From the NCBI RefSeq assembly GCF_002834295.1, contig NZ_PISP01000001.1:434001-498000 (forward strand): a DNA stretch of 64,000 nt, read 5' to 3'. The stretch is from Rhodohalobacter barkolensis (GTDB taxonomy: Bacteria > Bacteroidota > Rhodothermia > Balneolales > Balneolaceae). How positions within the stretch are numbered: the first letter of the stretch is position 1; each line of letters starts with the position of its first letter. The notes beneath the pieces were generated by a model, which worked only from the letters and a program-made list of their open reading frames with translations, did no database searches and was not told where the DNA came from. The translations under genes were made by a program, and so were the position numbers. Positions 1 through 64,000 of the stretch are shown here, piece after piece.

Positions 1-1715
1 ACATTGGCGTAAGCGAAATACTCTTTGTTGAAAATCCGCTCGAGTGCATCCGGCTGAAGGTTTCTGTAAAACTCTAAAAATTTCAGCAGATAAATAATCT
101 GATGATCCCCCCAATAGCCGATGTAGGACCATGGATCGTCCGGATCGATGGTTTCCCAATCAAATCCGCCTTTTGTGACTCGGTATGGATTGTACCCGTC
201 AAATGTAGTGGCGTTCAGGAATTTGAAAATCATCCCTTCAATAAAACCGGGATAGGAGTGAACCAATGCCTCCCAATTCTGGAAAATATCTCGCCAGTTT
301 CCTTCATAATCCAATATTTTGGATCCATCCAGTTCGCTGTGCGTGTTGATGGAAAATTGATTCCAGGGACGGCTGGGATCTCCATGTCTTCGGCTGAATT
401 TCAGCGGCAGATACTCTGTTGACAAGCGCAGCAGATCCGGATCGTCTGTATTTTCAAGTTGATCATACAATTCTCTGTTGTTGAATACATCGTTCAGGTT
501 GCTGATAAAATCTTCATTTCTATGAAAGACCTCTTGATTGGCACTTTTCAGATAAGAGACAAAGTCACCCTTTTCGATGTTGTAATTATCATCAAAAATA
601 CCGCCGCGCATGATGTTAAATAGCACATTGGAGTAGTGCCGCGCATCTTTCAGGTGATCTGATGTTTTCTGGAGTCCATCGGCGCTGCCTGTGAGCAGAA
701 GAAGTCGCTCGGTACCTTTGTCTACATCTTTCCGGAGTTTCTTGTTAAGCTGCTGATCCTGTTGAATCGCCTTACTAAGCTCAACAACTTGCGACTGGTT
801 CTGATTTACATTCGCTACAATTTTCCACTCTTTGGTTTCGCTTGCCGGTAAATCTACATCGGCATGAAGAAAGTATGCGCCTTTCTCACCTTTAACATCC
901 TGCTCTTCATAAATTTCTTCCCGTTTTCTGAATTTATTTAACTGAAGGGATGATAACAGGTGTTGTGGATTTTCAAGACCGTAAGACCAGGCGATGTTTG
1001 CCTTAAGTGCTTCGCTCGGTTCCGCCTTGTCTACAATGATGGCGCTCAATGCAAAAATGGCCAACCCGGATTCGGGGACCAATTCCGTTCGTTTGTAAGC
1101 ATCTGCAAGATTACTGGATGTCTGCTGCATGTCGCTCTCAACTCCATAGGGAAGAACGTTTTGTATACCGTCTATGAATGAGAGGGAGTAATCTCGATCC
1201 GAGTGATTGATCATTTCGGACGTTCTCACAAACCCATAAAGATTGCTTGAATTCCATTGATATCTGAAAGTCAGATTCAGGTCGTGATTAATCTCTTCAA
1301 ATAGGATTTTGTTGCCGTAACGGTTCTTATAGATATTCCGGCTAATGGAGTAGTTATCGGCAAACCGATCGGAAAAGGGTTCCCAAAGCAGAGTTTCTTC
1401 TTTTTCCTTAATCTGAATAATGGTTTTACTGCCGGTGGTGTCAGCTAAATCTGTAATTTTATCATCGGTGTAGTAGGGAAAAAGGGCATATTCTGAATTT
1501 TTACGCCCTGCGGTAAGCCCACCGTTACTGGATATAAACATCCAATGGTTCGAATCGCTAACAACGCTCATGAAAAATGGTCGAAACTGGTCGTGGTTAC
1601 TGATTTTAAACCATTTTTCACCGTCAAAATTTTCTACTGATATGGATTTTGCCAATGTTCTGCTATTCGTTTTTTTAAATTTTTTAGAAATTAAATATGT
1701 ATGTAAGAAATCCAT
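1..1715 (-). CDS. Large glucan phosphorylase-like protein (GH94/GH149-like), 3' part outside window
   Basis: The reading frame is open for 571 codons from the ATG to the window edge, so the C-terminus is missing. An N-terminal stretch (about residues 45-75, with NGGLTAGR and FPYYTDDK) resembles the beta-sandwich start of GH94-type phosphorylases. Around residues 440-475 comes RRHGDPSRPWN, then DYEGNWRDIFQNWEAL, and later GYWGDHQIIYLLKF, which look like the (alpha/alpha)6 catalytic barrel of disaccharide or oligo-beta-1,3-glucan phosphorylases. There is no signal peptide, so a cytoplasmic enzyme is expected. It would split imported oligosaccharides with phosphate into glucose 1-phosphate. It follows the GH16 gene by about 30 bp and is probably in the same operon. 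A GGAAG sequence lies 5-9 nt before the chosen ATG. The family assignment is from motif memory; GH149 rather than GH94 is inferred from the laminarinase neighbours. Confidence 0.6.
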   Translation of the reverse strand, partial: MDFLHTYLISKKFKKTNSRTLAKSISVENFDGEKWFKISNHDQFRPFFMSVVSDSNHWMFISSNGGLTAGRKNSEYALFPYYTDDKITDLADTTGSKTIIQIKEKEETLLWEPFSDRFADNYSISRNIYKNRYGNKILFEEINHDLNLTFRYQWNSSNLYGFVRTSEMINHSDRDYSLSFIDGIQNVLPYGVESDMQQTSSNLADAYKRTELVPESGLAIFALSAIIVDKAEPSEALKANIAWSYGLENPQHLLSSLQLNKFRKREEIYEEQDVKGEKGAYFLHADVDLPASETKEWKIVANVNQNQSQVVELSKAIQQDQQLNKKLRKDVDKGTERLLLLTGSADGLQKTSDHLKDARHYSNVLFNIMRGGIFDDNYNIEKGDFVSYLKSANQEVFHRNEDFISNLNDVFNNRELYDQLENTDDPDLLRLSTEYLPLKFSRRHGDPSRPWNQFSINTHSELDGSKILDYEGNWRDIFQNWEALVHSYPGFIEGMIFKFLNATTFDGYNPYRVTKGGFDWETIDPDDPWSYIGYWGDHQIIYLLKFLEFYRNLQPDALERIFNKEYFAYAN

Positions 1716-1735
1716 CTGAGTCTTCCATCAGATGG
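1712..1735 (-). promoter_or_regulatory. Perfect 8-bp hairpin covering a start codon
   Basis: CCATCTGA and TCAGATGG form an exact inverted repeat with an 8-nt loop. On the minus strand the 3' arm contains the ATG of the phosphorylase-like gene and the loop contains the GGAAG ribosome-binding sequence. The hairpin also lies just after the stop of the GH16 gene. It could restrict translation of the downstream gene or mark an mRNA processing site. No T-run follows, so it is not a classical terminator. Confidence 0.4.
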
Positions 1736-1746
1736 AACCAAGTGTT

Positions 1747-2583
1747 TTAATTTTCAAGGTCATAAACCCGAACGTAGTCCACCATCATGGTTTGTGGAAA
1801 AGGAGTAAGGGATGTAGGAGAGCCTACAAATGTTCCGCCAACCGCTACGTTCAGGATGATATAAAATGTATTGTCATTGAATACCCATTCTCCGTTGACA
1901 TCTTCAGGAGTGATGGTATTGTAAAGGATATCGTCTACATAGTACCTGATAAAATCGGGTCCCCACTCAATGGCAAAAATATGAAATTCAGTATCAAATC
2001 GTCCATTAGGTATTGTGTACGAATCAGTTACTGCGTTTCCACCCGAGTAACCGGGACCATGAACGCTTCCGTGGATTACCGTAGGTTGCTGACCACGATA
2101 TTCCATAATATCGATCTCACCAATTTGTGGCCAGGTTTCCGTACCGCCTGAATCGTCGCCAAGCAGCCAGAATGCCGGCCAGATACCCTGGCCAAAAGGA
2201 AGCTGAATGCGAGCTTCAAAACGCCCATAGGTTCTTTCGAAAAGACCTCTTGTCAGAATCTTAGCTGACGTGTAAGAAGAGCCTTCGAACGACTCTTCTC
2301 TAGCCGTGATCTGCAGCATTCCATCTTCAACCCGAATATTTTCGGATCTGTCGGTGTAATACTGCAGCTCATTGTTTCCCCAGCCGGGCTGGCCAAATAT
2401 CTCCTCACCGGTTCCGATGTCGTAAATCCACAGGTCTGAGTCTACAGATCCGTCTACATCGAATTCATCCTGCCAGATGATCTCTCTGGTGACTTCTTCT
2501 TCAGGTTCGTTTTCTGTTCCGCAACCCGTCAGGATAACTAAAAAGGAACCCAGGTAGAGGAGAAATTTGAATAATGCTTTCAT
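1747..2583 (-). CDS. GH16 endo-beta-1,3-glucanase (laminarinase-type), lipoprotein
   Basis: A 278-residue secreted glycoside hydrolase of family 16, which cleaves beta-1,3 or mixed-linked glucans with retention. The N-terminus is a lipoprotein signal with lipobox LTGC (Cys21), so it is membrane anchored, probably at the cell surface. The GH16 signature EIDIME spans residues 156-161, with Glu156 as nucleophile and Glu161 as acid/base, preceded by GIWPAFWLLG. The extra Met in the ExDxME form is typical of laminarinases rather than lichenases. Length fits a single catalytic domain without a binding module. It lies between the glycan-binding lipoprotein and the phosphorylase-like gene, all on one strand, which supports a beta-glucan role. 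Confidence 0.9.
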   Translation of the reverse strand: MKALFKFLLYLGSFLVILTGCGTENEPEEEVTREIIWQDEFDVDGSVDSDLWIYDIGTGEEIFGQPGWGNNELQYYTDRSENIRVEDGMLQITAREESFEGSSYTSAKILTRGLFERTYGRFEARIQLPFGQGIWPAFWLLGDDSGGTETWPQIGEIDIMEYRGQQPTVIHGSVHGPGYSGGNAVTDSYTIPNGRFDTEFHIFAIEWGPDFIRYYVDDILYNTITPEDVNGEWVFNDNTFYIILNVAVGGTFVGSPTSLTPFPQTMMVDYVRVYDLEN

Positions 2584-2651
2584 GCTTTACTTTGGTGATT
2601 ATTTATTCATTTTGGTTAGGCTCGTTTTTTCCGCCGAATAATATTTACCCG

Positions 2652-4070
2652 CTATCTGCGCAGGTAAATATTGTCGACGTAGATTGTTTCACCTGCTAAA
2701 CCGGGCCCCAAGTCGCTGTCTAATACGATCTGGCCAAGATTTGATTTATTAGCCATGCCCGAAATATCAAGCTCTATTGTTATCCATTCACCGGATTCTA
2801 ATTCAGGATTGCTAGCAGAAGTAGCTTCCTCGGTATCATCACCGCCACCAAACGAATCATCTGCACCGAAGTCTCTAAGGGTTACTCTTAGTGTAGAGTT
2901 ATCAGGAACTTCATCCGGGAAGAAAACATCCATACTTAGGATATTCATATCGCTTCCATCTATAGTCGGTACGTTCTGATTGAACTCAATACCTACAAAG
3001 TTGAAGTTTTCATATCCCAATACGTCGTTACCATCCACTGTAAAGTCACTTGAAGTAGTGGTTTGAAACGGCTCATAAAAGCCATTATAGAAATCAACGG
3101 GCACGTTTTCGTAAGCGTCACTGAAAATAGAGATGACATCATCCGGATCTTCGGTTGGTGTAGGGGCCGGAGTGAAATTACCGATTGATTCGATGATCAG
3201 TGCACCACTGGCATTCAAGTCACCCAAAGTTGCAGTTATTTCTGCAGTACCCTGGCCAACAACGTTTACTTCTCCGTCTTCATTTACTGTAGCAACACTT
3301 TGGTCGGATGAACTGAATGAATAGTATGCCGGTGCAGCACCCACGGTTACATCCACTCCGTTAGCCTGGTTTACGGTAAATGTAAGACCGCTAACCGAAG
3401 TATTTGAACCAATAAAACTGGTTTGAGTCTCTTCGTTTCCATTCAAAATAGCCGGTCGTGCCTGTGCCAAGCCGGGAAGGTTTTCGTATTGGAGTTCATC
3501 CACCCAAAATGAGTAACCATCTCCATCTTCAGGCCCTTCAGCATACCAAAACAGTCCCTGTTCTGAGGTCAGAACGGATGGATCAGGGATAGGAATAATA
3601 TACTTTTCCCAATTGGTGGTAAGCTTGAGATCATTCCGTGTTACCGCATATTGATCACCTAAGAAATCCTGACCGAAACCGATATCATTGATTGATCCGG
3701 CTTTTGTTCCTTTGGCATAAAACGTTAATGCATTGTAAGAAGTTAAATTTCTCCCTCCGTTTTCATCTCTGAATATTGCACCGGCATATGCTCCTGCCGG
3801 ATCACCTACGTTTGGTACATCAAAGCGCATGGATGCTGCAGAGTTATCATAGGTATCATCTTCATCCACGCTGAATGCATCCTGTCTTGAATCTTCGTAA
3901 GGATAGTATTCAAGTCCGGCACTAAAGCCATCAATAAATACTTCAGGGTTAGCCGGGAAATCCGGTTCTTCCAGGCCGTCAACGCTTCGCTCACAGCCCT
4001 GTGCAAAGAACATGAGTAGCAAGCCTGCCAGTATCGTAAGTTGGGTGCTTTTTAATTCCAAAAATTTCAT
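2652..4070 (-). CDS. Surface glycan-binding lipoprotein with Ig-like (BIG2-type) domain
   Basis: A 472-residue lipoprotein (lipobox AQGC, Cys26). Three parts can be seen: a beta-rich N-terminal module (about 30-200) that resembles a carbohydrate-binding jelly roll; a bacterial Ig-like domain (about 220-300) with the typical pattern of SSSDQSVATVNEDGEV followed by GTAEITAT; and a C-terminal module (about 310-472) with GEWITIELDISG and IYVDNIYLRR, also typical of jelly-roll binding modules. No catalytic motif is visible. Position between a surface glycosidase-barrel protein and a GH16 enzyme suggests it holds the polysaccharide at the outer membrane, as SusE/F-type proteins do. The ligand (beta-1,3-glucan) is inferred from neighbours only. 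Confidence 0.7.
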   Translation of the reverse strand: MKFLELKSTQLTILAGLLLMFFAQGCERSVDGLEEPDFPANPEVFIDGFSAGLEYYPYEDSRQDAFSVDEDDTYDNSAASMRFDVPNVGDPAGAYAGAIFRDENGGRNLTSYNALTFYAKGTKAGSINDIGFGQDFLGDQYAVTRNDLKLTTNWEKYIIPIPDPSVLTSEQGLFWYAEGPEDGDGYSFWVDELQYENLPGLAQARPAILNGNEETQTSFIGSNTSVSGLTFTVNQANGVDVTVGAAPAYYSFSSSDQSVATVNEDGEVNVVGQGTAEITATLGDLNASGALIIESIGNFTPAPTPTEDPDDVISIFSDAYENVPVDFYNGFYEPFQTTTSSDFTVDGNDVLGYENFNFVGIEFNQNVPTIDGSDMNILSMDVFFPDEVPDNSTLRVTLRDFGADDSFGGGDDTEEATSASNPELESGEWITIELDISGMANKSNLGQIVLDSDLGPGLAGETIYVDNIYLRR

Positions 4071-4085
4071 GTTTCTGCCTCTTTA

Positions 4086-7000
4086 TTAGTTGGTAAGATT
4101 AATTTGAATGTATGTTCTGAATTCCCACTCACTTCCATTGTCAAATCCGAAAGCAGTAGGATCGGGGACAAGTTCCCCGCTTGGATCCATCATATACGTC
4201 GGCGCATATCGGGGTGAGAAATCATCCAGCGATCTCCATGTACCTCTTACACCAATTCTGGTAGAAGGCAGGTCAAACCAGTCCGGTCTTCCTAAATCTG
4301 TAGAGAAGTCTGCCATCAACTGAAGAGGGAATGTTAAGTTGAAATCTCTGTGGTAATCGTAAGGCCCCCAATCATTCACTTTAACGTGAGAGCTGAATTT
4401 TAACTGCTTATAGATCATCCTCAAGTCACCGCCAAATCGGGTAATCAGTCTTGGGTCACTGCCATTTGCCTGTGCTTCTCCTCCATATAGATTGGCAATG
4501 ATGCCCAAATCCCGGTTAACTTTAGAGACAATTCGTGCATTCACTTCCCAAAGTCCGTTTAATCCGAAAATATTTTCATCGGGTACGGGTGGAGCTCCCG
4601 GGAACGGAAAGAATGTTCTTCCGTCGGGTAAAATACCAATGGCTGCATCCTGTGTTGTTGGCAGATATCTGTATACGAAACCAAGGCTCATTGCCAATGC
4701 GGCATCTTCTGCCATATCATTATCCCACTCATACATGTAGGTGCCCGGGGTTGGATCGTATGTTAACAGAAGTTCACCGGCTACCTGCTCTCTGTTGGAT
4801 CTTACCACAAATGGATCATCCAGAATGTTTCGTGGCCTTGCCGGAGCATCAACACCGGAAGGAATAGGTCCTTCAATCGGTTTTTGCCATAGAAAGTTAG
4901 GAGCTACCTGGATGTTACCAAGCATGTATGTAAACCCGGATAGGAAATTATACTGGTTTCCGCTGCCGCTGTCTTTCAGTCTCCAGCCGGTGAATGTCAT
5001 TGTTTGATCTGCACCACCTTGTGCAACCAATCCCATAACTGCAGACTGTGCGTACCAGTTAAACCGGCCTCCTTCGTAGGTGAGTTTTAATTTACCACCC
5101 CAGTTATCTTCCGGTTTAATCTCATCTACATATACATCGTAGCCGCCATCGGCCTGTTCTCGAGCAAGTTGAAACTCACGGCCATTCAGAGGCTCACCGG
5201 CCCAAATACCGCCCAGCTCAACTCCAAAGTTTCCAAAATCACGACCCGCATAGAGTGTCAATCGTCTTGTTTTGGGTTGAGGAATCGCAAATGAACTTCC
5301 AGTTAACCCTTGTCGCTCAATATCTTCATGAAAGATACCGGTTAATGATGTTTGTCCGATATCTCTGGAGTATTTCAGTAAAACAGCCGGGTTTGCTCCC
5401 CACCATAATTGAGGACCAAAGGCAAGCTTCGCTCCATCAAGCATTTTTTTACCTTCCGCTTCGAATCCAAATGGAGCCTCGCCGTTATAGGTAAAGATCT
5501 GGTCGCCGTAATTCGATTCCGGGTATAAACCGAAGAAGTCTCCTTCATAACCCCAATGGTAGTGCCCAGTGCGGTAAAATCCATCAAGATTGAAATATTC
5601 ATCATTCCAGGAGTAACTGGCACTGTAAATATCAACCCGATTGAGTGATTCGGCCGTAACGTTTCCATTTTGCCCCATAAGCTCTACCGCTCGTCCGCGG
5701 TTTTCGTAAAAGATTTCATCAATTGGGTTCTCTGCAACATTCCCCAAAACGTTTGCAACCACTTCGGCTCTCATGTTTGGAGATGGATTTGCTTCCACTC
5801 CTATTAAGTAGGATTGCATGTGATCAAAACCCAGTTCATCAGGGTACTGAACAACATCCGGATCGGCATCATCCGGTGTGGTGATCTTGCTGCCACCCGT
5901 ATTGTAGGTTTCAAACATGGCAGTAAATCTGCTCAGTGAAATAAGATCGGAACCGCCACCGCCTGAACCGCCACCTGCGCTTGCACGAAGATTTTCGCCA
6001 ACTACAGATATTTCAGAAAAGTGACTTTCCAGATCTACAGTATCTACACCCATTTCATAGGGTTCGAATTCGTGTACTTCTTTCAGTACATAGTATGCCG
6101 CAGTTGGATAAAGCTCATAAAAACCGTTCAAATCGGTTGGTCCTTTCGCCATAATGCCAAACCACTCTTCATTCATATTATTTTCGCCGGGAACATGGTC
6201 AAACTCATATCCGCCGTTTTCCCATGATGCGTTGGTATCGTGAGTGTCGAGTCCCTCGGTTTGTCCGTATTTCCACCAGCCATCACTGAACTGAAAAGTA
6301 AAACCACCAATGGAGTTATTACTGCCGCCTAAACCGGCTGCATTTCTGTAAATATCTTTCCAGTTACTTAATAAATAGGTTGCTTGTGGGATCTGCGCCT
6401 CTTGCAATGTTTGAGCGTTAAATCTATCTGAGCCAAATTCAGTAAGAAGAACAGGTTTTCCATACTCATTTTGAACTCTTTCATACAGGTCGGTGAAAGT
6501 CATTCCCCGATAAGTATTCGTTCCAAAGATGTCCATATCGGGAACTAATTCGGCAACAAGGTCCATAAAAAGCAGATCACCGTTTGCCATAGCAATAGGC
6601 CGGCTGCTGTCTATAGCTTTCATCTCTACAGCCGCTTCATTGAAGAGTTCATACATGGCCCTTGCTCGGATTGTAGATTCTCTGTCCTCAATAGGTATAT
6701 CTTCGGTTTCAGCTCCGCCCCAGAATAATCCGTAGTTATTTTCATTTCCCAAAAGATATAGAAGCAGCCCCGGGGTATCTCTATACTCTTCTGCGAGTTG
6801 AGTGACTTCCTCAAGCAGTAATTCTTTTACCCTCTCATCTGAATACTCTGTATTAGCCATCCAGGATCCGTCGATTGTTAACCCGTAACGCCCAAATGAG
6901 TGATTGAGCATCGTATAAATGCCGTAATTCTCATATATATATGTAATCCATCTCTTGGGTATTCCTGTATAGACACGTATTACATTCACACCCATATTTT

Positions 7001-7271
7001 TTAACAAGCCCATTTCATAATCCAGAGCCTGCTGTATAAACTCCGGAGACTGATTCCAAAGGCTGTAGTTAAAGTTGGTTCCCCTGGGAAAATAGTCCCA
7101 GTTCATTCCGTTTACCATTAGTGGCTCACCGTCGACGAGAAGTCTCCATCCATCTTCACTCTCTTCAACTACTACATTCTCTGTTTGCGCCATTAAGGGA
7201 ACAGAGTAGATGAAAAAAAGACTCAATATTGATAGACAGATCACAGTAATTTTAGCTTTCATAGAGGTCAT
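4086..7271 (-). CDS. Clan GH-A glycosidase fused to an outer-membrane beta-barrel
   Basis: A 1061-residue protein with signal peptide (cleavage near LMA-QT, residues 28-30). Residues 35-430 form a TIM-barrel glycosidase of clan GH-A (GH2/GH5-like): FVNG-type entry strand, GVNVIRVYTG, acid/base Glu177 in LLGNEN and nucleophile Glu278 in LLTEFGSD. A glycine/serine linker (GGGSGGGGS, about 433-441) follows. Residues 443-1061 are nearly all alternating polar/hydrophobic and aromatic-rich segments separated by turns, ending in FRTYIQINLTN, which reads as a porin-like outer-membrane beta-barrel rather than a binding module. I infer a surface hydrolase tethered to its own barrel. First gene of the cluster; an in-frame second Met lies at residue 4. 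Substrate family is not determined from sequence alone. Confidence 0.7.
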   Translation of the reverse strand: MTSMKAKITVICLSILSLFFIYSVPLMAQTENVVVEESEDGWRLLVDGEPLMVNGMNWDYFPRGTNFNYSLWNQSPEFIQQALDYEMGLLKNMGVNVIRVYTGIPKRWITYIYENYGIYTMLNHSFGRYGLTIDGSWMANTEYSDERVKELLLEEVTQLAEEYRDTPGLLLYLLGNENNYGLFWGGAETEDIPIEDRESTIRARAMYELFNEAAVEMKAIDSSRPIAMANGDLLFMDLVAELVPDMDIFGTNTYRGMTFTDLYERVQNEYGKPVLLTEFGSDRFNAQTLQEAQIPQATYLLSNWKDIYRNAAGLGGSNNSIGGFTFQFSDGWWKYGQTEGLDTHDTNASWENGGYEFDHVPGENNMNEEWFGIMAKGPTDLNGFYELYPTAAYYVLKEVHEFEPYEMGVDTVDLESHFSEISVVGENLRASAGGGSGGGGSDLISLSRFTAMFETYNTGGSKITTPDDADPDVVQYPDELGFDHMQSYLIGVEANPSPNMRAEVVANVLGNVAENPIDEIFYENRGRAVELMGQNGNVTAESLNRVDIYSASYSWNDEYFNLDGFYRTGHYHWGYEGDFFGLYPESNYGDQIFTYNGEAPFGFEAEGKKMLDGAKLAFGPQLWWGANPAVLLKYSRDIGQTSLTGIFHEDIERQGLTGSSFAIPQPKTRRLTLYAGRDFGNFGVELGGIWAGEPLNGREFQLAREQADGGYDVYVDEIKPEDNWGGKLKLTYEGGRFNWYAQSAVMGLVAQGGADQTMTFTGWRLKDSGSGNQYNFLSGFTYMLGNIQVAPNFLWQKPIEGPIPSGVDAPARPRNILDDPFVVRSNREQVAGELLLTYDPTPGTYMYEWDNDMAEDAALAMSLGFVYRYLPTTQDAAIGILPDGRTFFPFPGAPPVPDENIFGLNGLWEVNARIVSKVNRDLGIIANLYGGEAQANGSDPRLITRFGGDLRMIYKQLKFSSHVKVNDWGPYDYHRDFNLTFPLQLMADFSTDLGRPDWFDLPSTRIGVRGTWRSLDDFSPRYAPTYMMDPSGELVPDPTAFGFDNGSEWEFRTYIQINLTN

Positions 7272-7395
7272 TTTTATTAACTTTGAAAATTCTTGCTAAG
7301 GATCTGTATGTAATGCCTATTCCAACAAATCCAACCTCACATTAATGATGAAGAGGAGCGATCGCAAGATATACATTATATATACAAGCCAAAAT

Positions 7396-7407
7396 AAAAG
7401 CGCTTTT
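7396..7407. promoter_or_regulatory. LacI-type operator-like palindrome AAAAGCGCTTTT
   Basis: A perfect 12-bp palindrome with the CG-centred core common to LacI-family operators. It lies about 125 bp upstream of the first glucan gene. LacI-type regulators control many polysaccharide-utilisation genes, but no such regulator is in the window, so the assignment is an inference. Confidence 0.35.
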
Positions 7408-7425
7408 TTATGCCATGAAAGTGCA

Positions 7426-7441
7426 TTTAAAAGCTTTTAAA
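7426..7441. promoter_or_regulatory. 16-bp perfect palindrome TTTAAAAGCTTTTAAA
   Basis: A perfect palindrome 18 bp from the CG-centred palindrome. The two share the AAAAGC/GCTTTT half-site, so they may be two operator sites for the same dimeric regulator. AT-rich palindromes also arise by chance in DNA like this. Confidence 0.3.
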
Positions 7442-7792
7442 CCAACAAAATCAAACTTAGATAAAAAGGTCCAATTAGTGTTGAAAAAAATTCGCTTGTA
7501 TATACTTTTTAAAGGTGAAGGAAGGATGATTTTCTGGAAAAGCGCGATAAATACATAAACGAAGGAGAGGAATAATTTCAGATCGGATTTAAAAATGCTC
7601 GATCTCTTATTTTAAAAATGGTTATCAGTTTAGACAAGGAAAGAGGTAAACTTAACAGCAAACTTATTTCAATGTTGAGTAGAAATATTTTAAAAATGAC
7701 TTGTTTAAAAAAAAGAGCAGAAATAGATGAAGATTTTATCACCTAATACTGCTCTTAAAATATTATCGAAAAACTGACTGTTTAAATCCTGA

Positions 7793-8500
7793 TTAGTTGC
7801 CCAAAAACTGCTCTCCGGGTTTCGGAATTTCAACTTTTGTATCACAGTATTCCTGTGTGAATTCTTTAAAATCCTCAGGGTCACCTGTCAGAACCGGAAA
7901 TGTTCCGTAGTGAATTGGAACAGCAACTTTGGCGTTTAGCATGTCGCAGCAAATCGCCGCTTCCTGTGGTCCCATGGTGTAGTAGTCTCCCATCGGCACA
8001 GCAATAACATGCGGCTGATACATCTCGCCATATAGCTCCAGGTCGCCAAAGATGTTGGTATCGCCCAGATGGTAAAAACAGATATCATCTTCAAAAGAGA
8101 TTACAAGACCACCGGCTTCTCCGGCATAATCCCCCTGAAAGGACGAGCTGTGATTGGCATTAACCAGTGTCACTGAAAAATCATCAAAATGTACTGTCCC
8201 GCCTTTATTGAACTCTACTCGCTGATCTTCCTTCAACCCGTGCTTCTTGAGTAAGTGAGAAAGCTCTACCTGAGCCACTACTTTACATCCGGTTTTTTCG
8301 GCCAGATCCAACGTATCCCCAACGTGATCTTCGTGTCCGTGGGTTAACAAAATGTAGTCTATATCATCCGGATTCTTCTGATCATCCGGTGTTTTTGGAT
8401 TTTGCGACAGGAAAGGATCTACATAAATAACTTTCCCTGAAGGAGATTCAAGACGAAAGGCGGAATGTCCCAGCCACCAAGCTTTAATTTTAGTATCCAT
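7793..8500 (-). CDS. UPF0173 metal-dependent hydrolase (metallo-beta-lactamase fold)
   Basis: A 235-residue protein with the metallo-beta-lactamase metal-binding motif THGHEDHVGD (about residues 52-61) and later conserved histidines (NANHSS, HLGDTN, PIHYGT) that complete a two-metal site. Length and motif order match the UPF0173/YtkL family of soluble hydrolases, whose natural substrate is not established. No signal peptide, so cytoplasmic. It is a single gene, divergent from the YciO-like gene and convergent with nothing nearby. Confidence 0.85.
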   Translation of the reverse strand: MDTKIKAWWLGHSAFRLESPSGKVIYVDPFLSQNPKTPDDQKNPDDIDYILLTHGHEDHVGDTLDLAEKTGCKVVAQVELSHLLKKHGLKEDQRVEFNKGGTVHFDDFSVTLVNANHSSSFQGDYAGEAGGLVISFEDDICFYHLGDTNIFGDLELYGEMYQPHVIAVPMGDYYTMGPQEAAICCDMLNAKVAVPIHYGTFPVLTGDPEDFKEFTQEYCDTKVEIPKPGEQFLGN

Positions 8501-8695
8501 ACTTACGTGTTGATTTTATTTGTGGTTAAAAATTCTTTGATCTTAGTGATTCAACAAAAACAGTAAATCAATCGTTGACAATAGATAAAGGGAATGGTAT
8601 TAATATAAAAAGCAATTCTGTTTATTGATGCAGAAACAAAAAACGGATCGTTCAGATAAGAAAGCTGAAAACCAATAATCTCAAATAGGGTAAAT

Positions 8696-9376
8696 ATGTC
8701 TCAAAGAGTTAAACTACATCCGGATGCGCCTCACAAGAAAAAAATATTTGAATTGACTGATGAACTCATCGATGGTTCAGTCATGGTCCTTCCCACCGAT
8801 AGTCAATATGCACTGATCTGCGACTACAAGAACAAAAAAGGCATAGATAGAATCAGGAAAATTCGACAACTGGATAAAAATGATCATCTGACAGTGATGT
8901 GCCATAGCCTGGAAAATGTTTCGATATTTGCACATCTGAGTGACGACAATTTTAAATTGATTAAAAGGCTGATACCCGGTCCTTACACATTCATCTTACC
9001 GGCAACACGTGAAGTTCCCCGACTGCTAACTCATCCTAAGAAAAGGACTGTTGGAATACGTGTGCCGGATCATTCCGTTTGTCTGGAATTGATACAAGAA
9101 CTGGGTCACCCGGTAATGGCGATTACTGCAAAACTGCCCAACGTAGAATTTGGAAGTCCGGAAGAAGGAAATAAAGAGATGTATCTCAACCGGTTCGATA
9201 AGGTTGTGGATGTGGTGGTAGACGATCAAATGGATGAACTATCGGACGAGGAAACCAGCATACTGGATTTGACCGGAGACGAACCTGTACTTCTGAGAGA
9301 AGGATTGGGCATGGAAAGATTAAGGGAAGCGATCGCTCTGGAAGGATTTACTCTCGATTTGCCGGAGACAGTATGA
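8696..9376 (+). CDS. YrdC/Sua5-superfamily protein, YciO-like
   Basis: A 226-residue member of the Sua5/YrdC/YciO fold, which in TsaC makes threonylcarbamoyl-AMP for tRNA t6A. Visible are the entry strand VMVLPTDSQYAL, KIRQLDKNDHLTVMC, PGPYTFILPAT and RTVGIRVPD. The segment after that reads MAITAKLPN, where true TsaC enzymes have a TSAN-type motif, so it fits the YciO branch, whose role is less clear. It overlaps the start of the phosphofructokinase gene by 4 bp (ATGA), so the two are translationally coupled. Confidence 0.8.
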   Translation: MSQRVKLHPDAPHKKKIFELTDELIDGSVMVLPTDSQYALICDYKNKKGIDRIRKIRQLDKNDHLTVMCHSLENVSIFAHLSDDNFKLIKRLIPGPYTFILPATREVPRLLTHPKKRTVGIRVPDHSVCLELIQELGHPVMAITAKLPNVEFGSPEEGNKEMYLNRFDKVVDVVVDDQMDELSDEETSILDLTGDEPVLLREGLGMERLREAIALEGFTLDLPETV

Positions 9377-10449
9377 GAATAGCAATCAATACGGGTGGCG
9401 GCGATGCGCCCGGACTGAATGCGGCAATTCGTTCTGCTACACTTTCTGCCATACGGCGGGGCTGGGAAGTTTTTGGGATTCGTAATGGCTATGGATCGCT
9501 CTACTCAGACGAACCATTTATTCCGCTGACCCGGCAACGTGTTCACGGAATTACTCTTCAAGGCGGCACCATTCTGGGTACGGCAAATCGGGGAAATCCA
9601 TTCGAGATGCCTTATCAGAAAAAAGATGGAAGCTGGGGTCTGGAAGATCGATCGGATGAAGCCGTTGAGGTTTTTGAATCTCACAATATTGACGCACTTG
9701 TAGCCATTGGCGGTGATGGATCCATGCGTATAGCCCATAAACTCACTCAAAAAGGAGTTCCTGTTGTTGGGGTCCCAAAAACGATAGATAACGACATCTG
9801 GGGATGTGAAGTAACTCTCGGGTTTGATACGGCCGTTACCACAGCAACGGAAGCCATTGATAAAATTACAACCACGGCAGAATCGCACCGCCGGATTATG
9901 GTTATAGAAGTGATGGGGCGCTATGCAGGATGGATTGCCCTTCACTCCGGACTTTCAGCGTCGGCAGACGTTATTTTGATACCGGAAATAGAGTTTTCAC
10001 TGGATTCCATTGCTCAAAAAATTATGGAGAAAGAAAAAAAGGGGGAGACCTATTCCATCGTTGTTGTGGCCGAGGGTGCTAAAGAAGTTGGAGGAGATCA
10101 CTTTGTAAAAGGTAAGGTGATAGGTCAGGCTGAGCAATTAGGAGGAGTTGGAGAATATCTCGAGAAGAAGTTATCTGAAATGACGGGGAAAGAGTCGCGC
10201 TCTCTGGTTTTAGGACACCTACAGCGAGGCGGGACACCCTCAACGAGTGACCGGCTTATTTCTCTTCGATTTGGAGCTGCCGCCATCCGATCATTAGCTG
10301 ATAAAGACTTTAATAAAATGATTGTGATGCAGCAGAATGAGATTCGAAGAATACCTCTTTCTGAAGTTGCCGATAAGATAAAACTTGTTCCATTGGATGG
10401 AGATACTATCCTAACGGCAAGAGAAATTGGAGTTTGTCTGGGGAATTGA
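9373..10449 (+). CDS. pfkA: 6-phosphofructokinase, probably ATP-dependent
   Basis: A 358-residue phosphofructokinase that phosphorylates fructose 6-phosphate in glycolysis. The N-terminus INTGGGDAPGLNA binds nucleotide, GGDGS lies at residues 113-117 and PKTIDND at 135-141 (with the catalytic aspartate), followed by MGRYAGWIAL and the fructose 6-phosphate loop. Gly116 is the residue typical of ATP users (Asp in PPi enzymes), while Lys136 is the residue more often seen in PPi enzymes; the Gly/Lys combination is known in group III and some actinobacterial ATP enzymes. Start codon overlaps the preceding stop; the ytxJ-like gene starts 3 bp after the stop. Confidence 0.9.
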   Translation: MRIAINTGGGDAPGLNAAIRSATLSAIRRGWEVFGIRNGYGSLYSDEPFIPLTRQRVHGITLQGGTILGTANRGNPFEMPYQKKDGSWGLEDRSDEAVEVFESHNIDALVAIGGDGSMRIAHKLTQKGVPVVGVPKTIDNDIWGCEVTLGFDTAVTTATEAIDKITTTAESHRRIMVIEVMGRYAGWIALHSGLSASADVILIPEIEFSLDSIAQKIMEKEKKGETYSIVVVAEGAKEVGGDHFVKGKVIGQAEQLGGVGEYLEKKLSEMTGKESRSLVLGHLQRGGTPSTSDRLISLRFGAAAIRSLADKDFNKMIVMQQNEIRRIPLSEVADKIKLVPLDGDTILTAREIGVCLGN

Positions 10450-10452
10450 GGT

Positions 10453-10842
10453 ATGAGCTTTTTAAGCGGATTAAGAGGAATGGTTAGTGGCAGAGCATCA
10501 CTTTCTGAAAAGTGGTTACAGCCGGAGGCAGAAGAGGATCTTGACAAAATGGTCGCAGCTAACTCCGGGAAACACGTGATCTATAAACACAGTTATAGCT
10601 GTGCAGTCTGTCTGTTTTCTAAACTGAAAGTAGAAGAAATCATGGATAAATATGATGATCGGGCATCATTTCATTTTGTTGATGTGTTGAAAAACAGGGC
10701 ACTCTCCCGAAAAATAGCCGACATGACAGGATTGAGACATGAATCTCCCCAAATTATCGTATTAAACGATGGAAAAGTTTTCTGGCATGAATCTCATTCA
10801 GGTATATCAAAAGAAGAGCTGGAAAAAGCAATTCTGTCCTGA
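10453..10842 (+). CDS. ytxJ: YtxJ/BrxC-like thioredoxin-fold redox protein
   Basis: A 129-residue small thioredoxin-fold protein resembling the bacillithiol-linked monothiol bacilliredoxin YtxJ (BrxC). The active site is HSYSCAVC, with Cys50 and Cys53; B. subtilis YtxJ has a single cysteine in a TCPIS motif, so this one has an added second cysteine. Downstream are the cis-proline region HESPQIIVLNDGKV and the terminal helix. Third gene of a tight operon with the YciO-like gene and phosphofructokinase. It implies a bacillithiol-type low-molecular-weight thiol, although no bsh biosynthesis gene is in the window. Confidence 0.8.
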   Translation: MSFLSGLRGMVSGRASLSEKWLQPEAEEDLDKMVAANSGKHVIYKHSYSCAVCLFSKLKVEEIMDKYDDRASFHFVDVLKNRALSRKIADMTGLRHESPQIIVLNDGKVFWHESHSGISKEELEKAILS

Positions 10843-10980
10843 AATTGACATCGAAAGGGGATACTTTAAAAATCAGACAGTACTGTTATTTAAAGTCGGG
10901 CAGTGTTTTGATTGATAAGATCAGCCCGACCTACAAACTGTTCATTAGTAAACAAAAAAACTTAAATCATTACATCCATT

Positions 10981-11307
10981 ATGGATCAGAAGAGAAAGCA
11001 ACCAAAAGGTAAATCGATTGAAATTGAGTTGAAAGATGATGAGGCAAACGGAACGTACTCAAATTTGGTAATGATTACGCACTCTCAATCTGAGTTTGTG
11101 TTTGATTTCATCTCCATGATGCCGGCTGTTCCAAAAGCTAAAGTCATGAAACGGATTATCATGACACCCGATCATGCCAAACGTCTTGCCAATGCGTTGA
11201 ACGAAAATATCAGAAAGTTCGAAGCTGAAAATGGCACGATCTCAACAGCTTCAAAAGACAAATTTGATATTCCATTTAATTACCGCGGTCCTAAACCTGA
11301 AGCGTAA
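10981..11307 (+). CDS. DUF3467 domain protein
   Basis: A 108-residue cytoplasmic protein of the DUF3467 family. The body shows NGTYSNLVMITHSQSEFVFDF followed by PKAKVMKRIIMTPDHAKRL and a terminal helix, the usual DUF3467 pattern. The function of the family is unknown to me. The 138-bp gap before it contains a GTCGGGC/GCCCGAC inverted repeat with a 22-nt loop (10895-10930). It converges with lptG, the two stops being 7 bp apart. Confidence 0.85.
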   Translation: MDQKRKQPKGKSIEIELKDDEANGTYSNLVMITHSQSEFVFDFISMMPAVPKAKVMKRIIMTPDHAKRLANALNENIRKFEAENGTISTASKDKFDIPFNYRGPKPEA

Positions 11308-11314
11308 ATACCGT

Positions 11315-12394
11315 CTATTTTTTAGCCATAATTAAGGCTATTAAACCAAGTATGAAGAAAAACAGATGAGGGAAAAAGGCGGTAAATTCGGGCGTTAGTG
11401 TACCTGCGGCTCCAAAGGGTTCAATCACTTTCATTAAAGTGAGGTAAATGAAGCTGAAGGAGAGTCCGGCTGCAATATAAAATCCCTTTCCGCCTTTTCG
11501 CCTTTCCGTGGCAATTGCAAACCCGATGATGCAGACCACAATGATGGAAATCGGGTAAGCCATTCGGCTGTATAGCTGAACTTGTGGAAGGGCAATGCCA
11601 CCGGCTCCAATCCTTTTTATTGATTCGATATATTCCAGCGCCTCTGGGTACGTAAGCTGATAAATATCTGATGTTCTCCGTGTTAAGTCTCTCGGGAGAA
11701 TATTCAGTTCAATCTCTTCATCTTCAGTATCAAACTCTTCGAATGCTACATCCCGGAAAACTCGATTTTGTGCACGGTCTGTTACCCATGTTGATGTGGA
11801 ATCGACCCAGCTTATTCTGTTGGCAGTAATAATTTTTTGAATCCGATCTTCTTCAAATTCAATAAAGGTAACTCTGTGACCGATATTGGCATTATGATCA
11901 TAGAAATTGATGTTTATAATAGTACTGTCAGAGTCCTGCCTGAATATCCCACCTCTGTCTATCCTGTCGCCGCTATTCGACATGTACTGCTGCTCGAAAG
12001 CAATTCGCTCTGCATTTGAGTTTGGAATAATAAATGCATCGAGATAGCTGACCGTTAATGCCACGGTTAAACCAAAGAAAAGATACGGCATGATGAGTCG
12101 GTAAAGACTGATACCGGAAGCTTTGATGGCTGTAATTTCAAGCCTCTCTGTCATCTGACCCGTTAAAACAAGACAAGCCACCAAAACGGCCACCGGAGAT
12201 ACAAGACGAGTCATCTCCGGGATATAGTTTAGATAGTATTGTCCCCAGATCTCAGCCATGTCTGCACCTTTATCTGCAAATTCATCACTGTTTTCTGAGA
12301 AATCAATCAGTACAAAGATGAGGATCAGCATCCCAAGCACAAATAGAGTGATGGTAAAAAGCCTCAGTAAAATATATCGGTCGAGCTTATTCAT
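11315..12394 (-). CDS. lptG: LptG, LPS export permease
   Basis: A 359-residue YjgP/YjgQ-family permease. It has the expected layout of three N-terminal helices, a periplasmic jelly-roll of about 170 residues, and three C-terminal helices ending at the conserved LIMAKK tail. With LptF and the LptB ATPase it extracts lipopolysaccharide from the inner membrane and passes it to the periplasmic bridge. It overlaps lptF by 8 bp, so the pair is co-translated. F/G assignment follows usual gene order and could be reversed. Confidence 0.85.
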   Translation of the reverse strand: MNKLDRYILLRLFTITLFVLGMLILIFVLIDFSENSDEFADKGADMAEIWGQYYLNYIPEMTRLVSPVAVLVACLVLTGQMTERLEITAIKASGISLYRLIMPYLFFGLTVALTVSYLDAFIIPNSNAERIAFEQQYMSNSGDRIDRGGIFRQDSDSTIININFYDHNANIGHRVTFIEFEEDRIQKIITANRISWVDSTSTWVTDRAQNRVFRDVAFEEFDTEDEEIELNILPRDLTRRTSDIYQLTYPEALEYIESIKRIGAGGIALPQVQLYSRMAYPISIIVVCIIGFAIATERRKGGKGFYIAAGLSFSFIYLTLMKVIEPFGAAGTLTPEFTAFFPHLFFFILGLIALIMAKK

Positions 12395-13802
12395 CTTTCT
12401 GAAATAAGTTTGTAATGCGTATGGAGGTACTTACGTGCAGAGTTAATATAATGCCGACTATCAGAAAGAAAATATTGATCCCCCACATTCCCCAAAACGG
12501 ACTGATTACCAGGCGGTCGGCCAATTTTTCACCTTGGATAATCGCGATAAAGTAGACCGTTAAAAGTCCGCCACTGATTAGTGCCGCAACTCCCAGGTTC
12601 CCTTTTCGTGTCAGCATGCCAATCGGTGCTCCCAGAAAAACAAAAACCACACACGCAAAAGGAATAGATAGTTTTTTGTGTACTTCTACTAAAAATTCAG
12701 CCACTCTGAAATCCCGCCAGCTAACATTTGACTTTAAATTATCCAGCTCGGAGTTGTAGCGGTCTATGGTATTGATCGCACGGTTTATGGCTCCAATTTG
12801 GGTGGCGGGATTAGGCAGGTCATTCAGAACAAGCAGATCAGACTGGTAAACTCTGAGGGTATCTTGTGTATCATCCCGAACTAAGTTGAGGGAACTCCCG
12901 GATTCTGAGTAGAATGGGGTTTGTTCGTTCTGACCGGTTGCATTTCTGAATTTGTCCCTTTCGCGATTCTGTTCGGTGCGCAGGGTATCCACTACGGCAA
13001 TCATGGCCTGAGCGCTCATGGTTCTGTCATTCCGGCTGCGCTGTTCGGGGTTTGACCGTGAAAAAGAGAGATCTGTCAGGTCAAAGCTCATTCGGTAGGT
13101 GTTGAAGTTGCTGCGTTCAAGAGTTTCCTCATTTCTGCGTTCACCGGGAATAAATCGCAGGGCAGAGCCATTGTACAGGTAGAGCGAAAGGGTATATTGG
13201 TCCGGACTTTCGAGCCATCCGCGTTCGGCGTTGATATACGCTCTTCTGCGGTTGTCGGATGCATCCTGAAAAACCCGTACATCATACAGTGAGTCTGTTT
13301 CACTGTCGATCTCTGTAATCAGAAAGGTGTACCCATCCAGGTCTTCATAAAAAATTCCTTCCTGTAGATCAAAAGCAGGTTTTTGCATTCGAATGTCGAG
13401 AAACAACGATCGTGCTTTGTGGTTCGATTCGGGCAAAATATAGTTGGAAAAGTAGCCCATCACACCAAACAGGACAAACCCGGTCAGAATCATGGGGATC
13501 ATGAGTTTGATGGGGTTGATTCCGGCCGCACGGATGGCGGTCAATTCATTCCACTCTGAAAATTTACCATACGCGATCAATGTAGACACCAGCACCGCCA
13601 TGGGAACGGCCAAAACGACCATGTATGCAAGATTGGTGAGGATTAACTCAGCAACGATAAAAAAGGGCAACCCTTTTCCAACAAGCTTATCTACATGCAG
13701 TATCAGAAACTGCATCAGAAGCAGAAACATGACTGTAAAAAAACAGAAAAGAAAAGGCCCAATATGTTTTCTAAAAAGTTCGGTCTGTACGCTGTTAAAC
13801 AT
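12387..13802 (-). CDS. lptF: LptF, LPS export permease
   Basis: A 471-residue YjgP/YjgQ-family permease that pairs with LptG. The N-terminus FRKHIGPFLFCFFTVMFLLL is the first transmembrane helix; the family segment ELTAIRAAGIN (coupling-helix region that contacts LptB) is intact. The periplasmic domain is longer than in E. coli LptF because of a charged, Gln/Asn/Ser-rich insertion (about residues 265-325), which is common in Bacteroidota-type homologues. First gene of the lptFG pair; sprA is transcribed divergently with a 242-bp shared promoter region. Confidence 0.85.
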   Translation of the reverse strand: MFNSVQTELFRKHIGPFLFCFFTVMFLLLMQFLILHVDKLVGKGLPFFIVAELILTNLAYMVVLAVPMAVLVSTLIAYGKFSEWNELTAIRAAGINPIKLMIPMILTGFVLFGVMGYFSNYILPESNHKARSLFLDIRMQKPAFDLQEGIFYEDLDGYTFLITEIDSETDSLYDVRVFQDASDNRRRAYINAERGWLESPDQYTLSLYLYNGSALRFIPGERRNEETLERSNFNTYRMSFDLTDLSFSRSNPEQRSRNDRTMSAQAMIAVVDTLRTEQNRERDKFRNATGQNEQTPFYSESGSSLNLVRDDTQDTLRVYQSDLLVLNDLPNPATQIGAINRAINTIDRYNSELDNLKSNVSWRDFRVAEFLVEVHKKLSIPFACVVFVFLGAPIGMLTRKGNLGVAALISGGLLTVYFIAIIQGEKLADRLVISPFWGMWGINIFFLIVGIILTLHVSTSIRITNLFQKDE

Positions 13803-14044
13803 GCCTTAATAGTACAGCTATTTTAACATTCATGAAAAGTGCTTTTCGAAAATCAATTCCTTTCAAAAGCTTCTATTTTTAAACATCTTTGCAGAGAGTT
13901 TATTATTCTTAGTCATTCTCATTTGAACCCCATTTAAAAGTAGATCCTATCGCAAAAACGTTACGACACTGATTGATTTGTTTTTTGTTTGAAATTCCGT
14001 AAAAATTAGCCGCATATCCGGCTTAACACCAGCAGTTTACAACA

Positions 14045-17000
14045 GTGCCAATTAAACGTTTCTTAATACTCTTTCCAATACTGGGATGGATGATGCATTT
14101 AGCTTCAGCGACAGAGGTATATGCTCAACAGACAGATCAGGAAGAAGGAGATATTGAGGAGAATGGTGAATTTCAAAATACGTTCAGGGGTATCAAAGGA
14201 GATCAGGTAGCCCCAATTTATTTTCAGCCCATCCCAAAACTCTACTTTATCACACTTCCGGCGGAAGAGATTTATATCGAAACCCGAAACGACGGCGGGT
14301 TTTATGTCGAAAAACGAATTGAAGGATATCGGTCCGGCTTTCCTGTTTCGGTATCATTTCCAAAATATGCCGACATGAACCGTGAACGGGTTAAACAGGA
14401 AAACTGGCAGCAGTTAATCCGAGAAACAAACCGACGGGATGAAACGCAGCGCGGTATTTTTGATATGAGTGTGGACATTCCGGGTGGCAGGGAATCTGCA
14501 TTCTCGTCTATTTTTGGAAGCCCGGAGGTGAATCTGAGAGTCAATGGAGTAGCCACCATGAATGTGGGTGCCTCTGTACAGCGATCTGAAGATCCCAGTT
14601 TACCGCCGGATCAGCAGACACGGATCGACCCTACTTTTGATCAAAGTCTTCAACTTAATATCCAGGGAAATATCGGTGATAAACTGACGATTCAAACCGA
14701 TTGGGATACCGAGAGGCAATTTGATTACCAAAACCGGTTGAGTATCTCCTACGAGGGATATGAGGATGAGATCATCAAGAGTATTGAGATGGGAAATGTG
14801 AACATGAACACCGGAAATTCACTGATTCGCGGCAGTGGTGCTCTGTTTGGAATTAAATCGGTTGCAGAATTAGGTTCATTTAGGCTTACGTCCATTATTT
14901 CTCAACAGGACGGTGAGAGCAATGTGGAAACCATTAGCGGTGGTTCGCAGGAACAGCCGATTCAGCTTCGTCCGGCCGATTACAGTGATGACCGGCACTT
15001 TTTCCTGGATTACTATACTCGTCAGGAATTTGAAAACAGTATGGCAAACCCTCAGCAGCTGTCTCAAACGCTTCAGATAGCCGATGTTGAGGTGTGGGTA
15101 CTGCGAGAAAATATACAGTCAGATGAGGGCGCTCGTCTCGCTGTAGCTTTAGCAGATTTGGGAGTTGTAAGAGACGGGACGGAAGGTTTTTTGCCACCGG
15201 AAAATGATCAGGATGTGTTTGATGCAGCACTTTTAGATCAATTTCGTGACCCGCAAACCGGAGTTTCTCCAGAGGATTTGGGAGTGACCGATTCAAGGAA
15301 TTTTGAAGAGGGATATTTTACACCGCTGGAAGAAGGCACGGATTACACCATCAATAAAATTTCAGGGTATATATCGCTTCGAAGGGGATTAGGGTCGAGA
15401 GAAGTGTTGGCAATTTCGTTCACCTATAGAGGAAGCAATAATGAAATAATTAATGTAGGTGAACTTAACCGAAGCGGTAACGACAGGATTTTCCTGAAAA
15501 TGCTGCGTCCGCAAAATGTATCGACAGATAGTGATCTTTTTAACCTGACTATGCGGAACATCTACTCATTAGGTGTGAGTGATATCAATCGGGAAAGCCT
15601 TGAGCTCGAGTTGGAATTTACGGAGCAAAATATTGCCCGCGACCGGCTGCCGGGAAGATCTGCAACGCTTCTGCAGGATTTGGGACTGGATCGGGTTGAC
15701 TCGCAGGGAGCTTTGGAACCCGATAACCAGCTTGATTTTGGCACAGGTACATTAGATCCTCAAAACGGATTGGTCATATTTCCATATCTGGAGCCATTCG
15801 GAAATCGTATCCGTGAGGTTCTGCAAGATTCTCCGGCTTCGGAAGAGGAGATTGAGAGATTATCCTATGATGAACTGTATGAAGAGAGAAACCGGAATGC
15901 ATCTCAAAGTTCAAAGAATGGATTTTATAGATTCAGCGGTACATCAAGGGGCGGACTGCAGGAGAACTATAACCTGGGATTTGCACTGGTTGAGGGGTCA
16001 GTCAGAGTTTATGCAAATGGTAATCAGCTTCAGGAGAATGTAGATTATCAGGTAGATTATTCATTTGGAAGCATTACCATCCTCAATGATCGATACACCG
16101 CACCGGGGCAGGATATTCGGATTGAATATGAGAATCAGGCGCTGACTTCCATTGAACAGAAGACATTCACCGGTCTGCGCGCAGAATACGACATCACCAA
16201 TAATTTCCAGGTTGGAGGCACTTTCTTTCGGTTCAACGAGCGGCCGCTGGATGATAAAATCCGAATCGGTGATGAGCCAATCAGTAACTCAGTGATTGGC
16301 CTGGATGCAAATGCTCGTTTCGATACTCCATTTTTAACGCGCGCAGTGGATTGGCTTCCTCTGATCCAGACCCGCGAAAACTCAGAGTTTGAATTCAGCG
16401 GCGAGTTTGCACAACTCAGGCCGGGAGTATCAGAAACCCGTGCTGTACGCCGGGCAATCCGTAATAATGAGTTGTTTGAAGATGAGGAGGAGGGATTGTC
16501 TTTCGTGGATGATTTTGAAGGATCAAATATTAAAATCAATCTTCTGAATGCGACAAGATGGAATTTGGCGGCAGCTCCGGCAGCTGTACCGGGGTATGAG
16601 CCGGATGAATCCATTTTTTTAGAAGAAGATTTCCCGGGAGCTCCGGTTTCTGACCAGCAATCGAGACTGGATCGTTCTGATCTGAGGTCGAAACTATCCT
16701 GGTACTCCATCCCCAGAAATATTTCGACAATTTTAGGAAATGTAGACTTTACGCCGGAATCTCAACCTGTTGAGGTTACCGATGTATTTCCCGGCAGGGA
16801 GACACAAAATCCACAAGAAGAGATTATCACAACACTGGATGTATTTTATGATCCAACTTCCCGGGGGCAGTATAACTACAACTCTGAACTGAGAACGTTA
16901 CTCGAAGATGAGCCGGAACGAACCTGGGGAGGAATGACGGCCGTGATACCCTCCGGACAGGAGGATTTTTCTCAAAACAATATTGAATTTCTGGAGTTTT

Positions 17001-20000
17001 GGGTTCAGCCGGTACTCGAAGACGGACAACCGGCACAAACAGGCACGATTGACGATTTTGACGGCAAAATATATATCGATGTAGGTTTGGTTACAGAAGA
17101 TGTAGTTCCAAACTCCAAGCTAAATACAGAGGATGGACTTGCTCTTAATCCCGAGACCTTGATTCTGGATAGCCAGATGAATCCAAGATCCGCTCTGCCA
17201 GCTAATCCTCCTCCGCCTGAAGGACAGTTTTCTAATGAGAACAGAGAGATCGAAGATGTTGGCCTCGATGGGATGCCAAATTCAGGTGGCGTCAATGGGC
17301 TGAATGAGCAGACGATATTTGAGGAATTTGTAGATCAGATGCGTGTGCAGTGGGGAGCCGGGAGTGAGGAATTTGAGCAAATTTCTTCCGACCCTTCAAA
17401 CGACGACTATATTTTCTACGGTGAGTCTCTGGTTCAGGATTTGCCGCTTCATGAACGATTTCACAGGATGCTCGGGCACGGTGATGGCAATACACCAATT
17501 GATCAAAGCGAAAGAAGAGCTTCTACCAACCGGCCTAATACGGAAGGCTTGGTTAATCCATCAACAGTAGCTCTGAACAACTCCTATTTTCAATACGAGG
17601 TAGAGTTGAATCCGGCCGATGAGAATAGGTTGGAAATCGGTTCACCGGGTACATATATCGTAGACCGGGTCCCGGGATCCCGTCAGCAAGATCGTTGGTA
17701 CCAGGTACGGATTCCACTCGATGAATTCAAGCGAACTGTGGGTGATATAAACGACTTTCAGAATATCACATACATTCGAATCTGGATGTCGGGTTACGAA
17801 CAACCCTTTACGCTGCGCTTTGCATCTCTGGAATTTGTTGGGAGTCAGTGGCGGCAGGATGAGAATATAAATTCCCAGAGTGACCCCAATGCGGATATTA
17901 AAATCAGTACGATAAATATTGAGGAGAATTCAAATCGGCGCCCCATTCCGTACCGGCAACCAAGGGGTGCAATTCGTGCACAAAATCGAGGTACGCAGCT
18001 GCAATCCCTGCAGAATGAACAGTCAATTGTTCTTCAAGGAGAAAATATTGGTCCGGGCTCTCTTCAGTTGGTTAAACGGGTATATCCCGGTGGGTTGAAC
18101 TTGCTCAACTACTCCAACATGCGAATGTTTGTACATGGGGAAGGATATGAGGAGAGAGGAGAGGCAGAACTGGTGATGCGCTTCGGCAACGACCTTGAAA
18201 ATAATTACTACGAATACAGGCAGCCAGTAACCCCATCGAACCCCAATTTCCCTTATCAGGAGTTTGATCCGGGCGGTAATCAGCTTATTGATGAAGAAGC
18301 TGAGCAGGTGTGGAGGTATGACGAAAACAGCATGAATATTGTGCTGTCGGCATTCAATCAATTGAAGCAGCTCAGGGATCAAGAGGGGGGCGGCTCACTA
18401 TCTGAAGTGTATGAGAGATCAGATATTCTGGAAGATGCTGTTCCCGGCGCAGTGGTTGCCATTAAAGGAAATCCATCTTTGGGCAGAGTGTCTGAGGTGG
18501 GTATGGGAATTAGAAATCCGTTCGATCCGGATAATCCGAGTGGCCCCGGTACGCCGATTTTGAATGCTGAACTTTGGCTGAATGAATTAAGGGTTTCAGG
18601 TTTTGATAATGAAACCGGTTGGGCCGCAAATGCAAAATCATCTCTGAAAATAGCTGACTTTGCCACGCTTAATGCAAATTTAATTCGGCAGACTCAAGGC
18701 TTTGGTTCACTGGATTCCCGTTTGGGACAAAGGAGAGTAAGTAACGAAATTGCGTATGACCTATCTACTACTGTCAATCTGGATAGCTTTATACCGGAGC
18801 GGTACGGCTGGAATATTCCGGTAAGCCTGTCGACAAGAAGATCAAATTCAGTTCCCAAATATTTACCGAATCAGGGAGATGTTCGCCTCACAGATTTTGA
18901 ACAGGCTGTTCGTTCCAGAACGGATTTAAATGAAGATGAGCAGGATCAACTCATTGAACAGCAGATCCGTGATGTTGAGACCTATTCCGAGAGCTATTCG
19001 GTAAACCTGTCGAACCTGTCCAAGCAAAATTCACAAAATTGGTTAGCTCGATACACTCTGGATAACACCACATTCAACTATGTATATAATACTACAGACG
19101 GCCGTACGCCGGAGTATTTATTTCAGGATAATTGGAATTATAACGCCTCTGTGAGGTATAATCATAACTTCAGGACTGCCAGATATGTCAGGCCCTTTAA
19201 TCTTCTCTCCAACATTCCGCTGGCCGGAACTCTGGCCGGTTTACAGCTGGGAATTACACCCACAAACTTCTCATCATCACTGAGTACCCGCCGTTCGTAT
19301 GAAGAGAGGAAGAGAAGAACGTTACAGAATCAGCAGGAGTTTGCCCTGCAGCAAACGCATAGCTTTACATATACCAGCAATCTGGGATTTGGTTATAATC
19401 TGACTCCTTCCGTATCAACCTCATTTCAGTCGCAAAGTATTTTTGACCTGGGCCGGGCTTCTATAAAAGACGCAGGATTAACCGGGGTAGACAGTGATGC
19501 ATTTGAAACTGAATCTTCATTTGATGTATTCCGTGATCTGATCTTTGATGACCTCTCTCCTCGCCGCAGCAGCTATTCGGAGAACTATACGGCAAGCTGG
19601 CAACCCCGATTGAGCCAAATATCAGTTCTGAATTGGTTGAACTATAATGCACGATATTCGGGCGGCTATCGGTGGGAAAATTCACCGTTCGGCTCCAATC
19701 AGGGATCTCGTGTATCCAATACATTCAGGCTCGACCATACCCTTAGAGTAAACACGGAGACACTGCTGAATAAAATTCCTTTTTATGAAAATGCAGTTGA
19801 AGCAGACAGGGATGAATCGCGCGAACGTGAAATCAGCAGAGACAGTGATGAGGAATCGGCAGGCTATACGTTTGGAGAACAGTTTAGCTATTACGCCAGA
19901 AAAACATTCCTGGCCGTGTTTAGCTTACGCAGCGCAGACATCAATTATAGCAGTTCAAAAACCGGTTCTCAGGCCGGTTATGACGGAGGTTCAAGCTTCT

Positions 20001-21247
20001 TTGACATGTTCGGGGGAGATAATTTTACCCCTTCATTTGGATACAGAATTGGTATTGAAGAGAGAATTAGACAGGATAGATTGATTTCCAATCCGGACGG
20101 TACAGGTTCAATTCAGATTCCGGCTAACAACACATATTCAGATAACATCACGCTGGGAACTCGACTCAACCCATTTACGAATCTGTCGATCGATTTAAGC
20201 TGGCAAACGCAATGGGACGAACGCCGCACCGAATCCATTTCATTGAGTGCCAACAATGAAATCTCTTCTGTAGTGAGTTCTTCCGGCAATATAAGTTCGA
20301 GTATCTGGGCTTTTGGCAGTGGCTACGAGAAATTGTTCAGGAATCAGCTTCAATCCGCTTTTGACGGTATGAGCAGTGTGGACAACGTTATCGGAGCGGA
20401 TAACGGTAATACGGTGTTGAACAGCGTTGCACTTCAGGAAGACTTCAGAAAAGCCTATATGGGCAGGGCACCAACGATTGGAGACAAAAACTTTACTCCG
20501 ATTCCTCTGCCAAACTGGAGAATCAACTGGACGGGTATTGAGGAAATATTTCCTTGGATTGGCCGCTATATGCAGCGTGCAACCATTACGCATTCTTACA
20601 GCGGTCTCTACCGTGTGGGCTGGAATTTGAATAACGATGCTGATACTCCGATATCCAGGAGATTGGGAATTTACCAGATAGAGGATACCCGCCCTGAATT
20701 TGATCCGTCTTCTGTAAATATTGAGAAGAGATTTGCCCCGCTGGTTCAACTGAATATCACCTGGGATAATGGATTGAGAACCCAAATGGGTTATGAAACC
20801 AGTAAACTGACGAGCCTTTCACTCTCGAATACGCAGGTTTCTGAAAGGACATCCAAAGGGGTGAGGGTTCAGTTTGCATATACACTGCGTAATTTCAGGT
20901 TGCCGTTTTTCAGAAGATTGACCAACAATGTGGATCTGACGTTAAACGGAAACTACATCGAAGACTCTGAACAGCGATTTTTACTGGATGCGGATCTGGA
21001 GCGTGCCCTTCAGGTCGACGCCACGCAAATTAACCGGGATCCGGATGCCTATGATTTTAATCCGAGACCGCCGACAGGGCAAACTCGCATTAACACATCT
21101 GCTGTAGTGGGTTATCGTTTCTCCAATACGATTCAGGCAAATTTTGAGTACGGATTTACCCAGATTCTTCCAAAGTCGTCCAGAACGTTTAAGCGAACTA
21201 CGCACGACATCCGCTTTAATATTCGGATCAATATTCGGTCTTCGTAA
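14045..21247 (+). CDS. sprA: SprA/SOV, type IX secretion outer-membrane translocon
   Basis: A 2400-residue protein, the usual size of SprA, the giant beta-barrel through which type IX secretion substrates cross the outer membrane. The GTG start is supported by a signal peptide that begins right after it (LILFPILGW... ending SATEVYAQQ). Family features include VNMNTGNSLIRGSGALFGIK near residue 265, long beta-rich repeats such as GSVRVYANGNQLQENVDYQV, LNELRVSGFD, and the barrel-type end RFNIRINIRSS. Single gene, flanked by divergent lptF. T9SS partners (gldKLMN, porU/V) are not in the window, nor are obvious T9SS cargo C-terminal domains, so it presumably acts with loci elsewhere. Confidence 0.93.
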   Translation: MPIKRFLILFPILGWMMHLASATEVYAQQTDQEEGDIEENGEFQNTFRGIKGDQVAPIYFQPIPKLYFITLPAEEIYIETRNDGGFYVEKRIEGYRSGFPVSVSFPKYADMNRERVKQENWQQLIRETNRRDETQRGIFDMSVDIPGGRESAFSSIFGSPEVNLRVNGVATMNVGASVQRSEDPSLPPDQQTRIDPTFDQSLQLNIQGNIGDKLTIQTDWDTERQFDYQNRLSISYEGYEDEIIKSIEMGNVNMNTGNSLIRGSGALFGIKSVAELGSFRLTSIISQQDGESNVETISGGSQEQPIQLRPADYSDDRHFFLDYYTRQEFENSMANPQQLSQTLQIADVEVWVLRENIQSDEGARLAVALADLGVVRDGTEGFLPPENDQDVFDAALLDQFRDPQTGVSPEDLGVTDSRNFEEGYFTPLEEGTDYTINKISGYISLRRGLGSREVLAISFTYRGSNNEIINVGELNRSGNDRIFLKMLRPQNVSTDSDLFNLTMRNIYSLGVSDINRESLELELEFTEQNIARDRLPGRSATLLQDLGLDRVDSQGALEPDNQLDFGTGTLDPQNGLVIFPYLEPFGNRIREVLQDSPASEEEIERLSYDELYEERNRNASQSSKNGFYRFSGTSRGGLQENYNLGFALVEGSVRVYANGNQLQENVDYQVDYSFGSITILNDRYTAPGQDIRIEYENQALTSIEQKTFTGLRAEYDITNNFQVGGTFFRFNERPLDDKIRIGDEPISNSVIGLDANARFDTPFLTRAVDWLPLIQTRENSEFEFSGEFAQLRPGVSETRAVRRAIRNNELFEDEEEGLSFVDDFEGSNIKINLLNATRWNLAAAPAAVPGYEPDESIFLEEDFPGAPVSDQQSRLDRSDLRSKLSWYSIPRNISTILGNVDFTPESQPVEVTDVFPGRETQNPQEEIITTLDVFYDPTSRGQYNYNSELRTLLEDEPERTWGGMTAVIPSGQEDFSQNNIEFLEFWVQPVLEDGQPAQTGTIDDFDGKIYIDVGLVTEDVVPNSKLNTEDGLALNPETLILDSQMNPRSALPANPPPPEGQFSNENREIEDVGLDGMPNSGGVNGLNEQTIFEEFVDQMRVQWGAGSEEFEQISSDPSNDDYIFYGESLVQDLPLHERFHRMLGHGDGNTPIDQSERRASTNRPNTEGLVNPSTVALNNSYFQYEVELNPADENRLEIGSPGTYIVDRVPGSRQQDRWYQVRIPLDEFKRTVGDINDFQNITYIRIWMSGYEQPFTLRFASLEFVGSQWRQDENINSQSDPNADIKISTINIEENSNRRPIPYRQPRGAIRAQNRGTQLQSLQNEQSIVLQGENIGPGSLQLVKRVYPGGLNLLNYSNMRMFVHGEGYEERGEAELVMRFGNDLENNYYEYRQPVTPSNPNFPYQEFDPGGNQLIDEEAEQVWRYDENSMNIVLSAFNQLKQLRDQEGGGSLSEVYERSDILEDAVPGAVVAIKGNPSLGRVSEVGMGIRNPFDPDNPSGPGTPILNAELWLNELRVSGFDNETGWAANAKSSLKIADFATLNANLIRQTQGFGSLDSRLGQRRVSNEIAYDLSTTVNLDSFIPERYGWNIPVSLSTRRSNSVPKYLPNQGDVRLTDFEQAVRSRTDLNEDEQDQLIEQQIRDVETYSESYSVNLSNLSKQNSQNWLARYTLDNTTFNYVYNTTDGRTPEYLFQDNWNYNASVRYNHNFRTARYVRPFNLLSNIPLAGTLAGLQLGITPTNFSSSLSTRRSYEERKRRTLQNQQEFALQQTHSFTYTSNLGFGYNLTPSVSTSFQSQSIFDLGRASIKDAGLTGVDSDAFETESSFDVFRDLIFDDLSPRRSSYSENYTASWQPRLSQISVLNWLNYNARYSGGYRWENSPFGSNQGSRVSNTFRLDHTLRVNTETLLNKIPFYENAVEADRDESREREISRDSDEESAGYTFGEQFSYYARKTFLAVFSLRSADINYSSSKTGSQAGYDGGSSFFDMFGGDNFTPSFGYRIGIEERIRQDRLISNPDGTGSIQIPANNTYSDNITLGTRLNPFTNLSIDLSWQTQWDERRTESISLSANNEISSVVSSSGNISSSIWAFGSGYEKLFRNQLQSAFDGMSSVDNVIGADNGNTVLNSVALQEDFRKAYMGRAPTIGDKNFTPIPLPNWRINWTGIEEIFPWIGRYMQRATITHSYSGLYRVGWNLNNDADTPISRRLGIYQIEDTRPEFDPSSVNIEKRFAPLVQLNITWDNGLRTQMGYETSKLTSLSLSNTQVSERTSKGVRVQFAYTLRNFRLPFFRRLTNNVDLTLNGNYIEDSEQRFLLDADLERALQVDATQINRDPDAYDFNPRPPTGQTRINTSAVVGYRFSNTIQANFEYGFTQILPKSSRTFKRTTHDIRFNIRINIRSS

Positions 21248-21323
21248 TTCAAAACTTTCATAGCAGTTACGGTGTTGCTTGTTTATTATGTTTACTACAG
21301 AACGATAACCAACCGGCAGATTA

Positions 21324-22541
21324 ATGAAATATTTTAAATGGCAGGCTCTTTTCCTGCTCTTCCTCTTTACGCTTTCCTGTGGCGATAATAACAGTATCGA
21401 TGAGCCCGAATTTGAATACCTGGTATCTGAGGAATTTAACCGTACGATTACTCAGTCTTCCATGGAGTTTTTCTGGACATTTGCGGGGCAGTCTGATGCA
21501 GCTGCGTTTATTGAATATGATGTTGATGTGTATAGAATCTTATATCAGACTACGGATTTAGCCGGGAACCCCATTGAGGCTTCTGGAGCCGTAATGATAC
21601 CGAAGGAAGCCTCACAGCCGGAACTTCTGTCCATTCAACACGCTACGATATTTTCGAATGTTGAAGCTCCATCGGTTGATGGAACAACCAACTCTGTAGT
21701 AACCCGAAAATCCATTTTTGCTTCAGCAGGAAACATTGTATTTCTGCCGGACTACCTCGGTTATGGAGTGACGTCCCAGCAGCCGCATCCCTACCAGCAC
21801 AAAGAGTCGCTGGCAACGGCCAGTTACGATATGATGATGGCCGGGATGGAGTTTCTTGAAGCGAATGAGTTTGAGTGGTCGGGCAGCACCATCGACCTGA
21901 TTGGTTATTCTGAAGGAGCCTATGCCACGCTAGCTCTTGCTCAGAAAATAGAAACCGGTCCGTCACCTCTTCAGGCAGGATTGATATCTATGGGTGCACC
22001 CATTTTTGATCTGTCATCCACAATGGATTTTATAATCAACAACATCGATCAGCCAGCCGAGTGCGTGGCCTGCTACGCCTATTTTTTACAGACCTACCAC
22101 GAGATTTACAGCTTACAGAATCCCGTGAGTGATTATTTCAACTCTCCGTACGACGAGAGAATCTCTTCAGGCCTGTTTGACGGTTCACAAAGTGCAGCCC
22201 AGGTTGCATCTCAGCTTCCCGAGTCTATGACAGAACTCTTTACGGATTCCTTTATTGAACGATATCTGAATGGTGAAGAGGAGGAGCTTGAATTGGCGGT
22301 TGCAGAGAACAACATTCTTTATGTGCCGGAAGCAGACGTTCTGTTGGTGCATGGAGATGAAGATGGGGTTGCCCCGATTTTTAACAGCGACGATTTTGAG
22401 GCTCGTGCCCAGCAGTCGGGAAAAACAAACCTGACTTATATCCGACCGGAGGGTGTAAACCATACGGAAGGGATCTTTCCATGGGGATTGGAAACGCTGG
22501 ACCGTTTGAGCAGCGCTTCAAAAATATTGGCGGAGAATTAA
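21324..22541 (+). CDS. Alpha/beta-hydrolase lipoprotein (secretory lipase-like)
   Basis: A 405-residue lipoprotein (lipobox TLSC, Cys19). The alpha/beta-hydrolase core shows LPDYLGYG, nucleophile elbow GYSEG (Ser196), a candidate acid in HGDEDGVAP and a candidate catalytic histidine in GVNHTEG. This arrangement matches secretory-lipase or prolyl-oligopeptidase-like esterases; substrate is unknown. It follows sprA by 76 bp and could be co-transcribed. Its stop overlaps the convergent coaBC gene by 4 bp. Confidence 0.75.
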   Translation: MKYFKWQALFLLFLFTLSCGDNNSIDEPEFEYLVSEEFNRTITQSSMEFFWTFAGQSDAAAFIEYDVDVYRILYQTTDLAGNPIEASGAVMIPKEASQPELLSIQHATIFSNVEAPSVDGTTNSVVTRKSIFASAGNIVFLPDYLGYGVTSQQPHPYQHKESLATASYDMMMAGMEFLEANEFEWSGSTIDLIGYSEGAYATLALAQKIETGPSPLQAGLISMGAPIFDLSSTMDFIINNIDQPAECVACYAYFLQTYHEIYSLQNPVSDYFNSPYDERISSGLFDGSQSAAQVASQLPESMTELFTDSFIERYLNGEEEELELAVAENNILYVPEADVLLVHGDEDGVAPIFNSDDFEARAQQSGKTNLTYIRPEGVNHTEGIFPWGLETLDRLSSASKILAEN

Positions 22542-23734
22542 GAGCCGAAAATCTCTTGAAGTATTTGAGAGGCTATTTCTTTTTTTGAGCCGGTAAATTC
22601 AAGCTGCCGTTCGTGGCCAATAAGATGGATCGTGTTTGTATCCGAGGCAAAACCGGACCCTTTTTCACTCAGTGAGTTGGCGCAGATCCAGTCGAGGTTT
22701 TTCTTTTCGAGCTTGGCACGGGCGTTCTCCATCAGGTTTTCTGTTTCCATGGCAAAACCGATCAGTACCTGTCCCTTCTTTTTATGTTCACCCAGCCAGG
22801 AGAGAATGTCGGGATTTCGTTCAAGTTCAACAGAGAGTTTGGCCCGGTCTTTCTTCTCTTTTTGATTCGATCGGGTGACAGGTTTAAAATCAGAAACAGC
22901 AGCCGATTTTATGACGATGTCTGCATCCTGATGATCTTTCATCAGTTCAAATAGATCATCAGCGGAAATGAACGATTTAGTTTGAATTCGATCGGGAATT
23001 TTTTCTGTGATGGGACCGTGTAGCAGAGTAACATCCGCACCGAGTGCCCGGGCGGCATCTGCCATAGCAATTCCCATTTTGCCGGAGCTTGGATTGGATA
23101 TAAACCGAACAGGATCGATGTATTCTCGTGTGGGTCCGGCTGTTACAACAACCTTCTTTCCGGTCAGCGGGCCTTGAATCCGATGCTCCTTAATGATTTG
23201 AGCCGATCGTTTTAAGATGGCATCCGATTCAGGCAGACGTCCGATGGCTTCCAGTCCACTGGCCAGGTAACCTTCGTCGGGTTCAAGAACATAGTAACCC
23301 ATCTCCCGAACTTCCTTTAAATTTTTGGAAACGGCCGGGCTTTCATACATCTCGCCATCCATTGTGGGACAGATTAAAACCGGACATCTTGCGGCCAGGA
23401 GGGTAGAGGTGAGCATGTTGTCTGACTGGCCATGTACAATTTTAGACAGCGTGTTAGCCGTGCAGGGTGCAATCACAAACAGGTCGGCCCATTCGCCCCA
23501 GTGAATATGTTTGGTCCAGTTTTTTCCGGGTTCCGAATCGTTGAAAACTTCAACGGCAACTTCATTACGGCTGAGAGCGGCAAACGTCTCAGAACCAACA
23601 AAGCGGGTAGCCGAAGGGGTCATGGTAACCCTGATTTCAGCTCCCGCTTTTTGAAATTCTCTTAATAAGTAGACTGCTTTATATGCAGCTATACCACCGG
23701 TAACGCCAAGTATGATGCGTTTCCCGGAAAGCAT
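22538..23734 (-). CDS. coaBC: CoaBC, bifunctional phosphopantothenoylcysteine decarboxylase/synthetase
   Basis: A 398-residue two-domain coenzyme A biosynthesis enzyme. Residues 1-185 are the flavin-dependent CoaC decarboxylase ([10 protein letters not shown]; His in [23 protein letters not shown]). Residues 190-398 are the CoaB synthetase ([41 protein letters not shown]). It makes 4'-phosphopantetheine from 4'-phosphopantothenate and cysteine. Length is normal. It is the last gene of a minus-strand group with rpoZ, gmk and yicC, starting 2 bp after rpoZ. Confidence 0.95.
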
Positions 23735-23736
23735 AT

Positions 23737-24030
23737 TTAAATCTCTTTGTTAGGGTAACGGTAAGTTACCTTGTCTTCCAGCATTTCATCTACAGAACGC
23801 TGAGTTGCATGCGGCAGTTTTTCGAACGCCTTGGAGATTCTTTCCTGCTCTTCGTTAAAAGTGAACTCGTCTTCATCTTCGAAGCCCTCAAAATATTTGA
23901 GTTTTTCGTCGAGTTCCATCTTTTCCTGTGCAGCGATTTGACGTGCTCGCTTAGACATCGCTACAATTTTTTCGTAACGATTGCCTTTTTTGCTACCAAG
24001 GTTTTCTAAATTGAGTGTTCGAATCGGCAT
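23737..24030 (-). CDS. rpoZ: RNA polymerase omega subunit
   Basis: A 97-residue omega/Rpb6-like protein with NRYEKIVAMSKRARQIA, the conserved segment that binds beta-prime, followed by an acidic middle and RSVDEMLEDKVTYRYP. It aids assembly of RNA polymerase. It is the divergent omega type found in Bacteroidota and relatives. Gene order gmk-rpoZ-coaBC is a widely conserved cluster, which supports the call. Confidence 0.9.
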   Translation of the reverse strand: MPIRTLNLENLGSKKGNRYEKIVAMSKRARQIAAQEKMELDEKLKYFEGFEDEDEFTFNEEQERISKAFEKLPHATQRSVDEMLEDKVTYRYPNKEI

Positions 24031-24039
24031 AATTATATG

Positions 24040-24612
24040 TTATGAATTTATAAAAGTTGAAACCGTTTCTTTGATCCGGTTGTATGCAGTTTCCAGATCA
24101 TCATTGATAATGACTTCATCAAAATCGGATGCGTACTTCATCTCTTTTTCAGCCCGTTCAATGCGTGTTTGCAGGGTCTCTTCTGTTTCAGTTCCCCTGG
24201 CAATCAAACGATCTTTTAATACTTCAAGAGATGGGGGTTTAATGAAAAGAGCCAATGCTTCATCGCCATAGAGCTTCTTTACATTTTTTGCACCCAATAC
24301 ATCAATATCAAGCAGAATAAAATAGCCTTTATTCAGCTCATTTTCAACGACTGAACGTAAAGTACCATACATTGTGCCGTTGTAAAACTCCTCCCATTCC
24401 AAAAACTCATCATTTTCAATTTTTTGTTTGAAGGTTTCTTTGCTGAGATAGTGATAATGAACGCCATCTTTTTCGCCTTTTCGAGGAGAACGGGTTGTGG
24501 CACTGACTGAAAACTTCAGCTTGTCGAAATCTTTCAGCAGACGTTTAGTCATGGTCGATTTCCCACCGCCGCTGGGTGAAACAAGAATCAGAATTTTTCC
24601 TCTTTTGCTCAT
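24040..24612 (-). CDS. gmk: Guanylate kinase
   Basis: A 190-residue kinase that phosphorylates GMP to GDP. P-loop SPSGGGKST spans residues 12-20, followed by the GMP-binding segment FSVSATTRSPRKGEKDGVHY and the lid. Normal length. It is followed by rpoZ after 9 bp and preceded by yicC after 39 bp. Confidence 0.95.
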   Translation of the reverse strand: MSKRGKILILVSPSGGGKSTMTKRLLKDFDKLKFSVSATTRSPRKGEKDGVHYHYLSKETFKQKIENDEFLEWEEFYNGTMYGTLRSVVENELNKGYFILLDIDVLGAKNVKKLYGDEALALFIKPPSLEVLKDRLIARGTETEETLQTRIERAEKEMKYASDFDEVIINDDLETAYNRIKETVSTFINS

Positions 24613-24651
24613 GTAAAGTGATGAATATGATATTAGAAAGCCGGTTGAGAA

Positions 24652-25533
24652 CTATTCGATATTTTGAACTTGTTCGCGAATCTGTTCCAATTTTTCTTTC
24701 CCTAAAACAATGTGATGGGCTACTTTAGAGTCATTGGCTTTGGAGCCGATTGTATTCAGTTCACGATTGATCTCCTGGCATAGGAAATTCAGTCGTCGCC
24801 CAACAGGCTCATCTGCTTCCAGGGCTTCGAGGAAAAATTTGAGGTGAGACTGCAACCGGATCACCTCTTCGTTGATATCCATTTTATCAACCAGCAGTGC
24901 AATCTCCATCTCCATCCGGTCAGCGTCTACCTGCTCTTCAGTGATCATTTTTTGGATACGGGTCTGGAGCTTTTCACGGATCTCCGGAGCCCGTTTATCA
25001 GAAAGTTCAATCACTTCATCCAATAGCTTCGAAATGCCGTTGATCAAGTTTGAAAGATCACTTTTCAGCTCCTGACCTTCTTTACGGCGCATGGTGTTTA
25101 AATTCTTGAGGGCGGTTTCGAGAGCAGAATTTGTGCAGTTCCAGATAATGCGAACTTCCTCTTCACCTTCTTTCCTGGTTTCAAAAATGTCGTTGAACTG
25201 TAACAGATCCCGCACGGTAACCGGTTCGTCAATATTTCCCACACTTCTCAGATTTCTCAGGATGGAACTATAGCTCTTAACCAGCTCTTCGTTCAGTTTG
25301 ATATCGGGTCCGGCCGTTTCTGTGCGATCTACATTAATATTCAGATTTACTTTTCCACGGGAGAGGTTTTTTTGAACACACTCTTTCAACTGAATCTCTT
25401 TATCCTGTATGGATTGCGGCATTCGTACAGAGATGTCCAGGTATCGGCTGTTCAGAGTTTTAACTTCAACGGTTACCTGGTAGCCGTCAGACGATGACTC
25501 GCCCCGGCCAAAACCTGTCATGGATGTAATCAT
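24652..25533 (-). CDS. yicC: YicC-family endoribonuclease
   Basis: A 293-residue YicC protein; family members are single-strand endoribonucleases. The start MITSMTGFGRGE and the C-terminal half with AEINRELNT-type segment QEINRELNTIGSKAND, where most conserved acidic and polar residues lie, are diagnostic. It precedes gmk, the usual order in many phyla. Confidence 0.92.
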   Translation of the reverse strand: MITSMTGFGRGESSSDGYQVTVEVKTLNSRYLDISVRMPQSIQDKEIQLKECVQKNLSRGKVNLNINVDRTETAGPDIKLNEELVKSYSSILRNLRSVGNIDEPVTVRDLLQFNDIFETRKEGEEEVRIIWNCTNSALETALKNLNTMRRKEGQELKSDLSNLINGISKLLDEVIELSDKRAPEIREKLQTRIQKMITEEQVDADRMEMEIALLVDKMDINEEVIRLQSHLKFFLEALEADEPVGRRLNFLCQEINRELNTIGSKANDSKVAHHIVLGKEKLEQIREQVQNIE

Positions 25534-25636
25534 TCTGAAATATTAGTTTAAACGGATATGAATTTTTAAAATAGGAAAGCTTACAGAAGAAAGCATTTCC
25601 TGTTTGAATCTGTTTTTGGTTGAGTTACCGAGATCA

Positions 25637-26983
25637 TTATTTAATAACTGAAAGAATTTTATCGGCCAGTTGATTGGCTGCTTCTTTCGTTTTTGCTTCA
25701 CTGTAAACCCGGATAATGGGTTCTGTGTTTGATTTTCGGAAATGAACCCATCCCTCATCAAAATCAAGCTTAACTCCATCAACGGTATTCGGATTTTGAT
25801 CGGCATACACTTCGGTAACTTTTTTCAGCAGTTCATCGGCGTCCATCCCGAGATTGCTCAGTTCAATTTTCTGTTTGCTCATTTCATAATCTGGTAATGA
25901 GTCTCTGTATTCTGATGCCTTGATGTCCCGCTCGGCCAGCAGCTGCAGAATCATAGCTGTTCCTACCAATGCATCACGCCCCGGGTGCAGGTCAGCATTG
26001 ATCACTCCTCCATTTCCTTCACCGCCAATAACGGCGCCTTTCTCCTGCATCACTTTAACGACGTTGATTTCGCCTACAGCAGAGCGGTGACACGTGTGTC
26101 CATATTTATTGGTGATATCATCCGCTGCCCGCGAGGAGGAGAGGTTTGTTGCTGTGTCGCCGGGATTTTTACTCAGCAACAGATCAAAGGCTGCAACCTG
26201 CGTGTACTCTTCCCCAAAAAGTCGTCCGTTCTCATCCACCAGCGCAAGGCGGTCTCCATCCGGATCCGTAACAACTCCAAGATCACAAGATTTTTCCTTT
26301 ACAAAATCACAGATCTCCGTAAGGTTTTCCGGCAGTGGCTCGGGATTGTGCGGAAAGATTCCCGTAGGTTCGCAGTAGATGCACTCTGTTTGAACTCCGA
26401 GTGCTTCGAGCAGGGCGGGGAGAGCTACGGAACCGCCGCCATTTACGGCGTCTACGGCAACTTTAAACTTTTTACTTTTAATCAAATCAGAATCGATATA
26501 GGGCAGATTCAGGACGGCTTGGATGTGATTTTGAATGGCATCCGAATCGTTTTGAACCGTTCCGATTTTATCAAAAAGCTTATACTCAAATTCACATTTA
26601 TCGGCGATGTCTAGAACTTCTTTTCCCTGGTCCGCATCTAGAAATTCACTTTTGCTATTCAAAAGTTTCAAGGCATTCCACTGCTCGGGATTGTGACTGG
26701 CCGTTAAAATGATTCCGCCATCCGCACTGTGCTGCAAAACACTCATCGCAACGGTAGGAGTTGGTGCTATGCCGATTTTAATCACATTGCATCCTACACT
26801 TTGAAGGGTAGCGCATACAATATCCTCGCAAATTTGTCCGGTAACCCGTGAGTCGCGCCCTACAACTACGGTGCCGCCGTTCAGCCATGTTCCGTATGCC
26901 GATGTAAAGGTAACAAGGTTTTGAGGAGTGAGATGAGAACCGAAAATTCCACGAATTCCGGATACAGAGATCATTAATGCCAT
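25637..26983 (-). CDS. glmM: Phosphoglucosamine mutase (phosphohexomutase)
   Basis: A 448-residue alpha-D-phosphohexomutase. The phosphoserine loop TASHNPEQWNALK has Ser96; the metal loop DPDGDR is at about residue 243; the sugar loop GEGNGGV and the phosphate-binding RKSNTEPIIR in domain 4 are intact. The WNALK form is the one usually called phosphoglucosamine mutase in Bacteroidota, making GlcN-1-P for peptidoglycan and LPS. A phosphomanno/phosphoglucomutase activity cannot be excluded from sequence. It lies 103 bp upstream of yicC. Confidence 0.85.
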   Translation of the reverse strand: MALMISVSGIRGIFGSHLTPQNLVTFTSAYGTWLNGGTVVVGRDSRVTGQICEDIVCATLQSVGCNVIKIGIAPTPTVAMSVLQHSADGGIILTASHNPEQWNALKLLNSKSEFLDADQGKEVLDIADKCEFEYKLFDKIGTVQNDSDAIQNHIQAVLNLPYIDSDLIKSKKFKVAVDAVNGGGSVALPALLEALGVQTECIYCEPTGIFPHNPEPLPENLTEICDFVKEKSCDLGVVTDPDGDRLALVDENGRLFGEEYTQVAAFDLLLSKNPGDTATNLSSSRAADDITNKYGHTCHRSAVGEINVVKVMQEKGAVIGGEGNGGVINADLHPGRDALVGTAMILQLLAERDIKASEYRDSLPDYEMSKQKIELSNLGMDADELLKKVTEVYADQNPNTVDGVKLDFDEGWVHFRKSNTEPIIRVYSEAKTKEAANQLADKILSVIK

Positions 26984-27114
26984 AAAGCGCGTAAATTTTT
27001 TGGATTGTTTAGTTTAAATAAGATGAGTTCGGGATAAGATTTATAATTGAGAGTTCCCCTTAATAGGGTGGGTAAGCGCTAACTTAATATTTTCTTATGA
27101 TGAATTTGAAGATT

Positions 27115-27236
27115 TCCCCTCTTTTAAAGGAGGGGATTAAGGGGTGGTTCGATCAAGTTGGGTTCATTTTTTAAACGTTTTTGAAGGAACAAATTCCGGT
27201 CCAACCTCCCCTCGCCCCTCCTTCATAATGAGGGGA
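27115..27236. repeat. Intergenic palindromic repeat unit, MITE-like, about 122 bp
   Basis: The left end reads TCCCCTCTTTTAAAGGAGGGG and is followed by ATTAAGGGGTGG; the right end is its imperfect reverse complement (CCTCCCCTCGCCCCTCC, then CATAATGAGGGGA). Each end is itself a small hairpin. Related C/G-run hairpins (CCCCTTCGAAGGGGG followed by ATTGAGGGGGATGACC) occur at 32265-32294 and 40010-40039. It is a non-coding mobile or REP-type repeat between glmM and the adenosyltransferase gene. Apart from it, 26984-27332 holds only AT-rich promoter and terminator DNA. Confidence 0.6.
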
Positions 27237-27332
27237 TACTACTGTTATTCACTATTTTATTTAAATTTAGTGCGCATAAAACTCTCAAATTACCAAATTA
27301 AATGAATTTATATCATGATCACTTTATAACCG

Positions 27333-27884
27333 TTACTTTTTTTTCCGTGGCTGCCAGGGTGTTTCCGGCTCACCAGCTTGCCTGTTTTCATATCTGGCCA
27401 GAACAAAAAGAAGATCAGAAAGTCGGTTGAGATAAATAACGGTTTCGGCCGAAATAGGATCGTTTTGCTTCAGTGCTACCGTGTTTCGCTCAGCCCGCCT
27501 GCATACGGTTCGTGCCATGTGCAGTGTGGCTCCGGCCGGTGACCCGCCGGGCAGGATAAAGCTTGTAAGAGCGGGGAGATCTTCCTCCAGCTCATCGATC
27601 CAGTTTTCCAGCTTCTGAATATCGCCACTGCCAATTCGTTCAATCTTTGCCTCTTTTGAGTGAAGGGTGGCTAAATCTGCTCCCAGAACAAAGAGCTGAG
27701 ACTGAATCTCATTCAGCATCTTTTTCCCTTTATCGCTCAGGGAGTGAGTCAGTACCATGCCGATAATGGAATTGAGTTCGTCTACAGTGCCGTAAGCATG
27801 TATACGCAAACTGTTTTTTTCAACATTTGCACCTCCGAAAAGTGAGGTATATCCCTGGTCGCCTTTTTTTGTATAGATCTTCAT
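27333..27884 (-). CDS. Cob(I)yrinic acid a,c-diamide adenosyltransferase, PduO type
   Basis: A 183-residue PduO-type ATP:cob(I)alamin adenosyltransferase. The N-terminal ATP motif YTKKGDQGYTSLFGG, the mid-segment YGTVDELNS, and the helix RTVCRRAERN with the conserved arginines are present. It makes adenosylcobalamin, for example for methylmalonyl-CoA mutase. No other B12 genes are nearby, which suggests cobalamin salvage. The yigZ gene lies 47 bp upstream on the same strand. Confidence 0.92.
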   Translation of the reverse strand: MKIYTKKGDQGYTSLFGGANVEKNSLRIHAYGTVDELNSIIGMVLTHSLSDKGKKMLNEIQSQLFVLGADLATLHSKEAKIERIGSGDIQKLENWIDELEEDLPALTSFILPGGSPAGATLHMARTVCRRAERNTVALKQNDPISAETVIYLNRLSDLLFVLARYENRQAGEPETPWQPRKKK

Positions 27885-27931
27885 AAATTTTTGTTTTTAA
27901 GGTAACAAGCTGACGAATGATTTTCAGCTAC

Positions 27932-28549
27932 TTATTTTTTTATGTGAAAAGATTCACCTGTTTTTTCAAAATCCTCAAAGAGGTGTGTAACGGATTTCAG
28001 CTTTCCCTCCAATCGATCGATCTCGTCGACAGGGCAGCCAAATTCGTAGGTAACATCTTCGAGGTATACAGAGTTAAGTTCAATTAGGGTGAAATCGTTT
28101 TTAAGTTTGTCAATAATTCCCTGGTGTTCGTAATTATACTGTATACGGTAGGTTTGAACCGGGACGACCTCTTTCATTACGGCATGCTCGATACATTGGC
28201 GGGCTGATTCTCCGTAGGCGTCAATAAGGCCCGATTTTCCCAGTTTGGTCCCGCCGTAATAGCGCACAGATACCATAATGCAGTTCACCAAATCGGCCGA
28301 TTTCAACGCGTTTAGAATGGGAAGGCCGGCAGTGCCGCTCGGTTCACCGTCATCCTGGTCGAACTCTTCAATTTTATTGGGGTTCACCCTCCATGCATAG
28401 CAGTGATGGGTAGCCGTTGGATGCTCATCTTTTACGGTTTCCAGGAAATGATCCGCTTCCGTTTTACTTTCCGCCGGATGTAAATACCCCAGAAATTTGG
28501 ATTCTTTGATGCGATAATCGCTTTTAAATAGTTTAGTAACTGTATACAA
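27932..28549 (-). CDS. yigZ: YigZ/IMPACT-family protein (UPF0029)
   Basis: A 205-residue member of the YigZ family. The N-terminal domain has the signature DDGEPSGTAGLPIL and the VRYYGGTKLG segment; the C-terminal ferredoxin-like domain (about 135-205) is complete. Eukaryotic IMPACT regulates translation through GCN1; the role of bacterial members is unclear. The start is followed directly by the family-typical segment SKFLGYLHP. Confidence 0.88.
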   Translation of the reverse strand: MYTVTKLFKSDYRIKESKFLGYLHPAESKTEADHFLETVKDEHPTATHHCYAWRVNPNKIEEFDQDDGEPSGTAGLPILNALKSADLVNCIMVSVRYYGGTKLGKSGLIDAYGESARQCIEHAVMKEVVPVQTYRIQYNYEHQGIIDKLKNDFTLIELNSVYLEDVTYEFGCPVDEIDRLEGKLKSVTHLFEDFEKTGESFHIKK

Positions 28550-28761
28550 GAAATTGATTTGCTAGAATGAGAGGTTAATATCCAATTTAGACCTTTTCTT
28601 AATAAGCCGATTCCATGAATTGAAAGGGCTTCAACCTTGCCTTTTATATCAAAAGGGGCGACTTTTAATAGATGAATTTAGGAACAGAAAAATATAGATG
28701 ATTGTTAGTTTGAAAAATTACGATTCATCTATCTGATCACATTAATAATAATATCTACAGT

Positions 28762-29469
28762 ATGCCAAATCTATTACAAGCAGCGACGTCACAGGTTGGG
28801 CGAAAAATATTGACCGGCCTGACCGGCATTTTCCTCGTCTTGTTTATCATATTTCATCTTGGCGGTAACCTGGCCATCTTCGGCGAAGCAGATGCAATGA
28901 ACCGCTACTCGATGACACTTCATAATTTAGGCCCCCTGCTTTGGATTGCAAGAATCGGGCTGCTGGCAGTTTTTGTAATTCACGCCTGGATTGGAATTTC
29001 CATCTGGTTCAAAAAGAGAAAGGCGCGTCCCAACAAATATGAGGTCTACAGCAGTAAAGGCGGTCCCAGTAAACAGAGTCTCAGTTCGAGAAGCATGGCC
29101 TTTACAGGTGTTGTACTCCTGATTTTTGTGGTCATTCACGTCAACACTTTTGCACTGGGCGAAACCGGTACCGTGGTAATAGACGGACAGGAAACGCACG
29201 ATATTAAAACACTGGTTATCGATACCTTCCAGAGCAGCGCAGTATACTCTTTCGGGTATGCATTCGTTATGTTGCTTCTCGGAACACACCTGGGGCACGG
29301 GATCTGGAGTGCCTTTACATCTCTCGGAATGAAGAGCAAAAAAACGTCAGCTATTGTCTACACATTAGGCGGAATTTTTGCAGTCGTGTTTGCCGTTGGC
29401 TTCCTGTTTATCCCGATCTATATCTACTTCGGCGGTGGCTGTGAAGCAGCACTTATCCAATGCCAATAA
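28762..29469 (+). CDS. sdhC: Succinate dehydrogenase cytochrome b subunit
   Basis: A 235-residue membrane anchor of the di-heme b558 type with five predicted transmembrane helices (near residues 15-35, 58-78, 105-125, 155-175, 195-220). Histidines for heme ligation lie in IFHLGGN, VIHAWIG, VIHVN and GTHLGHG. It carries electrons from SdhB to menaquinone. First gene of sdhCAB; the single large anchor subunit is the Bacteroidota/Bacillus form. Confidence 0.92.
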   Translation: MPNLLQAATSQVGRKILTGLTGIFLVLFIIFHLGGNLAIFGEADAMNRYSMTLHNLGPLLWIARIGLLAVFVIHAWIGISIWFKKRKARPNKYEVYSSKGGPSKQSLSSRSMAFTGVVLLIFVVIHVNTFALGETGTVVIDGQETHDIKTLVIDTFQSSAVYSFGYAFVMLLLGTHLGHGIWSAFTSLGMKSKKTSAIVYTLGGIFAVVFAVGFLFIPIYIYFGGGCEAALIQCQ

Positions 29470-29496
29470 TCATTTTGTAAATCTACCTATACCATT

Positions 29497-31416
29497 ATGA
29501 AATTAGATCCAAAAGTACCTTCAGGACCACTGGAAGATAAGTGGGAACAGCATTTAAAGGATATCAAACTGGTTTCCCCAAACAACAAGCGTAAGCACAA
29601 CGTCATTGTAGTTGGAACAGGACTTGCAGGCGCTTCTGCTGCAGCCAGCCTTGCAGAACTTGGCTATAATGTGCAGACGTTCTGTATTCAGGATTCTGCC
29701 CGCCGGGCGCACAGTATTGCGGCTCAGGGTGGTATCAATGCTGCGAAGAATTATCAAAATGATGGCGACAGTGTATGGCGACTGTTTTACGATACCATTA
29801 AAGGCGGTGACTATCGAAGCCGTGAGTCTAACGTTTATCGTCTGGCTCAAAATTCGAATAATATTATTGATCAGGCGGTTGCACAGGGTGTGCCGTTTGG
29901 ACGTGATTACGGCGGACTGCTCGATAACCGATCCTTCGGTGGAGCGCAGGTTTCGCGAACATTTTACTCCCGGGGACAGACCGGTCAGCAGCTGCTTTTG
30001 GGTGCCTATCAGGCGATGATGCGCCAGGTTCATACCGGAAAAATTAAGGACAACCCGCGTCAGGAGATGCTGGATTTGGTTGTGGTTGACGGAAAGGCAC
30101 GAGGTATCATTACCCGTGATCTTGTAAACGGAACCATTCAGAAGTGGGAAGCTGATGCCGTTGTTCTCTGTACCGGCGGATATGGAAACGTATTCTACCT
30201 CTCCACAAATGCAAAAAATTCAAACGTAACCGCAGCATGGAGATGTCATAAGAGGGGAGCCGCTTTTGCGAATCCCTGCTATGTTCAGATTCACCCAACC
30301 TGTATCCCGGTTTCCGGCGACTATCAGTCCAAGCTGACACTGATGAGCGAGAGTTTGCGTAATGATGGCCGTGTTTGGGTGCCGCGCAAGAAAGGAGACG
30401 ATCGTGCTCCAAACGATATTCCTGAAGAGGAGCGGTACTACTACCTCGAGGAGCGCTATCCAAGTTTCGGTAACCTGGTTCCGCGTGATGTGGCTTCCAG
30501 AAATGCGAAGATGGTAACCGACGAAGGCCTTGGAGTGGGTGAGACCGGACTTGCGGTCTATCTCGATTTCCGTGATGCAATTAAGCGCGACAGTAAAGAG
30601 GCTATCGCTGCACGATACGGAAACCTCTTTGACATGTACGAAAATATCACGGACGAAAATCCGTATGAAACACCGATGAGAATTTTCCCTGCCGTTCACT
30701 ACACGATGGGTGGCCTTTGGGTTGACTATAACCTGATGAGCAATATTCCGGGACTGTTTGTGGCCGGAGAGGCGAACTTCTCCGATCACGGTGCAAACCG
30801 GCTGGGTGCAAGTGCGCTGATGCAGGGTCTGTCCGACGGATACTTTATCATCCCTTACACTATAGGAAACTACATTGCCGGCGAAGACCTCGAAAAAGTA
30901 TCCACGGATCACAAAGCATTTGATGAAGCCGCAAAAGCGTCTCAGGATCAGCTTGATAAACTTCTCGCTGTGAAAGGGGACAAGTCACTGATTGAGTTCC
31001 ATCGTGAGCTCGGAAAGATTATGTGGGATAAAGTTGGGATATCCAGAAGCAAGGAGGGACTTGAATCGGCTATTGAGGAGATTCGAGCTCTTCGCGAAGA
31101 TTTCTGGAAAAACGTTCGGGTACCGGGCGAGTCCAACTACTATAACAAGTATTTGGAATTTGCGGCCCGTATTGCCGATTTCTTTGAACTGGCTGAGCTG
31201 ATGGCTCTTGATGCACTGGACAGAGATGAGTCCTGCGGTTGCCACCTCAGAGATGAATATCAAACCGAAGAAGGAGAAGCCCTCCGGAATGATGAAGATT
31301 ATGCATTCGTTTCGGCATGGGAGTATCTGGGCGTCAACGGCAAACTCGAAACCAAACGCCACAAGGAAGACCTTGAGTTCGAATTTGTGGAACTGAAACA
31401 AAGAAGTTACAAATAA
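29497..31416 (+). CDS. sdhA: Succinate dehydrogenase/fumarate reductase flavoprotein subunit
   Basis: A 639-residue FAD subunit that oxidises succinate to fumarate. FAD-binding [17 protein letters not shown] lies near residue 36; [14 protein letters not shown] holds the histidine that binds FAD covalently; the active-site region [11 protein letters not shown] and the C-terminal [19 protein letters not shown] are intact. Second gene of the sdh operon, 27 bp after sdhC and 11 bp before sdhB. Confidence 0.95.
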
Positions 31417-31427
31417 CAGGATTTGAT

Positions 31428-32174
31428 ATGAGTACAATGAAAATAAACCTGAAGATTTGGAGACAAAAAAACGCCCAGGATAAAGGCGGTTTTCAGGATT
31501 ATACACTTGATAATGTAAGTGAACATATGTCGTTCCTTGAGATGCTTGACGTTCTGAACGAAGAGCTGATTATGGACGGTAAGGATCCTGTCGAGTTTGA
31601 CTACGACTGCCGTGAAGGAATTTGCGGATCGTGCAACCTGGTGATCAACGGCCGTGCACACGGACCAAAGCACAAGACGGCAGCCTGCCAGCTGCATATG
31701 CGTAACTACAGCGATGGCGACACTATCGTGATTGAGCCGCCCAGAGCAGCCGCATTCCCGGTCATTAAAGATCTTGTAGTAGACCGCTCTGCGATGGACA
31801 GAATTGTTGAAGTAGGTGGTTACGTCTCGGTAAATACCGGACAGGCCCCAGAAGCAAACCTTATTCCGGTGAAAAAGGAAGTTTCCGATCAGGCGTTCGA
31901 CTATGCAACCTGTATCGGTTGTGGTGCCTGCATTGCAGCTTGCCCGAACTCTTCGGCATCCCTCTTTACCGGCGCGAAAGTCGCTCACTTGAACAGTCTG
32001 CCGCAAGGCCAGCCCGAGCGTGAAAGACGAACCATAGCCATGGTAGAGCAGATGGAGAAAGAAGGATTTGGCGACTGCTCCAACTTTGCAGAGTGCGAAG
32101 CGGTTTGTCCGGTAGGAATCAGCATTTCAGCTATTGCAGAGATGCGACGAGACTACATGAAGGCGATTCTCTAA
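31428..32174 (+). CDS. sdhB: Succinate dehydrogenase iron-sulfur subunit
   Basis: A 248-residue iron-sulfur subunit. The 2Fe-2S cluster is bound by [10 protein letters not shown] and a later Cys (KTAACQ); the 4Fe-4S and 3Fe-4S clusters by [27 protein letters not shown]. It passes electrons from SdhA to SdhC. The last 25 codons and the terminator are duplicated about 7.7 kb downstream (39841-40042). Confidence 0.95.
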
Positions 32175-32297
32175 GAGTTCCTTTTTAGATACTATTATAC
32201 TGATATTGAAGGCGTGGGTTTAAACACTCACGCCTTTTCTATTTTCAAGAGCATTTAAAGTATTCCCCTTCGAAGGGGGATTGAGGGGGATGACCTA
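32098..32297 (+). repeat. Upstream copy of duplicated sdhB 3' end plus terminator
   Basis: Starts inside sdhB at AAGCGGTTTGTCC, runs through its stop, the terminator and a C/G-run hairpin, and ends at GGGGGATGACCTA. A second, diverged copy lies at 39841-40042. In the coding part only two positions differ and both are synonymous (GCT/GCA and CGA/AGA). Confidence 0.9.
32209..32240 (+). terminator. Rho-independent terminator of the sdh operon
   Basis: GGCGTGGGT and ACTCACGCC form a 9-bp stem (one G-U pair) extended by AA/TT, loop TTAAAC, followed by TTTTCTATTTT. It lies 35 bp after the sdhB stop. Confidence 0.85.
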
Positions 32298-32309
32298 TCT
32301 AACTTAATA

Positions 32310-32470
32310 TCGAGCTGCAGGTAGGTGAATGTGTCGTTATTTTGCTTTTACCGAAAGTTGACTGACTGTGATGTGTTTCATAGACTATTAAATAACAGTG
32401 GTTAATTAGAAATGACAGTATAAACAGATATTCTACGACAGGCAGGACGGGTTGGATATTGTCGTATGAT
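32310..32470. repeat. Dispersed accessory-gene repeat, copy A
   Basis: Contains TGAATGTGTCGTT near the start, ACCGAAAGTTGA, then AAATGACAGTATAAACAGATATTCT and a CGACA/TGTCG dyad. Sister copies lie at about 33960-34040, 41575-41725 and 50270-50392, three of the four immediately upstream of a solitary accessory gene. The 402-bp stretch between sdhB and the next gene holds this repeat, the duplicated terminator region and AT-rich DNA. Confidence 0.6.
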
Positions 32471-32577
32471 TATATTTACTATGTTTTCTGTGAACTTGAA
32501 CCAAAATTACTTGATTAGAAAAGTAAACTAAAAAGAATAGATTAATACTCTAATTACATAATGGATTGTCACCGAAC

Positions 32578-33213
32578 ATGAATAATATTACTCTAATTAG
32601 TACAGTTCATGAGGAGATTGGAAAGTGCAATTCTGACCAATTATGTGAGATTATAGAAAAAATAGGACCAGAAGTTATTTTTTTAGAGGCTCCTGAAAAT
32701 TCGTATTCAGAATATGATAAAATGAGGTATACATCATTTGGGGTACTGCATAAGAAATTGGAATTAAGTGCAATTCAGAAATACAGCATCAAAACCTCTT
32801 TTGATTATGTTCCTGTGCTTGATAAAGGATTATCCGATTCTTTCGAAAAAAAATATGATATAGTTTGTGAAAAAAAAGAATTGCAAAATTTAATTGACAA
32901 TTTTAATTCATTGGCGGCAGAACATGGGTTTAAATTTCTTAATAGCACTGAAAGTATTAAGCTTCATGAAGAAATGAGAATGCTAGAAAGTCGAATTTTA
33001 AATGAAAGTGAGATAGATAAAATGGCTAATGAATATATAGATGCATATGAAAACTCAATGCTTCGAAATATTTATTCTTATTGTAAAACCAATAAATTTA
33101 ATAAGGCAATATTTATGTGCGGTGTAGCTCACAGAATATCAATCATTAAAAAAATAGAAGAATATAAAGCACAAGAAGAAATCGATTTGAGTTGGACAAT
33201 TTTCGGAGAATGA
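32578..33213 (+). CDS. Orphan AT-rich protein, possibly TraB/ChaN-like
   Basis: A 211-residue protein not firmly recognised. The ATG at 32578 is preferred over an in-frame TTG four codons upstream because the conserved-looking start ITLISTVHEEIG follows directly. Features are a strand-histidine start (STVHEE), then EVIFLEAPEN, and near the C-terminus AIFMCGVAHR followed by a helix. A His near the N-terminus, ExxEAP and a late GxxH motif are reminiscent of the TraB/PrgY or ChaN-like fold, whose members are proposed metalloproteases or heme-binding proteins. Codon use is far more AT-rich than the neighbouring sdh genes, which suggests foreign origin. It sits just downstream of repeat copy A. 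Confidence 0.5.
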   Translation: MNNITLISTVHEEIGKCNSDQLCEIIEKIGPEVIFLEAPENSYSEYDKMRYTSFGVLHKKLELSAIQKYSIKTSFDYVPVLDKGLSDSFEKKYDIVCEKKELQNLIDNFNSLAAEHGFKFLNSTESIKLHEEMRMLESRILNESEIDKMANEYIDAYENSMLRNIYSYCKTNKFNKAIFMCGVAHRISIIKKIEEYKAQEEIDLSWTIFGE

Positions 33214-33274
33214 AGCAGACTCTACATAAATTCATTTAAAATTAGGTAAATCCTCACTTAATAAATTTTTAGCT

Positions 33275-33640
33275 ATGAGAGCTATCTTTGTCATATTCAC
33301 AGTTTCTATTTTTCTTACCGGGTGCATGACATCAAATTTTACAACAACAGGAAATACGTATGATGCATTGCCCGAAAACTTTCCGGTAAAAGTAGTTTTA
33401 ACAGGTCTCGATGATGAGATTGAATACGAAGAGATTGGAGCACTTCAGGTAAAGCAGTCCGATATGAATGATCTTTCAAAGGCTGTTGAATTTGCCAAGA
33501 AAAAAGCCCGGTAGAGGGGAGGGGATATTATATTTCTGCTCTCCTCAGATTCAAATACAGCAATAAGCAGCTACCAGTTTGGAGTAATTTCAGAAGAGAA
33601 AAACTCCTTCATATTCATCGTAGGGAAACAAATGGAATAG
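33275..33640 (+). pseudogene. Small lipoprotein gene interrupted by an amber codon
   Basis: The first 79 codons encode a lipoprotein signal (lipobox LTGC, Cys17) and a domain ending KAVEFAKKKAR. An in-frame TAG at 33512-33514 then stops translation, but the same frame continues for 41 codons with plausible protein (RGGDIIFLLSSD ... FIFIVGKQME) to a second TAG. KKxAREKGGDxI-type sequence is the expected continuation of such surface-lipoprotein domains, so one nonsense change in a Glu, Gln or Lys codon explains the break. A sequencing error is possible. Alternatively the 79-residue product is a functional short form. Confidence 0.7.
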
Positions 33641-33719
33641 ACTGAATATAACATCCACTCAAATAGTCTATATTTTTTCTTTCTCAAGGCAGTCTATAAT
33701 CAAGACTCACATTCACAAA

Positions 33720-33950
33720 CTTAATAAAAGACTCCGAGGATGGCTTGACGAAAAGAAGACCACTTTTTATATGTGGCTGTTTCTCAATTCAAAGGCCTAC
33801 CGAAGATTTCATTGAATTATCATTCCGTCCAAAAATGGAACTACTCAAATAGACCATCTGATTGTACCGCCTTACAGTATGTTTATTGTAGAAACAAAGA
33901 GTAAGAAGTGTTGGATCTTCGGTGGAGGGAAAGAGGAATACATCGCATAA
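33720..33950 (+). pseudogene. NERD-domain (nuclease-related) gene remnant
   Basis: In one frame the DNA encodes RLRGWLDEKKTTFYMWLFLN, YRRFH, an in-frame TGA (33813-33815), then IIIPSKNGTTQIDHLIVPPY, FIVETKSKKCWIFG and a TAA at 33948. The pattern GTTQIDHLIVxxYxxFIVETKxKxxWIFG is the core of the NERD domain, including the Asp and the ExK that mark restriction-like nuclease folds. There is no good start codon and the 3' part is missing. This is a decayed gene. Confidence 0.75.
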
Positions 33951-33959
33951 ACTATGGGA

Positions 33960-34040
33960 TGACAGGCTTTAATTGCTGATATCATCAAAAACAGATATTC
34001 TGCGTTAGGCAGGGTGCTTTAGATTCTGTCATATTGCCCT
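33960..34040. repeat. Dispersed accessory-gene repeat, copy B (short)
   Basis: Shares CTTTAATTGC, AAACAGATATTCTGCG, GGCAGGGTG and ATTCTGTCATA with the other copies. Only the right half is recognisable. It follows the NERD remnant directly. The 557-bp gap from the broken lipoprotein gene to the AraC gene holds only this, the remnant and unassigned DNA. Confidence 0.5.
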
Positions 34041-34197
34041 TGCAGTTCTAAAAGACACTAATGGAAAGCTGAGAGAACCTGAGCGATGTCCTATGTGATG
34101 AGGAGAGTTCTTGCCATTGTGCAATTTAGAAATCATGGAACGAAACAAATACAACACAAAAGCGTAGGTGATAGGCCAATATTGGTATCTTTAGTCA

Positions 34198-35034
34198 ATG
34201 AGCTACGCAATATCAAAATATCAAAAGACAGAGTGGGGCCTTCACCTCTTATTTTGGGTGTTTATTTTTACAGCGGTCAATGTAAGCTGGCAGCAAAATT
34301 GGTTTGATCCTTCTATCCGTACCAACACCCCTGCACCTTTGGCTGTCCTTATTTTTCCCTTCCTTTTTTATGCTCATGCTTACTGGGCTATTCCAACGCA
34401 TTTAGCAAATCAAAAATGGCTATCATACGGTTTCAGTTTACTGCTAATTTTTGTCGGCCCCGAATTACTGCGATTGAGCTATTATGCATTAGCCCTTAAT
34501 CGCCCTTTGGAAACAGAGCTTTTTAGCAGAGACAGTTTCCTTTTTGGAAGCCTCAATATTGCATGGATAGCTTTTATCTTTTCTTTGGTGTATAGACTGT
34601 TCATTGACAAAGTGGTTGTTGCACATGCAGAAAAGCCGACAACCCCGAAAGTAGAACAAGGAATTGGCTCCACTTCAGTTCTATCCGAGAAAGAGTCACA
34701 AAAGCTTATGGATGCTTTAGCTCTGTTGATGAATGAAAAGCAGCTATTCTTAAACAGCGACCTAAAATTAGGAACATTATCTGACCACATTGGAATTCCG
34801 GAAAAAAAGCTCTCGACACTGCTCAATCATAACATGTCTACAAGCTTTTCTGATTATGTGAATGGATACAGAGTCGATTACTTTTTAAAGGAGATCGATA
34901 AGGGAAAATTAGACCACCTTAGCATTTCAGGACTAATGAATGAATGTGGTTTCTCTTCTAAAGCAACCTTTTATAGAGCTTTCAAGAAAGTTAAAGGGTG
35001 CACACCTACCGAGTGGCTGAAATCTCAGCAGTAG
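34198..35034 (+). CDS. Membrane-bound AraC-family transcriptional regulator
   Basis: A 278-residue protein. Residues 10-140 contain about four hydrophobic helices (LHLLFWVFIFTAVNVSW, LAVLIFPFLFYAHAYW, YGFSLLLIFVGPELLRL, LNIAWIAFIFSLVYRL). Residues 175-278 are an AraC/XylS DNA-binding domain: first helix-turn-helix around LGTLSDHIGIPEKKLSTLLN, second around ISGLMNECGFSSKATFYRAF, ending KVKGCTPTEW. Membrane-tethered AraC proteins occur widely in Bacteroidota. It precedes the ABC genes on the same strand by 167 bp and probably regulates them. Confidence 0.85.
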   Translation: MSYAISKYQKTEWGLHLLFWVFIFTAVNVSWQQNWFDPSIRTNTPAPLAVLIFPFLFYAHAYWAIPTHLANQKWLSYGFSLLLIFVGPELLRLSYYALALNRPLETELFSRDSFLFGSLNIAWIAFIFSLVYRLFIDKVVVAHAEKPTTPKVEQGIGSTSVLSEKESQKLMDALALLMNEKQLFLNSDLKLGTLSDHIGIPEKKLSTLLNHNMSTSFSDYVNGYRVDYFLKEIDKGKLDHLSISGLMNECGFSSKATFYRAFKKVKGCTPTEWLKSQQ

Positions 35035-35162
35035 TCAAACCACAAAGAGAGGCCTTTTTACTATCAAATCAGTTTCAAATCTTCTTTTGAGACTCTTTGT
35101 ACCTCTTGAACGTCGTCAACTTACCTTCCGGTATCGTATTCTTGTGGTGAACATTTCACTAA

Positions 35163-35181
35163 CCTGACAGCCTGTGTCAGG
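35163..35181. promoter_or_regulatory. Perfect dyad CCTGACA-N5-TGTCAGG before the ABC operon
   Basis: A 7-bp perfect inverted repeat with 5-nt spacer lies 20 bp upstream of the ABC ATPase start codon. It could be an operator for the adjacent AraC-type regulator, or a hairpin in the leader. It is too close to the ATG to include a core promoter downstream of it. Confidence 0.4.
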
Positions 35182-35201
35182 AAATCAAAAGAAATTCCAT
35201 C

Positions 35202-36077
35202 ATGAGTCTTGTTGTCAATAATATAAAGAAAAGCCACAAAAATGGAGTTACAGCACTCGATGACCTCTCCATTGAAATTGGCAAAGGTATGTTTGGACTG
35301 CTTGGCCCCAACGGAGCCGGTAAATCAACGTTCATGCGGATTCTGGCCACGCTGCAGGTTGCCGATTCAGGACATATCACTTTTCAGGGAATAGATATTC
35401 TGCAAAACCCCAAAGATCTCCGAAGCAGGCTGGGCTATTTGCCACAATCTTTCGGCGTGTATCCAAAAGAGAGCGCTAAATTTCTCTTGCATTATATGGC
35501 GGTATTAAAGGGGATTTCAAACAAACAACAGCGAACACAGATCGTTGACGAGGTATTGGATTTAACCAATTTAACGGATGTTCAGGATCAATTTGTCAGC
35601 GAGTATTCAGGTGGAATGAAACAACGCTTTGGAATCGCCCAGCTACTTCTGAATCGTCCTTCACTTATCATTGTGGATGAACCCACTGCAGGTCTTGATC
35701 CTTCTGAACGAAAGCGTTTTTTAAATGTACTGCGTGCTGTTGGTACGGAAAACACGGTCATTTTTTCTACCCACATTGTTGAAGATGTGAGGGAGTTGTG
35801 TAATGACATGGCCATTATAAACCATGGCAAAATTCTCAAACACCAGTCGCCCCGGCAAGCTATCGATGATCTGCAAGGAACCATATGGCAAACTAAAGTA
35901 ACGAAAGCCGGGAACCCGATTCTAAAAAGGAAGCATACGGTCATTTCTGAAAATTTTAGTGACGACAATCAGCTATTAGCGAGGGTATTTGCAACAGAAA
36001 AACCTACCGGTGATTTTCGTCCGGCGCCTCCAACCCTTGAGGATGTCTATTTTCTCACTCTGGGTGATTCAAAATGA
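35202..36077 (+). CDS. ABC transporter ATP-binding protein
   Basis: A 291-residue ABC ATPase. Walker A GPNGAGKST at 35-43, signature SGGMKQR at 136-142, Walker B LIIVDEP at 155-161, switch His in FSTH at about 191. The C-terminal 70 residues are the extension seen in ABC-2 type exporters. It overlaps the permease-peptidase gene by 4 bp (ATGA), so they form one complex of ATPase plus fused permease. Confidence 0.93.
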   Translation: MSLVVNNIKKSHKNGVTALDDLSIEIGKGMFGLLGPNGAGKSTFMRILATLQVADSGHITFQGIDILQNPKDLRSRLGYLPQSFGVYPKESAKFLLHYMAVLKGISNKQQRTQIVDEVLDLTNLTDVQDQFVSEYSGGMKQRFGIAQLLLNRPSLIIVDEPTAGLDPSERKRFLNVLRAVGTENTVIFSTHIVEDVRELCNDMAIINHGKILKHQSPRQAIDDLQGTIWQTKVTKAGNPILKRKHTVISENFSDDNQLLARVFATEKPTGDFRPAPPTLEDVYFLTLGDSK

Positions 36078-39000
36078 CTTTCTCAGCCATTTTTAGATAT
36101 GAAATGAAAGTATGGCTAAAAAAGCCCGCTTTCTACCTTATTGCAGGATGCTGTTACGTTATCCCACTGTTTCTATTTATTGGAACCGGGGGATATTTTG
36201 ACGGAACTATCGTTGAAGAGACCAAAACTCTGCTCTACCTCAACTCACCTTTCCAAATAACATCCTTCTTACATCTTATTGGGAAGTTCCTGCTTTTTCT
36301 GGTCGCTGCTATAATTGGCTCAACGATCTACAAAGATTTTCAGCACGATGTATTCAGGTTAATCTATTCCTATCCAATTGGTAAAGGAACGTACTTAAAT
36401 GCAAAGTTTATGTGCTCTTTCTTGCTGGTTTGTTTTCTTTCATTGTTGCCCTTGGCGGCATTTATTTCGGGGGAATTTGTTCTGGGTGAAGGGAGTCCGT
36501 ACATCACTTCGACCAGCATCCAAGGATATTTATTTAGCTATGGTTTCATTTTACTGCCAAATCTCTTTGTATTTGGCCTTTTGGTTTTCTCAGTGGTTGC
36601 TTTGTTTAGAAATATCTACGCAGGATTTTTGGTCGTGTTAATATTAATATCTTTCCAGGGTCTTGTTGAGAATATGTTCCATCAATCCAATTTTTTAGTT
36701 GCTCTACTGGATCCATTCGGAAAGTACGCTTCGCTGGATCATACGCGTTTTTGGACACTTGCTGAAAAAAATCAACTGCCTTTGAGCATTTCCCGGACAT
36801 TGATCTACAACCGAATTGTGTGGCTTGGAGTTGGAATAAGTGCCGGATTTATTACGTACAGAAAGTTCTCCCTGAGCCAATTTGGGCTAGATATTTCACT
36901 TTCCCGAAAAAGAGTCATTAAATCAAGACCAGGCATAAGTAAAACTCATCCTGAAAAAGTAATGCAATTTGAGCCACTCAGCGGTTTTAAACAGACTCTG
37001 TTTCAACTTTACACGATGGTCAGGTACCAGGTCAGCTATGTTATGAGGCACTGGATTTTCATCTCCTTCGCGCTGATGGGCTTGTTACTGATGCTATTCA
37101 TGCTGAATAGAATATTGTACTCTGGAGAATTAACCATGCTGCCACTTACTCGACTGATTCTTCAAATTCCTGTTCTGTTTTATATGATGTTAGTCGTTTT
37201 TGCAACCTTCATATTTTCCGGCATGCTCATGTTACTGGAAAAGGATTCCGGTATGGAGCCACTCATATACAGTACTTCAGTCCCCACATCTACTATCATT
37301 CTTTCAAAAACAGTTAGTCTTATTCTCATTCAATTCGTGCTGCTTTTACTATTTATGGGTGCCGGCATATCTATGCAGATCCTCAACGGATATTTTCATT
37401 TTGATTTTACTCACTATTTCTTCGCTCTTTTCATTCTACATGCACCTGTTTTGGCTGTTTGGGCACTGCTTTCCGTTTTTGTGTTTAGTGTAACCCGCCA
37501 TCTCTACTCAGGGTTGTTTATCCTGTTGCTGGCGTGGCTTGCTCAATTCGGATATGAACAGCTTGGTATCACCTCAAAACTGCTTCAATTCAATACCTTT
37601 CCGTTACTTGAATACAGTGATTTCATTGGATATGGGTCTGCTTTGGTCGGCCGAATAGTCGTGCAGACCTACTGGTTTCTCTGGGGAATTCTGTTGCTTT
37701 TAGCTGCAATCAGGGTGTGGCCCAGAGTTCAAGTGGACTCTTTAAAGATAAAATGGGCTGCAGTTAAAAATAGTGCCGACAGAAAAAGGCTGGCTTTTTC
37801 GGGGCTTCTGCTACTACCACTACTTATGGTTTCTTACATCATAATCGATGGCGAAACATCAATTTACAAGGTGGATGAAAGTCAAAAGGTGCTATCCGAA
37901 TTCACAGAAAAATTTCACGTATTGAAGGACCTTCCTCAGCCAAGAATAAGCGCAGTTTCATTGCGTGTAGACCTCTATCCCGAAAAACATGATTTCACCT
38001 TAGATGGTGAGTACGTTTTGGTAAACAGAACAGATGTGCCTATTGATACCATCCTTATCAAGACAAGTATGGATGAAATAACAGAGTACCGGTTGGAAAC
38101 TCTCGGCCGGGAAATTGATTCTTTCCCACCCTTACATTTTTACGTTGCCCAACTAAGCGGTTCTTTAATGCCGGGGGATTCAATTCGTATGCACTTTAAT
38201 GTTAAAAACAGACCCAATACGTTATTTCAGAGGAATTCCGGGGTGCTTAGTAGTGGCACCTTTCTGACTCAGGATATACTCCCAAGAATCGGATATTTTT
38301 TGGGGCAGGGCTTGCAATCTCCGGACAGCAGCGACCATGTGAATAATCACTATCAATCCTGGGATAGTGATTTGGTAAGCTACAGTGCAACCATTAGCAC
38401 ATCAGCTGATCAGGTTGCTTTTACGAACGGAAGCCTGATAAAAGATTGGCAGGAAAATGGACGGAATTACTTTTCTTATGAAACTACAAAACCGGTGAAG
38501 TTCAATTTTCATTTTAATTCCGGCAAGTTTGATACTTACAAAGATTACTGGAATGATACTCTCATTACGATATATCACCATCCGGGCCATACACAGAATC
38601 TTGAAGCCATAGCATCCGGGGTGAAAGCATCACTTGAATTCAATCATGAACTGTTCGGGTATACTCCGAGTGAAAAGAAGATCAACATTATTGAATATCC
38701 TTTGACTGAAGGCAGTTTCAGCACCCTGAAGACCAATTCCATAATCATGTCAGAATCGGTTTTTGGGGTGAATACGAATCAAGCCGAAAAAATTAATTTC
38801 CCTTTCTATGTGGCAGCGCATGAGATGACGCATCATTGGTTTGGTAATAAGCTTATTCCAAAAGATTCCCCGGGAGCACTCTTTCTAACGGAAAGCATCA
38901 CAGAATATCTGACACTGCAAATTTTTAAGGAAAGATTTGGAGACGATGCTGCACGTAACTTTCTGAAAGTACAACACGAACGATATTTCAGAGGCAGAGC

Positions 39001-39574
39001 AAATGAACAAGGTGAGGAAAATCCATTGGTTTTGGTTGATTATGGTCAGAACTACATCTCTTACGGCAAAGGTGCGGCTGCTTTAAATGCGATAGCGCAT
39101 GGGCTTGGACGGGAAAAGTTTCATGATTTTTTATCCGAATTTTTCAGGGAGTTTGCTGAATCTGACAGGTACTCAACGTCGCTCAATTTTTTTGAAATGC
39201 TTGAGCAAAATACGCCGGACAGTTCAGCTATTATCATTGAAGAAAACCTCAACAAATCGATAACCTATAATCTTGAGATCCTATCAGCAGAGATGAGCAG
39301 GGAAGATCAAAATGGCTGGCTGGTGGAAGTGGAATACAATGTTAAACCGTATGAACTGGAAAAGTCTATAACCGGGTTTTATCAAAGGCCCATCGAACTT
39401 GGAGTATATGACCAGCAGGGTGAATTAATTCGGCTGTTACCTATTTTACCAAGTGAGAATAAAAATACAATACGGATCGAAATGACGTCTAAACCTCATC
39501 GATTGGTGCTGGACCCGAACTATTTGATACTGGATGCTGAAAGAAATAATAACAGTATCACAGTAGATGAATAA
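36074..39574 (+). CDS. ABC-2 permease fused to M1 aminopeptidase
   Basis: A 1166-residue fusion. Residues 1-560 hold two ABC-2-type permease halves with about a dozen transmembrane helices in two sets (starting at about 20 and 330). After another helix near 575, residues 620-1166 form a gluzincin peptidase of the M1 family: HEMTH with His916, Glu917 and His920, followed after 19 residues by Glu940 in FLTESITEYL; this spacing is one longer than in classical M1 enzymes but usual for the ABC-fused branch. A GxMEN-type exopeptidase motif is not evident. Such proteins occur in Bacteroidota, with unknown substrate. Expected topology puts the peptidase outside the inner membrane. It is regulated with the ATPase, probably by the AraC protein upstream. 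Confidence 0.88.
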   Translation: MTFSAIFRYEMKVWLKKPAFYLIAGCCYVIPLFLFIGTGGYFDGTIVEETKTLLYLNSPFQITSFLHLIGKFLLFLVAAIIGSTIYKDFQHDVFRLIYSYPIGKGTYLNAKFMCSFLLVCFLSLLPLAAFISGEFVLGEGSPYITSTSIQGYLFSYGFILLPNLFVFGLLVFSVVALFRNIYAGFLVVLILISFQGLVENMFHQSNFLVALLDPFGKYASLDHTRFWTLAEKNQLPLSISRTLIYNRIVWLGVGISAGFITYRKFSLSQFGLDISLSRKRVIKSRPGISKTHPEKVMQFEPLSGFKQTLFQLYTMVRYQVSYVMRHWIFISFALMGLLLMLFMLNRILYSGELTMLPLTRLILQIPVLFYMMLVVFATFIFSGMLMLLEKDSGMEPLIYSTSVPTSTIILSKTVSLILIQFVLLLLFMGAGISMQILNGYFHFDFTHYFFALFILHAPVLAVWALLSVFVFSVTRHLYSGLFILLLAWLAQFGYEQLGITSKLLQFNTFPLLEYSDFIGYGSALVGRIVVQTYWFLWGILLLLAAIRVWPRVQVDSLKIKWAAVKNSADRKRLAFSGLLLLPLLMVSYIIIDGETSIYKVDESQKVLSEFTEKFHVLKDLPQPRISAVSLRVDLYPEKHDFTLDGEYVLVNRTDVPIDTILIKTSMDEITEYRLETLGREIDSFPPLHFYVAQLSGSLMPGDSIRMHFNVKNRPNTLFQRNSGVLSSGTFLTQDILPRIGYFLGQGLQSPDSSDHVNNHYQSWDSDLVSYSATISTSADQVAFTNGSLIKDWQENGRNYFSYETTKPVKFNFHFNSGKFDTYKDYWNDTLITIYHHPGHTQNLEAIASGVKASLEFNHELFGYTPSEKKINIIEYPLTEGSFSTLKTNSIIMSESVFGVNTNQAEKINFPFYVAAHEMTHHWFGNKLIPKDSPGALFLTESITEYLTLQIFKERFGDDAARNFLKVQHERYFRGRANEQGEENPLVLVDYGQNYISYGKGAAALNAIAHGLGREKFHDFLSEFFREFAESDRYSTSLNFFEMLEQNTPDSSAIIIEENLNKSITYNLEILSAEMSREDQNGWLVEVEYNVKPYELEKSITGFYQRPIELGVYDQQGELIRLLPILPSENKNTIRIEMTSKPHRLVLDPNYLILDAERNNNSITVDE

Positions 39575-39840
39575 GGCTACAGGTGTCAACACAGTATGAG
39601 CGTATTCCGGCCTCGCGATATAAATTGTGTTTGTTGATCGCTTCAAACGGCTTCATCAAATCTGTGTCCGGGCGGTAGACTAGATCGCAAAACGCATCCC
39701 ATTCCGAGAAGCAGTTACATTTTATCCTTTCCCGGTCGTTTCGGGATTCCGGTTCAAACTCCTCCGGCCAGTACTCATCAGGCCGCCCAGGCACGGCGAA
39801 ATCTTCCATCATGCAGAACTCTAAAATATCCGGCTGAGCT
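39558..39840 (-). pseudogene. C-terminal fragment of a DinB-family gene
   Basis: Read on the minus strand, the frame runs RLAQPDILEFC, then MMEDFAVPGRP, DEYWPEEFEPESRNDRE and KPFEAINKHNLYREAG before losing similarity and ending. This order (RxAQxDILEF, YWP, WPES) matches the middle of DinB/DfsB-type four-helix proteins. The 5' end is cut exactly where the duplicated sdhB segment begins, so the gene was truncated by that event. The N-terminal half of a DinB protein is missing here; a separate N-terminal fragment occurs at 54235-54489. Confidence 0.7.
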
Positions 39841-40042
39841 AAGCGGTTTGTCCGGTAGGAATCAGCATTTCAGCAATTGCAGAGATGCGAAGAGACTACA
39901 TGAAGGCGATTCTCTAAGAACTCCTTTTTAGATACGAATACTGACTAATATTAAAGGCGTGGGTTTAAACACTCACGCCTTTTCTATTTTCAAGAGCATT
40001 TAAAGTATCCCCCTTCGAAGGGGGATTGAGGGGGATGACCTA
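39841..40042 (+). repeat. Downstream copy of the sdhB 3' end plus terminator
   Basis: Repeats the final 25 codons of sdhB (encoding [20 protein letters not shown] and the last residues), its stop, the terminator hairpin (here 39956-39979, then TTTTCT) and the following C/G-run hairpin. It is about 90 % identical by eye to 32098-32297, with most differences after the stop codon. There is no start codon, so it is not expressed as protein. It is a junction scar flanking the 32.3-39.8 kb accessory segment. Confidence 0.9.
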
Positions 40043-40089
40043 AGCAATGATTTTGCTCAAAAATTATCTAAAAAGTATTAGGTATCACA

Positions 40090-40345
40090 TCTTTCATATT
40101 ACTTTTGGGCCGCCAAAAGTAATCATCCCGAGGTCTCGGGACGCGGACTGTGATTGCTTCCGGGCCTGGTTTGCCCGCGCGGTTACACAACATCGATTGC
40201 TACCGGGGAAGCCGATATTGTGACGTCTCCCGCGATTTGATGCAAAACACGCTATTTCGCTGGCGCGTTCAAAAAATGAGCTCCACCAATCAAGGCCGGG
40301 GAGTTTTTCTTTTTTTATACCGTGTAAGCGAGATTGAAGGGGGTG
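40090..40345. repeat. Structured GC-rich intergenic element (REP-like)
   Basis: Begins with a perfect 11-bp hairpin ATTACTTTTGG-GCCG-CCAAAAGTAAT (40098-40123), then CCCGAG-GT-CTCGGG (40127-40140), then a GC-rich tract of about 200 bp. It has no supported open reading frame. Sequences opening with this hairpin recur in intergenic DNA of Bacteroidota-like genomes as I recall them, but I see only one copy here. The rest of the gap before the aldo/keto reductase is unremarkable. Confidence 0.45.
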
Positions 40346-40432
40346 GCCTTAATCAGAGGTTCATAATTAAGAGGTAACATTAGGTAGAGGGGCAAACATT
40401 TTTCATCCATATTCGATCAAAAAAACATCATT

Positions 40433-41374
40433 ATGAAGTACAACAAATTCATCAACAGTGCACCTCCGGTTTCAGAAATTGGCCTGGGCACCTGGCAACT
40501 GGGAGAGAGTTCCGATTGGGAAAGTCCAAGTGAGAAGGAAGCCATAGAATTGGTCAAAAAATCCGTAGAGCTTGGGGTTAATTTTTTTGATACTGCCCCC
40601 AATTATGGATTTGGAACAAGTGAAGAGCGGCTTGGCAAGGCGCTGAAGGGAGTTGACAGAGATCAGATCGTTATCAATACGAAATTTGGCCATACAGCTT
40701 CCGGAGATCTGAATTATGCATCCGATTCCATTCGCGAATCATTGGAGGGGAGTCTCCGCCGGCTTCAGATGGATTATGTTGATTCCCTGATACTTCACAA
40801 CCCGCCTTTTGAAATTCTGGATGGGAATAAAAACGACCATTACGAAGTATTGGAGCAGTTAAAAGATGAGGGTAAAATAAAAGCCTACGGTGCCTCCTTA
40901 GACACCAGCGAAGAGATGAAACTTCTCATGGAGACAACAGAGAGTAAAGTGATCGAAGCATTCTTCAATATTTTTCATCAAGAAGCGGCAGTGGCGTTCG
41001 ATGAAGCTCAAAAGAGAGACGTGGGAATCATTGTGAAAATTCCGCTCGATTCTGGGTGGCTGTCCGGTAAATACAGTGAAGAGAGCACGTTCCGGGATAT
41101 CAGGGATCGATGGTCGCGCGAGGATATCAAAACCAGGACCGGGTTAGTTCAGAAATTAAAAGAGATTCTCGATGATGAACGGAATCTTGTGCACACGGCA
41201 CTCTCGTTTTGCCTGGCATACGATGCGGTTTCCACGGTTATTCCCGGCAATAAAAATATTTTGCAGCTAAAAAGTAACCTGGAAAGCCTGAAGCATCCTG
41301 TATCAAAAGAGCTTGTTGAAAAGCTTGAGGCCTTTTATCGCGACGAAGTAAAAGAGCTTAACTTACCCTGGTAG
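40433..41374 (+). CDS. Aldo/keto reductase
   Basis: A 313-residue NAD(P)H-dependent oxidoreductase of the AKR superfamily. The catalytic tetrad is visible: Asp in NFFDTAPNYG (with Tyr of the same motif), Lys in VINTKFG and His in SLILHNPP; the C-terminal cofactor segment AVSTVIPGNKNI is present. Substrate unknown. It stands alone between the structured element and the dispersed repeat; before the segment insertion it may have followed sdhB. Confidence 0.9.
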   Translation: MKYNKFINSAPPVSEIGLGTWQLGESSDWESPSEKEAIELVKKSVELGVNFFDTAPNYGFGTSEERLGKALKGVDRDQIVINTKFGHTASGDLNYASDSIRESLEGSLRRLQMDYVDSLILHNPPFEILDGNKNDHYEVLEQLKDEGKIKAYGASLDTSEEMKLLMETTESKVIEAFFNIFHQEAAVAFDEAQKRDVGIIVKIPLDSGWLSGKYSEESTFRDIRDRWSREDIKTRTGLVQKLKEILDDERNLVHTALSFCLAYDAVSTVIPGNKNILQLKSNLESLKHPVSKELVEKLEAFYRDEVKELNLPW

Positions 41375-41574
41375 CTTAAAATTTGTCAGGATATCACTCA
41401 CTACATGAATGTGATTATGTTCACAGCTTGATCTTTACAGTGATTAAAGAAACCCGGAATTACGATTAACGATTTGTTCGACTTGTATTGACAAGAACGC
41501 TGATTCCTAACCCTCTTCTTCAGAGGCAAAAGCGATTTAGCTGTGTTATCAGTATACATATCCTCTTTTATAGG

Positions 41575-41725
41575 CAAACGGCTGAATGTGTCGTTTTAAA
41601 ACCTTGACCGAAATTTGATCGGTAGAATTGTGACATATAAACTCCTAAACAACAAGCTTTAATTGCAAATAACGCTTTAAACAGATATTCTGCGAAAGAC
41701 GGAGCGGTGTGAGTTCTGTCGTTTA
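41575..41725. repeat. Dispersed accessory-gene repeat, copy C
   Basis: Shares TGAATGTGTCGTT, TTGACCGAAATTTGA, CAAGCTTTAATTGCAAATAA, TAAACAGATATTCTGCG and GTTCTGTCGT with the other copies. It ends just before the ribosome-binding site of the GC-rich pyruvate-kinase-like gene. The rest of the 382-bp gap after the aldo/keto reductase holds no gene. Confidence 0.6.
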
Positions 41726-41756
41726 ATATATGTTCGGCACTAAGAGAGGAGGCCTT

Positions 41757-43667
41757 TTGACTATTAAACTCAGTGAAAGTGATCTTTGGCCGGGAAAAGA
41801 GAGCCCCGCGCAAGTCATCGAGGAACTCAAGTCCATCCGTGCGGAGATGATTGCCGATGCGTCGCAGTCGGCGCCACGCCTCGATCAGGTTCACGCCAAT
41901 TATCGGGATAGCGCGCGCAACCTCCTTCATTACCTCGCCCTCCGGCGTCGCGACCTCCGCCCGTTGCAACTACGGTTGGCCGCGCTGGGGCTTTCTTCGC
42001 TCGGGCGCGCCGAGTCGCACGTTCTTGCCACGGTCGATGCGGTTCTGGAAATTCTCTACCGACTGACCGGATCCCCCCGACAGGCAATAGCGCCAGAGGC
42101 CGCACCTATCGATTTTGAAACCGGAGAGCGGTTGCTGGCGGATCATACCGAAGCGATGTTCGGTCCCGCGAAGCCGGCGCGCAGGGTTCGGATCATGGTC
42201 ACCATGCCGAGCGAGGCGGCGGATGATTACACCCTTGTTCATGAACTGTTGCAGCGGGGAATGGATGGTATGCGAATCAACTGCGCTCACGATGACGCCG
42301 TGGCATGGGCGCGGATGATCGAACATTTGAGGCGAGCCGAGCAAGAACTCGGGCGGTCTTGCCGTGTGTTCATGGATCTGTCGGGGCCCAAGTTACGAAC
42401 CGGCCCGCTCGAGCCGGGTCCTGCGGTGATTCGGGTTCGCCCACGCCGTGACGTGTTTGGCCGGGTCAAGACTCCGGCCCGCATCTGGCTGACTGCCGGT
42501 ACGGCTCCCCGACCCGCCCCGTCGCGGGCCGATGCGTGTCTTCCGGTCCCGGAAATGTGGCTGGCGCGTCTTCGACCGGGGGACAAGGTGAAGTTCACCG
42601 ACACACGGGACTCCAAACGAACCCTGGTGGTCTCCGATGTGATGGCCGGAGGTTGCTGGGCGGAGGCCAGCAAGACGGTTTACATCGACCCCGGTATCGT
42701 CCTGCGGCACGAACGCGAGGGGGATGATCGAGAGGGCGTGATTGGGGCTATTCCGCCGACCGAGAACGCCATTGACCTGCAGGAAGGTGACCAACTCATC
42801 TTAACGCGGAACCTCGAGCCGGGCCGCCCTGCCACGCGCAATGGTGCGGGTCAGGTGCTCACACCCGCAGTGATCGGTTGCACCATTCCCGAGGTGTTCG
42901 ACACTGTCCAGTTTGGCGAGTCGATCTGCTTCGACGACGGTAAGATCTGCGGCATGATCGAGAAAGTGGAGACCGAGCGGGTTCTAATCCGGATCACACG
43001 GACCCGATTGGGCGGCGAGAAATTGCGAGCTGATAAGGGGATCAACCTCCCCGAAAGCAACTTACGACTGCCGGCACTGGGCGCCAAAGATCTCGAGGAT
43101 CTGACCTTCGTTGCCAAACACGCCGATGTGGTCGAACTCTCCTTCGCAAACTGCTCGGAGGACGTGGAATCACTCCAAAAGAACCTCAAGCGGCTGACCA
43201 GTCGCTCGCCCGCCATCGTGCTGAAAATCGAGACACGGCGGGGTTTCGACAACTTACCGGACATGCTGCTCACCGCCATGCGGTCTCCGTGCTGTGGGGT
43301 GATGATTGCCCGCGGCGATCTGGCCGTCGAGTGCGGCTTCCAGAGATTGGCGGAAGTACAGGAGGAGATCCTCTGGATCTGCGAGGCCGCCCACGTTCCT
43401 GTGATCTGGGCGACGCAGGTTCTGGAAATGCTCGCTAAGGAAGGGATGCCTACGATGGCAGAAATCACCGACGCCGCAATGGGCGACCGGGCCGAGTGTG
43501 TCATGCTCAACAAGGGCCCGCATGTGCTCAATGCAGTCTTGGTGCTTGACGATGTCTTGCGCCGGATGCAAGACCACCAGTCCAAGAAAAGTGCCATGCT
43601 CCGGGAGTTACGGTTGGCACGTGCGCGGCGGGCCGAACCAGGTGATGCAGCAGACGGTGGGGCATGA
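41757..43667 (+). CDS. Pyruvate-kinase-like protein, laterally acquired
   Basis: A 636-residue protein if it starts at TTG, chosen because AGAGGAGG ends 4 nt before it; an in-frame ATG nine codons upstream lacks such a site. Residues 1-130 are an N-terminal extension. The pyruvate-kinase barrel then shows MRINCAHD (usual RxNFSH), MDLSGPKLRTG, KIETRRGF with the catalytic Lys, and ARGDLAVECG. Lys replaces Glu in the SGPK motif and the Ser and Thr potassium ligands are changed, a pattern linked to K+-independent enzymes. The C-terminal allosteric domain is absent and MLSGETA reads MLNKGPH. Base composition from about 41790 is visibly much more GC-rich than all neighbours, indicating transfer. 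Catalytic activity is plausible but not certain. Confidence 0.75.
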   Translation: MTIKLSESDLWPGKESPAQVIEELKSIRAEMIADASQSAPRLDQVHANYRDSARNLLHYLALRRRDLRPLQLRLAALGLSSLGRAESHVLATVDAVLEILYRLTGSPRQAIAPEAAPIDFETGERLLADHTEAMFGPAKPARRVRIMVTMPSEAADDYTLVHELLQRGMDGMRINCAHDDAVAWARMIEHLRRAEQELGRSCRVFMDLSGPKLRTGPLEPGPAVIRVRPRRDVFGRVKTPARIWLTAGTAPRPAPSRADACLPVPEMWLARLRPGDKVKFTDTRDSKRTLVVSDVMAGGCWAEASKTVYIDPGIVLRHEREGDDREGVIGAIPPTENAIDLQEGDQLILTRNLEPGRPATRNGAGQVLTPAVIGCTIPEVFDTVQFGESICFDDGKICGMIEKVETERVLIRITRTRLGGEKLRADKGINLPESNLRLPALGAKDLEDLTFVAKHADVVELSFANCSEDVESLQKNLKRLTSRSPAIVLKIETRRGFDNLPDMLLTAMRSPCCGVMIARGDLAVECGFQRLAEVQEEILWICEAAHVPVIWATQVLEMLAKEGMPTMAEITDAAMGDRAECVMLNKGPHVLNAVLVLDDVLRRMQDHQSKKSAMLRELRLARARRAEPGDAADGGA

Positions 43668-43843
43668 TTCGTTTTATGTCACCGCAGGCCGACAGTGCCC
43701 AGACGCTGCTGAGAGGGGTTCATTATCCCATTCGCAAAGCTTTCTGATAAATATCTACCCCTTGAACCAAAAATCGAAAGAGATACTATCGTTGCCGGAG
43801 TAGAATTCGTTGTAAACTCTGTGATTATTGGTTAACGTTTATA

Positions 43844-45334
43844 ATGACCATGGTTTGCAGATTACAAATACCAACGAATGAACAAAACATAGCGCCTGTT
43901 TGTGATTTCACGATCAGCTGGTGTTTAAATCATGGTTTGTCGAAAGTGGAATCTATCCGTTTTACTGTGGCTGTAAGTGAGCTTGTCACAGATATTATTC
44001 TGTTTGCCTATCCTGAAAACAGCCGGGAAAATTTTGAAATCGAATATCACTACAGTTTCCCGAATTTGGAAATTGTTGTGAGTGAATTGGGGGAACCATT
44101 TGATCCGGACAAACACACATATGATGCTAAAAAGGCACGGGAAGAAAGCAATTTCGAAGGTGCAGGTTTATTGTTAATGAAGGAGCTTAGTGATGAGTTC
44201 TCCTTTATCAACAAAGGCAAAGAGGGCAAAGAGTTCAGGTTGTCCAAAAAAATAGAAATACATGATATCGATGAACTGTTACAACAGTCTGCAACTTTGC
44301 GTGAACCGGAGATTGACCGTGACGAACAAGAGATTCCCCATAAGAATATTGATGAATTTACAGTGAGCCGTATCCGGTCTGCTGATGCAGAGGAAATAGC
44401 AAAAATTTTCTACCGCACGTATGAGTACAGTTACTTCAAGGAGGATATGTATTTACCCAAAAAAATTGAGGAAGCTGTATTAAGTAAGGAAAAGCTCGGG
44501 GTGATTGCCCGGAAAGAGGATGGGGAAGCGATTGGATATTTTGGTGTTATGCAAAAAGAGGACTCGGATATTGCTGAACTGGGAGAAGCTATTGTAACGC
44601 CCAGCTATCGAAGAAATGGGGTGATGACCTCGATGATGAACCATCTCATCGAAATTCTAAAGGATCAGGGTGTGACAGCTTTATTTGCCAAAGCGGTGAC
44701 CAACCATCTGGTGAGTCAAAAAGTGAATCACAAATTTGGATATGAAACTACGGCAATTTTGCTCGCCCTTTCAGAAAATATCAAGTACAAAGGATTTGAT
44801 GAAGATTATCCACAACCGATTTCTGCTGCCCTTGAATTTTTACCCCTTATACATCCCAAGCAAAAATCAGTCTATCTGCCTGAGAAATACAAGGATTTTA
44901 TTCTGGAGACGTATGAGGAACTTAGATTAGAAGTAGAACCAAAAGAAGTGACATCCACCCACTTGGCTGAAAAGTCAGATATAGATCTGAATGTTAACTA
45001 TACCAGCCTGACCTCGTTGATAGTGGTCAATAAATATGGCAAAGATTTTCAGGAGGTACTCTCGAATATGGTCAGCAGCCTTGAGGAGAAAAATCCGTGT
45101 GTTATTTACCTGGATCTTCCACTGGAGAATGAATCGACGCCGGAACAGTTTTCAGAGGCGGTGTCATCAGAATTCATTTACTCCGGACTTATGCCTCAAT
45201 TTCACCGGCAATCCGATTACCTTCGATTACAAAAAGTGTATTCATCCCTTGATCCTGACATTATTGAAATTTACTCCGATTTCGGAAATAAAATTAAATC
45301 ACTTGTTGTAGATGAATATCATAGACACACATAA
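43844..45334 (+). CDS. RsbW-like HATPase fused to GNAT acetyltransferase
   Basis: A 496-residue protein. Residues 1-145 are an anti-sigma-factor-type HATPase: N-box AVSELVTDIILFAY, G1-like VSELGEPFDP and G2-like FEGAGLLLMKELSDEFSF. Two usual ATP/Mg residues differ (N-box Asn to Asp, G1 Asp to Glu). Residues 165-320 are a GNAT domain with FTVSRIRSADAEEIAKIF, the acetyl-CoA loop SYRRNGVMTSMM and a final FGYE. Residues 330-496 form a further mixed alpha/beta domain I do not recognise. It overlaps a STAS-like gene by 23 bp, which suggests a partner-switching pair. Confidence 0.8.
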   Translation: MTMVCRLQIPTNEQNIAPVCDFTISWCLNHGLSKVESIRFTVAVSELVTDIILFAYPENSRENFEIEYHYSFPNLEIVVSELGEPFDPDKHTYDAKKAREESNFEGAGLLLMKELSDEFSFINKGKEGKEFRLSKKIEIHDIDELLQQSATLREPEIDRDEQEIPHKNIDEFTVSRIRSADAEEIAKIFYRTYEYSYFKEDMYLPKKIEEAVLSKEKLGVIARKEDGEAIGYFGVMQKEDSDIAELGEAIVTPSYRRNGVMTSMMNHLIEILKDQGVTALFAKAVTNHLVSQKVNHKFGYETTAILLALSENIKYKGFDEDYPQPISAALEFLPLIHPKQKSVYLPEKYKDFILETYEELRLEVEPKEVTSTHLAEKSDIDLNVNYTSLTSLIVVNKYGKDFQEVLSNMVSSLEEKNPCVIYLDLPLENESTPEQFSEAVSSEFIYSGLMPQFHRQSDYLRLQKVYSSLDPDIIEIYSDFGNKIKSLVVDEYHRHT

Positions 45335-45608
45335 AGAGGGGCAGGTTTTATCAGTCACGATTCATAGCCATTTCAATCTGCGAACAAAAAATAAGATTGA
45401 AAGCCGCCTGACCCCGGGAATCAATAAACTGACTATTAATCTGATTAATTGTAATTTTATAGACAGTGAAGGGGTGATTTTTTTACATGAGTGGTTAAAA
45501 AGCGGAAATGATTTACTTCTTAAAAAACCACCGCCCATTTTTTTTGAAATTCTGGAAATCCTGGAACTGGATGATTTATGGGATCTTGAAAATATCATAA
45601 TAAATTAA
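45312..45608 (+). CDS. STAS-domain protein (anti-anti-sigma-like)
   Basis: A 98-residue protein with the STAS pattern: N-terminal strands (GQVLSVTIHSHFNL), KLTINLINCNFIDSEGVIFL with the DSEG motif where anti-anti-sigma factors carry the regulated serine, and a C-terminal helix after PPIFFEILEILELDDLW. It overlaps the HATPase-GNAT gene, so the two products probably bind each other. No sigma factor or phosphatase gene is adjacent. Confidence 0.7.
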   Translation: MNIIDTHKEGQVLSVTIHSHFNLRTKNKIESRLTPGINKLTINLINCNFIDSEGVIFLHEWLKSGNDLLLKKPPPIFFEILEILELDDLWDLENIIIN

Positions 45609-45618
45609 ATTCAAGTGT

Positions 45619-46233
45619 ATGTCTGAACAAAAATCCAACTCTATGATCGATATTACAGATGACCCCAATCTTTGGGAGCGAATTTTTATGGTTCACTCTT
45701 TACTTGTTATTGGAAGCAGGGAAAAAAACGGGGATTATAATATGGCTCCTAAACACATGGCGATGCCGTTGGGAATGGGGCCTTATATCGGTTTTATGGG
45801 TACGCCCAGAAAGACGACGTATCAAAATATCAAACGTGAGAAAGTTTTTACGGTGAGTTACCCGCAATCCGATCAACTGGTTTTTTCCAGTATTACGGCG
45901 TCATCCCGGGACGAAGAAGATGAGAAACCGGCTATTTTAACGGTCCCTAAAGTAGATGCTCAAAAAATAGATGGTAAGTTTATCAAAGGTTCCTATCTGC
46001 AATTCGAGTGCACTCTTCATGAAATCATGGGTAAATTTGGAGAATGGGAGATGATTGTGGGAAAGATTGTAGCAGCGTATGTACACGAAGATGCAATCCG
46101 GAAAGAAGGGATTGAAGCCGATGATGCCAGCCTGATCAGTAATAACCCACTGCTGGCCTATCTGCATCCCGGCCGGTTCAGCATCATCAAAAAAAGCAAC
46201 ACATTTCCGTTACCTAAAGACTTTAAAATATAA
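45619..46233 (+). CDS. Flavin reductase-like FMN-binding split-barrel protein
   Basis: A 204-residue protein with the flavin reductase-like domain: SLLVIGSREKNGDYNMAPKH (FMN-contacting strand), GPYIGFMGTPRKTTYQNI, FTVSYPQ and the dimer strand YLQFECTLHEI. It probably reduces or binds FMN. It lies 10 bp after the STAS gene and 10 bp before the M20 peptidase, so four genes from 43844 to 47398 can form one operon. Confidence 0.8.
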   Translation: MSEQKSNSMIDITDDPNLWERIFMVHSLLVIGSREKNGDYNMAPKHMAMPLGMGPYIGFMGTPRKTTYQNIKREKVFTVSYPQSDQLVFSSITASSRDEEDEKPAILTVPKVDAQKIDGKFIKGSYLQFECTLHEIMGKFGEWEMIVGKIVAAYVHEDAIRKEGIEADDASLISNNPLLAYLHPGRFSIIKKSNTFPLPKDFKI

Positions 46234-46243
46234 ATTACAGGTC

Positions 46244-47398
46244 ATGACAGAATCGGGACGTGAAATCCATACTTATTTTTTGGAGCATAAAGCTGATTTT
46301 ATCGAACTGCTGCGCTCACTTGTAGAGCAGGAAACTCCCTCCGATGATCCTTCCTCTTTTAAAAAAGTCTTCAGCATTCTTCGCAAAAGCTTTGAAGATT
46401 TGGATTACAACGTTGAACACAGGCCGGGTAAAACTACGGCGGGCGAGCTTGTTTGCAAACCGGAAGATTTTGATCCTGATGCCCCAAGCCAGCTTTTGGT
46501 CGGACATATTGATACGGTTTGGGATACCGGGACGCTCAACGAGATGCCTTTCTCTATTGAAGATAATATCGGAAAAGGGCCGGGTATCTTTGACATGAAA
46601 GCGGGTGTTTGCATGATGATTTTTGCAATGAAGGCAATCAGAGAGTTGGGCAGGTCTCCGGATGTACAGCCTGTATTTATCATCAGTTCGGATGAGGAGA
46701 TAGGCAGTTTTGAGTCGAAAGATATAATTGTTGAGGAAGCTAAACAGGCTGAACGAACATTTATTCTCGAACCTGCGCTTGGAAGAGAGGGGAAGATCAA
46801 AACAGAGCGAAAAGGAATCGGCCTTTATGAGATCGATATAAAAGGGACTCCATCCCATGCAGGTCTTGACCCGGAAAAAGGTTCAAGTGCAATTCTGGCT
46901 CTCTCAAATATCGTACAGCAGTTAATTGAACTTAATGATCCCCTGAATGGCATTAATGTTAACATTGGAAAAATAGAGGGGGGAGAACGTGCAAACGTTA
47001 TTGCTGCTAAAAGTAAAGCCATAGTGGATTTGCGGGTTCCTACAAAAGAGGACGGGGAACGGATCAATAAGCAAATTTATGATCTCAAATCTGAGGAAAA
47101 AGGGATTGAGGTTAAAATATCAGGAGGAATCAGGCGTCTGCCGCTGGAAAAAAAGGAAGCTAACCAACGTTTGTGGGAGATAACCCAATCTTTGGGCAGG
47201 GAGCTGGATATGGAACTGGAGGAGACTGCAACGGGAGGCGTATCGGATGGAAACTTTACAAATCTATACTCTCCGACTATAGATGGCCTCGGTGCCGTGG
47301 GTGAAGGGGCACACGCCTATCATGAAAAAATATTTGTGGAGGAAACGCTTAAACGCGCCGAACTGCTGACTCTTTTATTGCTACATCCCTCACTGTGA
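46244..47398 (+). CDS. M20-family metallopeptidase (carboxypeptidase G2-like)
   Basis: A 384-residue zinc peptidase of the M20A group. Metal ligands and neighbours: LLVGHIDTVW, GPGIFDMKAG, SSDEEIGS, a Glu in LEPAL and the C-terminal GAHAYHEK; the dimerisation domain (about 195-300, starting GTPSHAGLDPEKG) is present. It releases C-terminal amino acids or deacylates N-acyl amino acids. No signal peptide. Last gene of the putative four-gene operon. Confidence 0.9.
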   Translation: MTESGREIHTYFLEHKADFIELLRSLVEQETPSDDPSSFKKVFSILRKSFEDLDYNVEHRPGKTTAGELVCKPEDFDPDAPSQLLVGHIDTVWDTGTLNEMPFSIEDNIGKGPGIFDMKAGVCMMIFAMKAIRELGRSPDVQPVFIISSDEEIGSFESKDIIVEEAKQAERTFILEPALGREGKIKTERKGIGLYEIDIKGTPSHAGLDPEKGSSAILALSNIVQQLIELNDPLNGINVNIGKIEGGERANVIAAKSKAIVDLRVPTKEDGERINKQIYDLKSEEKGIEVKISGGIRRLPLEKKEANQRLWEITQSLGRELDMELEETATGGVSDGNFTNLYSPTIDGLGAVGEGAHAYHEKIFVEETLKRAELLTLLLLHPSL

Positions 47399-47712
47399 CG
47401 TTATAATTATCGTCATTTCGATCCCGCCTGCATCAAGACTTCGGAGGGCAGGCGCAGTAAACGAACGCAAGTGAGTGCACGCAGTCGCTCATCTTTTGCA
47501 CACGAAGCAAAAACTCTACATTTCACTCAAGTAGACTAACTTGAATTCTATTACTTAGACGTGCCTCTGATCTTCCGACTGTTGCTAAAGTCTATGTATG
47601 ATCTGTCTACTAATCAGCCAAATAAACATGTGAACCCTCTAAAAGCTGCTGAGGCACAATCCAGGCGTTCACTTTGAAACAAGTGAACGCACAAAACTTC
47701 CAGTAGACACAG
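47399..47712. other. 314-bp convergent intergenic region with hairpins
   Basis: No gene is supported. It contains an inverted repeat GCCTGC...GGCAGGC at about 47426-47453 within a CGTCATTTCGA-type intergenic repeat, and a perfect 10-bp hairpin GCGTTCACTT-TGAAAC-AAGTGAACGC (47665-47690) lying 22 bp beyond the stop of the minus-strand gene. The latter could act as a bidirectional transcript end although no T-run follows. Confidence 0.4.
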
Positions 47713-48537
47713 TTAATCTTTATAAGTCAGCACGCGTCCCCAAAGGCTCTTGGTTCCCCAGATGCCGCGCCGCAGGGTTTCGAGCTGTACGATCTGGCTG
47801 TTATCAACAAAGAGGTTTACTTCCGGTCCGTAATTTTTGATGTACCAGGCAAAGACTTCCGGATCGGCAGCTTCGAACATCAGCTTTTCCAAGCCAATTT
47901 CGTTGATAAACTCAGCGGGTACATCCGTTCTCCACGGGTCGGCATTTTCGGTGATTCCTTCCGACTCAATCATAATCATATATGCGCCTGCATCAACAAA
48001 ACGCTTCGCCTGTTTTACGGCGTAGCCGGTATCCAGCGTTCCTTCACTCTCCAGCTCGCCTTTGGCTGTATCGCCACCGGCACCAAACTGTATTCCGATT
48101 TCAGGCTTGGCCTTCAGTCCGGCTTGCTGAACTTTCTCAATCAATCGCAGCCAGTCGTCGGTGGGCAGGGTGATGAAACCTGCGGAGATTTCAATAATAT
48201 CGAAGCCGTAATCCTTGCAGGTTTCAATGTACTTATCAACTGAATCCTTGCCCTGGGTTAGCACATACTCTATAAACCCGCCGGTGGATACCAGTGAGTC
48301 ATACTCGTGGGCGATGTCAATGAGTTCGGTAACGGCTTCTCTGGGCATGATGGAAAATGAGCCGCCGGAAAACTTCAGGGAATCGACATGCTCGCCCATC
48401 GTCTCCATAATATCCTGTAAATATCGTTTGCCCATTACATCATAGTAGGGGCCGCGTATCTCGGTAACGCCTTTCGTTCTCGGTTTGGATTCCCGTTCAT
48501 TTTTATTCAGAAAATCGAATGTCTTTTCGTTAGCCAT
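47713..48537 (-). CDS. comA: Phosphosulfolactate synthase (ComA/HSA32 family)
   Basis: A 274-residue TIM-barrel protein. ComA adds sulfite to phosphoenolpyruvate to give phosphosulfolactate, first step of one route to coenzyme M and sulfolactate. Family segments seen: DSLKFSGGSFSIMP, LVSTGGFIEYVLTQGKD, DYGFDIIEISAGFITLP, PEIGIQFGAGGD and FVDNSQIVQLETLRRGIWG. The more distant plant HSA32 proteins share the fold, so true sulfite addition is not proven. It is 41 bp downstream of the MmgE/PrpD gene and likely co-transcribed. Confidence 0.8.
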   Translation of the reverse strand: MANEKTFDFLNKNERESKPRTKGVTEIRGPYYDVMGKRYLQDIMETMGEHVDSLKFSGGSFSIMPREAVTELIDIAHEYDSLVSTGGFIEYVLTQGKDSVDKYIETCKDYGFDIIEISAGFITLPTDDWLRLIEKVQQAGLKAKPEIGIQFGAGGDTAKGELESEGTLDTGYAVKQAKRFVDAGAYMIMIESEGITENADPWRTDVPAEFINEIGLEKLMFEAADPEVFAWYIKNYGPEVNLFVDNSQIVQLETLRRGIWGTKSLWGRVLTYKD

Positions 48538-48578
48538 GATTCTGGAATTTTGATTTAGTAATTTTATGAGTTCCTAAT

Positions 48579-49946
48579 TCAGGACGATCGTTCAACTTTT
48601 GCCAGCAGCTCTGTCAGCTGGTCTACAGATCGTTCTTCAAAGTTTTGGACTGTGTTGATGATTTCCTCTCGTAAATCGGCCGTGGTAAACGGATCAGCCA
48701 GCTTTTCAAATTTCTGGATGATGGTTTCCCAGCTCATGGGACGCGTATGGAAACCTTCATAGTCTCTCTTTACAATTTGATGGCTGTTTCCGTCCTTTAG
48801 ATGTACCGTCAGCTTAACGGGCATTTCATCAGGGAAACGGCCGCTGTACTCCTGATTCGGGGCTACCTTCACTTTCTGCAGCAGCGACTGAATGTCATCG
48901 GCTTCAATGCGCTCCCGTTTATACTGTTCAGGCATCACGGGGCCGTCGAGCAGCGCCGCAGAAACCATATACTGCAGGCTGTGGTCGGCCTCCTCCTTGG
49001 TGCGGACAATCGTCTTGTCGCCCTCCTCACCGCCGCCGATGATGTGATAGGCCACATCAAAGATTTCTATTTCAACTTTATCCACCTCTTCCGCTGTAAA
49101 CCCGTGCTCTTCCTTCAGTTCAATGATCCCTTCAAGAGACGATTGGGAATGGATTTCCGCATTATATTTTTTGATGATGGTATTTGTGACTCGTTCTAGG
49201 TTTTCGGATTCCCAATCAATCGAGAACTCTCCGGCGATGGAATCCATGAATCCCTTATTCCCTTCAAATACGGCCGGCGGACCCGTTATTCCATATTTAG
49301 CCAGAAATGCCGCATGCGTTCCGCCGAAAGCGGTGTGCGGGTAGGCCAGACCTTTCCAGTTTGAAAGAGCGCCCGTCCGTGTTACCCGAAGGGCATTCAG
49401 TGCAGTGCCGGCTATGGCAATGGCGTTGGCGGTTTTCTCTTCATCCAAATCCAATGCCTTCGAAACGCCTGCGGCCACGGCATATGATCCCTGTGTGGTG
49501 TGGTCAAATCCTTTATCCCGCACGGGTGCTTCGTCACTCAGGCGGCACTGCACCTGGTAGGCGACGGCCAATGCGGTCAAAAAATCCTTGCCGCCTAAGC
49601 CCGTCATTTCACCCGCGGCGAGGATAGCACCAATATTGTCGCTTGGGTGACAGGTCTCGCCTTTAGCAAGGTAGCTGTCGTTAAAATCGAGGTAGCGGAC
49701 CAGGCCGCTGTTGTAGAGAGCTGCGCGATCGGGGGTTGTTCTGCCACCGCCGATCAGCGTACTTATCTCCGAGCCGCCAAAGTCGTCAATCATACTGCGA
49801 ATGGCTTGTACCGGCTCGCCTTCAATGGCGCCGATGGCAGTTCCTATAGAATCGAGCAGTCGTATTTTAAGTTGTTTAACGGCTTCTTCAGATAGATCAC
49901 CGTACGATGCTTTTTTGATAAATGATGACAATTCGTGAACAATCAT
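48579..49946 (-). CDS. MmgE/PrpD-family dehydratase or decarboxylase
   Basis: A 455-residue member of the MmgE/PrpD family (2-methylcitrate dehydratase, cis-aconitate decarboxylase). Signs are LLDSIGTAIGA, LVRYLDFNDSYLAKGETCHPSDN, and FDHTTQGSYAVAAGVSKALD (full-length alpha-helical domain), then lid-domain segments. No prpB/prpC or other methylcitrate-cycle genes are adjacent, so a propionate role is not supported by context; the partner gene is comA-like. First gene of the pair. Confidence 0.82.
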   Translation of the reverse strand: MIVHELSSFIKKASYGDLSEEAVKQLKIRLLDSIGTAIGAIEGEPVQAIRSMIDDFGGSEISTLIGGGRTTPDRAALYNSGLVRYLDFNDSYLAKGETCHPSDNIGAILAAGEMTGLGGKDFLTALAVAYQVQCRLSDEAPVRDKGFDHTTQGSYAVAAGVSKALDLDEEKTANAIAIAGTALNALRVTRTGALSNWKGLAYPHTAFGGTHAAFLAKYGITGPPAVFEGNKGFMDSIAGEFSIDWESENLERVTNTIIKKYNAEIHSQSSLEGIIELKEEHGFTAEEVDKVEIEIFDVAYHIIGGGEEGDKTIVRTKEEADHSLQYMVSAALLDGPVMPEQYKRERIEADDIQSLLQKVKVAPNQEYSGRFPDEMPVKLTVHLKDGNSHQIVKRDYEGFHTRPMSWETIIQKFEKLADPFTTADLREEIINTVQNFEERSVDQLTELLAKVERSS

Positions 49947-50269
49947 ATCTCTCCGTATTCATTGAATGATCAGCATCAAAGACTTTGGGTTGCCACTGAT
50001 CCTTAATTTGGACAATTTTATCTACTATTCTATTAAATTAACAACTGAGAACTTTTCAGCGTTCAAAGATTGCCGGAAAAGCATCGGTCATAATTTTGCA
50101 TGACGGATGAGTGAAGTTTCCCCAATAGGGCATCCCCGAACTCTCCGATATCTCTCTTTGCAGGGGAGGAGCTAGTTCACCTCAACAAGCCATTCCGAAA
50201 GGCAGGCCCGAACGGAACCAGGGTAGGGCAAAAGGCCACCGGTTAAGTCATTTTTCTACTACTGACGGA

Positions 50270-50392
50270 CACTGATCTGAGAAGACCTTTTCTGTAAACT
50301 CATGAATAACAGTCTTTAATTGCAAATGACAGTATAAACAGATATTCTGAGGCAGGCAGGGGTTGGTTCTGTCTTAGAACTGTATGTTAGGT
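50270..50392. repeat. Dispersed accessory-gene repeat, copy D
   Basis: Contains AACAGTCTTTAATTGCAAAT, GACAGTATAAACAGATATTCTG, GGCAGGCAGG and TTCTGTC, as in the other copies, and ends with GTTAGGT (50386-50392), 22 bp before the DUF2971 gene. The preceding part of this 468-bp gap holds the promoter of the MmgE/PrpD gene and otherwise nothing I recognise. Confidence 0.6.
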
Positions 50393-50414
50393 GTAATTCG
50401 GAAATAAAATTGCA

Positions 50415-50987
50415 ATGCTTTATAAGTATCGATCCATTGAACAATTCAAATTTTTTGTTGACATCTTAGTGAGGAAAAAACTATATGCGGCACGATATTT
50501 TGAACTAAATGATCCAATGGAAGGACAATACTTATATACTGGCAGTTCTGATGGGGTAAACAAAGATATTCAGCAAATACTTAATAATAAAAAGGACAGA
50601 ATTAGAATTTGCTCTCTATCAAATAACTATCAAAGTCCAGTGATGTGGTCACATTATGCGAATGGACACAGAGGAGTTGTACTTGGTGTAGAAATTGATC
50701 CTAATAAGTATAATGTTCGATCTATTTTTTATGACGGTCCGATGAAAATTAATCTAAATAGCCTTAATACAAATTCAGCAATTGACATTTTAACAACCAA
50801 ATTACAAGCCTGGAAATATGAGGAAGAAGAGAGGGTTTTTACAATTGACGGCAGTCAATTTGTAGATATAGATTTAAAGAAAATCATATTTGGCTCTCGA
50901 ATGAATACAAGAGATAAAGGCTTAATTATGGATTTAGTTGAATCAATTTGTCCAGAAGTTATTGTTGAAGATTCACATATAAGTTAA
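50415..50987 (+). CDS. DUF2971 domain protein
   Basis: A 190-residue protein of the DUF2971 family. Typical features are LYKYRSIEQ at the start, FELNDPMEG, ICSLSNNYQSPVMWSHYANGHRGVVLG in the middle, and WKYEEEERVF near the end. Function unknown; such genes are common in islands, defence neighbourhoods and integron cassettes. AT-rich compared with neighbours. A dispersed repeat precedes it and a strongly palindromic spacer follows. Confidence 0.85.
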   Translation: MLYKYRSIEQFKFFVDILVRKKLYAARYFELNDPMEGQYLYTGSSDGVNKDIQQILNNKKDRIRICSLSNNYQSPVMWSHYANGHRGVVLGVEIDPNKYNVRSIFYDGPMKINLNSLNTNSAIDILTTKLQAWKYEEEERVFTIDGSQFVDIDLKKIIFGSRMNTRDKGLIMDLVESICPEVIVEDSHIS

Positions 50988-51111
50988 ACCTAAAAACCGC
51001 ATTAACGGCGGACGAAGCCACGGCTTCGGTTAAATTTCTTGTCAATGATTTTTTAAATGGCTAGCCTTAAAAATCATGATACCTGCACCGGTTATGCGGT
51101 AGGTCGTTAAC
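50983..51111. repeat. Palindromic attC-like spacer 1
   Basis: Starts over the DUF2971 stop codon. Nested inverted repeats: GTTAAACC / GGTCGTTAAC (outer), ACCGCATTAACGG / CCGGTTATGCGGT (11 of 13 match), CGAAGCC-AC-GGCTTCG, and ATGATTTTTTAA / TTAAAAATCAT. The folded layout resembles an integron attC site, but the 5' RYYYAAC and 3' GTTRRRY boxes are imperfect. Confidence 0.35.
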
Positions 51112-51138
51112 TAACACTCTGCCATCCAACCAAATAAA

Positions 51139-52053
51139 ATGAATAGACTCAAATATCTACACTGCATAACCCTGGTATCAATTTTAATGTGGGGATGCGG
51201 CACACAGGATCAGCAGGAGTACAGGGCGGAAATAACCGCATACGACTATGCATTCCAGGCACCGGATGAACTGCCCTCGGGGTGGATTACATTTGTTTTA
51301 AACAATCAGCAAGCGCATGAAATACATGAGTTAAGTTTTGCCCGTATTCCGGAAGGCGTCACATACCCTGAATATTTGGATGAATATGTGGGAGCTTGGG
51401 GAGTTTTACTGGAAGAATTTCAGAACGGTGAGGTGGAACGGTCCGGTATTTCGGCTCGCGTAAATGAACTGCTGCCCGAGTGGGCCGATGGCGTAGAGTA
51501 TGTGAACGCCAGGGGGCTGGTTTCTCCGGGAAGGTCAGCCGAAAAAACGGTGTACCTGGCCCCGGGACTTTATTCAGTAGATTGCTGGGTCAAAACGGAG
51601 GAAGGGATCATTCATTTAACCGCCGGCATGACCCGGCCGCTTACCATCACGGAGGAATCCGCAAACAGCCCTGAACCTTCGTTTGATAACAGTATCACAC
51701 TGCAGGAAAATGAAATCGATGTTGATTGGAATGCTGAAACCGGTTTCCACTCTTTTGCCGTATGGATGGATGCAGACTCTGAGGGAAATCCGGCTCATAA
51801 TAACATTCATCTGATCAAGCTGGAGGAAGACACCGACCTGGATGAAGTAAACATCTGGATGGATTGGTACAGAGTTGGAGGACTCAGGGCACCCGCACCT
51901 GCCGATTTCCTTGGAGGTGTGAGCACCTATGACGCTGTTCCCGGTGAAAGTGCCACTTACTTTTCCTTGGAAATTGATGAACCCGGAGAGTATGCCTGGA
52001 TCGTTCAGGTGCCTGAAGGGGAGCAGTTGTGGAAGACGTTCAGTGTCCAATAA
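51139..52053 (+). CDS. Cupredoxin-like lipoprotein
   Basis: A 304-residue lipoprotein (lipobox WGCG, Cys20). It consists of two beta-sandwich halves (about 30-165 and 180-304), each with the end pattern of cupredoxin-like domains: APGLYSVDCWV in the first and PGEYAWIVQVPEGE in the second. Copper ligands are not complete (a Cys occurs only in the first half), so a blue-copper role is doubtful. Exposed periplasmic or surface location expected. Function unknown. A palindromic element overlaps its stop codon. Confidence 0.65.
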   Translation: MNRLKYLHCITLVSILMWGCGTQDQQEYRAEITAYDYAFQAPDELPSGWITFVLNNQQAHEIHELSFARIPEGVTYPEYLDEYVGAWGVLLEEFQNGEVERSGISARVNELLPEWADGVEYVNARGLVSPGRSAEKTVYLAPGLYSVDCWVKTEEGIIHLTAGMTRPLTITEESANSPEPSFDNSITLQENEIDVDWNAETGFHSFAVWMDADSEGNPAHNNIHLIKLEEDTDLDEVNIWMDWYRVGGLRAPAPADFLGGVSTYDAVPGESATYFSLEIDEPGEYAWIVQVPEGEQLWKTFSVQ

Positions 52054-52201
52054 GAGGGCATTTCAAAACCGTTCTTTTGTCCAATTTCGGCGTTATTGTG
52101 AAATCGAAATCCTCACGTATAGTAAATACGATCCGGTTCCTCCGCCAACAGGCGGATGGCCTTGAACTATGACAAAATCCCTGGTTTTGAAAAAGCCCTC
52201 T
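52053..52201. repeat. 149-bp element with 18-19 bp terminal inverted repeats
   Basis: Left end AGAGGGCATTTCAAAACC (52053-52070) matches the reverse complement of right end GGTTTTGAAAAAGCCCTCT (52183-52201); a further inner pair is TTTTGTC / GACAAAA. It begins on the last base of the lipoprotein stop codon. It encodes nothing and looks like a MITE or a long folded transcript end. The rest of the 376-bp gap is the promoter region of the toxin-antitoxin pair. Confidence 0.65.
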
Positions 52202-52391
52202 AAAAAATGGGCTGAATCTTTTTGATTTGGTGGTTTTATTGTGGTCTGTGAATTTGTAGCGGTTCACAATGGTTTTGTGGGTTCCTCTTACCGCAACGAG
52301 GTTGAGCCATCGGTTATATTGCTGATCGTTACGTACCCTTCATCAATACTTCTCGTTTATTCATTTCATTATCTCATTGCGTATTAATTTT

Positions 52392-52406
52392 GTACTTTAT
52401 AAATAC
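52392..52406. promoter_or_regulatory. Candidate antitoxin autoregulatory operator
   Basis: GTACTTTATAAATAC is a near-perfect palindrome 24 bp upstream of the antitoxin start. YefM/Phd antitoxins bind palindromes of this type in their own promoter; no binding has been shown here. Confidence 0.4.
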
Positions 52407-52429
52407 GTTTAAAGAAACCACCGACTATT

Positions 52430-52732
52430 ATGGCAACAGCACGAATTGAAATAGACCAGGATATCCAGCCGCTATCTGAATTTCGAAAGCATGCAGCAGA
52501 TTTCATCGATCGTATCAAAAAGCAAAAAAGATCCATTGTTTTGACACAGCATGGAAAAAGTGCAGCTGTTTTAGTTGATGTATCAGAGTATCAACGAATG
52601 GTTGATAAAATCGATTTAATGGAAGAGTTGATCGAAGCAGAACGACAAATTGCAAGAGGTGAAGTCGTCTCCCACGAAGAGGCAAAAAACAGATTAAAGA
52701 AAACCTTGACAAGTGGAGATAGTCTGGACTAA
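52430..52732 (+). CDS. Phd/YefM-family antitoxin
   Basis: A 100-residue antitoxin. The N-terminal DNA-binding and dimerisation fold is recognisable from IQPLSEFRKHAADFIDRIK, SIVLTQHGKSAAVLVDVSEYQ; the C-terminal acidic/helical tail (EEAKNRLKKTL) should bind the toxin. Overlaps the toxin gene by 20 bp. Confidence 0.88.
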   Translation: MATARIEIDQDIQPLSEFRKHAADFIDRIKKQKRSIVLTQHGKSAAVLVDVSEYQRMVDKIDLMEELIEAERQIARGEVVSHEEAKNRLKKTLTSGDSLD

Positions 52733-53018
52733 TCAGGCACTACGAAAACTCAACAAGTTTGTTGATTACATCGCTCAGGGTGATCTTGTTACTGCGGAAA
52801 AGTGGGCGTTAAAGCTTATTGAGAAAACCGATCAGCTCATTGAACAACCGGAATCAGGCCGGGTAGTGCCTGAGTATGATGAGCCAAATTTGAGAGAGTT
52901 AATATTTGGATACTATCGGGTAATTTACCGAATACGTAAAGAAGAGAATAAAATCTATATTCAAACTGTGTGGCATGCTAGACAAAATCCTACTCAATCG
53001 AGTGCGGGGTTGCGTTAA
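52713..53018 (+). CDS. RelE/ParE-family toxin
   Basis: A 101-residue toxin starting at GTG inside the antitoxin gene. ParE/RelE fold segments: IVWTNQALRKLNKFVDYIA, QLIEQPESGRVVPEYDEPNLRELIFGYYRVIYRI and IYIQTVWHARQ. The REL-YRVIYR pattern fits ParE-type gyrase poisons better than ribosome-dependent RelE, but the target is not decidable by eye. Its stop codon lies at the start of a palindromic spacer. Confidence 0.88.
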   Translation: MEIVWTNQALRKLNKFVDYIAQGDLVTAEKWALKLIEKTDQLIEQPESGRVVPEYDEPNLRELIFGYYRVIYRIRKEENKIYIQTVWHARQNPTQSSAGLR

Positions 53019-53099
53019 CAAGTGCTTCCAGCCGACCGGTTTTAGTTTCTTGCCGCACAATAAATTTGATTGCCCGGCAGATACACCAGACTGTTAGGC
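53016..53099. repeat. attC-like spacer 2
   Basis: From the toxin stop (TTAACAAG) to a perfect GTTRRRY box GTTAGGC (53093-53099). Inner ACCGG and CCGG segments are roughly complementary. The 84-bp length, stop codon position and right box suit an integron-type recombination site; the left box is poor. Confidence 0.35.
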
Positions 53100-53122
53100 T
53101 TCCCTAACTCAATCAAGTTTAT

Positions 53123-53365
53123 ATGACAATTAAGCAAGCATTTGATAATAAAATATTCCTAACCGGTTTTATGTTGCTGGTTATAGGTTCAGGTCCACTT
53201 TTGGTCACTTTGTTAGCTGCTAAACTTGGTATAACAGCCGATCCTAACCCCAATCCTGTTTTCTTGGGAATGATGGCTATGTTTACTTTTTGGCCCGGTC
53301 TTTTATTAATGGGAATTGGCATGTATAGGGAAAAAATATCCTGTACTGAAAATAACCGGAGTTAA
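53123..53365 (+). CDS. Small membrane protein, two helices
   Basis: An 80-residue protein with two hydrophobic helices (about 10-33, FLTGFMLLVIGSGPLLVTLL, and 48-68, GMMAMFTFWPGLLLMGIGM) and a charged tail. No family recognised. It lies between two palindromic spacers, 104 bp after the toxin gene. Confidence 0.55.
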   Translation: MTIKQAFDNKIFLTGFMLLVIGSGPLLVTLLAAKLGITADPNPNPVFLGMMAMFTFWPGLLLMGIGMYREKISCTENNRS

Positions 53366-53445
53366 AATATCATCGTAATTCTAAATACGGACGGGATTTG
53401 CCATTCCCCTGCCTCTCTTTTATTTGTTAGTTAATCTTTCATGTG

Positions 53446-53486
53446 TAACGAATTCTGCATTCCGGTAATGCGCAATGCCGTTAAGT
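53446..53486. repeat. attC-like short palindrome 3
   Basis: TAACG and CGTTA enclose GCATT-CCGGT-AATGC, giving two stem boxes separated by 6- and 7-nt unpaired spacers, and the right end overlaps GTTAAGT, which fits GTTRRRY. The R-L-L-R layout resembles a minimal attC, but at about 40 bp it is shorter than usual sites. Confidence 0.3.
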
Positions 53487-53508
53487 TTCAATATTTAAAA
53501 AATACTAT

Positions 53509-54171
53509 ATGAATTACTCCAAGGTTAAGAAGATATTCCTTCGCGGCTTTATAGGCTTTCTTGTGTTAACTGCTCTCGTCGCAATTTTCGCTGTTTTCAG
53601 TGATTCGTTCGGAGAAACCCAAAAACGTATTCTGGCCACAACCTTCACCATTTCGATAGCCAGTATTTGCGCCATGGCTTGTGCAGCGTTCATTGAACGT
53701 CGAAGTCTGGTTTGGCTGGGAACGGCCGGTATAGCATGTTCCGCATTAGCAGGTGTGTTGCTGTTATCAGGTATTTGGAATTTATTTGTGAATGATTTTT
53801 CTTTTAAGATTACAGCAACATTCATTACGATATCTATAGCTTTTGCCCACGCATTTCTTCTTGCTCTACCGGAGCTTGACAAACGGCATAAATGGATTCA
53901 ACCGGCTACTGCTACAACAATCGGCCTGTTGGCTATTCTAATAATAGTGGTGATGTGGTTTGAAACCGAAAGTGCGATCTTTTTCCGATCCATTGCAGTG
54001 TTAGCCATTTTAACAGGATTAGAAACCTTAGTCATTCCAATCCTATTGAAATTGGGAGGGAAAGAAAAAGAGCAAGCTCAGGAACTCCACCTAACTCTGG
54101 TTGATGGGAAGTACTATACAAATGCAGCCGGGGATAAGTATGAAGTCAAAGCATTAAATTCTACTGAATAA
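53509..54171 (+). CDS. Membrane protein with about six helices
   Basis: A 220-residue protein with six hydrophobic segments between residues 8 and 185 and a hydrophilic C-terminal tail (LTLVDGKYYTNAAGDKYEVKA) likely in the cytoplasm. No family recognised with confidence. No operon partner. Confidence 0.6.
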   Translation: MNYSKVKKIFLRGFIGFLVLTALVAIFAVFSDSFGETQKRILATTFTISIASICAMACAAFIERRSLVWLGTAGIACSALAGVLLLSGIWNLFVNDFSFKITATFITISIAFAHAFLLALPELDKRHKWIQPATATTIGLLAILIIVVMWFETESAIFFRSIAVLAILTGLETLVIPILLKLGGKEKEQAQELHLTLVDGKYYTNAAGDKYEVKALNSTE

Positions 54172-54234
54172 TTACCTATATCCATGAGTTAGTTGATCTT
54201 TCATTTTAAAGCTAATTCGCCGGTCAGGCGCGGT

Positions 54235-54489
54235 TTAATCCTCTTTCGTGCAGTACTCTAAAATATCCAGTTGAGCCAGGCGGATGTTCGCAAACTGCTG
54301 ATAAAATGAGTAAGGGATTCCATCAGAGACTCTTCCAGGATCCTCAAAATTGATTTTCTTCAGTACGGTTTCGATCGGTGAAAACGCCTGACCGCCTCTA
54401 ATGTGGCTGACAAGCTGCTGTTTTAACCCGGTTTGATCACTCATATTGTGAATGTTTTTGTTGTCGATTGTCCTATCAATAAGAAACAT
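54235..54489 (-). pseudogene. N-terminal fragment of a DinB-family gene
   Basis: Encodes 84 residues: LKQQLVSHIRGGQAFSPIE, VSDGIPYSFYQQFANIRLAQ, LDILEYCTKED and stop. This is the first half of a DinB/DfsB-type four-helix protein up to the ILEF segment; the remaining helices are missing. It overlaps in content by about 11 residues with the C-terminal fragment at 39558-39840, so the two are not simply one split gene. No DinB C-terminal half follows. Confidence 0.6.
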
Positions 54490-54765
54490 GAGGTTTATCT
54501 CCTGAGTTCGGTTTTGTCTTTCACAGTGTTACAGGATTGGCAATGGTTGTTACCGGACTTTAATGAAAGAAGTTGTACTTTGTGGCCACAACACATGACC
54601 GGCAAACTGTTAACCACCTACTCAAACACCTCTTATGAACTATAGTAGTCCACTATTTGTAAGAAGTTATTGAGTACTGTCATCTAATATAATTGTATTC
54701 GGAAATTCTGATCTCTTCTTGTAAGCTCATATTAGACATAACATCAATCGTTTAATCTAAACATT

Positions 54766-55896
54766 GTGATATCTAAAACGTTTTTCTTTATCCTGTCACT
54801 TTCGGCCGTGTTGTGCATCTCGTGTACAACGGATTCAAATGAAACTGTATTTACCTTGGATGGGAATGTAAATAACATGGATATAGAGAATGTCCTGTTG
54901 TATCAGGCGAAAGGACTTAACGCCAATGAGTATGATATCGTGGATACCCTGTCGGTTGAGGCCGATGGTGTGTTTTCAGAGTCCTACAGCCTTGAACCCA
55001 ACTTCTATCGGTTGATCATACACGACTCTCTTGAGGTTCCGTTTATTGCTGATTCCGGTCAAAATATTACGATGAATTTTCCTTCAGCAACGGATTACGA
55101 AATCTCCGGTTCACCGGATACGGAGCTTTATGAAGAGTATGAAGAGTTCCGGCTGGAGGTCTTGAACGATATCGTGATCCCGATCCGGTCTGAGCTGGAA
55201 GATATGCTGGCCGAGAATAATCCCGACAATGCGGAGAGAATTGAACGGCTTGGTGATCGGGTGCTTAGAGCGGAAGCGACCTACCGGGACACCCTTAGGT
55301 CTGCAGTTGAAAAGATGGGGACATCGATCGCGATTTATCCAACCATGGTCCGATGGGACGGTGACAGAGACATGGAGTTTTACGAAAATCTCGCCGCCGA
55401 ATTTTCTGAGCGTCATCAAGGGCTGAGAGTCGCTGACCTTGTTTCAGAGAAAGTGAGAATACTGGAACAAGTTTCCATTGGGGGTGAAGTGGCAGAAATT
55501 GTGGCTCCCGATACATCCGGAGTGGAACAATCTCTTTATGATAATATGGGCAAGTACACCCTGATCGATTTTTTTGGGAGCTGGTGCGGACCGTGCAGAT
55601 CAGAAAGCGCCCAGCTGGGCAGAATGTATGATCGTTACAACAATTCCGGATTTGAGATTTTCGGGTTTGGTATTGAGTTTGAAAAGGAGAGGTGGATCGG
55701 GGCCATTGAGAAAGACAACAGAACCTGGGTCAACGTTTCCACGGTTGACGGCTACGAAAGTGATACCGCCAGAGAATATTCTGTAACGGCTCTGCCTAAG
55801 AATTTCCTTGTGGATGAGAACGGAATCATTGTGGCCAAAGATCTTCATGGCCGGGAGCTGGAAGAGAAACTTGAAGAATTATTTTCAGACAATTAA
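54766..55896 (+). CDS. TlpA-like thioredoxin lipoprotein with DUF4369-type domain
   Basis: A 376-residue lipoprotein with GTG start and lipobox CISC (Cys20). Residues 27-125 form the beta-rich DUF4369-like domain; a charged helical linker follows; residues 235-376 are a TlpA/AhpC-TSA thioredoxin domain with SWCGPC (Cys274, Cys277) and the cis-proline motif TALPKNFLVDENG. Probable role is thiol-disulfide exchange in the periplasm, as for cytochrome maturation or redox repair. Confidence 0.88.
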   Translation: MISKTFFFILSLSAVLCISCTTDSNETVFTLDGNVNNMDIENVLLYQAKGLNANEYDIVDTLSVEADGVFSESYSLEPNFYRLIIHDSLEVPFIADSGQNITMNFPSATDYEISGSPDTELYEEYEEFRLEVLNDIVIPIRSELEDMLAENNPDNAERIERLGDRVLRAEATYRDTLRSAVEKMGTSIAIYPTMVRWDGDRDMEFYENLAAEFSERHQGLRVADLVSEKVRILEQVSIGGEVAEIVAPDTSGVEQSLYDNMGKYTLIDFFGSWCGPCRSESAQLGRMYDRYNNSGFEIFGFGIEFEKERWIGAIEKDNRTWVNVSTVDGYESDTAREYSVTALPKNFLVDENGIIVAKDLHGRELEEKLEELFSDN

Positions 55897-56024
55897 CATT
55901 GCTGTAGTTACTACTGTAAATAATAAGAGAGAACGTATTATCAGAAAAATGACTCAGTCTTTTGGACATGGGTCAGGCAGAGTCACTGTTAAAGGGAAAG
56001 GAGAACTCATAAGGACCAACTCGT

Positions 56025-56390
56025 ATGAAACCAACACCGAAACATAATGAGAGAATGGCAAACCTGACGTTTGCATCCGTATATCCGCACTATATCACCA
56101 AAGTCGAGAAGAAAGGGAGAACTAAAGAGGAGCTGCATCAGGTCATCGAGTGGCTGACCGGTTTTGATGATGATAAAATTCAAGAGCTCATTAATCGGAA
56201 AGTTACGTTTAAAGATTTCTTTAGTGAGGCTACTTTGAACCCGAATGCTCACCTCATTACAGGAGTTATTTGCGGGTATCGGGTAGAGGAGATCGATAAT
56301 CCACTTACGAAACAGGTAAGATACCTCGATAAGGTAGTGGATGAGCTGGCCAGGGGTAAAAAGATGGAGAACATTTTAAGAAGTGAGTAA
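56025..56390 (+). CDS. DUF2200 family protein
   Basis: A 121-residue protein matching DUF2200 along its length: ERMANLTFASVYPHYITKVE, KGRTKEELHQVIEWLTGFD, NPNAHLITGVICGYRVEEI and VRYLDKVVDELARGKKME. Function unknown. Stands alone between the TlpA-like gene and the sterol desaturase-like gene. Confidence 0.9.
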   Translation: MKPTPKHNERMANLTFASVYPHYITKVEKKGRTKEELHQVIEWLTGFDDDKIQELINRKVTFKDFFSEATLNPNAHLITGVICGYRVEEIDNPLTKQVRYLDKVVDELARGKKMENILRSE

Positions 56391-56476
56391 CATTTTCTTG
56401 TACTGATATCATTAAATTGCGCGAGTCGCGTTTGGCATAGCATCTATCAAGCAGTCAACATTAATCCTAGTTCATC

Positions 56477-57310
56477 ATGGAATCCATTTTAGACTCTCTT
56501 CAAGAAATCCAGGTTATCGCACTGGCGGGAGTACTGATCCTGCTATTCATCTGGGAGTCGCTCCATCCGTTTTATGCCTATTTTACCGAATCCTTTAAAG
56601 ACAGGGGAAAGCATGTTTTTCGGAATTTGGTTATCGGAGCTATCAACGGACTGCTTGTGAGTGTGATTTTCGTCGGGCTTTGGCTTTCGGCATCTGTCTG
56701 GGCAGAGGGGAATCGGTTCGGGATCATGCACTGGCTGCAGGATGCGACAGGGCTGCCTCTCTGGGCGCATGCCGCCGGAGCTATTCTCCTGCTCGATTTC
56801 TGGACCTACGCCTGGCATCGTATGAATCACGAGATCCCATTTTTCTGGCGCTTTCACAGCGTCCATCACTCCGATAATAAAATGGATGTCACAACAGCCA
56901 GCCGCTTTCATTTAGGCGAAATCTTTTTCTCATCTATATTTCGTATACCGCTGATTGCACTGTTTGGGGTATACCTGTGGGAGCTGGTTCTGTATGAAAT
57001 TGTGATGTTTGCCGTAGTGCAGTTCCACCATGCCAATGTGGGTCTGCCGGAGAAGTATGACCGAATATTGCGAACAATCATCGTAACACCCAACATGCAC
57101 CGCGTACACCATTCGCGCTGGCAGCCGGAAACCGATTCCAACTACAGTTCGCTCTTCTCAATCTGGGATCGGCTGGCCCGGACGTTTCGGTTGAACCCAA
57201 AACCCGAGACGATCAAACTTGGACTCGAACAATTCGACAGTGAAGAAGATCAAACTGTAAAAGGAATGTTCAAAACACCGGTTAAAAACCCGGCAAGGGA
57301 TGAAAGTTAA
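56477..57310 (+). CDS. Fatty acid hydroxylase/sterol desaturase-family membrane protein
   Basis: A 277-residue integral membrane di-iron enzyme. Histidine boxes: HRMNH, HSVHHSD, and HRVHHS near residue 210, with FHHANVG between them; four or so transmembrane helices (about 12-30, 55-75, 95-112, 160-185). Bacterial members hydroxylate or desaturate lipids; substrate unknown. Followed after 25 bp by a methyltransferase gene. Confidence 0.88.
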   Translation: MESILDSLQEIQVIALAGVLILLFIWESLHPFYAYFTESFKDRGKHVFRNLVIGAINGLLVSVIFVGLWLSASVWAEGNRFGIMHWLQDATGLPLWAHAAGAILLLDFWTYAWHRMNHEIPFFWRFHSVHHSDNKMDVTTASRFHLGEIFFSSIFRIPLIALFGVYLWELVLYEIVMFAVVQFHHANVGLPEKYDRILRTIIVTPNMHRVHHSRWQPETDSNYSSLFSIWDRLARTFRLNPKPETIKLGLEQFDSEEDQTVKGMFKTPVKNPARDES

Positions 57311-57335
57311 GTATTAAATTTCAGCATTCGAGATT

Positions 57336-57962
57336 ATGGATTCGATTCAGGTATACAATCAGAAAAGTGATGAGTACGACCGGTGGTTTGATGAGCATCC
57401 GGTCTTTTTTGAATCTGAGTTAAAAGCGCTGAAAAAGGTAGTTCCGTTAAATAAGTTCGGAGTTGAAATTGGGATAGGAACAGGTCGGTTCGCCGAAAAA
57501 TTGGCTGTCGACCGCGGACTTGACCCTTCCGAAAGTATGGCGAATATTGCAGAATCCAGAGGTATTAAAACACTCATTGGGAAAGCAGAAGAGATGCCTT
57601 TCAATGAGAATAGTTTTGACTACGCCGTCATGATTACCGTCGATTGTTTTCTGGAAAATATTCCTAAAGCATTTCAGGAAGTAAAAAGAATTTTGAAGCC
57701 CGGCGGTGTGTTTATCATTGGAATGATCAATAAGAACAGTGTATTGGGGCAGACCTATCAGAAAAGAAAGCATTCCAATCCATTTTACAGACATGCCACA
57801 TTTCACTCACCTGAAGAGTTAACCGTGATTTTAGAAGATGCCGGATTTAAGAGTTTTGAATATTGGCAAACCTTGATCACTGCCTCCGAAACAACTCCGA
57901 AAGAACCTGAGAGAGGATACGGAAAAGGTGGGTTTGTGGTCTTAAAAGCAGTATCCGGGTAA
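57336..57962 (+). CDS. Class I SAM-dependent methyltransferase
   Basis: A 208-residue methyltransferase. Motif I FGVEIGIGTGRFAEKL binds S-adenosylmethionine; FDYAVMITVDCFLENI and EVKRILKPGGVFIIGMI are motifs post-II and III of the Methyltransf_11 group. Substrate unknown. Could be co-transcribed with the hydroxylase gene. Confidence 0.9.
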   Translation: MDSIQVYNQKSDEYDRWFDEHPVFFESELKALKKVVPLNKFGVEIGIGTGRFAEKLAVDRGLDPSESMANIAESRGIKTLIGKAEEMPFNENSFDYAVMITVDCFLENIPKAFQEVKRILKPGGVFIIGMINKNSVLGQTYQKRKHSNPFYRHATFHSPEELTVILEDAGFKSFEYWQTLITASETTPKEPERGYGKGGFVVLKAVSG

Positions 57963-58092
57963 CTTAAACCGGTTAGGCATCTACCAGATCTAAAAATTTC
58001 TACACCCATCTTTCTGCTTAAAATGATGGAGAAAATCCTCTCTTAGGGTGATATACAGACTCCGGTAACTCCGGGGACTCTAAAGCAGTAAA

Positions 58093-58383
58093 ATGCCGTC
58101 ATATAAAGTGGTACCGCTTGGGCTTTTCTATAAAGATGAGTTTATAGGAGTTGCGATTGCTTCATATCAGAAATGATTAATCAGTGGGATTATCACGAAT
58201 GTGATCTGCCTCGGGAATATGCACGTTACCCAAAAAGGGACCGGGAAAATTTTTCTGAAAAAACTGGGAGAATGGGTAGCCTAGAAAGTCAAAAACCGTC
58301 CGGAAGTAAAATATCTGTATGGTTATGTGATGCAGGATAACCGGGCGGGCGAACGGATTGCCAGGCTGGGAGAACTCGATTAA
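58093..58383 (+). pseudogene. Decayed acetyltransferase-like (GNAT) gene
   Basis: One frame encodes VVPLGLFYKDEFIGVAIASY, TGA (58174-58176), then GIITNVICLGNMHV, QKGTGKIFLKKLGEWVA, TAG (58282-58284), then KNRPEVKYLYGYVMQDNRAG to a final TAA. The strand-plus-QKGTGK pattern recalls the acetyl-CoA loop of GNAT proteins. Two in-frame stops mean it is not functional as one protein. The surrounding 667-bp gap holds nothing else except a pair of direct repeats. Confidence 0.5.
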
Positions 58384-58420
58384 AAATTGTGTGGGACAAT
58401 TTCTATGTTTACGCTCCTTA

Positions 58421-58624
58421 CACTCGTCCGTCGAGATTGGGTCTCGTCTGACGACTTTGGGAAAGTCGAGGCTATGAACTCCAAATATTCAGTCGTCGGA
58501 CGAGTATCGGGTTTTGCAATAGTGACTTCACTGTATTGGACTGTGCTCAAACCATTCGACAGTCGAGTGTTTTGTGGTAGGGAAGAGGTTTTGAGGTGAT
58601 TCCACTCGTCGGTCGAGATTGGGT
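58421..58624. repeat. Pair of 22-bp direct repeats
   Basis: CACTCGTCCGTCGAGATTGGGT at 58421-58442 and the same sequence with one change at 58603-58624, 182 bp apart. The DNA between also contains partial related pieces (GTCTGACGAC, GTCGTCGGACGAG). Downstream of the sensor kinase stop codon. Short-repeat decay or regulatory RNA are both possible. Confidence 0.5.
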
Positions 58625-58629
58625 TTTGC

Positions 58630-60075
58630 TTATTCAAAAGTAAAAGAAAACGAAGTTCCATGTTCATAAGAATGAACCTGCATGTCTGCGTCAAGTTGTT
58701 CTGCAAAATTCTGGATAAGAATGGTTCCCAAACCTTCTCCCTGTATCTTACCGAATTCACCGGGCAGACCAGGACCATCATCAGAAATACTGAGTCGAAT
58801 ATTTTCACCCTTTTTCTTCAAGACGATGCTTAGAACTCCTTCATCTTTGTCTGCAAAGGCATATTTAAAAGCATTTATCACCAATTCATTAACCAATAAT
58901 CCACAAACAACGGTTTTATCAACTGAAAAAGTGACTTCATCTAAGTCAAAGTCCAGCCGTACCTTTTGTTTTTCGTTTGTATAGGTTTGATGGATGGTTG
59001 TAACGAGATCCTTCAGATAATGATCGAGTCGAACAGTCTGGTACTTCTGTGTTTGATATAATTTTTCATGAATCAGTGTCATAGAATTTATCCTGCTTTT
59101 GCTGTTCGATAAGCTCTTTTCAACGGCAGGATGATCAGCCACGCTAATTTGCAGATCAAGAAGGGCTACAATTTTAGCAAGGTTATTTTTAACTCTATGG
59201 TGTATTTCCTGCATCAGAATCTCTTTCTCCTCCAATGCAACAGAAAGTTCATTCGTCTTGGATTTTACCTGCCTTCTGAGTACAAAAATCCATCCAAAAA
59301 TTAAAACGAAGGAAGCGATTCCAAACCACCCTAAATAGCTTAAGTATTTTCGGGGAAAGCCCAGTGCTTTAATATCATCGGTGGTGCGTGGCATTATATG
59401 ATAGATAACGGTGCCACTGGTTAGAAAAACAAATTTGCCAAGTATTCCTGAAATTTCAATTTCATCCCCTATACTCAATAACTCCAAATTAAACTCATCT
59501 TTTAATCTGTGTGATTGTGATATATATACTTCTGAAATATGCTCAGTAGAATCGTTAATGGAAATTTTGAGTCCCCTGTAACCGGAACTGGCATTTTTTT
59601 GTGAGACCACCGCACGCCCTTGCACCAACATTCCCAGGTAATTTTCCGGATTTGGTGCAACCCGGGATAGTGTTTTTGGAGTTGGAACCCTGGGTGGGGC
59701 ATCCACAACGTAAACGGTATCTGCTACGATTTCAGGTTTGTCGTAATACAGTTCCAGAGTCCCTTTTACAACTAAGCTGTCCCCTTCACTGATATCGGCT
59801 TTCAGTGTACCGCTAAACACCTGAATACCGGCGCTTTCATCCTGCATATAAACGGAAAGACGCTGTTCATTAAAAATGAGATTATCAACAGAAGCACGCC
59901 CGGAAATCACTACGGTTTGGTTGAGAAGATCAATGTTTCCATCTTCATCACGATCTGCAAGTGCTTCTGAAACGGAATAGATCGTTTGAACATCATCAAT
60001 CTGCTGAGCAAGGAGGGAACAGTTACATAAAAAAAGTAAAACAAGGAATATTACTGCTGATCGTGTTACCGTCAT
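58630..60075 (-). CDS. Sensor histidine kinase with periplasmic OB-fold-like sensor
   Basis: A 481-residue protein. Signal anchor 1-24; residues 25-235 carry two OB-fold-like units (each with a VVISGRA or LVQGRAVV strand and a GDSLVVKG or GDEIEISG strand), then a transmembrane helix (about 247-268), a short coiled coil and a HisKA_2 kinase: dimerisation box EIHHRVKNNLAKI (His292/293), N-box LLVNELVINAFKYAF, G-boxes SDDGPGLP and GEGLGTILI. HisKA_2 kinases often signal to CheY-like or PhyR-type partners. No response regulator lies nearby, so it is an orphan. Confidence 0.87.
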   Translation of the reverse strand: MTVTRSAVIFLVLLFLCNCSLLAQQIDDVQTIYSVSEALADRDEDGNIDLLNQTVVISGRASVDNLIFNEQRLSVYMQDESAGIQVFSGTLKADISEGDSLVVKGTLELYYDKPEIVADTVYVVDAPPRVPTPKTLSRVAPNPENYLGMLVQGRAVVSQKNASSGYRGLKISINDSTEHISEVYISQSHRLKDEFNLELLSIGDEIEISGILGKFVFLTSGTVIYHIMPRTTDDIKALGFPRKYLSYLGWFGIASFVLIFGWIFVLRRQVKSKTNELSVALEEKEILMQEIHHRVKNNLAKIVALLDLQISVADHPAVEKSLSNSKSRINSMTLIHEKLYQTQKYQTVRLDHYLKDLVTTIHQTYTNEKQKVRLDFDLDEVTFSVDKTVVCGLLVNELVINAFKYAFADKDEGVLSIVLKKKGENIRLSISDDGPGLPGEFGKIQGEGLGTILIQNFAEQLDADMQVHSYEHGTSFSFTFE

Positions 60076-60247
60076 ATCAGATAATCCTTTTGCAAAATGA
60101 GGTTTGTCATTTTCTTAAAGAGTAAATATTAAAACAATTGCCTGTGTCTGTACTAATATTATTTACCAGGAAGATAAATTTTATCCTCGCCTTTCGTTAT
60201 TATAATAACTTCATACTCAGGGCTTAGAGAGTTTTTGATTGATCCAA

Positions 60248-61780
60248 TTACTGCTCCATTTCGCCTAATCTTTCCTGAATCTGCATTAATACGGTTTTAT
60301 TGGAAAACTGATCGCAATGACCGGCCATGGGAGTAAAGATGACTTCCGCATCCGATACCGGTTCCTCCGTATTTTTCAGGAACTCATCAAAAGCACGTGT
60401 TGACGGGTTGAGATAGAACTGATCCATATCACCCATCCAGATAAAAATTTTACCCTGCAGTTTTGGCCCGAGCGTTGACCAGTTCTCCTCCGCATATATT
60501 TTGAAATCGTATTTCTTCCAGTGTTCAGCAACTTCCCGGTCTATCTCACCTGTTGTGGGGTGAAAGAGCGGTTTGGGAAGTCCGTTCTCGCCACGTGGAC
60601 TATAAAGGGCCGTGTGGGCGCTGAACTGCCCGCCGGAATTGAGATAGGTATCAGAGTCTCCGAGTGTGTTTTCGTAGGCGATGAAGTCACGCAGTGAGAT
60701 CATAGGTTCACCTACTGTGCTTCTCATCACCGGCCGTTCGTAATCGAATTCATTGATGAAAGCATTTTCATCCTCATAGATGTTGATCAGCTGATAATTT
60801 TCAAACTCGATGGCATCAGGACTGTAGGAAAATACACCATTGAAGTGGTCGGGATAGTAAAGCTGGAGCCCAAGTGAGACCCATCCGCCGGTGGAACAAC
60901 CATCTACAAAACGTGTGTTTGCTGAATCGGTGCCCCTGTATTCCGATTCTATGTGCGGGATCAGCTCGTAAATCAGCGCGTGACCGTAAGGCCCGCTGTT
61001 TTCGGAATCCATTTGGTATGAATCACCAAAAGGCCCTTCTCCGTCTAAAAACACATTGATTACCCGTGGCCCCTCATCACTTTGCCACCAGTCAGTGAAA
61101 TCAGCACTGTTTAACAAATTATTAACTCTCGTGTACCTGCCGCCATATCCCGCCACATTGTATCGGATGGGGTAGGATTCAGATGAGTCATAATTTTCAG
61201 GCAGAAGCACGGAAGCCTTCAGATGTACCGGCTTATCCCACCAGGCTGAAAGTGTGTCACTTTGGAAATCGACCAAATGTAGTAAATCAGATTCAGCAAG
61301 CTCCCTTTCGGCGATCACTTGATTTATGGTGATGTCTACCTCTATTGAGTTTGAAACTGTAATTTTCTGTTTTTCTGAATAAAGGTTGCCCGGAGCATTA
61401 ATTCTTGATTCGCTTTTATCCTGATCCCATAGAATCTGAATGTTATACTCACCCTCCGGAACGTTTTCAAAAGTCCAGTCGGTCGTTTTTGTCCAACCCT
61501 CATTCGGAGCAATTGTAATACTGCCATCCGGACTTAAGTCGGTTCTGTTTATTGCAAAGATATGGCTCATTCTTCCCGGGTACGGCCAGATTTGATCCAT
61601 TGGCTCCACCTCGAGATTCTGATTCAGAAAAACGTATAACCGTCCATCAGCTTGAAAAGACTCTTTAACGTCATCTGAGACCGTCAGGTTTACTTTAACC
61701 GTGTGACCTTCGTTTTGACTACTGGAGGTACAACCCGATATAAGAAGAAAAAGGAGAAGTGCAGGTATAAAGTTTTTCAT
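60248..61780 (-). CDS. Alpha/beta-hydrolase-fold lipoprotein (esterase-like)
   Basis: A 510-residue lipoprotein when started at the ATG that opens the signal MKNFIPALLLFLLISGC; an upstream in-frame ATG would add 17 residues that spoil the signal. An N-terminal beta domain (about 25-170) is followed by an esterase D-like hydrolase with VDGCSTGGW as nucleophile elbow (about residue 300) and PMAGHCDQF near the end carrying a candidate catalytic His. Substrate unknown; the extended N-domain is unusual for enterochelin-esterase-like proteins. Single gene. Confidence 0.7.
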   Translation of the reverse strand: MKNFIPALLLFLLISGCTSSSQNEGHTVKVNLTVSDDVKESFQADGRLYVFLNQNLEVEPMDQIWPYPGRMSHIFAINRTDLSPDGSITIAPNEGWTKTTDWTFENVPEGEYNIQILWDQDKSESRINAPGNLYSEKQKITVSNSIEVDITINQVIAERELAESDLLHLVDFQSDTLSAWWDKPVHLKASVLLPENYDSSESYPIRYNVAGYGGRYTRVNNLLNSADFTDWWQSDEGPRVINVFLDGEGPFGDSYQMDSENSGPYGHALIYELIPHIESEYRGTDSANTRFVDGCSTGGWVSLGLQLYYPDHFNGVFSYSPDAIEFENYQLINIYEDENAFINEFDYERPVMRSTVGEPMISLRDFIAYENTLGDSDTYLNSGGQFSAHTALYSPRGENGLPKPLFHPTTGEIDREVAEHWKKYDFKIYAEENWSTLGPKLQGKIFIWMGDMDQFYLNPSTRAFDEFLKNTEEPVSDAEVIFTPMAGHCDQFSNKTVLMQIQERLGEMEQ

Positions 61781-62478
61781 TGGGGCTATCATTAGGTGAT
61801 TAAAGAAGAAGATTTTGAGACTCATTATCAATAATGTAGTTAATAATTCCCCTTTTGTTGTAAATATATGATACTGAGATCTGCGAAGGGGGGATGCGTC
61901 AAGATTGGAAAACGTTTAAGATTTCTTTGGGAATGAGATTCCTTTCTAAAATTTTAGTCAAAAATCTATTAAAGAGACTCGATAATACGATCCGGCCTGT
62001 TCTGTTTGGCTAGCAATCGTTTCAGTTTTTTAGAAGTGATGTTTAAACATCATATTCACAAATATTGAGAGTGATTTATAGATACTCTCGCAACAGAGTA
62101 TGCTCCTTACGATATCTGCAACAAGATCAGCTAATTAAGTATTGAGCGATTAAAGAAAAAATATATTAGACTCAATTGTCCAAATGGAAAGGATCTGTTC
62201 TGAAGTCAGAATTTTATCTTGATATATGATTTAGTATAGTTACCGTATACGCTGTATTTAATATCATGAGTAGGAAATCTGTATAAGATTTATTAATGTT
62301 AAAAATGATTTTTTGAAATATTGTATAAAACAATAGAAAGTATAGATTGGGGTTTTGAAATAGTCAAAGAGAATTCATTGTTTTAAGTGTGGTGGATCAG
62401 ATTCTTAGTATCTGAAAAAAGAAGGGATCAAACATTGTGTTTAAATAGATAGAGAATGATAAAATCATTGGGGAATCT
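61781..62478. other. 698-bp AT-rich non-coding region
   Basis: No supported gene on either strand. It separates two divergent genes and must carry both promoters. Several AT palindromes occur (for example around GTATACG at 62244), none convincing as an operator. Confidence 0.4.
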
Positions 62479-64000
62479 ATGAATAGCGGGGAAGTTTCTA
62501 ATCAGGAAAAGAAAAAAGTAGACTCGTTAGACTTTCGCAGGGAAAAAATGGTGGACTGGTTTAGTCCGTCACAACTTGCGAAAACAGGTCTCCAGGCGGT
62601 AGTGTCTTCAGTTTTTGGGAATTATGCTGATAAAAGAGAGACACAGGCCGCACTATCCAACGATGAAGAGTCGCTAAAACCGTATGATTTTTCCGACCGC
62701 GAGGAGATCTGGCTGGATTATGTGAGTGATTTGGGATCCGGCTGGAATTCAACCTACAGTGTTGCCTACCTATTGGGACGAAAAGAATTAAATATTCAAA
62801 GCTTTAATGGAAAAGATTACGATTTAAAGAGAGGTGATATCCTGGTTATGGGCGGTGATGAGGTTTACCCGGTTGCTACGCCCGAGGAGTACAAAAACAG
62901 GTTAGTTGGCCCGTACCGTTCTTCACTGTCAAGCGTGCAAGATTCAGATAGTGCCCCGACACTTTTTGCTATTCCGGGAAATCATGACTGGTATGACGGA
63001 CTTTCCAGTTTTATGAAACTCTTTTGCCAGCAGAGATGGATGGGGGGCTGGAAAACCAGACAGAACCGAAGTTATTTTGCGATTAAATTACCCGGTAACT
63101 GGTGGCTTTGGGGCATTGACATTCAGTTACATGCCGACATCGATAAACCGCAGCTCGACTATTTTGACCGGATGTGCGATCTCGCGAAAAAAGGGGATAA
63201 TGTTATTCTCTGCACAGCCGAACCGTCGTGGTCCTATCAGGAGTACCAAAAAAGTGATAAACCCTACCAGAACCTTAAATTTTTTAAAGATCGGTATGCC
63301 TTAAAAGGGGAGAAGGAACTCAATTTTAGTCTGATTTTGGCCGGTGATTTACATCACTATGTCAGTTTCAGGGAGAAAGGCAGTGAAAACCCGAAGTGGA
63401 GAATTACAGCCGGCGGCGGCGGGGCATTTTTACATCCAACCCATCAAATACCGGACACCCTGAATTTTGAAGATTCCGTGTACGAAAAGAGTCAGGCCTC
63501 GCCATCAAATAAGGAATCTCGCAGGATGGCGTTTAAAAATTTACTGTTTCCATTTATAAACGTACGATTTGGGAGCTTCTTTGCTCTTGTTTATATACTG
63601 TTTGGTTGGTTTGTAAGTGCCGGAAATTCAGGTTCACTCGTAACACAAATGGCCAGTTCAGGACTATCAGATCTGGGGGTTTTAATCCCATCACTTTTTA
63701 TAACATTACTTGGCAGTCCGGGACTGAGCATATTTCTTGCCCTCATCTTTTTTGGAATACTCGCCCTGGCCGATACAAACCGGAAAAAACCACTCTCTTC
63801 CTGGATAGCCGGTATCATTCACGGTGCTGTTCAGGTTACCTTTTTAATTGCCGGACTCTGGCTTGTTGCCTATATCGTTAACGGAATAGCCGGAATTAAT
63901 CCTCTTTCAGTTTGGGGAATTGTGCTATTCGCTGCTGGGATTGGACTGTCCGGTTGGCTGCTGAATGGTTTTGCAATGGGGATCTACTTGATGATCTGCA
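62479..64000 (+). CDS. Membrane metallophosphoesterase, 3' end outside window
   Basis: The frame is open from ATG to the window edge (507 codons). A calcineurin-like phosphoesterase domain occupies about residues 85-330: WLDYVSDLGSGWNST (first metal Asp), GDILVMGGDEVYP, PGNHDWYDG and AGDLHHY. From residue 360 several hydrophobic helices follow (FGSFFALVYILFGWFVSA and others), so the enzyme is anchored with a membrane domain. Related bacterial proteins of this build are uncharacterised. Unlike secreted phosphatases it has no signal peptide; the catalytic domain is probably cytoplasmic. Confidence 0.8.
   Translation, partial: MNSGEVSNQEKKKVDSLDFRREKMVDWFSPSQLAKTGLQAVVSSVFGNYADKRETQAALSNDEESLKPYDFSDREEIWLDYVSDLGSGWNSTYSVAYLLGRKELNIQSFNGKDYDLKRGDILVMGGDEVYPVATPEEYKNRLVGPYRSSLSSVQDSDSAPTLFAIPGNHDWYDGLSSFMKLFCQQRWMGGWKTRQNRSYFAIKLPGNWWLWGIDIQLHADIDKPQLDYFDRMCDLAKKGDNVILCTAEPSWSYQEYQKSDKPYQNLKFFKDRYALKGEKELNFSLILAGDLHHYVSFREKGSENPKWRITAGGGGAFLHPTHQIPDTLNFEDSVYEKSQASPSNKESRRMAFKNLLFPFINVRFGSFFALVYILFGWFVSAGNSGSLVTQMASSGLSDLGVLIPSLFITLLGSPGLSIFLALIFFGILALADTNRKKPLSSWIAGIIHGAVQVTFLIAGLWLVAYIVNGIAGINPLSVWGIVLFAAGIGLSGWLLNGFAMGIYLMIC

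Follow-up and report, generated by a model that had tools for sequence, protein, structure and literature searches.

The question raised by this locus of Rhodohalobacter barkolensis is why a glycosidase should be joined to a large outer-membrane barrel, and what the barrel might do for the operon around it. In the window, the 64,000-nucleotide stretch of DNA analysed here, the fusion gene lies on the minus strand with its ATG at 7271, and the plus-strand reading of 4086-7271 is riddled with stops. A sequence-only reading of the same DNA had missed the strand, and likewise the lipoprotein partner, the phylum-wide conservation and the barrel-less relatives described below. The features are as follows.

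4086..7271, minus strand: GH-A glycosidase/outer-membrane beta-barrel fusion, 1061 aa (open reading frame, translation and alignment)
7185..7271, minus strand: signal peptide, about residues 1-29, SPI-like, without a lipobox (read from the sequence alone)
6057..7184, minus strand: TIM-barrel catalytic domain, residues 30-405 (Pfam, alignment, model and fold matches), containing the codons of Glu177 (6741-6743) and Glu278 (6438-6440)
5943..6056, minus strand: linker region, residues 406-443, with two helices (411-419 and 423-432) ahead of a Gly/Ser stretch that reaches 441
4089..5942, minus strand: predicted outer-membrane beta-barrel, residues 444-1061, about 24-26 strands (model, Foldseek, strand parity and VIA)
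2652..4070, minus strand: Big_2 lipoprotein, 472 aa, 15 bp downstream of the fusion gene (Pfam, locus comparison and N-terminal scan)
1747..2583, minus strand: GH16 laminarinase-like lipoprotein, 278 aa (Pfam, N-terminal scan and matches to laminarinases)
1..1715, minus strand: beta-1,3-oligosaccharide phosphorylase, GH149-like, N-terminal part (runs beyond the window; 1159 aa in L002)

The sequence-only reading had proposed a clan GH-A catalytic domain with Glu177 and Glu278, and our data agreed: N176, E177 and E278 were unchanged in all 84 aligned relatives, giving the Asn-Glu acid/base and Glu nucleophile of the clan on a TIM barrel whose listed fold matches had Z values of 25.4-27.6. The sole Pfam match in the fusion protein was the GH2 TIM-barrel domain Glyco_hydro_2_C (PF02836; residues 82-287, E 4.1e-5), whose score of 23.3 bits lies above the cut-off of 21. 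In GH2 enzymes, sugar-binding and Ig-like domains precede the TIM barrel; here it directly followed the signal peptide, with no GH2-type domains ahead of it and no other Pfam match up to E 1. The closest enzyme profile was that of BuGH158 (8e-9), followed by GH158(Pro) (2.8e-7) and beta-galactosidase (6.6e-7), and the GH158 endo-beta-1,3-glucanases of the same clan (BuGH158, 6PAL) were the best match both in Foldseek and by sequence profile, with the acid/base and nucleophile residues of BuGH158 lining up, although identity to GH158 was just 18-21%. BuGH158 also differs in having a C-terminal Ig-like domain (taken here from BuGH158 as the GH158 example) and no outer-membrane barrel, whereas here the enzyme is followed by the barrel or, in barrel-less forms, by nothing. 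The computations showed the fused domain to be a clan GH-A glycosidase nearest to the beta-1,3-glucanases of GH158, with its activity predicted.

The C-terminal part, about 620 residues that had been read as a porin-like barrel, was modelled (residues 441-1061) as a large beta-barrel with a pLDDT of 83.5 and a pTM of 0.81 (full-length fusion protein: pTM 0.57). The structure prediction that the sequence-only reading had suggested as its check returned a beta-barrel, and the glycosidase is indeed joined to a barrel of its own; soluble beta-sandwich domains for residues 440-1061 were refuted by the model, Foldseek and VIA. The strands ran antiparallel and had alternating faces, the loops between them were long and the turns short, and the alternation (2.70) exceeded that of 2000 shuffles (1.50 ± 0.21, maximum 2.21). 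Foldseek returned 316 matches at E ≤ 0.001, the best 50 of which were all solved outer-membrane barrels, and the matches included BtuB, MOMP, AlgE, OprC, the sucrose porin and LptDE. Because the Foldseek TM-scores were low (0.18-0.36 by query, rmsd 12-18) and the VIA Z values moderate (usher PapC, 13.9 with rmsd 5.0 over 363 aligned residues; an Mtr complex chain, 11.4; BT1762-1763, 10.2), any assignment to a nearest barrel type is tentative; a viral fold library gave seven uninformative matches at E ≤ 0.001. The sucrose porin ScrY and the alginate channel AlgE, both among the structural matches, have 16-18 strands as against some 24-26 in the fusion, and we know of no glycosidase fused to either. 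No Pfam or NCBIfam family matched the barrel sequence, no homology to known channels was detected, the TonB plug PF07715 had no Pfam match up to E 1 in the fusion protein, and a TonB-receptor profile gave an hhalign probability of 2% against the barrel; descent from a TonB transporter that had lost its plug was rejected, as no sequence homology was seen. Judged from the model, residues 444-1061 almost certainly form a large outer-membrane barrel.

The fusion is widespread. At least 578 relatives were found in one collection, the best 80 of which, a sample skewed to near relatives and fused forms, were all full-length or nearly so; this, with the many independent assemblies concerned, ruled out a chance fusion or an assembly error. 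The architecture is kept across Bacteroidota and Balneolota, with 59-83% identity in the relatives compared. All 30 near-full barrels in 345 genomes of the phylum lay in frames of at least 1028 aa (three more pieces were short), and 31 near-full barrels among 146 relatives lay in frames of at least 1007 aa, except for one of 940 aa at a contig edge (G015) and one of 720 aa with a stop in the enzyme part (G024). Fragments without the enzyme occurred in G001 and G122, and a standalone porin was rejected, no intact unfused barrel being found in either genome set. On the tree, barrel-less forms called for 10 changes, at least four of them forced by the starred branches, and barrel relics were retained at four loci; the barrel has been lost repeatedly, and the survival of barrel-less versions in operons that are otherwise alike means that some lineages can do without it. 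Matches were found in 2 of 72,556 records of a plasmid collection. A copy from the human gut bacterium Bacteroides finegoldii carries no annotation beyond "glycoside hydrolase family 2 TIM barrel-domain containing protein", and no SusCD is annotated within 29 kb around it. The Gly/Ser linker that had been described was present in the window's protein (residues 431-443, SAGGGSGGGGSDL) but proved to be a local feature: across 84 aligned sequences, at least seven Gly/Ser residues occurred there in one only (P0001), 77 had a DKAAL-type linker, and L003 and L083 had Gly-rich ones.

The fusion gene heads an operon in which it is followed by the Big_2 lipoprotein, GH16 and GH149-like genes and, past the window, by GH17, GH30, MFS-GH17 and two GH17 genes, without SusCD. 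The phosphorylase matched 6hq6 with 1563 bits, a GH17 protein matched 6fcg with 581 bits, and the GH16 protein matched laminarinases, so that the GH16/GH17/GH30/GH149 set of laminarin operons is present and the glucan substrate suggested earlier fits the neighbourhood. Read from its genes, the locus very probably serves the utilization of a beta-1,3-glucan of the laminarin type. The operon type is already in print: in the accessible parts of reports on laminarin clusters (Formosa, PMC6246565; PMC5827456; Muricauda, PMC13188888), the same annotated gene set is described, including clusters without susCD and, for Formosa, an MFS-GH17 fusion (PMC6246565). The gene at the matching position there is called a "GH2 beta-glycosidase" and, judging from the gene set, is apparently the fusion gene; the barrel and lipoprotein pair goes unmentioned in those parts. 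An unclassified "GH0" in such loci is noted in PMC10108472. The parts of the literature covered by the search, which comprised few subscription journals and no supplements, did not mention a laminarin locus whose glycosidase is joined to a barrel of the outer membrane. The Formosa MFS-GH17 protein, as described in the accessible text of PMC6246565, likewise couples a transporter to an enzyme of this type of pathway, but it lies at the inner membrane and differs in both its enzyme and its carrier.

The lipoprotein gene accompanies the barrel closely. It came next after the enzyme gene in all 75 of the 80 fused loci whose sequence reached far enough and in none of 20 barrel-less loci, and a second, flavobacterial set gave 33 of 33 barrel loci and 0 of 2 barrel-less ones (two of the 33 also belong to the first set). 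At the genome level, a full-length lipoprotein was found in 21 of 21 fused genomes (split over two contigs in G113) and in 0 of 19 barrel-less genomes, five of which are less than 90% complete. In fused loci, the six residues that follow the lipobox Cys included on average 2.39 acidic ones in the lipoprotein, compared with 2.13 in GH16, 1.96 in a SusD control and 0.60 in GH17; the signal is not clean, as the GH17 lipoproteins of barrel-less loci averaged 1.29 (7/9 with a lipobox). The barrel and the lipoprotein are likely to form a functional pair, in which the latter probably binds glycan.

Conservation within the barrel bears on its role. Mean pairwise identity was 66% for the barrel and 69% for the enzyme, and conservation was higher in the putative outer-side loops than in the turns (0.80 vs 0.68) and at inward than at outward strand positions (0.78 vs 0.67). 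Because the barrel keeps nearly enzyme-level identity together with conserved outer loops and inward positions, it appears to be more than an anchor. A barrel that merely replaces a lipid, with uptake through another channel or through SusCD elsewhere, would fit the lipidated appearance of some barrel-less relatives, the SusD genes lying within 13-20 kb in 12 of 33 barrel loci of one flavobacterial family, and the eight SusD matches elsewhere in the window's own genome; we consider it unlikely, as simple anchoring would hardly explain why the outer loops and lumen are more conserved than the turns and lipid side, or why one lipoprotein accompanies the barrel in every locus tested. The barrel is probably a pore, and on these model-based data we favour, with fair confidence, a channel over an anchor alone. 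Whether it stands in for SusCD is another matter. As in SusC/SusD and TonB-dependent transport systems, a glycan operon here pairs a large outer-membrane barrel with an adjacent lipoprotein of the surface type; the fusion differs in having no plug match, a lipoprotein unmatched by the SusD HMM and a covalently attached enzyme. Local HMMs found no SusD or TonB receptor in the window, in 10 kb past its left end or in L002, and SusD was present in only 1 of the 80 nearest fused loci (stretches of 3.5-23 kb), while barrel-less genes adjoined SusD in L116, L120, L259 and L271. The earlier claim that SusC/SusD is missing thus held at this locus, but its extension, that the barrel takes their place, does not hold generally: the rule suggested by the first sample was overturned by the 12 of 33 flavobacterial loci, and 12 of 14 scanned barrel-less loci from relatives of the window also lacked SusD within the 4-13 kb covered. 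A full functional replacement of SusCD by the barrel and lipoprotein is accordingly quite improbable.

The side of the membrane on which the enzyme lies was judged from the barrel model, in which long loops followed odd strands and short turns followed even ones (means of 21 and 5 residues, for DSSP strands picked by the analyst in one model, with some outer loops of 5-7 residues and two turns of 12 and 21). This parity places the N-terminus of the barrel, and hence the enzyme, in the periplasm, an assignment that we regard as somewhat better than even on the model, and makes the proposed position at the pore entrance doubtful in favour of the periplasmic exit. The exception would be a linker that runs back through the pore: the glycosidase would then face the medium as in an autotransporter, tethered by the barrel. 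Type V proteins have an N-terminal passenger, a helical linker and a C-terminal barrel in that order, as does the fusion, and the neighbouring GH16 protein and lipoprotein look surface-exposed. However, the barrel of type V autotransporters has 12 strands, against about 24-26 in the model here, and Pfam found no autotransporter family; the helical region also occurs in barrel-less proteins and so seems to be part of the enzyme, leaving some 12 residues to cross the membrane, and the parity fits a periplasmic enzyme as well. The lipoprotein signals of barrel-less enzymes were ambiguous: a lipobox-like pattern in 8 of 21 (mean of 1.12 acidic residues; three with at least two following acidic residues, which would suit surface display; the L114 match looks false) compares with apparently false patterns in 5 of 109 fused proteins. 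Surface display is, on balance, rather doubtful. Periplasmic glycosidases paired with outer-membrane barrels are also known from exopolysaccharide export, and an arrangement resembling PgaA/PgaB or BcsC/BcsZ, with the barrel secreting a polysaccharide that the enzyme edits, was considered; with hydrolases, a phosphorylase and an MFS transporter in the operon and no glycosyltransferase among the genes read, we give it almost no weight.

Our preferred reading, to which we assign a probability of roughly 45%, is that the fusion is the outer-membrane component of a laminarin-type operon that combines surface lipoproteins, a TonB-independent channel and a periplasmic enzyme. The Big_2 and GH16 lipoproteins would hold and cut glucan at the cell surface, and the resulting oligosaccharides would diffuse through the barrel. 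The fused glycosidase at its periplasmic mouth would cut them as they emerge, keeping the gradient inward, and short oligosaccharides would be passed on to GH17 in the periplasm, the MFS transporter and the phosphorylase in the cytosol. More tentatively, Bacteroidota may possess a second outer-membrane machine for beta-glucan uptake besides SusCD, consisting of a giant TonB-independent channel, an exit glycosidase and a surface lipoprotein, in which cutting makes diffusion one-way and which works without SusCD here and beside it in other species.

Much carbon flows through the turnover of laminarin, and laminarin uptake has mostly been interpreted in terms of SusCD. The barrel described here has no Pfam or NCBIfam family name and occurs in laminarin-type operons, never intact without its enzyme in the genomes searched or without the lipoprotein in the loci tested. 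If it is a channel, predictions based on SusCD miss a route, and CAZyme clusters free of SusCD gain an import port. The fusion also allows a test of whether a pore-fused enzyme drives one-way uptake, and it suggests that bacteria may import beta-glucans along a path that has received little study.

The glycosidase–barrel fusion gene opens a minus-strand operon whose gene set is that of a beta-1,3-glucan (laminarin-type) operon, and which runs past the left end of the window into the adjoining ~10 kb of the same genome (L002):

4086-7271, minus strand: fusion ORF, 1061 aa, signal peptide
15 bp after the fusion gene, minus strand: 472-aa lipoprotein with a Big_2 domain
after the Big_2 lipoprotein gene, minus strand: 278-aa GH16 lipoprotein
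after the GH16 gene and extending beyond the window into L002, minus strand: phosphorylase, 1159 aa, 1563 bits to 6hq6
L002, after the phosphorylase gene: GH17 lipoprotein, 581 bits to 6fcg
L002, operon continuation: GH30, then an MFS-GH17 fusion, then two GH17 genes

The protein 6hq6 is a beta-1,3-oligosaccharide phosphorylase, and the operon phosphorylase presumably belongs to GH149. Elsewhere in the window, an ORF of 2400 aa (14045-21247) appears to encode the type IX secretion protein SprA.

Structure prediction of residues 441-1061 alone, with 84 sequences as input, bore out the sequence-only reading of this region as an outer-membrane barrel (pLDDT 83.5, pTM 0.81). All 50 of the Foldseek matches listed were outer-membrane barrels, with low TM-scores by query (0.18-0.36). 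VIA gave Z-scores of 13.9 for PapC (rmsd 5.0, 363 aligned), 13.0 for FimD, 11.4 for a chain of the Mtr complex, and 10.2 for BT1762-1763. By our count from DSSP, the model has approximately 26 strands; ushers have 24 and MtrB has 26. The strand alternation exceeded the maximum of 2000 shuffles. Searches of the barrel found no sequence relatives in the PDB and no Pfam family, and hhalign against TonB receptors gave a probability of 2%. Loop/turn parity in the model would put both barrel ends inside and, barring a linker that passes back through the barrel, the enzyme in the periplasm. Barrel-less relatives retain the helical region as far as the junction, which leaves about 12 residues as the true linker.

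The sole Pfam match of the fusion protein was a GH2-type TIM barrel (residues 82-287), within a TIM barrel spanning residues 30-405, and NCBIfam returned no match. Residues N176, E177, and E278 were kept in all 84 aligned relatives. A profile of 33 enzyme domains ranked BuGH158 best (8e-9), followed by GH158(Pro) (2.8e-7) and GH2 galactosidases (6.6e-7), while structure comparison was a tie (best Z per family: GH158, 27.6; GH2, 27.5; GH157, 27.1). In the profile alignment, N136-E137 and E220 of BuGH158, as given in PMC7157763, align with N176-E177 and E278. Based on these ranks, the tie, and this alignment, the enzyme belongs to clan GH-A and its substrate is most likely beta-1,3-glucan; it has no firm family assignment.

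A genome scan recovered at least 578 relatives, of which the best 80 (61-82% identity) were retained. A second search, with the enzyme domain alone, covered 249 genomes of a single other family; identical enzyme domains in L253/L075 and L257/L074 show that this family includes Sediminicola and Gaetbulibacter, and it is therefore called flavobacterial here. Of the 56 genomes with a match, 49 had the domain within an open frame of 1000 aa or longer; of the other seven, two are barrel-less (G384, G607), two are broken yet retain barrel sequence (G479, G521), and three are truncated at contig ends or fragmented (G466, G480, G561). Counting weak and partial matches, the fusion protein had matches in 59 of 146 relatives and the barrel in 37. 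A tree of 97 enzyme domains nested barrel-less forms among fused relatives of the window; the barrel-less state required 10 changes on it, at least 4 of them forced by starred branches. Relics of the first barrel strands were detected in four barrel-less loci (L124, L125, L215, L217; E 1e-5 to 0.005), and L259 has a GH16 domain (Pfam, 488-665) attached directly to the enzyme. Barrel loss thus accounts for at least some barrel-less genes. The relics are short and lie downstream of the enzyme genes; G002, the genome that yielded L125, also carries a fused copy, free of stops, on a different contig. The joint in L259 (8579-10636) is in frame, with barrel and lipoprotein absent as if deleted together.

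The Big_2 lipoprotein accompanies the barrel. In three partly overlapping, phylogenetically related samples, its gene came next in 75/75 fused loci whose sequence extended far enough (of 80 in all) and in 0/20 barrel-less loci (including the distant homologue L122), 17 of which had the phosphorylase next; it likewise came next in 33/33 barrel-bearing versus 0/2 barrel-less flavobacterial loci; and the full-length protein was found in 21/21 fused versus 0/19 barrel-less genomes, 4 of the latter matching its C-terminal part only. A lipobox was present in 87/106 lipoproteins, followed by acidic residues at 2.39 of six positions, compared with 2.13 for GH16, 1.96 for a SusD control (lipobox 23/30), and, for GH17, 0.60 in fused loci and an average of 1.29 in barrel-less loci. 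Acidic residues at this place signify surface exposure in other Bacteroidota; assuming the same here, the lipoprotein and GH16 would be surface exposed. Genes of ~940-960 aa with a Y_Y_Y domain, possibly operon regulators, stand beside the fusion in two loci (L030:6789-9620, also with Reg_prop; L054:6852-9731). ORFs of similar size occupy the same place in many other loci; the window's locus showed none.

The sequence-only reading had proposed a self-tethered enzyme-channel whose barrel may replace SusC/SusD. Local HMMs found neither SusD nor a TonB receptor in the window or L002, in keeping with that proposal at this locus, and the five listed of eight SusD matches in the genome were all away from it. 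SusD occurred in 1 of the 80 near loci (L073). As a rule, however, replacement fails: 12 of 33 flavobacterial barrel-bearing loci have SusD (a thirteenth has only a TonB receptor), so barrel and SusCD are not mutually exclusive. Both barrel-less flavobacterial loci also have SusD.

A Bacteroides finegoldii record contains the same triad of fusion (59% identity), lipoprotein (34%), and GH16; BglX is encoded three genes further along, and the fusion is annotated as 'glycoside hydrolase family 2 TIM barrel-domain containing protein'. This module lies on a 45.8-kb 'plasmid' (L288, NZ_OY725931.1), where a fimbrillin-family gene lies between those for GH16 and BglX; rpsA and a gene for valine tRNA ligase are also on this record, which resembles a fragment of a chromosome. 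The barrel is also found on a Persicobacter plasmid (61%). A MAG labelled Thermoanaerobaculia has the full-length fusion on a contig of 5.8 kb (L065), which may reflect transfer or misbinning.

The available parts of earlier reports describe a Muricauda PUL of this kind including a 'GH2 beta-glycosidase' (PMC13188888), phosphorylase clusters (PMC5827456, PMC6484121; the former also without susCD), a Formosa PUL (PMC6246565), a 'GH0' listed in expressed laminarin PULs (PMC10108472), and Maribacter (PMC11345257); in those parts, none of the six mentions the barrel. The Formosa report describes an MFS-GH17 fusion like the 783-aa protein to the left of the window (L002:2898-5249), in the same operon as the barrel fusion; the pathway here holds two enzyme–membrane-protein fusions, one per membrane. 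The glycosidase–barrel fusion is real and conserved, and the mechanism of the enzyme–barrel–lipoprotein module is one that we infer. A phylum-wide module of this kind is of more interest than one odd protein.
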